Positions 1-64,000 of a stretch of DNA of 64,000 nt are shown in pieces. Source of the stretch: Hydractinia symbiolongicarpus. Its lineage: Eukaryota > Cnidaria > Hydrozoa > Anthoathecata > Hydractiniidae. Numbering within the stretch: position 1 is the stretch's first letter; every line of letters begins with the position of its first letter. A program made the translations under genes and the position numbers. The stretch is from NCBI RefSeq assembly GCF_029227915.1, contig NC_079887.1, forward strand, positions 14,942,001 to 15,006,000. The letters are read 5' to 3'. The notes beneath the pieces were generated by a model, which saw nothing but the letters and a program-made list of their open reading frames with translations, was not told the DNA's origin and did no database searches.

Positions 1-3000
1 CAGATCTTGATCAAAGATAGAAAGTAAATAACATCTTGAAGTTAGAAAGAAGATATCAACCGAAAGATTATTGAAAGAGTGCCCGAAGCCGCCCTCTCGG
101 GTACTAAGACAGATCTTGATCAAAGATAGAAAGTGAATAACATCTTGGAGTTAGAAAGAAGATATCAACCGGAACAGTAATGAAAGAGTGCCCGAGGCCG
201 CCCTCTCGGGTGCTAAGACAGATCTTGATCAAAAGATAGAAAGTGAAATAACATCTTGAAGTTAGAAAGAAGATATCAACCGAAAGATTATTGAAAGAGT
301 GCCCGAAGCCGCCCTCTCGGGTACTAAGACAGATCTTGATAAAAGATAGAAAGTGAATAACATCTTGGAGTTAGAAAGAAGATATCAACCGAAACATTAT
401 TGAAAGAGTGCCCGAAGCCGCCCTCTCGGGTACTAAGACAGATCTTGATCAAAAGATAGAAAGTGAAATGGCATCTTGAAGTTAGAGAGAAGATATCAAC
501 CGGAACATTAATGAAAGAGTGCCCGAGGCCGCCCTTTCGGGTGCTAAGACAGATCTTGATCAAAAGATAGAAAGTGAAATAACATCTTGAAGTTAGAAAG
601 AAGATATCAACCGAAGATTATTGAAAGAGTGCCCGAAGCCGCCCTCTCGGGTACTAAGACAGATCTTAATCAAAGATAGAAAGTGAAATAACATCTTGAA
701 GTTAGAAAGAAGATATCAACCGAAAGATTATGGAAAGAGTGCCCGAAGCCGCCCTCTCGGGTACTAAGACAGATCTTGATCAAAGATATAAAGTGAATAA
801 CATCTTGAAGTTAGAAAGAAGATATCAACCGAAGATTATTGAAAGAGTGCCCGAAGCCGCCCTCTCGGGTACTAAGACAGATCTTGATCAAAGATAGAAA
901 GTAAATAACATCTTGAAGTTAGAAAGAAGATATCAACCGAAAGATTATTGAAAGAGTGCCCGAAGCCGCCCTCTCGGGTACCAAGACAGATCTTGATCAA
1001 AGATAGAAAGTGAATAACATCTTGGAGTTAGAAAGAAGATATCAACCGGAACAGTAATGAAAGGGCACCCAAAGCCGCCCTCTCGGGTGCTAAGACAGAT
1101 CTTGATCAAAAGATAGAAAGTGAAATAACATCTAGAAGTTACAAAGAAGATATCAACCGAAAGATTATTGAAAGAGTGCCCGAGGCCGCCCTCTCGGGTG
1201 CTAAGACAGATCTTGATCAAAGAATAGAAAGTGAAATAACATCTTGAAGTTAGAAAGAAGATATCAACCGAAAGATTATTGAAAGAGTGCCCGAAGCCGC
1301 CCTCTCGGGTACTAAGACAGATCTTGATCAAAGATATAAAGTGAATAACATCTTGAAGTTAGAAAGAAGATATCAACCGAAAGATTATTGAAAGAGTGCC
1401 CGAAGCCGCCCTCTCGGGTACTAAGACAGATCTTGATCAAAGATATAAAGTGAATAACATCTTGAAGTTAGAAAGAAGATATCAACCGAAAGATTATTGA
1501 AAGAGTGCCCGAAGCCGCCCTCTTGGGTGCTAAGACAGATCTTGATCAAAGATAGAAAGTGAATAACATCTTGGAGTTAGAAAGAAGATATCAACCGGAA
1601 CAGTAATGAAAGGGCACCCGAAGCCGCCCTCTCGGGTGCTAAGACAGATCTTGATCAAAAGATAGAAAGTGAAGTAACATCTAGAAGTTAGAAAGAAGAT
1701 ATCAACCGAAAGATTATTGAAAGAGTGCCCGAGGCCGCCCTCTCGGGTGCTAAGACAGATCTTGATCAAAAGATAGAAAGTGAAATAACATCTTGAAGTT
1801 AGAAAGAAGATATCAACCGAAACATTATTAAAGTAGCGCCCCAGGCCGCCCTCTCGGGTTGCTAAGACAGATATTGATCAACAGATAGAAAGTGAAATAA
1901 CATCTTGAAGTTAGAAAGAAGAAATCAACCGAAAGATTATTGAAAGAGTGCCTGAGGCCGCCCTCTCGGGTGCTAAGACAGATCTTGATCAAAAGATAGA
2001 AAGTGAAATAACATCTAGAAGTTAGAAAGAAGATATCAACCGAAAGATTATTGAAAGAGTGCCCGAGGCCGCCCTCTCGGGTGCTAAGACAGATCTTGAT
2101 CAAAGAATAGAAAGTGAAATAACATCTTGAAGTTAGAAAGAAGATATCAACCGAAAGATTATTGAAAGAGTGCCCGAAGCCGCCCTCTCGGGTACTAAGA
2201 CAGATCTTGATCAAAGATATAAAGTGAATAACATCTTGAAGTTAGAAAGAAGATAACAACCGAAAGATTATTGAAAGAGTGCCCGAAGCCGCCCGCTCGG
2301 GTACTAAGACAGATCTTGATCAAAGATAGAAAGTGAATAACATCTTGAAGTTAGAAAGAAGATATCAACCGGAACAGTAATGAAAGGGCACCCGAAGCCG
2401 CCCTCTCGGGTGCTAAGACAGATCTTGATCAAAAGATAGAAAGTGAAATAACATCTAGAAGTTAGAAAGAAGATATCAACCGAAAGATTATTGAAAGAGT
2501 GCCCGAGGCCGCCCTCTCGGGTGCTAAGACAGATCTTGATCAAAAGATAGAAAGTGAAATAACATCTTGAAGTTAGAAGGAAGATATCAACCGAAAGATT
2601 ATTGAAAGAGTGCCTGAGGCCGCCCTCTCGGGTGCTAAGACAGATCTTGATCAAAGATAAAAAGTGAAATAACATCTTGAAGTTAGAAAGAAGATATCAA
2701 CCAAAACATTATTGAAGCAGCGCTCGAAGCCGCCCTCTGGGGAGCTAAGACAGATCTTGATCAAGGATAGAAAGTGAAATAACATCTTGAAGTTAGAAAG
2801 AAGATATCAACCGAAAGATTATTGAAGTAGCGCCCGAAGCTGCCCTCTTGGGTGCTAAGACAGATCTTGATCAAAAGATAGAAAGTGAAATAACATCTTG
2901 AAGTTAAAAAGAAGGTATCAACCGATCATTATTGAAAGAGTGCCCGAAGCCGCCCTCTCGGGTGCTAAGACAGATCTTGATTAAAAGATAGAAAGTGAAA

Positions 3001-3200
3001 TAACATCTTGAAGTTAGAACGAAGATATTAACAGGAAGATTAATAAAGGAGTGCCGGAAGCCGCCCTCTTGATTGCCAAGACAGATCCTGTTCGAAGATA
3101 GAATGTCAAATTATATCTCTAGGTTAGAAAGACGATATGAACATGTAATACGATGAAAGAATATCCAAAATAGCCAACACGGATGCTGAAGCGGAACTTG
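1..3200. repeat. 108-111 bp satellite array
   Basis: About 28 head-to-tail copies of a 108-111 bp unit start at the window edge, so the array continues to the left. Each unit opens with cagatcttgatcaaag, continues with an A-rich segment, and ends in a GC-rich core of the form CCCGAG-N8-CTCGGG, which could form a 6-bp stem. Copies differ by point changes and 1-3 bp indels. The last units, from about 2700 onward, diverge steadily and fade out near 3200, as expected at the edge of a satellite. Units of 111 bp keep a minus-strand frame open across two or three copies, giving artefactual repeated ORFs. I see no coding signal. No function is known to me. Confidence 0.95.
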
Positions 3201-3796
3201 TCAGCAATATGTTTTCTATCTGCAGGTAACTGTCTACTGGTTCGGTTGCTACTAAACCAGTATACAATTTATCGGAAATTGTAACACAAAAAGTATAGCA
3301 AGCCAGTTAAGGTTGGTTTTCAATAAAGTAATCACTTTTTATATTAATGTAAACCAACCTTTAGTGGTATCACAGGCGTTATTGCAACATGTCCTAACTA
3401 ACTATAGTTTAACACGTTCAAAATTGTTAATTTCTGAACTTCTTTTTTTAGACACCTACATTAAAGCGTTTGTAGGATGGCAGCTGGCGAAGAAATGAGG
3501 AAGGAAAGGAAAAATCTAAGCGTTGTTGCAGTGATGATAAATATGGCGCATCTGTGGAAAGAATAGTTGTGCCACACAGAAGTTATGTGTTCTCCACGGA
3601 ACAACATGTGAAGTTGAATTCTTTTTCAACTACAACGATTTCAGAAATAAAACGCTTTAATACCTTGTCAAATGAAGTGTAACGTAACAGATACCTCAAC
3701 CCCTTTCCCCTTAACCCCGACCCTTTGTAAATTAATATTTTTAATATTTTCCAAAATATTAGCGATTGTCTGATTGACTGCGGAGTTTCGACTGTA
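3201..3796. other. intergenic, no feature seen
   Basis: AT-rich sequence between the satellite edge and the tRNA-like element. Short open frames are present but lack splice context or recognisable residues. No gene, tRNA or mobile-element terminus was found. Confidence 0.5.
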
Positions 3797-3868
3797 ACAC
3801 CAATAGCTTAGTGGAAAAGCAGGACACCTTCAAATGTCTCAACGTAGGTTCGAATCCTACTTGGTTTT
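3797..3868 (+). tRNA. tRNA-like sequence, probably a pseudogene or SINE head
   Basis: The segment folds as a cloverleaf. A 7-bp acceptor (ACACCAA with TTGGTTT) has one C-T mismatch and can be extended outward by three further pairs. The D arm is GCTT/AAGC with loop AGTGGAA. The T arm is perfect, GTAGG-TTCGAAT-CCTAC, and also forms a good B box. The anticodon stem GGACA/TGTCT encloses an 8-base loop (CCTTCAAA), so no anticodon can be assigned with confidence: TTC would lack T33, and TCA would read a stop. The odd loop and the acceptor mismatch argue for a tRNA-derived pseudogene or the head of a short retroelement rather than a working tRNA. No polymerase III T-run follows closely. Confidence 0.5.
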
Positions 3869-4703
3869 ACAGTTGAAATTTTGCGTGCAATTTAGTTATG
3901 ACGTATTATTAAGAGAAAATATTCCCTCCCTGTAATTCTTTATTTCCCGTTGTCAAGTTGCGTAACACTTTACTTGATGTGTTTGTGTTTACGTTGTAAA
4001 AAAATGGCAAAATAATAATTATTATAAAACACGTATTTTTATTCTTACTGCCATTGTATTGCCACAATAAATATTTTACTAATTAAACAATATTTAAGTT
4101 AACTAACTTTAAACCATTTTTCACAATTTAGAGAGGACAATAACATCATCAGATTTCTGTTTACGCTAATCCAGCGCTAAAAAAGTAGATAATTTTAAAT
4201 CCAGTGAAATACTCAATTTTTAGCAAATTAAATCCAGCAGGATAAAAATGTCCGAAACATCGCCACCGCCACGACGAAATGGTAATACCAACATACCACA
4301 CTACTCTGTACGTGTGATTTAATTAGCTTTCAGCAAAACAGACAAGGTGGATATTGTTGACTAATAAATTTTGTTGCTCCTAACTTTTTATTCGGCTTTA
4401 TTACTCGTTTCTTTGGACACAGTTCAACGTCTAAAGTGATTCTTTCAAATATTTTTCTCGCAACTCGTGCTATCAGCTACTTCGTATATTGTTATCATTC
4501 AAAGCTCACAAGCCGGGCATACTTGTATACGGATTTTTTGGTGAAGGAAGCTTTCAACAGAACCATCGTTACTTTTCCTCAAAGCTGTCTACGTCGTTTC
4601 CGCGTATTCTCAGCACAGTAAATCTCCATTTATCATTTTCAATTCTCTTCAAACCTACAAGGGCTAAGGTCACTTTGCGTATATTTCTCACTTCACAAAA
4701 CCT
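3869..4703. other. intergenic / 3' flank of the ARL6IP4-like gene
   Basis: No gene recognised. Several open frames on the plus strand here (for example 4436-4767) run antisense to the last exon of the minus-strand gene and look like chance ORFs. Confidence 0.5.
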
Positions 4704-6438
4704 TTATTTTCGCAGCAAACCTATCGAAGCAGCAAACGAAAGTCCATCTTGTTTTGTTGACATCTAAAATGATACACAAGGTATGTTTACAACTGAAACT
4801 TGGCGACGCTGAAAAGTGTGTGCATATACACTAGTGGAAAAACGGACAAAAACGCAGATTTTCCTTTTCTGAAGAAAAAGTCAAAGCAAAATAAAAGAAA
4901 GCGAAAGAGGAGACGTGAAATAATGATTGGCAATGATATGGGCTTCTTCAAGCGAAAGCAGACAAAAGGTAATTTTAGCATCAACTACAAAAACAAGAAC
5001 AAAATCAGCTTGGGAACCATCGTAAGAGCAAAAAATGTTCATGTTTCTTACATAAACAACAAAAAAACCCAAATAAACAAACAAACAAACAAACAAAAAC
5101 ATATGCTGCTATAGCACAAATACACAGACCTTGTTGATTTCTTTATGTCTAGCTAAACTGACGATTTCTTCCAATATTTCACCGTCACCTTTTACAAGCC
5201 TAACACAAAAAAAAACATGCATGGTGAAATTTAGTCAAACAACAGACAACAGGTTTTCATTAAGGTTTTTTGAGGTCCTAAATACCTATGTAATATAAAG
5301 CGAAATGGTTTTGGGGCTAACTTGGTGATAATGTAGCACTTCTATTAGCAAATTATTTACGTCCTAACTTTTTCTTCACCTAAATGACTTTTGTTAATTT
5401 GTGATACTGTTTACCCTGGAAAGCCTTTCGATATTAAATTTGTTGTGATACCGAATTAACGTGCAATTAGGAAGGATATCAAAACTAGAAAGACTGAAAA
5501 AATAAATGGGGGATGGAAGTAGCTTCTCATTATGCTGTATCAAGATAACAGACAATACAATTTAAAAACAGTCGGCAGAACAAATATAACAATATATAAG
5601 AAATATTAAAACTCCACTCAATTTTCTCATATTGCATCTATTTACAAATTATCACGCATTAACACCTCTCTTCTCTTTCCTCCCATTAAACAGTTCATAC
5701 CTATTTCTTCCAGTGTCAGGATCATACACCCTCCTCACGATACTCTGTTGTTTATCATATTCTTCTTTTGTCATTGGTACCATTGCTCTGCGGAGAGGAA
5801 CAAAGTTGTAAGAACCTAGCAATGCTTCTTTGCAAGATTTAGCTTTTTCAAAAAAGAAATTTATTTTTCATCGATTTAAAAAATAAAATTGGTCCCATCC
5901 CAATTTTAATCATGAAATTGTTTTAACTTTTAGGCAATCTTTGGTCTAAATGTTATTATGGAATATCTTTAACAAAAAATTAGCAAGTATACCTTCGTTT
6001 TGGAACACTAGGCACTGACGACGACGTATTACTGATGACGGGCGTTGCTTGAATTGTCGGTTGTTTAATCTTCGTGGCATCCGATAACTGCGCATGAGTA
6101 GTTGCAACTTTATCTGTCTGAGATTTTTCCTTTTTATGACTTTTTTTCTTCTTGTTCTTCTTCTTTCTCTTCTGCTTCTTCTTCTTTCTAGTCTTTTTTT
6201 CACTATCGGAACTGTCTGTGCTCTCACTTGAATATGTATGATTCTTCTTTTTCATTTTCCCGCTCTCCTTCTTCTTTTTCTTCTTTCTTCTTTCACATGA
6301 TGAAGATGAAGATGATCTACTGCGTCTTCTTTTCTTTTTTGAAGGTGATTTCTTTCGGTCTGGTGAATTTAAAGAACTTTGGCTTCGACTTCTTTTTTTC
6401 CGCGAACGATCAAACCTCTCCACTTCCAAACGATACAT
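4704..6438 (-). CDS. ARL6IP4: ARL6IP4 / SR-25-like nuclear RNA-associated protein
   Basis: Four exons, coding order 6438-5993, 5787-5701, 5199-5130 and 4763-4704, give 220 residues. An in-frame stop just upstream of ATG 6438 supports the start. The first exon (about 148 residues) is extremely basic and low complexity, with [20 protein letters not shown] and long lysine runs, as in SR-25. The conserved family tail is spread over the last three exons: [47 protein letters not shown] and a final [12 protein letters not shown]. These match the C-terminal block of animal ARL6IP4 (PMTKEE...GDGE..EEIV...EINK...GLL). Human ARL6IP4 is a nuclear/nucleolar-speckle protein linked to splicing and binds ARL6; the molecular role is poorly defined. 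The tail match is strong; the basic part is composition only. Skipping the splice at 5701 would leave a premature end after a short extension, a possible minor isoform. Confidence 0.85.
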
Positions 6439-6900
6439 TATCAGTTAACCTTACAATTTTTTTATATAAAAAAATAATGCTAAGTTGAAAAAAGATAGGG
6501 TAAACTCATTAGTTAACCTTTCATATAAGCAAACAAGTAAAAGAATAAAATTAGAAACTTCATTAGAATTTGTTACAAAGATAAAACACGAACAGAAACA
6601 ATTTGATTGACAGTCACCAAATCATCCTTCAATCAAAATTTTGAAGTTCATGTCTTAATTTTCATTTAAACTTTTTTGTGCTGAATGACAAAAACAATAG
6701 GTGCCGTCCATCACAACTCAAATGGAAAATTATCACCACATGGGAAGCTTTGGGTTCAATCCGTGAAAACGGATCACTGCAAATTAAAAATTACGGAAGT
6801 CAATTTTAAGAAAAACGTCTTATTTCAATTTCTCTTTTCATATAAAACACAATTGAGTTGAAAATTTTAAATGGTGCTAAGCTAACGCACATATCACACA
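6439..6900. other. 5' flank of the ARL6IP4-like gene
   Basis: AT-rich interval upstream of a minus-strand gene. It presumably holds its promoter and 5' UTR. I see no clear TATA or initiator arrangement and no other gene. Confidence 0.4.
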
Positions 6901-6904
6901 AAAA

Positions 6905-7440
6905 TTGTTGTTGTTATTGTTGTCTTTTAATGTTGTTGTTATTTCTGCTTTTGTTGTCTTGTATTGTTATTGTTGCTGTTTATGTTGTTATTGTTTTTGT
7001 CTTGCATTGTTGTTGTTGCTGTTGTTGTTGTCTTTTAATGTTATTGTTGTTATTGTTATTGTTGTCTTTTATTGTTGTTGTTGTTGTTGTTGTTTTGTTG
7101 TCCTTTATTGTTGTTGTTGTTGTTGTCTTTTAATGTTGTTGTTATTTCTGCTTTTGTTGTCTTGTATTGTTATTGTTGCTGTTTATGTTGTTATTGTTTT
7201 TGTCTTGCATTGTTGTTGTTGCTGTTGTTGTTGTCTTTTAATGTTATTGTTGTTATTGTTATTGTTGTCTTTTATTGTTGTTGTTGTTGTTTTGTTGTCC
7301 TTTATTGTTGTTGTTGTTGTTGTTTTGTTGTCTTTTATTGTTGTTGTTGTTATTTTTGTTGTCTTTTATTGTTGTTGTTTATGTTGTTTTTGTTATTGTT
7401 GTCTTCCATTGTTGTTGTTATGTTGTTATTGTTGTCATTC
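6905..7440 (+). repeat. GTT/ATT-rich microsatellite with internal 203-bp duplication
   Basis: Over 500 bp of imperfect GTT and ATT triplets broken by recurring tgtctttt and tgtcttg. A stretch of roughly 150 bp beginning near 6926 recurs 203 bp later near 7129 (compare tatttctgcttttgttg at both places), so the array grew partly by segmental duplication. Because the period is a multiple of three, all plus-strand frames stay open and give spurious Val/Leu/Cys-rich ORFs of up to 194 residues. Confidence 0.9.
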
Positions 7441-7638
7441 TTTTGCCTTAGAGAGCTGCTTCCTATACACCACGATTCGCGGTTGGTGAAAACGTTCAAT
7501 TTAACTTGTGTTAAAAATCTACACTATATATATATGGTTGAATATATTAACATCTAAAATATATTTAATACATAAAACATATATAAATTATATATACACG
7601 AGTATTATTATATGTATTAAAGCAAAGTGGTATCATAA

Positions 7639-7871
7639 ATCCCCTAATAAACACCCGGGCGTTTATTTAATTTTTGAATTTAGGGGGATCTTAATTGAAG
7701 ACAGGCGTTAAATAAAGGCTGGGCGTTCATATTCAATTCATGACAGACCTGTACTTTCATCATAAATTCAACACTAACAGATTGCTTGACAAGGAAACTT
7801 TTACTAAACGCCCCTTTTTCATTAGCAACGGCTGTTTAATAGCTACTGGGCGTTTATTAAAGCGTTTACGG
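7639..7871. mobile_element. small inverted-repeat element (MITE-like)
   Basis: The left end (taaatcccctaataaac, then acccgggcg) and the reverse complement of the right end (taaacgctttaataaacgccc) match over about 20 bases with a few mismatches, enclosing about 190 bp. The GGGCGTTTATT motif occurs at both ends and near the middle. This looks like a degenerate non-autonomous DNA element lying between two minus-strand genes. No clear target duplication was found. On the minus strand its right end supplies an AATAAA at 7858-7853, about 30 nt past the TEX9 stop codon. Confidence 0.45.
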
Positions 7872-7888
7872 TAAATTTAGCATATCTT

Positions 7889-14592
<6,704 letters not shown>

Positions 14593-15797
14593 TATGATTT
14601 CTTTTTCAGACGGATTTCAAAGAGATTTAGTTAGTTGTGTTGTTATGTCAGATTCTCTTCTTGTTTGATTCTGGCGGTGTGGATAAGGAGAGAGTGCGTC
14701 CAGACGATAACACGGTTTTCATATATTTTAATCCTGTTAATTGCATTAGCGAATTTTTCCCTTCATTTATTACAGAGAATACCAAACAAAATGTTAATTT
14801 ATCATCAAAGGTCAAATAATTTGAATGAGAAAAAATGATAAAACAGCTTAAACATCTTTACAGTATTAAAATTTAGGATGATATGTAAAAACCACCCACA
14901 ATTATTTTGTTTTAAAAAATCGGTTCCGTATATTCTGCAGAAACATAAGCTCTCCATCATGTTGTTTTATTGTATGAAATCAAAGCATTTCCCAACGTTG
15001 TCATAACAAACAGATGCTCTTTTCTTTACGTGTGATGGTGGTTGAGCTGAGCTGAGCTATACTGAAGCATCTATTTATGCGAAACTAGTCTAGATTTTTA
15101 GGCAACTAGCCACATTTTTATTAATGTTTAACAATTAAATTTTTTTGTAAAAAATTTGATGATTACAAGTTTCACTTTATTGCATAATTTATGAAAATAT
15201 GAGTTTTCTCCTGCAGACAGATCAGAGGGCAGCTCAGTGGTGATTCTTATTTTATGGGGTTAGTCTTTCTAATTTCTCAGGATATACTTTGTTCTTAATA
15301 TTAAGCCTTGGGGAACATAATCTCCTATAATATTTTTACACATATGCAACAAAATCTTAAGGGCCATTGACAATTAGACATTAGGTTTTGTGTCTGTGAG
15401 CTAACAATAAATTGGCCAATAAACTTAATTCTCCCTTAACGTTAACGGAATGCTATTTCTTTGACTTTGTACTGTCTTTGCACGAAAATTAATATGGAAT
15501 TAATTCATGAAAAAGCCTACATAGCAACTAAATATTATATTTAGTTATTAAATTGACACTTTTATGAAGATTTGCCTAAAAGGAATATTATATTTTTCAT
15601 ACACAAAAACTGTGTTGTTATATATGTGGGTCAGAAAAATGTTTTTAGCCGCCTTTTTTAGGTATCATATTTGTTGATATTTTTATGGTTTTTTTCAAAT
15701 TCATTCTCTTTTACCCTCTCTATGATAAAAATATAGTGAAGTTAGTTTTCATCTCTTTTTTTTTACCCCCAGTAACAGTCAATTTCTCGTTAACGGA
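14593..15797. other. 5' flank of TEX9, no gene seen
   Basis: AT-rich sequence between TEX9 and the LINE fragment. The short ORFs near 14635-14838 lack any recognisable content. The TEX9 promoter and 5' UTR are expected within the first few hundred bases but I cannot mark them. Confidence 0.4.
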
Positions 15798-17040
15798 CAT
15801 CATCATCATCATCATCATTCTCGGCTTAACATCCGTTTTCCATGCTAGCATGGGTTGGACGGGGTACATTAATGACCCTCTTCCAATCTGATCTAGACTG
15901 TGTTAGATCTAAACTCAACTTCCTCTGTAACAAGTCTGTCCTTATAACCTCCTGCCAAGTCTTTCTTGGTCTGCCTCCGGGGTTTGCCACAAGAACTATC
16001 AAGAAGTACACTTTCTTACCCAATTATCCCCCTTCATTCTTTCCAAGTGCCCCAACCAATTCAATCTTCTTATCTGGATAACATCTGTAATTCTACGGAT
16101 ACTTAGCCTGCTTCTTAGCTCATCTGAACTCTTTCTGTCTCTCAGACTGGTGTTAAACATCCGCCTAACCGTTCTCATATCATTCCCTTCTAAACGGTCA
16201 AGATCTCCTGCTTCACTGCCCATGTCTCACTGCCGTACAACATAACACTTCTTACACAGGCCTCATATACAACCTACCTTTTAACTCAATTGACAAGACT
16301 CTGCTAGTCAACAAAGGAAGTAACTCTCTGAACTTTTTCCAAGCAGAGCCTATCCTGCAAGTAACACTTCTTCCAACACCCCCTTCACTGCCCAACATAT
16401 CACCTAAGTAACAGAAGTTCTCAACTATCTCTAAGGAGCCACTGTTGTATATCATTGAAGCTGGAAATACTTCATTCTCTATAATCTCACCTTTGCAACG
16501 CTTGCATACAAACTGAATGTCAGCTCTTAACCTTCCACCAATACTACTGCACTTCTTATGTACCCAATGCTTGCAAATCTGACAAAAACTACCAGCCCCT
16601 TTTCTGCAAACTCCACAAGGCCACTTTCCAGCTACAAGGTCACACTTGGCTCCAATGCTACTAATCATGACTTCAGACTTTGCTGTGTTCACCCTTTTCC
16701 TTCTAGTCCTTTCTTCCACTTCTCAACCTTTCAACTTATTCTTCCATCCACTTTGCTATGAGAACCAAATTATCTGCATACAATAACTCCCATGGACAAC
16801 CTGTTCTGAACACCATTGGCAGCGCTTTTAAGACTAGAACAAACAGCAAAGGACTAAGTACAGAACCCTGATGTACACCAAAATTTACACTAAATTCATC
16901 ACTAAGTGAATCGTTAATCCTGACACGACTTCTAGCATTGCTGTACATAGACTGTACCATTGTAACTAGCCACTCATCCACATGAAACCAAATTGTCAGC
17001 AGCTCTTTAGATACAGTAACACTATATACGGTTTGTATTT
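15798..17040 (-). mobile_element. 5'-truncated, frameshifted non-LTR retrotransposon (LINE)
   Basis: On the minus strand, three successive frames carry the 3' half of a LINE ORF. The reverse-transcriptase region has GVHQGSVLSPLLF and a degenerate catalytic box YADN in place of YADD. A Cys/His PHD-like zinc finger follows (CGVCRKG, CQICKHWVHKKC, VCKRC). The usual tail has DRKSSDELRSRLSIRR, RRLNWLGHLERM and GRPRKTW. Frames break near 16720-16740, 16230-16250 and 16000-16020, so it cannot be functional. The 3' end is a GATGATGAT tail (complement of atcatcatc at 15798-15820) preceded by a CCATGCTAGCATGG palindrome. The 5' end is missing mid-RT. The clade was not assigned. Confidence 0.88.
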
Positions 17041-17478
17041 TGTTGCTCACTTCAGGTTTTCTTGTATTGTATTATAAATTATTAAAAGTATTTTCTGGAA
17101 TGGTTCCGTATATGCAGAAGTTTGTTTAAGACCAAAAAGAAGGAAGCTTACTTTAAGGTAATTTTGCTGCCGGGATTAATTTTACAGATGATCACCAGAT
17201 TAATCTGAAATTAATTATATACAGAATAAAAAGAAAGAATTATATATATATAAATTTTTCAAATTTGGTTTCTTAAAGTAACTCTGAGGTCCATCACACA
17301 AAAGCTCAAAGTTGTTACTTAGGGCAGTGTCCATAAGTTGCCACAGGGAACTTCAATTTGACGTTTCTTTCTTAAACCCACCAACACATGGCAGAAACCT
17401 TAATGCGTATCATATGCAAAACAAAGTTTTAAGATTCTGGAAGTACAGGCACTTTTACAATAGCTTCTGTGTAATAGT
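17041..17478. other. intergenic, no feature seen
   Basis: AT-rich spacer between the LINE fragment and the SINE. No ORF or repeat terminus of note. Confidence 0.4.
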
Positions 17479-17834
17479 GGCGCCGTAGATTAGTGGTTAT
17501 AGCTCTCGTACTCTGTGCGGGAGACCGGAGTTCGATTCCTCTTGACGGCGATTCAACATGGGCGAGTGAATGTTACCATAGCCCCGGGTTAACCCAAGCC
17601 ATGTGAGGGAAATTGGGAAGATGGCACACTGTGTGGGCCGTTGGATGTTGCCGGGAGTTGTCTAGTAGAGCGCGGGCTCTAATTGGGTCTGCGTAGCTTA
17701 AAATGAGCATTAAATACTCTAGGACTCTCCATCTACGCCATGGCCCCTCCTGGAAATAATAGACAGGGTATATCCCTCGATATTTGTGAGGCTAGCCATG
17801 TAAAATATGCACATCTATCTATCTATCTATCTAT
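17479..17834 (+). mobile_element. tRNA-derived SINE
   Basis: The head (17479 to about 17550) is tRNA-like, with an internal polymerase III A box (TAGATTAGTGGTTA) and B box (AGTTCGATTCC). An unrelated body of about 260 bp follows, and the element ends in a short tandem ATCT tail at 17812-17834. A tRNA head, a conserved-looking body and a simple-repeat tail together define a SINE. I could not see a clean target-site duplication. It sits about 150 bp upstream of the ion-channel start codon, so it may lie in the promoter or 5' UTR. Confidence 0.88.
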
Positions 17835-17982
17835 GTTTCTTTAAATTATTTGGTACCAAGACTGCTTTTTTCCAGCTATTTCTTGGTTCATCAGGGATAT
17901 ATCAATTGGAAAAAAACACTGTGTGTTGTTATTACTGTATCATAATTTGCACTTATATATCTTATTCTAGTGAATGTAAATT

Positions 17983-20900
17983 ATGCTGAAAAAATCAGGG
18001 AAAGTTTTCCCAAATCCTGTTAATCATCAAAACGAAGGTATTAAGAATAGATATTATACTCATATTGATGACATTGCAATGTCTGAATACAAAGAAGATA
18101 AACGCAAGAAATCTAAAAGTTTAGAAGAGTGGAATTCAATTTTCTCTCAAATAAAAACTGTGTCCAAATGGCGAAATTTCATAACAAAAAGAAGGTGCCA
18201 AACTATAAAGTTGAATGCTCAAAAAATGAATAACCAACAGTTTTACGAGAATTTAAATTCAACATTAAATGGAATAGCTTCGGAAGAGGAGGACTCTGAT
18301 GAAGATGAGGACGTTAGCCATATTAGAAGGCAAACTTTTGAACACAGAAATTTGTCAAAGTCGAGCAATAAAGCATTATTGATATATTTTTCCAAATTGG
18401 CTCGTAGTAAGAACGAATCAGATGAGTTAGATTTAGATTTTATAGAAAGTTTATTAACCAATGGAGCTGATATAAACATGGCAGACAAGTATGGCCAAAC
18501 TATTTTCCATGAAGTAGCTCGAACATGGCACATTGATGTTGGTACCTTTTTGTTAGCACATAATGGTAATATTAATCAAACAGACAAATATGGAAGGACT
18601 CCATTGCACATTGCTGCAGCAGTCAATTACCCTCAAATGGTTAAATTCTTAATAGATAATGGAGGTATACCATTTTAAAATGCTTCTAATGTAACTGTGT
18701 AAAGTAAAAAATAAATTTCTAGTAATATCATTTAGATTTAAGATAGCTGGCTTTAAACAACCTTTAAAAGGTGTTTAGGCAACTTTGTTTTACTAGAGAC
18801 TATTTGATAATGCTATATAACCAATATAGTTGTTTGATGTAGCAAAGTTTATGTGATTATCATGTTTGGTATTATCTTGTTATTTTTAAGCTAATGAAAA
18901 GGCAAGAACATATGGAGAAGACCAAACACCTGTCCATTATGCTGCAAAAAATGATGCAGTAGATTCACTGCGCATGTTATGGAAACTCAATTGTGACATG
19001 GAAGTACGTGATAGTAAAAGTCGAACTCCATTGCAGGTTGCAGCTGAGTTAGGTTGACAATTAGCTTTAATATATTTTTTATTCCTACCGGACGTTTAGT
19101 TGTGTTGTTGTTGTTGTTGTTGGTACATTCTGTTTTTTATTTATGCTGTTGTTATTGTTAGTTATTGTTATTGTTTTTGTGGTTTTACTTTTCTCGTTAT
19201 TGTGAGGCCACAGTTACTTAATAGTTTTCTTCAAAAACGTAAGAATAGTTTAGTTTTTATTACTTATTATTCTGAAAGTTACAATATGGTTGTCTTTGAC
19301 ATTACTTTCCTTCTGCGGTTGTGATTTTAAGCTAGTTCTATCTTCGCTTGAGCAAGTTTTTTTTTCAGGAAATGGAAAAAGAAATATTTAGATTTGAAAC
19401 TTTTTAAAATTTACCATTTGCAGCATAATCAAGTCAATGATGGTTTTTAGTAACACTCATCTATTTTGTGTAGATCGTTCAGAAACTGCTTTGTTCCTGG
19501 TGGAGATCAATGTTGATGTGGGTGTTGTTGACAGCAGTGGCTTATCTGCCCTTACTTTAATGGTGGATAAAATGCCACCAGTTGCAAAGAAAGCACTTAG
19601 TTGCTTTCACAAAACTGACAGACCCAACAGAAAGCAGTACTTCTACTTAAATTTGTTAGAACCAACACAACCTGGAAATAGTTCTGTTCTTGCCAAGACA
19701 CCAATGCAGGTTTATTTTATTGATTTATTGATTTGTGTCACTCTAAGTATAGATATCAAGGCTTGTTTTTTTAATTTTTTGGAGGGAATTTTAATACTGA
19801 TTTTTTTGAAATTGTAGTTATAAACACTGTACTTAAAGGTTCTATTAAATTTATGATTTTGCGGAACATATTTGACGGTAGCTTCTTTTTGAAACTATAC
19901 CCACATGTTAATGATATCTGTGCCTGATGAGGGTTAGTGAGAAAGGCAGTAAAAATTCAAAACTTTGTATCAGACATTCTCTATATTGATTTTGTTTATT
20001 ATGAATTTGCATACTTAGTAATCTACCACTTGTGATTCCTACACTCTTGCTGATACTCTTCTCGTTGTTGTTACAGGCTGTTCTGCAAAATAAACAAATG
20101 AATTTGCTGTTACATCCAGTGTTTCGACAGCTGTTAACAGTCAAGTGGAATAGTTTTGCACGTATGCGTCACTTTGCACAGTTATTGATCCAACTTTTAT
20201 TTATCTTAATTTGGTCAGCGGTTGGTTTGACGTTACCTTATGATGGTACATCAGAGTATACGAAGGGAGATTTAAAAGACAAATGGTGGAGAGTGTTGCT
20301 GGAGTCGTCGGCTGTGTTGCTGACTTTGTATTTTATTGCACAGGTAAATGGTTTTAAGGTGTATACTTACAATTGTAGAATAAAAAGCCAATAGACTTGA
20401 ATGTCTATATGTCCCGGGGTTTCATGTAGCAGCTCCTAAATCTATTTTAATTCGTCATATATAAACAAAAGTGCTTTCCTGTAATATAATTTCAAAATAG
20501 AAATTTTTTTTATGTGATTCCAATATCTTAGATACAGAAGAAAGAATAAAGTTTGAAAACAGTTGTTTAAAATGGTAAAAATGTATAGAATACATTCCTT
20601 TCAAGTTTTGAAGGAGTGCTAGTTTAAAATATAATGGATGCATTATTTCAAGTTTTGAAGGAACGCGCTTCACAAAAGAAAAATTAAACGACAAACTTTT
20701 GACAAACTTAAATATTTCATATAAAAAAATGCAATGCACCATCGGTGCTTATTTAATTCACAACAAAAAAATCGCAAGTAAAAAATACTTGGGGTTTAAA
20801 AACAATAATAAATAGTAATTGGAACGATCAAAATTTCTGTGGTTCCAGGTTTTTACCAAAGTATTTCATTTTTTCTTCAAAACTAAAATAAACATCCTGG

Positions 20901-23524
20901 AAAGTTTTGACTTTTTACACGGGTCCTTTATAGGGGGTTTCGTATTTCGGTTTCTTTTGATGCCAGAGTTAAATCGAGAGAATAAAGGATTGATGATTTA
21001 TGGGAGAGGTTATGCTAAAACAAAACGGAAAAAAATGACGTTTTCGATGAAAAATTAACTACATATCTGACATTCACCTATTATAGGTGAATGTCAGATA
21101 AAAACTAGATAACCATTTAAACCATAATAGACAGTTGGGCATATCTGGGTCCGGGGTCCTTCTTTTTCGGTATGCTGCTTCCGTATATTATATCAATAGG
21201 GATGAATATAAAAGTGGATTTTGGTGGGATTTTTATAAACATTTCAAAACTTGACATTTTATAGACGGCTTAGATTTTTAAAGTAAGGTCTTTGACTTTA
21301 AATCTTTGTTAAAAACTCTTATCGATATTATTGCAGGAGATTTACGAATGGAGGTGTTCTGTGCGACAGCATCACAGGTGGGGAGAGTGGAGAAGTGCTG
21401 AAATGCAGAAGGACCTTAAATACTGCCATCCGAGGTGGCCTGAAGAAAAAAAATACATTCTTCAAGAACTTGATCGTATCAAGGAATCGGAAGTCAGATA
21501 TTTCGCCGACATGTGGAACATGTTAGATTGGGTCACTTACATTTGGATCGTCACTGGTATTGTCGCACGCATTTTTGCGTTGACGGGTGACGCCAGAGCG
21601 AGTGGACACCACAAGAAGATACTAGCGACTTCATTGATCGTCATTTGGTTACGTCTTATGAAGATAATTCGCGCCTACCAAGCGTTGGGTGAGTTTTGTT
21701 TTTGTTGATTTAAGCTTAAAAATTAAATAGGTGTCTTTGGTTATGTCGCGAACAGCAAGATCCAACTCCGCAATAATATCAAAATGCAAATGGAACAACA
21801 CTTCAAGCATTTTACTTACACATGTCGTAAGGAACTGTGCGTTGGGTTTTTTTTTAATCCAGTTAGCTTGAAGTCGCACGGTGAAAAGAGGTCGTGGGCT
21901 TAAATTCATGAAAAACTTGTAAAAATTTTGATAAATTGAGTCTCAGGCAAATTTTCCAAAAAAGATATATAATTGGAGGAGAGTAAATATTGTAGTAAAT
22001 ATTGGAAAACATGACATCACGATAATTCCAGGTTTTATACTGCACCATCCAATTTAGATGTATAGAATATAGGAATAATTAACCTTTCGTTCATTCCAAC
22101 AAAATAGCCTTTTTTCACACGGCAACCTGCGCGAAAATTGCCGCGCGAAGTCAAAGTAAATTTTGCTACATACTGTTTCATCCTCGGTTGGAATCGGGCG
22201 CCATTAGAATGAAGAGTTATCTCGTGAGGTTCACAGTGTTTTTCTGAAATAAGTTCTGAACGAAATGTTGGGAATTAAGAATGGTGAGAGAATTAAGAAC
22301 AATTTTTTAAATATATTGTCCGAGATTGTAATTTTAATCCTTTGTTCATTCAGGTCCCTTTATTGTCATGCTGGGGAATATCTTGGAAGACACGTTGAAG
22401 TTTTGTTTTTTATTTATGGAGTTCTTCATACCATACCTCATGGCGTTTTGGATGTTGTTTGGTGGAAAAGACCACGCATCAAAAATGGTAGCTCGTGGTC
22501 AGTCGTCCTCTGGTTGGAAGGAAGTCAATGACTTGATATATTCCGTCTGGTTAGTAACCGTGGTTGGAGACTACGACTATCCAGCCTTAATAACGATAGA
22601 TAAAGTCATGGCTCAAGTCCTCATCGGATCTTACACAGCTTTGTCTGGCATCTTACTTTTAAATTTATTTATCGCCTTGATGTCTGATACGTTTCAGCGA
22701 GTGTACGACAACGCTAAAGCCAACGCACTTATGCAAAGAGCTATAGCCATCGATACCTATCAAATCGGGCTCTCGAGGAAAACCAGAGACCGGTTCCGTA
22801 TGTTTATACAAGGCCAGTGCGCTCCACAGGTGGGCCTATTTTTAAATATACAAATCAAGCTTTTGTTTTAAATTGATCCAAGTTCTAGATCTTTTACACC
22901 AGTATTGCACTGTGATTATTGAATTTGCAGCGAGAAAAATTTTTAAAGGGGAGTCGTTATACTACTGTTTAAGGTGATTCGTAAGTCCAAACCTTGACTT
23001 ACCTGATTTTTTGTCACAAAATATATATTTTGTCACGAAAAGTATATTTTATTTTATTTTATTTTTAGCAAGTATATTACGATGATGACGATAATGACGA
23101 AAGTGGCGAGCTTGAAAAAATGACCATACAAATTAAAGAAGTTGTGGACGAAATAAAAGAAAATTTGGACGAACGGTGGAGTGCCATGGAGGGTAACAAT
23201 AATGGCGGCAATAACCACAATAACACGGGAAGTAGTGTTTCTTTAGGCGACGAATTCAACGAGCGATTGAAGGGAGCGTTGAGTAAACACGAGAAGGATA
23301 TGAAGTCGATGCATAAAAAAATAGACGAGTTAACTAATTTAGTTCAGTATTTGGTAAATAAAGACAAAATTGCAGACCAAGATGAAGTAGATGGTGCTAA
23401 TAAATTCACTACTTTACCATCCATATTCGACTTAAAGCCCGAAATGTTTACACGGTCTGTAGATTATCGTATTTCCCCGTCGACACGCCAAAACGACGAC
23501 ACTGACGACACTGATGTTTCGTAA
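17983..23524 (+). CDS. ankyrin-repeat TRP cation channel, TRPA-like
   Basis: Seven exons (17983-18664, 18891-19052, 19474-19709, 20077-20343, 21337-21688, 22354-22829, 23069-23524) give 876 residues. A stop lies in frame just before ATG 17983, and a splice acceptor (ttctag) sits 12 nt upstream, suggesting a 5' UTR intron or spliced leader. Order: basic/acidic N-terminus, about 5 ankyrin repeats (residues 130-300, e.g. DKYGRTPLHIAAA), then the TRP linker with KMPPVAKKAL and RPNRKQYFYLNLLEP. Membrane segments are near residues 396-414, 434-448, 511-531 and 544-562, S5 near 583-601, pore loop near 625-645 with VVGDYDY, and S6 near 655-675 (LLNLFIALMSDTF). The C-terminal tail is a charged coiled coil. 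The linker resembles TRPA-family channels such as pyrexia; ankyrin repeats are far fewer than in TRPA1. A plasma-membrane sensory cation channel is inferred; the stimulus is unknown. Confidence 0.88.
21065..21099. repeat. 35-bp palindrome, 16-bp perfect stem
   Basis: A perfect inverted repeat (arm ATCTGACATTCACCTA, 3-base loop) inside intron 4 of the channel gene. It could extrude as a hairpin in DNA or in the pre-mRNA. No transposon termini are evident around it. Confidence 0.85.
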
Positions 23525-23592
23525 CATTAACTTAGTTTTAGAAATCGAATTTATTTCTCAATTTTAGGTTTTTAGGATTCGTGACCCTGGTT

Positions 23593-23767
23593 TAATAATA
23601 ACCGTATTCCGTCTGTCTGTTCGCGAGAGCCGCGTCCCGTAACGGAAACACGAAATTTTTAAAATGCGCACCAATACCAAATGCGATATATTTTTGTCCA
23701 CGTTGTTGCGATGGGTAAACATAAAGGACGGGCGACCCCGTGGATTTTTCCACGGGTTAACGACTAG
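23593..23767 (+). mobile_element. mini-Helitron A (divergent 5' end)
   Basis: The 3' end has a perfect 8-bp hairpin (CCCGTGGA-TTTT-TCCACGGG, 23737-23756) followed by seven bases and CTAG at 23764-23767, the canonical Helitron terminus. The 5' part (CCGTATTCCGTCTGTCTG) resembles the other copies but its exact TC start is uncertain. It lies about 70 bp after the channel stop codon, so it is probably in the 3' UTR or immediate flank. Confidence 0.78.
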
Positions 23768-23904
23768 TCTATATTATAATACCCGTATACGACTGTCTGT
23801 CCGTCACGCAAAATAATAGCTTTGCTGCGCAGGTAGCGAGACGCACGCAATCCGGTATAAAAAGGACGGGCAAAGCCGTGGATTTTCCACGGGCTAACAA
23901 CTAG
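23768..23904 (+). mobile_element. mini-Helitron B, directly abutting A
   Basis: It starts TCTATATTATAATACCCG at the base after the CTAG of Helitron A and ends with hairpin CCGTGGA-TTT-TCCACGG (23876-23892), then GCTAACAA-CTAG, followed by T. At 137 bp with no coding capacity it is a very short non-autonomous Helitron. The two elements are exactly tail to head, as if B used the terminus of A as its insertion site. Confidence 0.83.
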
Positions 23905-24447
23905 TATTAATATATTTTGTTATTTTATTTTGTATATATATTTATAATTTTTAACAAACTAATATATTTTGAATTCACAATACATTGAGAATTCACAATT
24001 CTTTATTTATCCAGAAGTCAAAATAAAAGGTTTAAGTTTTCAGAACAACGGCTAGGAAGCCATGTGTATTATACACGAAGCAATGAATATAAATACAAAA
24101 GTTGATGATAAAACTATCCTAAATGGCGCCAAATTGTTTTAGCTGTACAGAGAAATTCTGTAAAGAACAATAACTTTCCAGAATTAGCATTTTAATTTTT
24201 TTGCAACACCCGAACGTGCACGTTATTTCACAGTTCTTATATGGTTAAATGGAGCCCAGGAATTGTCCAATCAATAGCGTCCTAATATTCATGGCATTAA
24301 CAATTTAGGCAACTTTTAAATAATCACCATTGATTGAAAAACTGGAATACCTTATATTACTGTCTTAGGTAGCCGATGAAGTCAGAATGAAGTCCTTGTA
24401 TATACACTTAGTTATTTTGGCCCAAATCCGCAAAAATTTTAACTCTG
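23905..24447. other. 3' flank of the channel gene, no gene seen
   Basis: AT-rich. An AATAAA motif near 24024 could serve the channel transcript if it reads through the Helitrons. No ORF of interest. Confidence 0.35.
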
Positions 24448-25055
24448 TCATCCGCGAAATTTTTCAGTTCTAGTAAGGGCAATCTCAGCCACAATATATT
24501 TTATTTAGTCATCCGCGAAATTTTCCAGTTCTAGTAAGGGCTATCTCAGCCACAATATATTTTATTTAGTCATCCGCGAAGTTTTCCAGTTCTAGTCAGG
24601 GCAATCTCAGCCACAATATATTTTATTTAGTCATCCGCGAAATTTTCCAGTTCTAGTAAGGGCTATCTCAGCCACAATATATTTTATTTAGTCATCCGCG
24701 AAATTTTCCAGTTCTAGTCAGGGCAATCTCAGCCACAATATATTTTATTTAGTCATCCGCGAAATTTTCCAGTTCTAGTAAGGGCTATCTCAGCCACAAT
24801 ATATTTTATTTAGTCATCCGCGAAATTTTCCAGTTCTAGTAAGGGCTATCTCAGCCACAATATATTTTATTAAGTCATCCGCGAAATTTCCAGTTCTAGT
24901 CCGGGCAATCTCAGCCACAATATATTTTATTTAGTCATCCGCGAAATTTTCCAGTTCTAGTCAGGGCAATCTCAGCCACAATATATTTTATTTAGTCATT
25001 CGCGAAATTTCCCAGTTCTAGTCAGGGCAATCTCAGCCACAATATATTTTATTTA
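24448..25055 (+). repeat. 61-bp tandem repeat, about 10 copies
   Basis: Ten near-identical 61-bp units beginning tcatccgcgaaattttcc, with no intervening unique spacer. A diagnostic site distinguishes units ending taagggctat from those ending cagggcaat. The two types alternate through copies 2-6, then run in blocks, suggesting the array once expanded by two-unit steps. It is intergenic, between the convergent 3' ends of the channel and PRPF19. Confidence 0.95.
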
Positions 25056-25900
25056 TTCTTACTTCTATTTCTATAGAACTTAAACTTTTGGATAGCAAGT
25101 TGTAACTTCACCCAAAGACTGTTTATTTGCCGGTTTAAGCGAGAAAATTCCACTCATTTTACAGAAACTGTATCACTCTAAAATAATGACGCCATCATTC
25201 ACTAGCTTTTTTCTTTTCACTGGACTTCTTTTACTTTGATCTCTAGAACTCGACGATTCGATAATTCTATAAGAATTATATGATTCGTAGTTTTTAAGTC
25301 CCTGTGTAACGTCACCTTTAATTAAGGACTAGAAAGTGGTCACTTGACTTTTGTAGTTCTACTCCTCTTTGCTGTACAGTAACCCCTTTGCCACACCTTA
25401 TTTGACATTTCTTATTTGATTAGAATCTCGTCCCTAGGACGCATATAAAAATACTTAACAAGCCCTGGGACGAGGTTGGACAACAAGTCTCCTTGTCGGC
25501 ATCACATAGTTGATTTAGATTTTTAATCCTTGGTATGTTCAGAGAAACGACGCTTTTTAAGAATTTTATTATTTCTGAAAAAACAATGTTAAGTACACTG
25601 ATAAAATTTTCTCGCACGTAGGAAATAAAACTTCACTCGCTACAAATTTCACAACAAGCGGAAAAAGAGTACGAAAAGCTACAAGAAATTAAAAAAAATG
25701 TCTTTATTTTAGAGATACCTTGCTTTACTTTTGGAACAAAACATTTTCTTAAAAAAAACACGTGTTAAAAACATCGGTTTCTTTTTTTATTTTTTTATTA
25801 TCGTTTCTATAAATGTCTCTTTTCGCTAATTTTTCTTCAACCCGTTATCGTTTTACACGTGAGATACACGTATCATACGCTTTTGCATCTGCTCATCTCT
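25056..25900. other. 3' flank of PRPF19
   Basis: No gene recognised. On the minus strand, AATAAA motifs at about 25787-25799, roughly 105 nt past the PRPF19 stop, are plausible polyadenylation signals. The 65-residue ORF at 25420-25617 has no recognisable content. Confidence 0.4.
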
Positions 25901-28900
25901 TCAGCGAGCGAAATACTTGATGTTTCTATCCAAACTCGCGCTGGCAATAAATGAAGCGCTCTTTCCGAACTTCACTGACGTCACGAGTCCAGTATGATCT
26001 AAGTGAAAGAATGAAAGCTACATAGAGGCGGGATTTTACGTGGAGAATTTTGAATGACAAATTTGATAGCAACGAAAACAAAAACAACTGCACATGTATT
26101 CACATTCTAATAAAAACCACAAACACACTAAATTAATAATGAAAAAATTACCGGCAAATAATGATTCTTCTGATCAATTGCGGACAGAATTTTCAGAATT
26201 GCGGACAGAATTTTCAGAATTGCGGACAGAACTTTCAGAATTGCGGACAGAACTTTCAGAATTGCGGACAGAACTTTCAGAATTGCGGACAGAACTTTCA
26301 GAATTGCGGACAGAATTTTCAGAATTGCGGACAGAACTTTCAGAATTGCGGACAGAATTTTCAGAATTGCGGACAGAACTTTCAGAATTGCGGACAGAAA
26401 AAGAACGGACAAAATTCTATTGGCATTTTTTATGTGTTGGTTGCTTGGGAGGTTTTGAAATACCTTTTTTCAAGAAATACCCTTTTTTAAAAATACCCTT
26501 TTTAGCAGTTTAACCTGAATTGCAAGAATAAACTTTTTAAAAGTCACAAAAAATCTTTTATACAAGCTCCGCTCGTAAGATTTTTTACACGTGCGCGACT
26601 TAAAGATGCTATTTTTTCTACCTGTGAGTTTCTTCAGCAGTTCCCATTGCTTCACCACGTACAATCTGAAGTAAAAAAATTAAAAGAAAAACAGTAGCCT
26701 AATTATCTAAATCAAAACCAGACGTCTGTTTGAACCTGGTACAGTATTAACGAAATCAAATAAGACAATTACTGAATATTAGAACGTGCTAGTAACGTGA
26801 TCAAATAAGACAATGAATATTTGAGTCTGCTACAGTAGTAACAAAGTCAAATAAAGCACTTACTGAATATTTGAACCTGCTACTGCTAGATAGTTTCCAC
26901 TTTTGTCAAAACATAAAGACTTGATCTATAAAAAGAAAATAGGGATCACGCAATTTTTTTTGAGATACACAAACCTATTTCGTATTTCTTACTGCATGAA
27001 ACGTTTTTCGACATCATATTTTAAAAACTAAAAAACTTATTTTAGTCTATATTTTAAGAAAAACATAAAACGCGAAACGATAACTACGCAAAAACTTTAG
27101 GTACGGAATCACTATTACAACCACAAATTTATACAACTACAAATTTTACTATATACTAAATGCCTTCCTATATTTATATATGCAATTTATATTAGATATA
27201 TTTATTAAATAACAATTATTTATAATAAAAAGATCTTGTCTCCAATGAATACCTTGGATGTACATCACTTAAAAATCCTTTTGCTGATAGTTTCTAACAA
27301 AAACTATCAGTTAACAGTAAGTTTAGATAACTTGAGGCTCTTCTTCTGACCCAATGTTTTTGGTTTTGGCTAATGGTGACTTAATAAGAATTTGATTAAA
27401 TTTCGCTGGGGTTGTTTGGAAACCTTTCAAGAATCGACTCGCAAAAATACATTTCTTAAAACGACATTCGCTAATTTTTTTTTTAAATTTAACGAGCCAA
27501 GTAAAATACACACAAAAAAAACAAAGATAAAAAAAATTATTTGCTTCACTTTTGGTTAATTAATTAATTATTCAAATTAATTTGTTGCAACTGAAAATTC
27601 TCATATTAACTCTCAATACATAATTATTAAATCCGAAATGAAGTAAAGTCCGATTTGACAGTTTTTAAAATAAAAGTATTCCCATCCTTAGTGCTTACCT
27701 CATCACTTTCATCCAAGGTAATCGTTTTGAAGTTCTTTAGTTTTCTTAAATCCCAAAGTTTGACAACGGAATCATCAGCACTTGTCGCTAAGTAGTATCT
27801 ACAAAAGAAAACGAAAGTTACAACAGACTTCTGAACACATGAAGCATACCGTTCATGCGACACTCTTACACAAAACAAAATTTTTGAGCAGTATGAAAAA
27901 GTGATGGGCGGATAATAGAAACAGTCAACGGCACCTTTAAAAAAACAAAGGACTCATACATACCCGTTTTCAGAGAAGGCGATTGACGTAATAGGTCCAG
28001 AATGTCCAGGGAAGTTTGCCACGTTTTCTCGTTCTTTCAAATCCCAAATTTTCACAACGCTAAACAAAGTAACAAAGTTAAAAATACTTTTTTTAAATTT
28101 TCGAACATATCAGCAACTTGCTTGTTCTCTTGTAACAAATTGCACAATTTTTCCTAATAGAAATAAAAAAATCTTTAAAAAAAACATCAGAAAATATAAC
28201 ACTAAAATAATACGAGCAACACGTTGCTTTTTGCATACTAAATAACCTGACGTCACTGAGTGCACATCCATAAAACTAGTTTAAGTATAAAATTATGAAG
28301 TCAGAAATTTTCTTTTATGTAAGCTACTAAAACTTGTTACGAAAAGTATTTGTAAATCAATCTGAAACATAACAAAAATTGTCTAAAAAAAAATCGTGTT
28401 TCGTTGCACCAACCTGTCAGTTGTTCCGGTTCCAAAGATCAAACCGTCAGGATGTAGCTGAGCACAAGTTAAACCTATAATACAAACACTTTTTTTATTG
28501 CTTCATATAATTTCTTCACTTCTTCAGCCTGCTTCATACTTATGCACGCACACGCTTAAATAACGTCGTTTGTAAAACCGAAAAAACGTTGGACAGGCAT
28601 TGCTCCTTAAAAGGTCTCGGATATCTTAAATATGTTTTTATTCCAGAGGATCATTACATATTTACATAAGAGGATGCATATTTTTGAAATCCAACTTGGG
28701 TTTACTAGCAAATGATTTAACATTGGTAGTTACAAGACTTTGACATGAAAAACTAATAAAAGGTTTGCTCTTACCATGGCTAGCATTTGGATCCGAGATG
28801 TTCTTGCAGAGGATTTTACCAGTTTGAATATCAGAGAAGGCCCAGTACTGTAAAAACAACAACAAAGGAAACTAAGTTAAATACTGTGTTTATCTAACAA

Positions 28901-31900
28901 GAAAAATACGAACAAAATAACAAAAATTTACACAATAAAACACACTAGTTAATAGAAAATAAAAACGAATTTGAAAAAGTATTTATTAGTTAAGCTTTTC
29001 GTGCACTAAGTACATAAGACTATAAACCACTACTGTTTCAAACTCTTTTTTTATTTCCTTTTAATTAATCCTATGGCTGTTGCTTTTAACAAAACACACA
29101 AGGTTACACACTTTTGAATTTCGCCAGCAAAAATATATCAAAATTATATTTCAACCTAAAAACACACCATACCTGATCACTGGAACATGTCAACACGTAA
29201 TCACCTAAACGTAAGAAAGAAATAAAAACCACGAAGAAAATAAACAGTACACCAACACTAATCAAAACTTTAGTCCGATTTATAAATACATGCGCATTTA
29301 CCAGTAGCGTGTAAGCTCAAGCCAGTTACTGCAGCATCGTGAGCCTAAGAAAAAAAATAGATCGACGTGGCGGTAAGCTGCTGCAATCTAAGACAAATAA
29401 TTAGTGGCGTATTGTGAAAATTAACATAAAGAGAATACTGCTTGTGAGGACCGCACACCTAAGAAAGTTGAGAGAAATTAGATGCTCGAAAAACAAATTC
29501 AACTTTTATATTATATTTCTGCACCGTCAAGCCAACTATGAACTCCACTGTTATTCAAAATAATAAGTGACTGCATAACCGGAAACAAACATATTTTATG
29601 GTCAGCCTAAATACGAATGGTATAAAAATGGGAAGGGCAAAAGTTTACCTTTATGACGTAAGCACAAGAGCTATTGGGTATGCTCCACACACGAACAGTA
29701 TTGTCAGCAGATGCAGTAATTGCAATTTCCTGAAATAAAAACAGAAAAACATGGTATGTCAGTTATGAATAGTTCAAATCAAGAAAAAAACACATCAATC
29801 ATACAAGAGGACAATAACTTACTTCTCTCGGATGGTATATAACTGACGTGACTTTCTTTGTATGTCCTCTAAGAGTGGCAACAACCTAGAAAAACAAATT
29901 GATTTAAGTTTAGTTGACGCTACCCAAATTGACCAGGGCCAGAGTCAGAATAGTCAGGTAAATCCTTGACTTTCTCGAACATTTCTATGAATATTTGACA
30001 AGAGAGCACTAATAAATTTTGCAGTAATACTCTGGAATACAATTTTTACAAGAATCAAGTTTATATGAACGCTTGGGCTTAGATTTGGCCAAAAATTTTG
30101 TTAAAAATGTACCCGACTAAATTTTCTTATGGATTTCAAGAACAAAATAATGTGAGTCTAGAATTACAATAGGTAACTATATAGCTTTTCTAATTCTTCA
30201 AATCCTGAAAATATTCATTGGCAACTGTGAATTTAATCATATATATTCTCTATTTTTCAGAAGAGCACAAATTAAGCTGAAAAGGTGGGTAAAATAAGCA
30301 CATTCAGCCTCGACTGAAATTTGAAGACCCCTGTAAAGGTTTAGAGCTTAGCTATACTTTACAGACTTAACTTCACAGACAAAGAAATGCTGCTAAAAGC
30401 TAAAAAATTTTGGAACTTAAATTTTAGCCTAATGCGGATCAAACAAAGACAAATCACAACCAGACAAATGTCAACCATACTAGCTGTGACCAGTATGTTT
30501 TACCTGTTCATTTTCTTTGTTAAATACAACCGCAGTCTTGTCCATACCACCTGGAAAAAAATTTATGTGAACTAGTACATACAACTACACAACTACAAAG
30601 TTCACAGATGCTTTCAAATAATAATAAGAAAAAATGTGATGTGAAATGAGATGTACATTGTACCTGTTATTGCTTTCGAAGTGTCCTGATCCTGTAAGTC
30701 CAAAGCCAAGATGCCAGGAACACTAGCACTGTGAAGTCCCTATGAGAAAGAAAAGGGAAGTGAATTGCTTATGGATACAATATGGGACGCATGTGAAAAC
30801 AGAAGGTTTACAAAACCACATACTGGATGCGTCGCAATCTGTTTGAAGGAACGAAGGTCATCAGCAGGTGTCAAATCTTCTGGGGCCTTCTTTCCTTTCT
30901 ATAATAAATTAGAGAAATTCACATAAGTAATACATGTATGCGAAAAAACATTGCAGCGTCAATTATAGCTCAAAATACACCTTCGTTTAATAACAAATTA
31001 ATTAATCCTCTCATGGAATAGTTCTTTCAACTCGTAAATATACTTTCACAGTAACTTTATTGCTCATTTCTTATATCAACATTTCACCATAGCACTTTTC
31101 ATAGCATTGCTTTTGTTATTTTCTATTTTTATTTTTTTATTTTAATAACTGTATTTTTATTTATAAATTAAACAGAAATATTATGATCTTTCATGTCTTT
31201 TCTTAAAAAAAAGAAGTTAAACAAACCTTTCTTCTCTCACTGGTGAGTTCTGTAGCTTTGTCTTGTAACTAAAATATCATATTTATCCAAATGATTGACA
31301 AATTACACAAAAGCAAATAGATTAGTTGATGTGAGTTAAATTTTTCGATTCATAACTTCAATAGGATCCTCTTCTAGAAACAGAGGAATTGCTTTTAGAG
31401 AACTTATATAGACATACTTTCTGTAGCACTTCATCAGACATGCCAACTTCAGCAGGTTCCTATAACAAAATAACAGAGAGGAATGACTTAGTAAAATAAT
31501 GACTGCTACAATAATGTAGAGCAAAAACTTTTACTTGCACTAGTTGTATCAGAGCATAAAGTAGAGAAAATCTTGAATACAACATTTACTTTGCAGAACT
31601 TAAAAAATTAATTATACTTTGATAAGCAATTATCTATCCGTAAACTATTAATCAAATAAAAAGTGTGCCCAATGTGTACCTAAAATTTAAATGACATGAC
31701 ATATTTTATGACAACTTCATGTCAGTTAAAAATTAGTGACGTTATTCAAAGTTTCTATGTGTACTTCCAGCCTTTCTAATTCAATTTATTTCCCGTTGGC
31801 AAAAACATGAAATGCCATCTGCATACTTGACGTTGGCAAACTTGTATTTCACATTGGCAATCTTACGCTTTACGTAAGCAATTTATATTTTATTTTTCGA

Positions 31901-34900
31901 CTGACCCTCCAATACACAATACTCTCTTACTGAATCTCTCCCATTAGTTCGAAAAGAATTTTAGAACTCCTTAACTTATCATGGGGTGCCATTAACATAC
32001 TATATTTTTATGCTGTAAATACAAAACTTCTTATAAAAGGACAAATATTTATATCATCTTTGTTCTCAATTAAGGTTTATTATTTCTTTATTTTAACCCA
32101 GAAATTGAGCAAACATGGTAAAAAGGTGTATTTTGAATGACATCTTTTTGTATTCACGAGGTGCACTTTTTGCCAACTGAACACCTATCTAAAATTCTTG
32201 AATCCCTGATTTATGCCTTCCACCACCAATGTAAATAATTTTTTCAAAATAATCAATAAGAATGAGTTAGTTAGTTTAATAAGTATAATAGCAACCACTT
32301 TAACAGGTTTTAAAAGAATCATGTGTAGAAAACAAACTCACCACAATGTCTGTGTCATCAATCTAAAAGAAGCAAGAATAACAAAATTATTTCATTCATA
32401 GAGATTTTTTTCCAGAATGTTTGGTGGAGAACTAACAGAATTTCCATGGCATTTAATCCTAACCATAACCTTTGAAGCATATCTTAAATCAACCTGTACT
32501 TTATAGATTTTACTGACACAATGGGACCCAACTTTCCTGAACTGAGAATAAATCCAGGCTAACTTCAAGCTACCTAACGTATGAAGTTCAAGCTGAAAGC
32601 AAACCATGAGTGAACAAATGTTGTTTTTTCTACCTTAGTTGCACCTGACACATGTGATACTTGGCCAGAAGTGACAGAAGCACCAGCTTGTGGCTTCAGT
32701 GTTGCAAGAGCTATAATAGAAAGTCAAACAAACAGTAACTTTAATAGAACATGGACATAACTGTTTATCATAAAAGGTAAACATATTTAAGATGGAAACC
32801 TTCTCTTGCAGCTGTAGCTTCTTTAGTCAATCGAGCAATGACACGGCAAGCAGCATCATGTTGGTACAACGCATGTGAAAGTTCTTAAAAATTAAAAAAA
32901 ATAGAAATTCAATTCAATCACAACACAAGGCTCACAAAATATATATCTAACAACATAAGCACATGTAATAAACGCAAAAATGTAAACATTATTATACATT
33001 TTACAATGCGCTTAAAACAAATATTTATCCCCGGTCATTTCCATGACCATAAAGTTTTAAAATGGCAAGTTGAGTCAATTTTTTATTGGTAAAAAGAATC
33101 AAAATTATTGCGGAAAAAGTGACTGGGATTTTAACACAAAGTGGATGTATAATAAAAAGTGGGAGTCTTTACTTAAACTTTGTAACTACACTTATGCGAC
33201 ATATGTATTAAACATATAAGAAATTCCATGGGAAAAAGCATGCACATATTTTGTTGACACTTTATTTAAACTTTGCATCTGCGATTTTTTAAGGTGTAAA
33301 ATATGTAGTTACAAGAGTTAATTTCCCGTAATTTTTGGCTATAATAGTGTCAAAAATTATTATTTCTGCTTTTCTAGCAAATTTAAGAAGTACTGTTTAC
33401 TGTTTTGTTTTTTGTTTTTTTGGTTGTGTAAATTTGGGGAGCATCTTTGGCTTGTGAAAGGTACAATTAGTTAACAGTCAATTTAACCATTTATATTCGA
33501 GTCCTGACGGTAAAATGTCAAATTTTGGCAGTAACAATTGAAGTGAAAAACAGGTGGGTAGTAAATGAGTTCAACAAAATACAGTCAGACTTCCATTGTA
33601 GATAAACTTTTGTATTTTTATGAATAATTTCGGGAAAGTGTAAAATTGTGAGTTACAACAGCATGTGGGTTTTTAAATTTTTAGTATGCTCATATTCACA
33701 AAAATATACTTTGTGGCCCTTCCTTCAAATTAAATAGAAGGAACTATAGCTTAATAAAAGTAAACCTTGTCTAGCAGCTTGAAGCTGTTGTCGTAATGTG
33801 AAACTGTGGAGCATAACAGCATCCTAAAATTTTAAACAAAAAATCAAAGTAAACAAACATATCCAAAAAGAACAAAGTGAGATTTGACCAGATAATTTGT
33901 AAAGTGTGAAATTACTAGAGTACTTACCCATTCATCTTGAAGAGCTTTTAATATGGCAGGAATACTTGTAGCTGATGGAGGACGAGGTTTTGTCAAAGGA
34001 GTGGCTGGAAATTAGAAGCAGTTTAGTCATAAAGGAATCAACAATTGCCAATGGTGCATTAAAGGCTTTCATAATTGTAGAGACAACCACATGGGAAAAC
34101 GTTAAGTTGCAATTGAAGTTAGTGTTAAAAATATACAAATATTAGTTTATACAAAATTATCAAAACAAACTAATGCTTTTGTAATGAACCTTTATGGCAA
34201 ATCACTCTTGAAACAAATGTTTCAAGAGTGATTTGCTGTGGGTGACTAAGTGAAAGGGGAACTCCGGTAAAAATCACTTTTTTCTTTTTTGTTTTATACA
34301 TACTCAGAAAAGCATAAAAAAAACTAACTTCACTTGTTTTCTTTATTTAAAATTGTTGTACTATCATTCAATTTTTTTCTAGCTATAGCTTACATTTAAA
34401 TTGCTTTTTGTATGTGATTTACGTTTAAATCTTTAAAAAATGGTTAGTTGCTCTGTGTTTTAATGTATCAATCAATCAAAAAAGTGTAAAGAAGTCAGTT
34501 TTTGAAGAATCCCGTCTGTGAAAAAGAAAGAACTCAGTCAAAAATGGCTAAACAAAATATGTCGCGCAGGTGATCTACCAAGCAATTAAAATTTTTTTAT
34601 TTGTTTGATGCTTGTTTATTTCCTGGAGATCTCTTTTAAAAGAGATCTCCAGGAAATAAACTTCCATATTAAAATTATAAATTTTTGCCACTTCGTAAAA
34701 ATGCCATTTTAGCTAGTGAACGCGATCAAAATTTCTCATTTCTTCTTATTTCATTATTTGTACTCGTATCCACAGAACACAACCAAATAACGTTTTGTAA
34801 ATTTTTATATTAAATAAAAAAAATTATACCAATTTCCGATATAAACACCAACAAAAATGTTTTTTAGTTACACATGTATCTTTTGTAGCACTCAAATTTC

Positions 34901-37900
34901 TACTTTTTTGTTATTCAAAAAAGAAGCTTTTTGCTGGAAGGACCTGCCAAATATTTTCAGGGGGTAAATGTACCCATTTTCTTAAATCTTTGTTATTGTT
35001 TAGTTTCTAAAAAAGCTTTGTCAAAACAACCACTTCATCAGTAGCTTCTGCAACGCCTTTATGACCTATCATAATAACTATAAGAATGATTTTTACTTAT
35101 ACAATATTAATACCCCCGTTTTGCTAACTTTCACGATATGAACCTTATTCGATCTTTTGATTGCGCATTTTAATAGTGAAATAAAAATAAATTGGCTTGT
35201 AAAGTAAGAAAGTTTTTTTTACTAAAGCAAATGATAAAGTTTTTTGACGAAGAGAAAGTAAAAAAAAAAAGCAATTAAATATATTTTTTATTTCTTTAAA
35301 AAGAAAATATTTTGTTAAGAACGTTGCTTTATCTGATTCTAAGTTTTCTGAATCACAATCTTTGTCATTATTACAAGATGTCTTATAAACGAACAATGTA
35401 AACAGTAAGTAAACAAACTTTTAGAAAGTATGCTGCTGAGCTCACAGACTTTCTGCATGATGTGATGCATGCTCATTTATTCGGACCTAGTTCCCTCGAC
35501 TTTACGCAACCTTGCAAATTTATTTGAAAATGAAGATGTTTACAGACTTGATTAAGGTATAAATAACGATTCTTAACAATTGTAAAATGTTTACTCTGAC
35601 ATATTTATGTATTGTCTTATCAAAATAACATTTTTTTCAAATAATTTTTTTTCACTGGAGTGACCCTTTAATATTAGTTTGAAAAAACATTGTGTGGGCA
35701 TATTATTTCAGAAGAAAGTTATGTTGTTCGAAAGCAGGGGCATTTCCTGTGGGTAGATAATAAATGTTTGCACCTGGGAGATCCTAATAAATTTTTATGG
35801 TCATGCTTCGCACACTTGAGGAGAAACTTAGTAAGATGGGTTCCTGGCTACATATAGTAGAACACAAAAAACACTAACTTTTCAATTCTATGAGCTCGGA
35901 TTCAGATAAACTATCACCAGTTATGGGGTCTGTTCCATTTTCTGAGATAAACTTCTCAATGAGACGCTTTTCAAATATATGTTTCGAAACTGGTGAAATA
36001 ACAGGATGTTCAGGAACTTCACCACTAACTAAAGTAAGATATTTCAAAATAATCAATAAACAATTAGCCAAGAAAGTATACAAACCTTAGCCCCTAATTT
36101 TTAGAAAGCAGAGCAACTCCGCGTTCTGTTATCAATATTTAGTATTTTTAAATCAAAGCATAAAAAATTACTTCATTTTCAGTTAAACATTCTTTCCGTA
36201 CTTTGAGTCAAGGAAATTAGGACTTAGAGAGTCCCTAGATGCTTGGTCCTTGTTCTCGGGCTTCACATGTTTAAACATCCCCCACTTGCCTCCATCATTG
36301 AATAATTGTGAATATCGTGCACTTGGAGCAAATTAACTACGCTTTCAGATCTTGTACGATCATTAACTGACACATATTGTAATTCATCACATAAGCATTA
36401 ACAGCCCTATGAATTCACGTCAGCATTTGGCATTAAAGTGCCTCTAATTTGGTTTTGCCAACCTCATTTTCATTAAAGGTTATGCAAAATTCTACTGGCC
36501 TTTGTTTGCCTACTGTCTGCAATTTTGTGTCAACTTTTATTACTTCGGATTTACAGGGCTGCAATAATTTCAAAAATGAAACACATGTGCTTATAAAATG
36601 TATATATGCTTTTCAAAAACAGATACTTCTTTATATTTCAAGGTAGTTAAAACAAAAACAATAAAAAGAGGATTTAACGATCTTTTACACTCTTTTCTGC
36701 AATAATAACCTTTTTACTGAAACAAAATAAGCAGTCTTCACATTTCAGGAAGCCCTGACACACGCCTGAAACATTCTCCCTTTTTCCACAGTATTTTGAT
36801 AAAATACTGACCAACTGCAACCCTGCTTTTGTCAAACGGGCTTTACGGGCATGAGCTCTGTATGAAAACATCTCTTAGGTTAAATAAAAATTAATAAAAA
36901 TTTCCTATATGGTAATCCTTAGATGCGGACAACAGTCACAGACAATAAATTCCTTTAGCTTAATTAAGATTTCTACTGTGCAGTGCATACTGTGAAAAGT
37001 CTGGGATTAACCCTAGCAGATTTTTACTTAAAAATGCCAAGCTGGTCAGAAAATGAGTGTACTTTTTACAACAGCTTATCAACACACATTTAGCACACAG
37101 CTTTCAATCAGGGTTAATAGACCCTGGATGCAATCAGCGAACCCAGGTATTCTGGTAGGCTCTTGGGACTATATGTTAATTTTGATTTTACCCTGACAGA
37201 TTTTACACCTTCCTTTGAGTGGAATTGAGATCTATCAGTAAGGTAAATTATGAACCAATTATATGTAACACCCTTAATACCTTATAGTTTCAAATTGTGT
37301 AGTAGTATATAATGACTTATAGTTATCACTATTGCTACACAAACATTGCTCATGATTTTTGGATTTTTTTATCTTTTCAATTTATACATTTGACTTTAGT
37401 ATATTTAGTATGAATGCCACACTCCTACAATATTTAGAGTAAAAGAAATGTTTCTATAAATCTGAAAAGTTATTAATTTCTGACTAGTTATATAGCTTTA
37501 ACAAATTTATGGTCTAATTGATATAATCTAATTAATTTTTCCCTTGTCAGGTTAAATATTTATGGATTAAAATATATTCCTTTTGCTCTGTGGAATGTTT
37601 TGTAACTAATTTTTCCCTTTAAACTCTTTGACCCACAGTGGTACAATTTCGCCTGCGTAAGTACAACTTCGCCAGCTAGGTTTTTAACTGTAAAAGAAAG
37701 ATATTGTAGGTAATCAATGTAACTTTGCTAAATACTATTTTCAAAGTCCCTTGTTACTTGTATAGGTATAAAAGGGGTTTAGAAAGTAAATCTCTTTGGA
37801 TCTATTAAAATGAAGTCTGGTAAGAATGTATCACCATCACAAGGAAAAAAAATTGGGGAATCATAAGTCGATCGTCTAGGTCTTATGTTTTATTAAAGAT

Positions 37901-39369
37901 GAATCCATAAAAGTGGCATACATCAATAAAAGTTAGCTTGAACGCCTCTTGGTGGAGTGAACAGAATTTATTTCTTCATGGCCAAATTGCACCCATCTGG
38001 GGCTGATCCAGGCCAATTTGGACATCGGTATACCGTTTTTGGGGACACCTAATTTGGGCATCCAAAATAGATTCTCTTTAATGATTTACTGATACGGAGC
38101 AATATAAAAGAATGCCGGTTGGAAAATATTTCAACAGTTTATTAATAGGACTTAACACTTCTGTTAGAAGAAGCAGAATGCACAGAATATTACACTCTAA
38201 AAGTTGATCCCATAGGCCTTTAGCTTCGGTGTCATCTCTGTGACTAAATATAGTTTCCAATCCAATGCATCCAGTAAGGGCTCGAATCTTAAGATGATTC
38301 TTACGCAGAACTCATCGTGTGTAAGCCATCTGGTTACGCACGATTTCAGGATCATGGTTGGTTTTAATTCATACTTGGATTGAGTTTTTTCAAATACAGC
38401 TTGCTTTATTGTGCTATATCGTTCATAAATTTTGTATTTTGACTGGGAAGTAGCCTATCTAGAGACTCCCTGCAAAGTCTGAAAAAAACTTATCAACGCC
38501 CAAAAAAACTTTCTGGATCAGCCCCTGCCCATGGTGCCTCTCTGTCAGTCTGATCGATATCCAGAAATGGATATTTCAATTATATCCAAATGTGGATATT
38601 CGTGAAAAAAGCATAATTTATCATCTTTTTCTGACAAATTCGTCTTTTCTGCTCCAAGGTACGCTTTTAGAAAACCAAGTAACAGATTTGTATTATAAAA
38701 CCACCCTTAACACTCCGTTTTTTCGCAGATTATGTTTTATCCTGTTTTGCCTGGTTTTTCCCGAAGGACCGATGGCAGGTTAGCTGCTTGCGTTGCTGTG
38801 CTCATTATATCCGAAAGTGAATATATTCAAAACATAACCAGTTTTAGATATCGATTAGAGTGTCTGTACGCTACATGTCTTGTGATTTCCTTGTTCTTTA
38901 GTTCCTACTTTAAATCTTTATTTTTCAGGGTTGTTGATATGCTTGTTTAAGCTTGATACTTTGTGTCGATCTCCTGTCACTAGTAAGTGCAAAAGCGTAT
39001 AACTCCTTACAAAAAAATTATAATAGTGTAATTTTTACTATGTTACAAACAAATTTACTTGGCTACTTGTTTTAGTGCTGGAAAAATAACTTTCCACATT
39101 TTCACTTAATAGGGAAAAAGTCATAAAATTTCTAGCCTATACCACATCTAGCCTATACCACAACTTGAACAAAAGTTATTAAAAAAAATCGATGGAGTAA
39201 AGCTAAAATTACCAGTGTTAAGAATTATGAAAAAGAAACACTTTCTATATGGTAATTGAACGTTTTTTAAGACCTTTATAAGGGGCGTGGGATTATGTTA
39301 TAAAATACTGCAATCAAGGAAGCTATAAAAAAGCACAAAAGTAAACTCACTTGAACAGACGAGCGCCAT
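25901..39369 (-). CDS. PRPF19: PRPF19 / Prp19 U-box E3 ubiquitin ligase
   Basis: Twenty-three exons, coding order 39369-39351, 36028-35879, 34004-33928, 33823-33766, 32883-32800, 32710-32634, 32362-32342, 31459-31418, 31268-31227, 30898-30824, 30739-30664, 30550-30504, 29885-29823, 29729-29649, 29344-29302, 29204-29173, 28847-28775, 28474-28414, 28059-27964, 27798-27699, 26925-26864, 26665-26622 and 25998-25901, give 506 residues (human 504). All junctions are phase-consistent. Order: U-box ([20 protein letters not shown], residues 1-60), Prp19 tetramerisation coiled coil ([41 protein letters not shown]), a divergent linker, then seven WD40 blades ([56 protein letters not shown]). It is the core of the NineTeen complex for spliceosome activation and also acts in DNA-damage signalling. 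The linker is split over 21- and 42-bp microexons. Confidence 0.97.
26177..26399 (+). repeat. 21-bp minisatellite in the last PRPF19 intron
   Basis: About 11 copies of ttgcggacagaa[t/c]tttcagaa, varying only at one T/C position. Since 21 is a multiple of three and the unit has no stop in five frames, several ORFs arise. The plus-strand one (26094-26513) reads as a heptad LRTE[F/L]SE repeat that would be a coiled coil. It lies antisense within the 622-bp last intron of PRPF19, so I treat it as non-coding. Confidence 0.9.
34197..34236. repeat. 40-bp palindrome, 19-bp perfect stem
   Basis: Arms GCAAATCACTCTTGAAACA and its exact complement are separated by two bases. It is located in PRPF19 intron 2, 15 bp before the left end of the putative TTAA element. 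Confidence 0.9.
34255..35667. mobile_element. putative degenerate TTAA-type non-autonomous element
   Basis: The left end AGGGGAACTCCGGTAAAAA and the complement of the right end (AGGGTCACTCCAGTGAAAAA) are similar over about 18 bases. The right side is flanked by TTAA (35668-35671) and the left by TGAA, one change from TTAA. TTAA flanks with AGGG termini match the layout of the intact Kolobok-type element at 46691-52911, although the terminal sequences differ beyond AGGG. No ORF of note. It lies in PRPF19 intron 2. Confidence 0.4.
34614..34661. repeat. 48-bp perfect palindrome
   Basis: Two exact 24-base arms (outer part GTTTATTTCCTGGAGATCTC) with no loop, inside the putative TTAA element in PRPF19 intron 2. 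Perfect symmetry without a spacer is rare and unstable, so it is probably recent or maintained. Confidence 0.93.
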
Positions 39370-39696
39370 TTTTCTTTTTTCACATGTATTGAATATCTCG
39401 ATAACTAATGCATGCGCAATATAAATGTCAGGAAAACTTCATTGAATATTCGAGACGGCTAATTTTGCATCAAACGGCCGCCCGTGGAAGACAGATTTTT
39501 CGGTGCTACAAAGTATCCTGGACACGAAATTCCTCAATTTGTGCTAAATAATATTATAAAATTTGTATTACACAAACATAGTTAACGTAATATTCTTGAT
39601 AGAGCTTGCATAACTCTTGAAAACAAGGCAGGCCAGTGCAAATTTAACACCCGCGAAATTTAAATTCCGTGGAGAATTACGTCAATCATTACAATT

Positions 39697-39708
39697 CGCG
39701 CATGCGCA
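39697..39708. promoter_or_regulatory. NRF1-type palindromic site
   Basis: CGCGCATGCGCA matches the NRF1 consensus YGCGCAYGCGCR exactly. It sits in the shared PRPF19/CDC45 promoter, about 110 bp before the CDC45 ATG, in otherwise AT-rich sequence. Confidence 0.6.
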
Positions 39709-39723
39709 AATTGCCCCGGTATG

Positions 39724-39732
39724 TTTCCCGCC
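39724..39732 (+). promoter_or_regulatory. E2F-type site
   Basis: TTTCCCGCC matches the TTTSSCGC E2F consensus and lies 85-93 bp before the CDC45 start codon, consistent with S-phase control known for CDC45 elsewhere. Confidence 0.6.
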
Positions 39733-39816
39733 AGATCTTCAAAACAACAAACATGGAAGGATCGTAAATAAAAAACTATAGCTAGCTGAGTTGTGTTAAT
39801 TATTTTTTGATAAATC

Positions 39817-42800
39817 ATGATCATAGACAATTTAAAAGACGAATTTTATGAAACTATAAGCTGTGAGGTAATTGGTTGCCTTAATTTTTAATGTTTTAAC
39901 CGTTTTGTAGTATTCTTAACGAGCCGTTTAGGGAAATGCGTCCCCCATCAAAACGTTCAACTGCAAACAAAGTGGTGGTTAAAAACATATTTCGTAGCAT
40001 TGTGTCACATAGCTAGTAAGGTTTTGGCTTGTGTGGCACATCAGCTGGTTGGGGCAAACAAGACTAAGATAGACCACAAAAGACGAAAAAAATTAATTTA
40101 AATGAAATTAGCTTAAAATTGCTAAAAATCTTTTGGACCTTGTCCTTCCAAAAAGTCAAGAATCTCAAATATATTGTGGTATAAAGCTTGGTTATTTTCC
40201 CTGACTGTTAATACTAATCCATGATGTGATTGAAAACTTATAATATTTTTCATTAGGTTTTGTTGTGATACCACATTTGTTACTCTAACTTGTGTTTCAC
40301 ATAACAAAAAAGTGAATCAAAAATATATAAACACTAGTCCATGGCCAATGGATAAATCCACGGGTTCGCGTGTGCTTTTATTAACTGCATTTTGTGTGTA
40401 TCGCTACTGCCATTACCATTTTGTGTGACAGAGAGACAGGCATGTATAGGTATTATAATATAGATTTGTTAAGATTTTGCAGCCACGGCAGTTTTTCAGT
40501 TTTTTTTTAAAGGTTTTTGTCTGTAACCGCCCGAAATGCAAGGCGCTCGAGCTCATTTTTCTCATTTAAATTTTGTCGAGAATAAGGAAGGTGCTATTTT
40601 GTCGTTGTACTCTTACTTTATTATTTGTGGAATTTTATTGCAGTTATTTATAGAATAAATTTACCAAAAAACAGTTCTTTTCAGAACTCTTTCACTACCA
40701 CTGCTCGATGTACAAGAATAAATTATACATGGTAATAAATGTTTAAAAAAATGTTATTTCGCGTTGATTCGGGTGAATTTTTAATTTTCTGTCTGCACCC
40801 TCATGATCGAAACTGATTGGTTTATAAAACAATTAATAAAAATAATTTGAGGTACCATTGTAGCACATGTGTATGTAAAGTTAATAATAACAATTTAGTA
40901 TATACTTCCTTAACAGATAGCTGAATATTTTTTGCAATACACAGGCCTCGTTAGGAAGAAAAATGCTGGCGTGCGAGCTTCGCACGCCATGATACTTTTC
41001 AATCATTTTGAGGGGTGCGATTTTCGCACGGCATAATTTTTAATGGTGTGCAATGGCGTGTGCTTATTATTGTTCCATTTTTTCCCTAAGTAATCATAGA
41101 ACTCGCATACAGCAACACTAATTTTGCCATGTTTTAAAGCAGGTAATTTGTTGCGAAGAAACTGAAATGTGCGATGCAATCATTGTTTATTATTTTATTA
41201 ATTATACGTTAAATAGTATTTTTTTAACTCAAACAAAGAAAGGGCTGCAAGCGAAAAATACTAGACGCCAACTTTGTAATCGTAAAAGTAGTTACGTGGT
41301 TAAACAAAAGACTAAAATTTTTATGACGATTTATAACAAAATTATTTTCTTTAGCTAAAATAAACAAGACAGAAAATTTTCCTCGTAACACCCTCCTCCG
41401 TTATAAATAACTTCCAAAACAACATAGCACACTCTGTATAATTTTCAAAACAACACAAGAAAAGTCTTTCTGCATGTGGCAATTGATCACCATAACTATA
41501 ATTAGATATCATGCCGACTCTGTGCTTGCGAAAGAACATGCTGGAAGTGATTTCACGTAACGAAAGTAGTGAAAGTATTTAAAGAAGTAGACAGAAAAGT
41601 TGAACTTTAAAATTTATTTTTTAATTTTTTTTTTAATTTAAAAAGAGCAACTGAATTAAAAAAAAGTTTTTCTTTAAACTCCCGAGTAACATGATATATT
41701 TTTTTAAAGATTTACTCGCGAGTAGTTTAATTATTACGTACTCGCGTTATTAAGAAGATTACTCTTATTGTACTCGCATTGTATTCTCACTCTGAATTAT
41801 TTTACTCGCATTTATTTGTACTCGTACTCTCGAAGATGTGTAGCTTTACTCGCAAGTCACCCTAAAAATAAATAATTTATAACTTATTCGTTGTCAGAAA
41901 AAAATTTATTTCCTTCATTGAACTAAATATTATTTATTTTGGTGCGCGATTAGCACACACCTGAGGTATTTAGTGTTATTTTTTTGGCGTGCGAAGATCG
42001 CAAGAGAACATTCAAACATGGCGTGTGTGGGCGTGTGCGCGTGTGATCGCACGCCATTCCTGACGAGGCCTGAATACACATTGTTGCTGTTCTTGTTTAT
42101 AAGTTGTTCACTCATAAGAAAAAAAAAGTAAACAGAGTGAATTTAAAATAAGGCTTTGACCTTAGGCATTATGATTATTTTCCATTTTCTGAAGAAATAA
42201 TTAGTCTCAAAATTATTTTACTTTTCTTCATTATCAAAGTCTTCTTAATTCATAACAGTTTCACAATTCTCAATAAGACCAATGTAACAAAAGAAAGATT
42301 TATTTAAACAATGGTTAACTGAAGCTGTGAACTATTATATTTTGTGGGGTAAAGATTTTAAATAAAGGTTTTACACTTTTATGTACCGATTAACTTGTCA
42401 GAAGCAAATGTAGTTGTTTACTAGTAGGGATAAAACTATAAAACACTTGTCTTGAATCATGTTTAAAATATTTTTTGAGCAATGAGAATATTAAAATATT
42501 GCTTAATTTAGAAAGTAAATGAGTAAAATTAGAGCATAAAATCCAAATTATTTTTAATTAGACACTGTTTCAACAATCAAAGACCAAGAAGTAAGAGCTG
42601 CTAGTTAAGACACTCCGTTCTAGTGTAGTTGATTCTCTCGAGTTTCAAAGAGTAATTGCTACATGATTGCAAAACTGGTGTACAAAATTCTTCCCATATG
42701 TACTAGTAGGTTACTAGTACATACACAGACAAGTATTATATTGAGTATCCAAGTTGTTTTTTGAGAACTTTCAAAATGCAGTTGCTTACTCTTCGCTGGT

Positions 42801-45800
42801 AATATTTCATTTTTTAACGAATCACTTTGACATTCTTAAATGGAATGCTGATAGGTTTTTATGTATAATGTAAAATTAAAATTGGTTTGTGAATTACTTG
42901 GAATAATAAATATTTTGAGATAGTGTAAGGTGGACAAATTTTGCATATAAAAGCATTGTTGGCATTAAAATCGACAAAACCGGAAAAAACTTATCCTCAC
43001 ACTTAATTTTCACTATAAACAATCGAAAACCTGTAGTTGGTGCTGATTTTAATCTGTTTGTGCATCCTGAGTGTTAAACTTTGATCAGTTTGGTTTGTTT
43101 TAGAAAAAGTTAAACTGCAGTATTCAAATCAACACACATGTATATAACAAAGGAAATATTAAACAATTGATGACTATTGTTTTTTATAGAGGATCCTTGT
43201 TCTTGTGGCACTGGATGTTGATGCGCTATGTGCTTGCAAGATTGTTAAAGTAACTAAGATTAGTTTTATTATAATATTCACTAGTTTATTTTGCATTCTT
43301 CCTGTTTTTCTATTTTTTATTATTCTAATCTATTGTCCGATTATACATTTTTGTTTTAGTTACTTTTTAAGCAGGACAATATTCAATACACAATCATTCC
43401 TGTATCGGGTGTTTCTGATTTAAAATCGTCTTATGATGAACATAGAGAGCAGGTAAGTTAGTTAAGGGTTTACTTCATAAATACAATTCCTCAGGTCAAA
43501 TTTTTTAGAGAAATGCTTATTCTGGTTCATTAAAGGTTTACAGAGTCTTTTTAGAGGGACCATTTCACTTTAATCCATAGTTCATAATTTAGCCACTTTA
43601 TTTTTTTATTATTTAATCTTCATTTTTGCTATATGTTTTGTAAACCCTTTAAATAAAACCATATCTTGTAGTATTTGTAGACCTTCGTAAAATAGCATTT
43701 TGTGCATAGAAGGTTTTGTGCGCAATATGTGAGTTAACGTGCATGCTAACTCATTTATGCAGGCAAATGTTACACGTAATTACAACTAATCAATTTAATT
43801 CTTATTGTTTTTTCTTAACATTCTTATGCAACCATACCTTGGATTTATTATGTAACTTATTATTTGCAAAATAAGCAGAATAAAAGATGTTCTCTTCACA
43901 CAAGCTCGATATTAACACCAAATATTTGGCTTTTAATAATTGCATTTAATATTTAATGTTGGAGGGGACGTGCACCTTATTTTGTGTACACTATAAGATT
44001 GCCACATGCACACTTACACACTGTACGTTATTCACAAAGCCAATTATGTTAACACTATTATCTCATTAGTTTGCAATGGTAAGTCATAATGCAATGTAAA
44101 AAATCTAAACTTGTATACATTGTCTTGAAATGTTTCATTTATAGATCAAACATTTTTTGTTGTTAAATTGTGGTGGAAATATTGATCTTGATATTCTTGA
44201 ACCCGATGATGACACTACATTTTATATTGTTGATAGGTTTGTTAAATGCTGTTGATCTATTTATATTAAGAAGTGACACAAAAAATTGCTTTAAAGTTTT
44301 TTTTATTTTACCTAACTTCGTATTTCTAAAACATAATTATTTGAGGAAACAATTTTTTTTGTAAATTTGTAAGATCATACCGGAAGAGAAAATCTTTTAA
44401 TGCCTATTCTGATGTCAGTGTTTGCGATGCAATGATTTGTACTACTTTCTTTTGAATTTTAGTCACAGGCCATTGGATTTGAACAATGTCTTTAAAGAAC
44501 AAGTGAAGATATTAATAAAAGAAGGAGACAGTAGCATTGATGAAATTCCTGAGCCAGAAAAAGTTATTGAATATGTAAGAATACTATTTCTAACTAGATG
44601 TGTATTATAAAGAAATTCTCTTTTAAAAATTTTCTCTATTTTTTACGTAAATTTTATAGATGTTATAGTAGTAGATGCGTCTAAATGTTCTATGCTCTTT
44701 AAACGATTCATTCTGTTTCAAAAAAAATTCAATGAACTTATATAAGGCTAACAATTTGACCTACAAAGATATGATGATCATAATTTATGTATACAACTGG
44801 ACACATTTTGCAATTTAACAATTACTTGTTGATGTATTTTGAAGGAAGGGGATGATGAAGAGGAGGATGAAGATAATGAAGACTCAGATGATCCTGACCA
44901 ACCATCATCAAAACGGCAAAGAACAGGAGAAGATGTAAGCTTGTTGTCCATTAAATTCTCTGTTATACTTATGTGAACTATTAATTTACTTATCTATTTA
45001 AATGAATTTTAAAATTCATAAACAAGAAAGGAAAATGAAAAAAATGCATGTTTAAAGCTGTAGGTTTTAAACTTATCATCTATTTTTGCCAATTGTTTTC
45101 ACATATTCACTTTTTTCTAAAATTTTAGTGCATCAGTAATATAAACTTTTAGTCCTTGTGATCTGATCAAAAAACAAATTAATCTTTGAAACGTTTGTCA
45201 TACAAATTTTCAACACTTTCCCAAGGAGTACACATAGCCCTTAGAAACACACATATAGAAGGCAAAAAGCACAGTCACTAGGGTTTTTAATGAAAAAAAA
45301 CTGCTCACATACATTTAAACAAAGCACTATTAAATGTTTGTTGTAACATACTGTTAGTATGTTTAGAAGTTTGTAATCTCTCATTTCCCACCTAATACTG
45401 TAGTGACCAACTGATATTAGATTTCATCATTTAAGTAACATAATTTTAGTTATCATATTTGGAGAAAAAAGTCAAAAAGAAGAAATGGGCTGCAGAGCGG
45501 TATGTTTCTTCTTGTGCAGTTTAAAAATTGAGAAAAGAAATACACATGTTGCGATTAGTATTTGTCCTTGTTTGCTAAACTCAAGCCTGATGTTTGTTTT
45601 TTTAAATCCACAGGGATCGAATACTGGATGAATATTACGAATGTTCATATTATGGAAACAGTGTAAGTATAGTTTACTTCACAATGGTGTGTGCTTTGTG
45701 TTTTCTTAAACATTATTTCATTCTAATTTTGTTTTCTTTTTTTAACATTTTAGCTAAAATTGGCAAATATTTTTAGTACTTTACAATGCTTTGCCGTAAT

Positions 45801-48800
45801 CTTATTACATTATAGAGGCAAACATTTACATTGATGTGAAATTAACATTTTATTTGTTTTTAGAATTGTTTTATTGCTATCTTTTTTTGCGTATAGGTTG
45901 CAACAGTGTTGTATGATCTTGCGTGGAAATTAACAAAAGATAGTAATGACCTGCTATGGTATTCTTTTTGTCTTTACGAAATTATCAACAATGTTTGTAT
46001 CAATATGTGTCCATACTTTGGTTGGTTTTTCCTCAAAAAATTATTTTTTAATTCATCAGAATTTAGAATGTCTGCCAGGCCTTGAAAGCGTTAAAATCAG
46101 AGTGGCCCTGAAAATCCATTGATTTCCTAAAAAAAGTTAGAATATAATACTTACCCAATCTTCTATCCAGTTATGTTAATTATCTTGCAGTAATCGATTG
46201 TATTTTTTTAAATACTTTAATTCTAGTAATTTTCGATGCTGTTATTGGGTCTTTTTACATTCACTTTAATAGTGGGCACATATTTTCTTTTTGTCTAATA
46301 ACAGAATTAAAATATGGCAAAAAAATATTGCAAAAACCTTGAAAAAATATTCAAGAAAAATAGGGGAAAGAACATTAAAAAGTATTGAAAAGGTATTCAG
46401 CAAACACCCAGCATTTCCTTATGCTTAACATTAAGCAAAAAAAACAATCGCTGTTTATGGTGCCTCATTTTTGTGTGAAATTCTCTGTGTAAGTACCTTA
46501 AAACCCTTTTAATTCTTACATTCTTATTTAGCTAAATTCAATTAAATATTTCCCCATAAAATTTAGGTTTTCTTTTGCATTAATATATCTCATTTTCTTG
46601 TTTCCTCAAAAACTTTGTTTTATTCATTGTGATTGAGTTCAAAAACAAAACTGCTGTTGTAGCAAGTTTAACAGTGGTTAATCACTTTAAAGGGATCCCG
46701 AGGTGTCTACACAAGTAATGCTTATGCAACTCAAAACATTCAAAGAAATATAGTAGAGAAAGTCTTTTTAGCCAAATCAATATTATGTAGAAGATATATC
46801 CATGTTTACCTCGTAAAAACAGCAGCGCTCGCCTCCATTTTGTTGTGATTATATTTCGGTAAAATTCAACTCTAGCGTCCAGTCTTTTTTCCATGGGTCA
46901 AAGTTGTGACGCGCCAGTTCAGTATCAAAAGCGCGCGAAATACATAATACACAAGAAAATCGTTTCGTTAATGCAGCAAAATGTCTGTAAATCCTTACCA
47001 GTTTGAACCACAAAAAAAGGTTGTTAACAATTCCAACAATGATAGCAATGATAGTTGGGAAGATGTTCCCGACTGTCCAGAAGAAGTTAGAGAGCAAGAG
47101 CCTCGTATCAATCGCCTAGACGTCGAACCATCCTCATGGTGTAAATGTTCGTTTTGCTGTACGATGCCTGTGAGTCGTGAATGTTTATGCTGCACAGAAA
47201 TCGACGAAATAAAGTTGAGATATATTTCTGGTGGTATGATTCTGTATAATTGATTAGTGTGCATATTTTGTTGAATGAATAACTAAGAAATTTTTATATG
47301 CTCGATCCCAGGACCTGTATGAGACAGGCCTCTAGATCTAGTTTGTAAATTTTCCCAATTTGTTTTTTTTCTAGATTATACATGCGTAACTCAGCATGAA
47401 AGTTTCGATGCTGTGTGTTTAAATCCACATGTTTTATGGACCGCTATGGTTAGTTTGAATGACAGGGAAGGTGCATGGCTACCTTGCATAGACAATATAC
47501 CGAATCGGTAAAAATATATATTATTCTCAAACATAGATCTCATACAAAATGTTTCTCAACACGCTCAACAAAATACAAAACAACAAAATAACTCTATTTA
47601 TATCTCAAAAAACTATACTCAACTTATGTACATGCAAAAATATACATTTAATGAACCTCATCCCCAGGCCTTTTTCTCGTTTTAGGACTTATCGCTACGC
47701 AGCGTATCGACAGTTTTCTTGGTTTGTTTATACAAAACTTGGAAGACATGTTCGTAGAATCATTCCCGCTTGTGTGGTTTCAAAAATTAGAAAAAAATTT
47801 CCAGAAGAAAATGGAATTTATGTGAATTTCGATGGCGACGATGAGGGAGCAGACGGGATGTCTGAAATTATCCAGGCGTGGGAGTACATGACGAGCGAAG
47901 AACAGAACAGATAGAGCCCTTAACACAAACGCCTATTCGACTGAATTTGTGAACTTAGAACCCAGGACGTTTTTCAAATTTGATAGAATTAAATCGCTTC
48001 CCCCAAAACCTTTTCTAAATTACATGTATATATCATGTTTTAAATCTCGCCATTTTCGTTTTCTTCTCAATTATTTCATCTCGGCTTGCTCTTTCTTTTG
48101 GTGCCATGATTCGCTTTCTCGACCTGTGTTTTTCACGTTTCGCCGCTCGTTTGTATGCACCTATCATCATGACCTTCAAGTATTCATAATTTTTTTTCTC
48201 AAATACTGTTCTAGCGATTAACTTCTTCGTTGGTTTGCGCCAAGCAATTTTGAAGCGTGGTTTCCCAAGCTGTTCACCAGATTGAATAATTGCTTGAGTT
48301 CGCTGGCAGTTGAAGTTATTATCCAAAGCAGCCAGATAAGCACCCATGACCATATGATCGTGCTGAAAATGGTACTGCTTAGGAATATACTTCAACAAAA
48401 GGTTGTTAAAAACTTCCACATTCGTTGTGTGCACGACATCCGTTAAATACTTCAAGTCATTTTTGAAGGACTTGTCTCTGACCATTGAAACTAAATATTG
48501 ATGAGCTGGTGAACCCTCTAACAACCAGTTCTTACTTTTTTGTTCTTCTTTCGTAAGTGGTTCATGTTCACACCTTTTAAATTTTTTACATCCCGGCCAT
48601 TCATGTTTGTTGATAGTGTGATAGATGATTGACTGAAATTTTTCATAGATAAGGTCAGCATCGCCATTGGCAGTTGTAACGCTCCACCAGAAGTGGTTCA
48701 CTATTGAAGGTACCCACTCTAACAAACTTTCATGACTTTTCTTTTTTGCAATTTTATTGATTTTTTTATTTATATTTTTGGCAACGTGCCATGGATCAAA

Positions 48801-51800
48801 TTGATGTTTGATTGTGTTGAACTCAGGGTTCACTCGCATTAGTTTGCGTATTTGTGTGTGTTTATCTGTGGCCACAACATCCACGTGAACATCATTATTT
48901 TGCAGCTGTCGTAAAATACGAACAAACCCTTCTTTTTCCATGGCGTTTGAATTCTTTACTTCTGTTACAGGTACCACAACAGTGTCAATAACTTTCCCGG
49001 TAAGTGTTTCCATGAACGTATAATTGCAGTACTTTGCAGAATGGCCAGGGCTATCGCATCTTCCGTCACCAACGAGAACAACGACATCACGCGATTTCAA
49101 CAATTCCACCATACGTTTACGTTCGACATTCCACTTTTGTCTAACTACGGGAAAGATGAAATCACGTCGAATCTGATAATACACACTGTCAGATATGAAT
49201 TTCAAATTAATCAACCATGCAAACCTCGAAATTTTTGCAAACGGTACCCCTGAAAAAGCGATTGATGTTGAAATAAATAAATTTCCCAATCCGTTTAGTG
49301 AGCCGACCATTGGTTGACTTTTCCATTCGATATTGCATTCATTGAAGCAATTAATTTTTAAATGCAATTGGGAACCGGTATTCATAACTTCTCTGATTTC
49401 AGATTGATCAACAGGCCCACCACACCTTGGACACCGACCGAGCAATTCAAATAACTTACTCTCGTAAACTAGAAATACACGTTCATTTCTAATTTTCTCC
49501 TTCCAACTGACACACTCATTCTGCGAAAGATCAGATTCTGTTGCATTCTCATTCTGTGAAGGAACATAATCACTATCAGCAGCGTCTTCACCACAATCGT
49601 CACTCGAACTTTCTGATTTATCATCCAATTCCAATTCATTATTTACAACCTCCAATTCATTATTTACAACCTCCAATTCATTATTTACACCATCCAATTT
49701 ATTATTTACACCATCCAATTTATTATTTACAATTTCAACAGCAGCACTAATGACATCCTCCGCTTCATCTAAACCACTACTCTGAACACCCAAATTGTTA
49801 CAAAAATTGTCAGCCACCACAGTCTCTAACACGTCAGTCGACACACTCTCACGATTCTGACAAACAATTTTTACGCCATCACTTTCTAAAATACCTTTCT
49901 TGGGTATTGGAAATTGTACACCTTTCGATGGATTGTTCTTTTTGAACGTTTTTGTTTGGCACCTAACACTTCTGAAGTGTCTCATCCTCGTGAGGGTAGA
50001 CGCATCTCGATAATACGTCGGTTCTGTTTGCACACTGACTGTGTTGTAAGTGATGTCTGTTTGAGTTGACATATTTCTAGAACCTTGAACATCAGAATCA
50101 GCAGGCGAGAGGCTTCCAAGACTGTCAAAATCATCAACTGGAATTGTATAAGAGTCTTCTCTATAATAATAGCCGTCGTCTGTCTGTCTCTGCGCAACAT
50201 GGCAGAGCAAGTAGCGAGACCCGCCGAAAATCCCTGCGGCCCTGCAGCTTTATTTCGAATCCCCGGCAGACCCCGTTTTTTTACCGGCCTTGCTTTGCCG
50301 CTCATTGTAATAAACCAATCACGAGGCTCCATTTTCACTAATGACCAATCCAAGTGCTTCGCGGCCTCAACATGCCGACGGGAGGAAACATGCTACCCCT
50401 ACGAAGGCCATTTTGGTTTGGAAGTGATGGTGTGAAGTTTGTAGGTTTCCTTTCAATCCTCCTTATTTCTTCTGAGTACTTTTTATCCTATAGGATTATT
50501 TAGTTTGTTTTCACATGTTAGGTGAATATTTCATCACGTTTTCTAGCTACGTATAAATCTTAAACAAACCAATTTTAAGTTTTTGGCTAGCTACAAAACG
50601 TACATTTTGAGGCAGCTAGCTATAGCTATCTTATAGCTATCTATTTATTCCTATTCTTTTAAAGTTTTTATTCAGTTTGGTATATTGTTCTTTATTTTTA
50701 TGTAGAAGTTGGGTCTACCTATCTAGCTCCTTTTAGCTCTACCTCTGGCTAAAAAGTGAAAGTAGCTAAATGCAGTTATAGGCAGCTACCAATTTTATTA
50801 CTGTTATGAAAGCTTATGCTGAAAAATAAAATTGCTGAGTATATATTTTTTTCACTGAACTTGATAACGACAGGCGGTTTCCTGATTTTTTTTAAACTGA
50901 AGTCGCGATAAAGTTTTTTTAAAAATGGTGTTATGCCTATACTCATGTGCGACAGAGTCTAGATGTACTAACGCTTAGTCCGGTGGTAACAACGGGCTGT
51001 TTCCTGTGTTTCTGTTTAACCGAAGTTGTGATAACGTTTTTTACAGAAAAAAAGTACACACTGTTTACCTATACTAAGCGCTCAGCTTAACATTTTTTTG
51101 AACTTTTCCCGGGAACATTCCCTGAAAAATAAAGAAGGTTGGCCAGCTGCTTTCGCTATGACGGGGTAACATTGAATTGTAATCTGGGTTTTTATTTTAC
51201 CTAAGTTGTCGAAAGTTATTTTTTGAATAGTATATTACACCGGAAACACCATAAAGTTGTGTGCACTTCACTTGATTTTCTACACACTATATGGCTGTAC
51301 TAAAGCGCTTTACCTGAATGTGTGGCACAGTTGACGGTTCTTATTAATCACTCAATTTGGTGTTTAACGCTGGGTAACACAGCTACTTGTGGCTTAACCC
51401 GCCGTTTCAACAGAGTGTATCCTGTGTTTTGTAAACCAAAGCTTCAATAGTTTTTTTGAATAGGGTCTTAAGCCTAAACGCATGTTTCGCACGATTTATC
51501 TGTACTAAGTGCTCAGTCCAGTGTCACAATTAATTTGTTAACCTTTACTGAAACTTATTTCGCAAAATAAAATAAAATTGACCAATTGTTTTTCCTATGA
51601 CGGGGTAACAAATGGTTGTAAATTGTGTTTTTATTTTGGCTAAAGTTACAGTAGAGTTATATTTTCAAAAATACACTACAGCCGAAACACTATAGTGTTG
51701 TGTGCGCTTTACTCGATTAAGGACATACTGCGTACCTGTACTAAAGCGCTCCACCTGACCGTGTAGTACAGATTACGGCTCTTATTAAGCGCTCCACATA

Positions 51801-54800
51801 GTGTTCAATGGCGGGTCACACCTTGACTTGTGGCTTACCCCGGCGTTTCGACGCCGGGTTTCCCGGCTAGTGTTTTTCTAATAAGTCTGAGACAATCTGA
51901 AATTAAAAGAAAATCAAATGATAAGGCCTGGGTACTAAGGTATATTATATTATATATGTCACACCTTTTTATAACACAAAATGTATATGATTGGAAGGAA
52001 GATAAATAAATTTACGTATCTATATTTATCATTTTTCTCAAGAAGTTTCATATTTGATATCTCGTAATTATAAGCTGAAGACTGGTCACCAAGTTGTTAT
52101 TGCAAATCACAATACCTCAGCTTGTTCTTTGACTTTCAATCTTTTTGTGGATGATGCTCTCTCAGGTGTTGGCTCAATATGAGGGAATAAGGTGGGTATT
52201 GCCCCTGGCACCAGCTTCCGAATCATTTTTTTATTTTTATTTGCTGCATACTTTTGTTGCATATCAAAAGATTTGTCGAAACAGTCTTCGGTGAAATGGG
52301 TTGAACACAAGTACCGATATTTTGGCAGTGAGGTCCGTTTGACTTTGGCAATCCATGTTTTATTTAATTCTGGATCCTTTGGAAATTTATGATACGATAC
52401 ATTATCATTTAAATTAGATTGATTGTGACATTTATAAGCACAACAGTGCGGCATGTTTACACGTCCTCACAGCATGCGCACCACGTGAAAAAGACCGCGA
52501 AACAAATCTGAGATGAGCATATTTTTCAGAATGAGTTTCGTGGTCGTACACATGATCATAAAAGACATTTTATACAGAGAATGTTGCATCAACTTAGGAA
52601 GACGAATGCAGTGAAGCCAGAGGGATTGTTTATAGGCTAACAGCAATTTTTTCACGCTACGCAACTGTGACGTCATAATAACTAATTTGTGGTTTTGAGT
52701 AATGAAAATAAGTTCTTCACTATTTCGAAAAGAAGTTGGACAAGAAGCAATGGCGGACAGAGCGGGAAGGAAGTAAGCGAGCGAAGCACAAACTTTTGAT
52801 TAACGTTATTTGTTGAATCGATGAGTTTGAACAAAATAAATAACAAAGGTATGAATAAAATCATGTACATTTTCATATAAACCAAACTTGTGTAGACACC
52901 TCGGGATCCCTTTAACTTATTCACACTTTAGTGTTTGCTGAGTAGTCTTAATTCGAGAAATAATCTTGTTTAACACAGGAGTGGTAGCAATTGTTACACA
53001 GTATACTTTAATGCCTAGAATGTTGTTTTTAAAATAAAAGCCTTTAATATATTGTTTTACAATTTTTTTTAAATGTCTGCTACTTATTATTTAAATTTTC
53101 GTGTGTGCTCTGTTCCAATCAATCATCAGAGATGAGCTTGTCAAAGTCTAATCCTTCTAAAAATTACAGACTGCCTTTTTAAAGGAACAAGAAAACCCCG
53201 GTGATTTTAATCATCATTAAATAAAAATCTTTTGAATATTTTCATTCCAATATAAAAAAGATAAGTAGCTGTGAAAAAAGAACAACCATTACTTAAATCT
53301 ACATAAAAATTTTTATTAAAAGAGCCTGTTCTAAAAATGTTCAAATTGATAAATTGCAAAAAGAAATAATTTTTTTTATTATTATTTATTTTTATTTTAT
53401 TTTTTGGCCTAATAAAATTATTTTTTAGAAAAAATGTTTTGATAATTCCAAAAATATTTAAATACCCTTCTCATTTATTCTGTTTGGATATATTTAAGTG
53501 TTAATAAGTAAACTTGCAAGTATATGTGGCAGATCATAAGCACTATCTCATGTTATATTTTTGAGTACACATGCATTGATATGTGTCCATTGAACAAGCG
53601 TTAACTTAGTAATTATATGTACAATTTATTGTTTGTATTATAACAATGCGACTTATGTTTCTTTAGCTATAAACACACCATTTTTGTTTCACTTTAAGTC
53701 TAAAATCAAAAGGCTTTCAATTATTGACAACACTTATGCAGATCCTTTATTTAACCCATCTTTTCAGTAGAAAGCTTGGTGCCTTAAGCATTTATATGTC
53801 ACCTATATATCACCTCATTTAGCACCAAAAATATTTTATTTTGTGTCATTTTTCTCAGTTGATTTTTCTCGAAAAATTATTTTTTTGGTCATTCGAAATT
53901 AGAACACTAAATTTCCCAAGATTTAATACATAAATCTCCTCTATATATATATAATATATGATTTTTTTGTTTACAATGACAGGCTTTCCATTGTTGGGTT
54001 AACAGAACAGTATTTGATGTCAAAGATTGACAGGTTTGTCTGCCTAACTTCATATAACAGTTTTCTTAGTAATCATCAGATCATTGGTGAAGCACTCTGT
54101 ACAACCGTCACTATTTTACAAATAACATTACTGATCTTTCTTTTTTAGAGAAAGATACTTTGAGGAATACACAAGTCTGCGTGATCACGTACTTCGACAT
54201 AATATTACAGATGAGGAACATGCACAATCAATTGACTGTGTAAAAATATCGTTCGAAAATGAGTATCCCTTTCTACATGTTTTGTTTAAGCAGCTTTTCA
54301 CATCTTGCTTTACATGCTTATTAGTTCTTGTTTCATCTTCTCATATTAACAAATTTTATTCTTAACACTTTAACAGGCTACGTTTAGATTTATATCGTCA
54401 CTGGTCTTTGTTTCAAAGTTTTATGAATTCACAGTACACATCTTGTGGGTATGTATTAAAGTGCTTTAACTTTCGTACTGCTAAAAAGTATTTCTCGTAT
54501 AATTCTAGAAGCTTAATTTGTTTCCCAAACTACTTTTTGTGTGAATTTTTGTGTATCAAGTGTCTCTGTTTTAAAGTCTCTTTTTCTGTTAGATTTCGAC
54601 TATTTACAATGAAAGGAAAAAAACGCCTGCATGAATTGTTTGCTGATATGGGGTGAGTTATAACCAGTTTACTAAATACACATACATACTACCATCATGG
54701 ACGAAATTAATGAAACAAAGAAACAGTTTTTTCCTCAGTTTTAAACACCGACAAAAGGATGAAATGCTCACTACTCCGCTTTCATCAGGCTAAAAGTCAA

Positions 54801-57800
54801 GTCGCTACTTTTGCGCACAAATAAGCCACATAAAGAGCATGTGAAATTTCCTAATAGCATTTGTTAGTGTGCCTTGAAGCGAAATAATCTATGTCACTGT
54901 CTGAATATCCAAAATTTGAGTTGTGCTGACATCAGCAACAGTTAGCATGTTTCATGAGTATGGATTTAACCAAATACTCTATGATCTGAAGTCCTACGTT
55001 TGCTGTAAACGTTGACAATTTGCGTCACCATGATGATCAGTTGTGACGGTTAAATTCGAAATTAGCTGTGCTGTTTCATATTATTGTCTATGATTGCAGA
55101 AAGTTGTTTCAGCCTCATGGAACATATAAAAATCTTCATAACTGTTAATATGCTAATCTCAGGTTACCTATCAAACAGTGCCAACAGAAATTTTCTTCCA
55201 TGGATGCTGATTTGCGAGGAAATGTAAAAGAATGGATAGATAGTTTGGCTGAAAAATACGGGTATATATACATTTCACTCTTTTCTTCTTTTTGTATAAG
55301 TTCATAACATATACAATTTCCACTTTCATGAATCTATTTACTTCCATGTTATTTCTTTGTGTTTTTTTAGACTGGATGATTTGTCATATGGTTCTTTTGT
55401 TGCACAGTATGGCTATAGGAGTAAGGTAAGTAGCGATGTGCCAGCTGTAAATGTATCATCTTAAATAGGATTTGAACAGTCAGTGAAAATTTTATTGTTT
55501 TTTGCTAGTTTTGTTGAATACAAGAAATTCATTTATATCAAGATTTTTCAGATTATCTGCAATCATAATTAAGTGAAAAATATGTTCTGAGAAATTATTT
55601 AAAATATATTTTCGAAGAAACTGACATTCAGGGGAAGTTGAAAATTGTTTACAACGTTAAATTTTTCCTGGTTTGTTTTCTTTCAGTTATGTGCAGGAGA
55701 TGTTGTTTTCGCTATCAGTGCTTTACTCGAGTATGCAGTAAGTTGTTCTGTTTATTAATTCATCCTTTTCACATTTGTTTTTGTTTTATTTGTTGACCTG
55801 TAAGATGTATTGTTGATTTTTTAGAAAGACGGTTCAACATATTCTGATCACTTCCTGGATGCCATGGACGCACTTACCAGGTTTGTATATTCTTTTTTTT
55901 TTTAAATTGTGCCAACTGTTGTGGTTTATAAATATGACTATTTAAAATATATAAAAATAAATACTTGAGCATTTTCCTTGATATATTCGGACTAATTAAA
56001 AGTATATACCAACTGCTTATGAGAGAACATTACCCGGGAAGTATGCCTGGGCTGGCTAAGCCAGAAAAATTTATTTGTTGTCCATGGATATTCGGATGAA
56101 AAAGTCTTTATTGCCCATTCAAAGAGAAAATGGCATTAAAGTGAATCTCTTGTGTGTGTTTTTGAACTTTTGACATTTGTATACGTTTTTCACTAAAAAT
56201 TATAAAAGACTCTATTTCAGTTGCTTTTTCACTGCCAAATCTATAAGTTAAAAGCTACCCATTTATCCCCCTAAGGCGCCTTCTGCAAAACAGTGTAGTG
56301 ACCATGTTAAATAAATCGTCCAATTAAAGATATCACAGCTGAATATAGAAAGATTTGATAAGAGATATTAGTTTGCCCTAATATACGGTGTTGATTTCAA
56401 GCCTTTTCAAGATTTGTTTCTTTTTAGATCTAATGTTGATAAATTGATAGAAGGGATCGAACTAGGAAAACAACAGGTAAGTGTTATTATGACTGTTAAT
56501 AAGACTTTAGAAAGCTAAATAAAAACGCTAATGGTTGATTGGTTTGCTGCACCTTTTTTATTAGAACTTTGCATTGCACCATAATCCACTAAACCGTTAT
56601 TAAAACGTTAACCGTTACAAAAAAAAATATCGCAGTGCACCAGAAATTTGCAGTCCGAAAACCTTTTTCTCGTTTTAATTCACAAACAATGATTGAAAAT
56701 CATCAACATTCATTGAAAATATTAAATCGTTCATGCATTTTTTAATTATGTAGTAAAATGGATACTGATTGCGGGATACAATGATTTTGAACAAGGGATA
56801 CAGACCTAACAAATTTATTTCATATTTTTAAGAATGGTATTTGTGCATTAAAACCTGTCATTATCGACTAAATACTGATTCACATCAGGGTGTTATGTCA
56901 GCTTTTTTGTTTAGATTACCTCAATGGTCAATCAAGTGCGTTCGTTTATTGATTCACATCAAATCGTTTGCGCTGGACCATTTCTGTACGTTCACGTCCA
57001 AGATGTAAGTCTTGCGTCTTGTCATTTAGATATTTCAATCGAATCTCCCTTAAATTATCTTAAAACATAAATTTTATCAAAACTTTGGCAATTGGTGTTA
57101 TTGCAAGAGGTGGCACATACTATGAACCCCCTTCAACTAAGGAGGAGCTACAACCCAAGGCCTGCTGTGGGAAACCTAATTTATTTTATTACTGAGGAGG
57201 GACCTAAATTATTATTTGACAAAAATACAACCACATAAAAACAGAAAGACATATCTACATATCACGTGACAACAATCGCTATTCTTAAGTGGAAAACATG
57301 AGCTATTTTGTGGGTAACATTAACACAACTAATAGAAATATCCGGCAATGGTTTAACCCTGGTCAAGCTCTTTTAGCGACGAAACTAAAAAATTATTGAT
57401 CATTAAAAATCTCCAATGTACAAACAATACTTATATATAATGATCGAATGTAGCAATGGATTGTAAAATTAAAAATGTGCATGCGTAGGTAGCCTAACGT
57501 TATGCTCTCTCTCGATTACGAGGGCCTGTATACTTAATCCACGTTTTATTTATTAAGGGATCTCCCAATGCACCAATATTTGCCAATCCTATTGTCATCA
57601 CTAGACTTGCACGCTATTCACTGGAAGCATACAGTATTATGGTGAGTTATGACAGTCAACATGTTTTATTAAAAGGGAAATGTAACTCAAAAGATATTTA
57701 TGAATAGTAAAAGACTCAAAATCGTATAATGAAAGTTGCTGTGATGTGAACAAGATGACATGTATTTCCTAATAAAAAATTTTAAAAAACTGAAATAAGA

Positions 57801-59943
57801 ATGACGAATAACTATGCCAATATGGTAGAGAACGTTAATAAGTATCTGTAATTCTTGATTTTTATGTACAGGCGAAGAACAAAAAAGCAAGAACTCTACC
57901 ATTTGTGCTAGCTGTTCCATATAATGCTGAAGAAGGTATAATTATCCTTTTTTTTAAACGTTTTATACTGTGCTTTTTAACATTCAAATATCCTGGTTTG
58001 TTTTACATACCCGTTTGACAGCACTGTGGCTATGGCGACTTACCAAATAAGATTTCAATTTTTTGTTAACAAATAGTTGCCGCATAAGAAATTTTAAAAG
58101 TTTAGCTTTCATCCTGTATAAACAGTATTTTATGGGTTATACCTAATATAGTAGGTTACGTGTCTTCTCTGCGAGGAAAGAAAAAAATGGCGTGCTTTTG
58201 ATTTGGCAGTTGGATTAGTGATTGATATAGTGTGGATTTATTTAGGCAAATTTTGACAAAAAATCGACAAGCCCACCAAATTTGACTACTGTGCGATAAT
58301 TGCCTATACAACGCTCAATGCTAAAATGTGTTAAACTCCAATGTTAGGATTTCTTTCAAATACACCACCTAAAACATCATCTATTCTCAATAATCTTGGG
58401 ATTATTTTTTCTCCTATTTCTCCTTTCGCCTTGATTTTTTTATAAAACACTTCCATATATTATCGACTTTGAAAAATTATGCGATATGATGTCTTGTTAT
58501 TGAGAAAGGAATTTCGCGAATAAAGCTCTTAAATTATTTAAAAATCCTAGTTTTCATAACATAAGTATATTTGGGCTTACAAAATCGAACAAGAGTGTTC
58601 ACGAAACACAACGACCAAACAGTATCGTACAGATTATCTAAAACAAATTTGTATACACTACCTTAACTTTTTTTTTCGACTGAACATGTTATTTATACAA
58701 AAACTAACTATATAATCATAACAAACTTTGATACCGTGCAAGTATTTTCGTCTTATAGGTACGTCACTACTAGTTGGTGTTCCTCCCGTCAGTGACACAT
58801 CGTTTAAAAGGTAAGACTTTACATCAGTACGATTACTTAACTGGAAGACCACCAGCCGACATGTTCTGTACTTGCCGTCGCCATGCTTGTAATCAGTGTT
58901 CACGTCATTATTTTTTCTCTTTTTTTGCCCTTGTGATATTTTTACGAACTAAATTCTTTAACGTGTGTTGGAAACCATGAAAATCATTTTCGTATACTTT
59001 ATAACCTCGGTAAAAAGGATCACTTCCCTGTTAGGTTACCTGATTAATTATTAATTATGCAAACATAAAAAGGGAATATTCAATGAGTCCTTGGATTTCT
59101 CCAGGAGGAAAATTTAATTTTAAGCTGATTTCGCTTAAAATAAAAAACTGTTTAAGAAGCATGTTTTTCCTTCATACACTGCTATTTAAATTAAGCAAAC
59201 GTTGCATAGATAGCACTAATATAAAAAAATTTAAGAAACTTCAACAATGGCTAAAAAGGTGTTCATTTAGGCTTCTTTTTGTGTTTTAGTTTCTTCGGTG
59301 CTGCATTTAAACAGGCAGGCGAAAAGACGAAGTCACGTGTGAAACACGACTTTTTCGACCCAACAGGTATGTAACTTTATTCCATAAAACGTTAAACATA
59401 ACACATAGTTTTGTGTAGTCTTTCCTCCAACCTTAAGTATCTATCGTAAGATATGCGCAGGAGACTATACTGCTCATAGTCTTCCAAACGAGCTCCATTG
59501 TTTTGTTCCAGCCGCCGTCCAAGCTGAATAAGTCCGCCTGAATGCTCTTTGTAAAACAGTAAAATAGCTATTGTACTAAAAGCAGCTTTCCTCCAAATTT
59601 AAAGCTAATTTTACCAATGGTTAAATTGCTCCTAAAAATCAATTTCCAAAATCCTGGTTCGAAGTACTCTCCCTCCCGGATGATAGTACTTAATTTATTA
59701 TCCTTAGGTAACAGTTGAACTAGTAGGTAGGTAGTGTTGGTCTTTAAACAAACTAATAGTCGTATAACACTGTTAATATGATACTCGTCTAACTATATTT
59801 TGCGTAAATGACGTGCAACAGTGATTGTTCTCACACCAATGGTTGCTGTTCTCTTTTAATACTTCCTTTTCTTTTTAGTCATCGAAATTAAGACTGAAGA
59901 CCGGAGTAAGTTTTTCGATAATTTATCAGCACTTATGGCTTAA
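39817..59943 (+). CDS. CDC45: CDC45, CMG helicase subunit
   Basis: Twenty-four exons: 39817-39867, 43190-43249, 43360-43452, 44145-44236, 44463-44574, 44845-44934, 45450-45499, 45614-45662, 45897-45958, 53983-54033, 54149-54262, 54377-54448, 54593-54652, 55163-55261, 55371-55425, 55687-55737, 55825-55880, 56428-56476, 56915-57004, 57558-57641, 57872-57935, 58759-58810, 59290-59366, 59879-59943. They give 565 residues (human 566). An in-frame stop precedes the ATG. Signatures are [13 protein letters not shown] (DHH-like fold, residues 25-37), [19 protein letters not shown], a central acidic insert (residues 137-166), [63 protein letters not shown] and the C-terminal [16 protein letters not shown]45 joins MCM2-7 and GINS to form the replicative helicase. 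Intron 9 is about 8 kb because it hosts a Kolobok-type transposon; intron 1 hosts two smaller elements. Confidence 0.97.
40334..40464 (-). mobile_element. mini-Helitron D
   Basis: On the minus strand it runs from TCTATATTATAATACC to CTAG, with a decayed subterminal hairpin (CCGTGGATTTATCCATTGG). The flanking bases are A at the 5' side and T at the 3' side, the expected Helitron AT target. It is 131 bp, in CDC45 intron 1. Confidence 0.82.
40942..42072. mobile_element. non-autonomous DNA transposon, 6-bp TSD, family member 2
   Basis: TIRs CAGGCCTCGTTAGGAA and complement CAGGCCTCGTCAGGAA (15 of 16 match) are flanked by an exact 6-bp direct repeat AATACA at 40936-40941 and 42073-42078. Just inside the left TIR is a perfect hairpin GGCGTGCGA-GCT-TCGCACGCC (40968-40988). 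The right subterminal region is rich in GCGTGTG motifs. The middle holds a cluster of at least six ACTCGC motifs at about 41680-41850. The 1131 bp contain no credible transposase. It lies in CDC45 intron 1. Confidence 0.88.
46981..47914 (+). CDS. P2X7 'ballast'-domain protein carried by the Kolobok element
   Basis: Three exons (46981-47233, 47375-47507, 47686-47914) give 204 residues. After an acidic leader comes the cysteine cluster [11 protein letters not shown] then [11 protein letters not shown] (residues 53-77), followed by [15 protein letters not shown] (88-102), [20 protein letters not shown] (132-151) and [15 protein letters not shown] (154-168). The order and spacing match the cytoplasmic C-terminal domain of vertebrate P2X7 (a zinc- and nucleotide-binding module in the receptor structures), with the diagnostic RIRKEFP-like end. 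No transmembrane segments and no P2X channel domain are present, so it is a soluble stand-alone domain. It has an acidic C-terminal tail. A role in transposition (nucleotide or zinc sensing, transposase partner, packaging) is conjecture. Exon 1 could end 3 bp earlier. Confidence 0.85.
48033..52454 (-). CDS. THAP-domain Kolobok-type transposase
   Basis: Proposed exons 52454-52116 and 50189-48033 (both phase 0) give 831 residues. Exon 1 is a full THAP C2CH finger: [10 protein letters not shown] at about 34, a CSTHF box, and [11 protein letters not shown]. Exon 2 starts after a ttgcgcag acceptor. It has an acidic, low-complexity region with five 7-residue repeats ([14 protein letters not shown]), a zinc-ribbon-like C-x2-C/C-x3-C, then the DDE core with [32 protein letters not shown] and [15 protein letters not shown]. 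The acidic triad would be Asp 488, Asp 555 and Glu 705 in the spliced numbering. The basic tail ([10 protein letters not shown]) may be a nuclear signal. No frameshift or stop interrupts the 2157-bp exon. The 1.9-kb intron join is inferred; alternatively the large ORF is translated alone from ATG 50210. Confidence 0.85.
49627..49735 (-). repeat. 21-bp coding minisatellite in the transposase
   Basis: About five copies of ttatttaca[a/c]c[c/a]tccaatt encode VNNxL(D/E) heptads on the minus strand. In-frame length polymorphism is likely between copies of the element. Confidence 0.85.
50533..50808 (+). repeat. dispersed repeat, copy 2
   Basis: Homologous to 14178-14445 in the same orientation (see that entry). 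It lies inside the transposase intron of the Kolobok element, so it either inserted into the element or the TEX9 intron copy is a remnant of a related element. Confidence 0.65.
50870..51870. repeat. degenerate tandem repeats in the Kolobok interior
   Basis: A block of about 260 bp starting near 51173 recurs about 430 bp later near 51605. Both contain GTTGTGTGC, CTGTACTAAAGCGCT and ACTTGTGGCTTA followed by a CGTTTC motif. A shorter block (TTTCCTG.. then ..AAGTTGTGATAA) repeats near 50878, 50998 and 51418. Divergence is substantial. The last unit ends in a perfect hairpin CCCGGCGT-TTCG-ACGCCGGG (51839-51858) with a TTCG loop. The block lies between the THAP exon and the main transposase exon. 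Confidence 0.7.
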
Positions 59944-62759
59944 AAAGATGTACACGATGAATATTCAAGAAGTCCGAATTGGCTGAGCAGAGATTGACAG
60001 TGATGAACATGCATGCTGGTTGCTCCAAGAAAGTACTTGGATAGTTTTTTTAGTGATCATTTTTCGCAATATACAATCATGGATTTCCATCACCTCCTGA
60101 GGCTCGGTTACCAACTAGGCTTGGATTAAGTTATGGTGTTTCCGTTTGATAAAAGATTTAACTTCTACGGATAAAATTTAAACATCGAAATTCTGGTTGT
60201 GATTTTTTAGGTGTGGTTTAATGTTGTATATACAGTGTATATCCTACGTTATTCCACACACACATTTCACTCTAACATTACGTCCCACGATTTAAAATAG
60301 ACTATCCGACACTGTATACTATTGAATTGTAATTACGCTTAAGGGTGAAAGTTGAAAATACTCTATTAAGCTAGTTTTTCACTCCATAATTTTATGGTGA
60401 GAAAACAAAAATATCCTGTACTCCACAGGACCTTTCCAGGCCTACCACCCCAAAACTCCTCAATTTTATTTTTACAATGCACAGAAATACTTCATTGTTA
60501 CAAGTTGTAATTTCATGCAATTTCTTTAGAATTCCCTTAAATCTTCTTCATTTTTTTTACCCTTCACTTTTTTTATGGAAACTTCCTCCCAAAGAAGGTT
60601 GGACATATAATAAAAGCGTTGCAACCCTATTTTCATAGAATTTTTCATTTTATTTTCATCTTTTGAATAATTTTCAAATTATTCAAAAGTTCAATTTCTG
60701 CTGCGGTTCGAGTTACTTTAGACCAAACTGGCGTGTTTGTTTGCTCAGCTAGCCCTGATCGAAATCGCACTAATGTTTTAATCGCGTTTTTCATCGTAAA
60801 AAACTTGTGATTTTTTGAACAGGAAAAGCCTTGGAAATTATTTCTGTTTCATAATCTTCTTTTTTCTATTTTTTACCAACTAACTGTAGGCTGGATGATG
60901 ATTTGAATTTAAAGGATATAAGCCTTGTGTTACTAAAATATAAAAAGCGCGCACATGACTCTTTCGTTTTGAACAGGATTGTTTGTAGTGGTTTAGAATT
61001 GGTGTTTTGAATATCGTATTATATGTTTTAAATTTGTAAATATGAGAAGAAATGTTCTTCTGAAATTATATCTGTTTGTGTTCTGTGCGTGTCTAGTTTT
61101 TAATTCAGCACCTTGTAGCTGTTAACTATGGATCCAATCAATAGGTTTAGTTTGCGAATAAAGGTGTCGATGTAACGATACTAGTAAATGAATTTGTGAC
61201 CTGTTTTTTATTTTAATTTGCTGTTTCTGGGTCGCTTGAAGTCGACTTCATGCGCTTAAGCTTCTTTACTTTAAATTACGGGTTTTTCTGGTTTTTTGTT
61301 AGAAAACAATATTCCGTTTTGCATATTTCGCATAAATCAAAACGCATTTCTTAAGCAGAATCGTGTCAGTCAAATTTTACCAGGAATATTAAAGATTTTT
61401 ATGATTCGATAGTTAGTTTTAAAACTTTTGCTAAAAAACTTTTTTTCTTCGATTTGCTCTAAAACCTGCAATTTTGTAGAAATTTAAGTTTAGGATAAAG
61501 TTAAAAATTGCAAGACTTTTCGCAATTCTGTTTGGTTAATTCCGAATAATAGGGAGATTAGAGGGCTAAGTAACCGGAACAATGCAATAAATAATTGCTT
61601 CATTGCATTTTGTTGTATCGATTATCACTTTAAAGAACAAAACATATACGATATGCAAAGATGTTAATCATTGCTGAAGGAGAACATTGTCAGTATAAAA
61701 CCACACGATTTTGCATCCATTTGTCGCGATCAAACCTTTTTTGTATTTTTTTCAAGGTAAATCCACTTTTGGAAACTGCCAGCTGTAATGTTGTCCCACG
61801 GTGGCGCTCGAAAATTACATGCACGAGAATAAACGTCAAGGAAATCTCATCTATACCCGCACGACTTTTTCCTACTTGTTTTAATATGGAATCTTTGAAG
61901 AATATTATTTTTTATTTACATGTTTTTGCAAAAGGTGAAAAACGATAGTGAAAAGACTAAAAAGTTTGGATGACGATGCTTTTAGTATTTTTAGAATGGA
62001 TTAAGCTGTCTGTACTCCTCCGCAGATATTTTAATAAATAATGGCATACAAAGTTATCGCATTAAAAGGAGGAGCTTATCTTCGTCAATGTTTGCTTTTA
62101 CCAATTTGAATTTCTCAGTTATTATATTGGGATTTCAAAGGATTACAATTTTGAATAAGATTTTGTTTTTGTAAGAAAAATCTCGATGATTTTGACAAGA
62201 CGTTAGCCGACGATGGCATGGTTTCAGAATAATGGCGTAAAAGGTATTTTTTAAAATACATACTTGTATTTACTGGTATTATATACTTCGTGCTTAGTTC
62301 TCCGTACACTTCTGTTTATGTAAACTTATGTTTTTAAAAAGTAGATTCCATAACGCTAAACGTGCACTCTTAGGCTGCCAACACATTACACGGTAACACG
62401 TATTTTTTTAGAAGAAAGTGTAAGGCTCTTAACATCGACTTCTCTCTGTACGTTAGCCACTCAAACAAGCGTATCTGCAAAGAGTTCATACAAAGAGATT
62501 TCATGAAAAAATCATTTTCTTACTTCTTGAAAGCTGTAGCCTCTAGTTTCTTATAAACTAATTTCTGTTAGAAAAAATACGTGTACAGTTTTGTACTGAG
62601 CATTACTTGATAAATTTCCCATGTGCTGGATTTAATACAACTACGAGAATCGTGAGACCAATTGTTTTTCAATCCACTCTGGGAGATAGTGAAATTTTAT
62701 TTACCCAAAATATCAACCTAAACCCCAGGCCTCTTTGCTCGCGCTGCATAATATAAATG
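59944..62759. other. downstream of CDC45, no gene seen
   Basis: AT-rich. The only structure is a 30-bp palindrome at 60660-60689 (arm CTTTTGAATAATTT, 2-base loop). The 95-residue ORF at 61661-61948 lacks recognisable motifs and splice context. No clear CDC45 polyadenylation signal was found close to the stop. Confidence 0.4.
60660..60689. repeat. 30-bp palindrome, 14-bp perfect stem
   Basis: Arms CTTTTGAATAATTT and its complement with a 2-base loop, downstream of CDC45. AT-rich composition makes chance formation more likely than for the other palindromes. Confidence 0.75.
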
Positions 62760-62789
62760 TCTAATATAATTTTTTTAAGTGTTGATTTC

Positions 62790-63020
62790 ATTTCGGTTTT
62801 AAAGAGCAAAATGAAATTTCATTTCGCCCGCAAATATCCATGTAAACTCAATTTACCCGAAATGAAACTTATTGCGCATGTTTCAGAAGTTATTGTGTAC
62901 AAAATTATGGCGCATGTGCAGTTTACACAACTCCGATAACTCCATGTAAACACAGCGATATTTCATGACGGTTTGAAATCTAGTTTCGATAAAACTCATA
63001 TCGGTTCCATATAGTCTACC
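62790..63020. repeat. possible old MITE-like repeat
   Basis: CCATGTAAAC occurs twice (about 62839 and 62941), with TTTCATTTCGCCCG, ACCCGAAATGAAAC, paired GCGCATG motifs and TTTCATGACGGTTTGAAA nearby, and GGTTCCATAT at the right edge. This looks like a decayed inverted-repeat element, but the termini and duplications cannot be fixed. Confidence 0.3.
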
Positions 63021-64000
63021 TACGATAACTTCTACATCATCTATTTCTTCCAATCCTAAAAATATTCATCATCAAATGTAAATCTGATATAATACATTTT
63101 CTTTGTTTGGACACGAATAAGAAGATTTGAGGCTGATAAAATGTAAAGCACATCCAGATAATCGAAATAGCTAAGGTGGAAAAAATTACGTTGGGTCTCA
63201 AACGATTTTCTGCGGTCAAAATTCTGACCTCGCTTTTTAATTAGTTAATTCGGAAAAACTTTTGTGTTACAAAAATGACTTCACTCTTCGAAAAAATATA
63301 ATTAATTCTTGTATTATTTAAGAGGGTGACATGTGACCACGCCGGCTTTGTGCTCATTGGTTGATTGTAATTCGGGATTTGCTGTGAGGTGGATTTGAGT
63401 TTTAGGGATTTGCTCTGACAGTTGTTTGCGTTTAAGCTTTCGGTTAAGAGAAACTGAATTAGATATCCTCGAAGAAAGCTTAGTTAACTGGGCTAGCCTC
63501 AGCTGAAATGTAGACGTTCTCACGTGAAAACTAGTCATCGGCATAATATATCATCCATATCAGCATACATTTGCAACATGGTTCGGTGTAAATGCTCTCA
63601 TTTTCGTTTTCTCGGACACGATAATCTGTTCCGATGGAATTAGCATGAAGATCGGTTCTCTTGACAACGTGACGTTTTAAGGTGTGGTCGAAGCTTCAAC
63701 AGAAATCACAACAGCTTTCCCATATTTGTTTCTTCACCCTGTGTTGGATTCAAACTCTAAAATTCGTTGAAAAGAAGAACAAATACAAGGAAACGATTTT
63801 TTTAAAGACCATCAAAACCTTTTACCAAACTTTCTTTGCCTCCTAAATTTGTCCTAATTTGGCTTATCACGTAATTGTTGCTAAGTTACGAAAAATGCTG
63901 ACAACATATTGCCCACTCACTCTGGGAATTAGTTAATTAAATGTAGATTAAATTAGGCGCGTAGGAGAGAGACAACACCATGCGGCTGTGAATTCTGATT
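63021..64000. other. window end, no gene recognised
   Basis: A 76-residue minus-strand ORF (63314-63544) is open but unrecognisable. It could be a 5' exon of a gene beyond the window or a chance ORF. Nothing else was seen. Confidence 0.35.

What the first reader, a model, noticed from the sequence alone, without database searches (positions are those of the whole stretch)
46981..47914. A P2X7 ballast-domain gene inside a Kolobok-type DNA transposon
A three-exon gene encoding a soluble protein that matches the P2X7 cytoplasmic domain in order (WCKC..C, C-rich [23 protein letters not shown]) lies between identical 26-bp TIRs and TTAA duplications, facing a THAP transposase gene. In vertebrates this domain is fused to an ATP-gated channel and is thought to have been captured from a separate gene. 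Its presence as a transposon passenger gives a direct route for dispersal and capture, and suggests an unknown function in transposition or in host-element interaction. The family matches are established knowledge; the link between the two is inference.
Basis: partly seen in the sequence, partly recalled or inferred. Interest (0 to 1): 0.92.

Follow-up and report, generated by a model that had tools for sequence, protein, structure and literature searches.

The report
KolX gene in a Kolobok transposon
This is an apparently intact animal jumping gene that carries, beside its transposase, the stand-alone gene (KolX) from which the tail of the vertebrate P2X7 receptor is thought to descend; the link was published in 2022, so it is a good example of a known kind rather than a discovery.

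Summary
A 6,221-bp element (46691-52911) is bounded by identical 26-bp inverted repeats and TTAA duplications. It encodes a three-exon, 204-aa protein matching Pfam P2RX7_C (E=1.3e-14) and, tail to tail, a THAP + DDE transposase predicted in two exons. It sits in CDC45, apparently in an intron (downstream exon by eye). The transposase is 97% identical to a Hydractinia symbiolongicarpus protein, so the host is probably a nearby hydrozoan.

The proposed link is in print: Kojima & Bao 2022 (PMC9587614; named sections and passages read) report that Kol0 Kolobok elements encode KolX, that KolX has the P2X7 ballast fold, and that P2X7 and nanor derive from it. This is a new member of a known kind.

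Added here: seven of seven zinc cysteines kept, two of five GDP contacts; a [YF]x[FY][ED]P motif near the N-terminus in 33 of the 38 sequences examined for it. Co-location in other genomes could not be tested; the listed KolX and transposase proteins of named species lie on different contigs where lengths are given. KolX's function is unknown; I favour a transposition accessory.

The parts
46687..46690 (.). TTAA target-site duplication, left
46691..46716 (+). left 26-bp terminal inverted repeat (AGGGATCCCGAGGTGTCTACACAAGT; starts RR)
46691..52911 (.). whole Kolobok element, 6,221 bp
46981..47233 (+). KolX exon 1 (N-terminal PYQFEP motif, acidic stretch, WCKCxxC, CLCC)
47375..47507 (+). KolX exon 2 (CVTQHE ... 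NIPN)
47686..47914 (+). KolX exon 3 ([17 protein letters not shown], acidic tail), with stop codon
48033..50189 (-). transposase exon 2 with stop codon: DDE catalytic part; acceptor before 50189 or 50183 (predicted)
50190..52115 (-). predicted transposase intron (1,926 bp if the acceptor is at 50189), holding diverged direct repeats
52116..52454 (-). transposase exon 1: THAP domain, 113 aa; joined to exon 2 by prediction only
52886..52911 (-). right 26-bp terminal inverted repeat
52912..52915 (.). TTAA target-site duplication, right

Best explanation
This is a recent, apparently complete, autonomous Kolobok DNA transposon of the kind called Kol0, inserted at a TTAA inside CDC45, apparently in an intron, in a hydrozoan close to Hydractinia. 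Shown: two identical TIRs with TTAA duplications, an intact-looking KolX gene, and open THAP and DDE exons that can be joined in frame. Inferred from the families: the THAP domain binds DNA, presumably the element's ends, and the DDE domain cuts it out and pastes it into TTAA. KolX is most likely a standing component of the element that assists its own transposase: a zinc-knotted scaffold whose conserved arginines (P2X7 R546 and R578 equivalents) may hold a phosphate, nucleotide or nucleic acid, and whose N-terminal YxFEP motif docks on a partner. That functional step is a guess (about 0.45). P2X7's tail descends from such a gene (published proposal).
For: Element borders and TTAA; RR..YY ends (AG...CT). 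THAP; 12 of 73 transposase hits carry a THAP domain in the same protein by their precomputed Pfam field. DDE-type signatures GDGRCD at 487, ATDKH at 553, DPWH at 578, C647/C653/H655, TTNVE after 700 (assigned by eye). KolX: P2RX7_C, P2X7 PDB chains, the seven zinc cysteines in 15 of 15 sequences aligned. Kol0 described as transposase + KolX, KolX = ballast. Recent: TIRs identical; transposase differs from H. symbiolongicarpus P0017 by 5 mismatches plus 14 gap columns over 693 aligned columns. Both genes hit in four named species: Hydractinia symbiolongicarpus, Oculina patagonica, Mugilogobius chulae, Salarias fasciatus. One contig length (22,810) is shared by a transposase (P0021) and a weak KolX fragment (P0134), the only match between 61 and 70 lengths. 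Conservation of motif and cysteines between distant animals argues for a function.
Against: No other copy of the element could be read: the genome search did not complete (11 calls). In three of the four species with both genes the listed KolX and transposase proteins lie on contigs of different length, so those pairs are not one element (Salarias has no lengths). Six named species had a KolX hit only and nine a transposase hit only, in these limited searches. The window KolX is only about 71-72% identical to the two H. symbiolongicarpus KolX proteins found, although the transposases are 97%, so they come from other families or copies. P0017 as annotated lacks the THAP exon. My loose patterns for the catalytic motifs match 64, 37, 38 and 22 of 73 transposase hits. 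Kol0 lineage was not tested by a transposase tree. No data on what KolX does or on expression.
Confidence: 0.85

Rival explanations
1. KolX does not help transposition but acts on the host: it damps silencing or DNA-damage signalling, or represses its own element, and is kept because it helps the element persist.
For: A conserved short linear motif plus a zinc scaffold looks like an adaptor; other Kolobok lineages carry quite different second proteins (nuclease, helicase, exonuclease), so the second gene varies freely.
Against: Those other second proteins are nucleases or helicases plausibly acting on DNA intermediates, which points to transposition. No direct evidence either way.
Confidence: 0.3
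2. The ballast gene is a host gene picked up by this transposon as a passenger.
For: Stand-alone ballast genes are widespread in animals and Rump 2020 saw shared neighbours across invertebrates.
Against: Kol0 is described as encoding two proteins, with KolX as the second, and as present in vertebrates, annelids, cnidarians and sponges; that paper concludes the reverse direction.
Confidence: 0.08
3. Coincidence: an unrelated host ballast gene lies by chance between a transposon's ends.
For: Only one copy could be read.
Against: The gene lies wholly inside one pair of exact TIRs with TTAA, within CDC45, and the same gene pair is published for this lineage.
Confidence: 0.02

Closest known systems
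Kolobok superfamily, Kol0 lineage (Kolobok-1_XT type), as described in Kojima & Bao 2022, PMC9587614; the original 2007 report was not seen
   Same: TTAA duplication, RR..YY ends, DDE transposase with DxxH, second protein KolX with the ballast fold; cnidarians are in the published host range.
   Different: Nothing found that sets it apart; whether this exact family is already in Repbase could not be checked.
Vertebrate P2X7 cytoplasmic ballast (PDB 6u9v, 9e3m and others)
   Same: Seven zinc cysteines, W476, R546, Y550 and R578.
   Different: No P2X channel part; H547, C573, R574 and K583 are changed in the window protein. The YxFEP motif lies outside the stretch aligned to P2X7; whether P2X7 has it further upstream was not tested.
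Stand-alone ZCD / nanor-like genes (PTHR36981; Rump 2020 PMC7016195)
   Same: Short protein with the same cysteines and with R546 and R578 only of the GDP site.
   Different: That paper treats them as host genes; here the gene lies inside a transposon.
KolobokP
   Same: Same superfamily: TTAA, DDE transposase plus a second gene.
   Different: No long terminal direct repeats here; second gene is KolX, not a His-Me nuclease.

Membership tests
Kolobok superfamily | TTAA target-site duplication | tested here: met
   TTAA on both sides
Kolobok superfamily | termini 5'-RR ... YY-3' (separates it from piggyBac) | tested here: met
   element starts AG and ends CT; criterion from PMC9587614
Kolobok superfamily | DDE transposase with C/DxxH between second D and E | tested here: met
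   GDGRCD, ATDKH, DPWH at 578, TTNVE, (assigned by eye)
Kolobok superfamily | zinc finger between C/DxxH and E (almost all lineages) | tested here: inconclusive
   C647, C653 and H655 with H637/H642 lie there; not aligned to the published finger
Kol0 lineage | second protein KolX with P2X7 ballast homology | tested here: met
Kol0 lineage | transposase groups with Kolobok-1_XT in a tree | not tested
   Repbase sequences not at hand
KolX / P2RX7_C (PF20478) | score above curated cut-off | tested here: met
   55 bits against 23.5
KolX / P2RX7_C (PF20478) | seven zinc-binding cysteines | tested here: met
   7 of 7; which seven I took from the motifs given
KolX / P2RX7_C (PF20478) | ballast fold in three dimensions | not testable with these tools
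P2X7 receptor | P2X channel domain fused upstream | tested here: not met
   the protein has only 52 residues before the first zinc-cluster tryptophan and no P2X domain match in Pfam up to E=1
P2X7-type GDP site | R546, H547, R574, R578, K583 (list) | tested here: not met
   2 of 5 kept (R546, R578)
KolobokP | long terminal direct repeats | tested here: not met
   between the first and last 900 bp only the TIR and one 17-bp direct match at E=0.28

The most novel reading that the evidence does not exclude
KolX is a two-part adaptor: an N-terminal [YF]x[FY][ED]P docking motif, which my searches did not find described, joined by an acidic linker to a zinc ballast, with which the element recruits either its transposase or a host factor; P2X7 took over the ballast but not the motif, turning a transposition part into a receptor tail.
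Probability: 0.3. Interest if true: 0.6.

Novelty: new member of a known kind. Interest (0 to 1): 0.35.

Why it matters
The origin of the P2X7 ballast has been traced, in one section of a paper on another topic, to a transposon protein of unknown role. A recent, apparently intact Kol0 element at or near Hydractinia, a laboratory cnidarian (recalled), offers a concrete system in which the original job of that domain could be tested.

Tried and rejected
Own-genome search for PF20478 (to count copies and co-location) was asked 11 times and never answered. Viral-contig scans with KolX, with P0017 and with the exact TIR found no relative. A tree of 18 rows with two P2X7 chains left P2X7 on a long branch (6.74); 4 of 15 inner branches were well supported, 8 open, and treekit warned of long-branch joins, so it says nothing about the source clade. 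The KolX N-terminus against the PDB gave only chance-level matches, E 0.27 and up, none of them P2X7. The direct-repeat test for KolobokP was negative. Considered and dropped: piggyBac (same TTAA, but RR..YY ends and a transposase matching PF20700); the idea that P2X7's GDP site is retained (not so).

Literature searches: P2X7 + ballast domain + cnidaria (3 papers), Kolobok + P2X7, KolX, the string PYQFEP, nanor/zebrafish/P2X7 (950 holding at least two of the terms, 20 listed), P2X7 + ballast + transposon, Hydractinia + genome + Kolobok (PMC13327316, listing only). Of PMC10620158 I saw passages only; they repeat the Rump 2020 account. Supplementary Figure S6 of Kojima & Bao, which concerns the KolX-P2X7 similarity, was not seen and may show the motif.

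Full report
What is there. The window holds one exact 30-bp inverted repeat around the finding, 46687-46716 and 52886-52915: TTAA followed by a 26-bp terminal repeat. The 26-mer occurs nowhere else in the window with up to three mismatches, and in none of 100 shuffles. The element is 6,221 bp. Its first and last bases, AG and CT, fit the RR..YY rule given for Kolobok.

The KolX gene. Exons 46981-47233, 47375-47507 and 47686-47914 have canonical borders and give 204 residues. Pfam P2RX7_C scores 55 bits against a cut-off of 23.5 (that scan used a version lacking one residue at the first junction). P2X7 chains of the PDB match at best at 1.7e-6, or at 7.4e-14 with a profile of 16 relatives. Some relatives look as if they keep the intron positions: P0013 and P0014 run off into other sequence just after the first junction, and P0005 carries an insert at the second (by eye). 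These are reading frames from contigs, not transcripts. There is no expression evidence.

The transposase gene. On the minus strand a THAP exon (52116-52454; PF05485 E=3.3e-19) can be joined in frame across a 1.9-kb intron to a catalytic exon ending at 48033; the acceptor is before 50189 or 50183, giving 831 or 829 residues. The best database match, P0017, starts at residue 153 of this joined protein, so it does not support the THAP exon; 12 of the 73 hits do have THAP in one protein with the transposase (precomputed Pfam field). The catalytic signatures GDGRCD, ATDKH, DPWH, a C/H cluster and TTNVE are present; loose patterns for four of them match 64, 37, 38 and 22 of the 73 hits, some of which are fragments or more distant. 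Between the first two there is C491, H496, C501, H548, not obviously the CCHC finger of KolobokP and its kin, but this was not aligned. The search with the catalytic ORF returned 73 proteins at E<=1e-10, with only the 7,999 candidates sharing most words scored. P0017 of Hydractinia symbiolongicarpus differs by 5 mismatches plus 14 gap columns over 693 aligned columns. An in-frame 21-bp repeat has five units here and seven in P0017.

Setting. Exon pieces before the element, joined by eye, match CDC45 at 8.5e-43. A piece after the element resembles the next CDC45 exon by eye, but the 36 residues I tried gave no Pfam match. So the insertion lies in a CDC45 intron, as far as can be told. GC is 33.6%. 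The species is inferred, not given: a hydrozoan at or near Hydractinia.

Relatives of KolX. One search gave 16 proteins, a profile search 55, of which 46 were new: 62 in all. Named sources are a hydrozoan, two corals, a sea anemone, two sea cucumbers, two fish, a sponge and an aphid. Named species with both a KolX and a transposase hit: four (Hydractinia symbiolongicarpus, Oculina patagonica, Mugilogobius chulae, Salarias fasciatus). Six had KolX only (Porites lobata, Holothuria leucospilota, Exaiptasia diaphana, Sycon ciliatum, Uroleucon formosanum, Apostichopus japonicus) and nine the transposase only (Merluccius polli, Neogobius melanostomus, Diadema antillarum, Lytechinus variegatus, Haemaphysalis longicornis, Dermacentor silvarum, D. 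andersoni, D. albipictus, Montipora capricornis). The searches are limited and absence means little. Where lengths are given (three of the four species) the listed KolX and transposase proteins are on contigs of different length, so those listed proteins are not partners in one element. Adjacent location was not shown in any other genome. One contig length (22,810) occurs in both lists, for P0021 and the weak fragment P0134, which suggests but does not prove one shared contig. The two H. symbiolongicarpus KolX proteins are only 72% and 71% identical to the window's, so they are not copies of the family whose transposase is 97% identical.

Residues. I aligned the window protein and 14 of the 62 relatives, chosen for length, with the ballast of PDB 6u9v (rat, as I recall; numbering from the chain). 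W476 and cysteines 477, 479, 482, 498, 499, 506 and 572 are kept in 15 of 15. R546, Y550 and R578 are also kept in 15 of 15, H547 in 2 of 15, and C573, R574 and K583 in 0 of 15. This agrees with Rump 2020, who found only R546 and R578 outside deuterostomes. The zinc cysteines are thus old, and the full GDP site of rat P2X7 is not seen here.

A motif. Of 62 relatives, 37 show at least 25 residues before the first cysteine cluster by my pattern; 25 were left out. With the window protein that makes 38, of which 33 carry [YF]x[FY][ED]P there, mostly PYQFEP or PYSFEP. I chose the pattern after seeing the sequences, and many are related, so the 33 are not independent. Composition shuffles (1,000) gave a mean of 0.1 and a maximum of 2, and 0 of 73 transposase hits carry it. 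Of the five without it, P0010 has the near form PYQLEP, P0103 is fused to a helicase piece at that end, and P0098, P0109 and P0124 lack it. Rump 2020 describes the N-terminal parts as without obvious homologs. The string PYQFEP is in no held paper; Kojima & Bao's supplement was not seen. I could not read P2X7 upstream of the aligned stretch, so 'P2X7 lacks the motif' is not tested.

What is known. Kojima & Bao 2022 (PMC9587614; abstract and sections 3, 10, 11, 12 read, passages of others including 9, 15 and 16) say that Kol0 elements encode KolX, that KolX matches human P2X7 476-595, that P2X7 arose by fusion of a P2X4-like gene with KolX, and that nanor is likely a domesticated KolX. They also mention a few piggyBac families with a related protein. 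Rump 2020 (PMC7016195; abstract and sections 9, 11, 13 read) had described the ballast as an ancient separate module, and Kojima & Bao remark that its being part of a transposon had not been pointed out before.

Mechanism. Shown: structure and sequence of the element and its two genes. From family knowledge: THAP-guided DDE transposition into TTAA. Inferred: KolX as an accessory of transposition (0.45), against a host-directed role (0.3). The case for an accessory is that other Kolobok lineages carry nucleases or a helicase as second protein and that KolX is conserved; nothing here tests it.

Verdict. New member of a known kind; interest 0.35, mostly because KolX's function is unknown and this copy seems intact and recent, in or near a laboratory animal (recalled).

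Noticed in passing
window 46993-47010 (KolX residues 5-10), and 33 of 38 sequences examined: Conserved N-terminal [YF]x[FY][ED]P motif of KolX, not found in print by the searches made.
   Followed up: partly
window 49630-49732, minus-strand transposase: In-frame 21-bp tandem repeat (7-residue units), five units here and seven in the near-identical Hydractinia protein P0017.
   Followed up: partly
window 50850-51900: Within the transposase intron, a diverged direct repeat about 440 bp apart (75% identity over 261 columns).
   Followed up: no
window 50525-50590 and 50739-50776, against 14159-14224 and 14362-14399: Two short pieces of the transposase intron match another place in the window (77% and 92%), perhaps a dispersed repeat.
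   Followed up: no
P0103 (Uroleucon formosanum, aphid): One predicted protein joins a Pif1 helicase 2B domain to a ballast domain: another possible fusion, perhaps from a mobile element, or a gene-model error.
   Followed up: no
window 17980-18678 and 22338-22871, plus strand: Frames with ankyrin repeats and an ion-transport domain, perhaps exons of a TRP-like channel gene.
   Followed up: no
window 16252-17071, minus strand: Pieces of a retroelement: PHD-finger-like and reverse transcriptase matches, both under the Pfam cut-off.
   Followed up: no
window 945-2696, 6881-7557 and 26070-26513: Repetitive stretches that keep long frames open, by eye from the ORF list; probably without coding meaning.
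   Followed up: no
window 3797-3868: A tRNA match (Rfam 52.6 bits); ARAGORN could not name it. Perhaps a tRNA-derived repeat.
   Followed up: no
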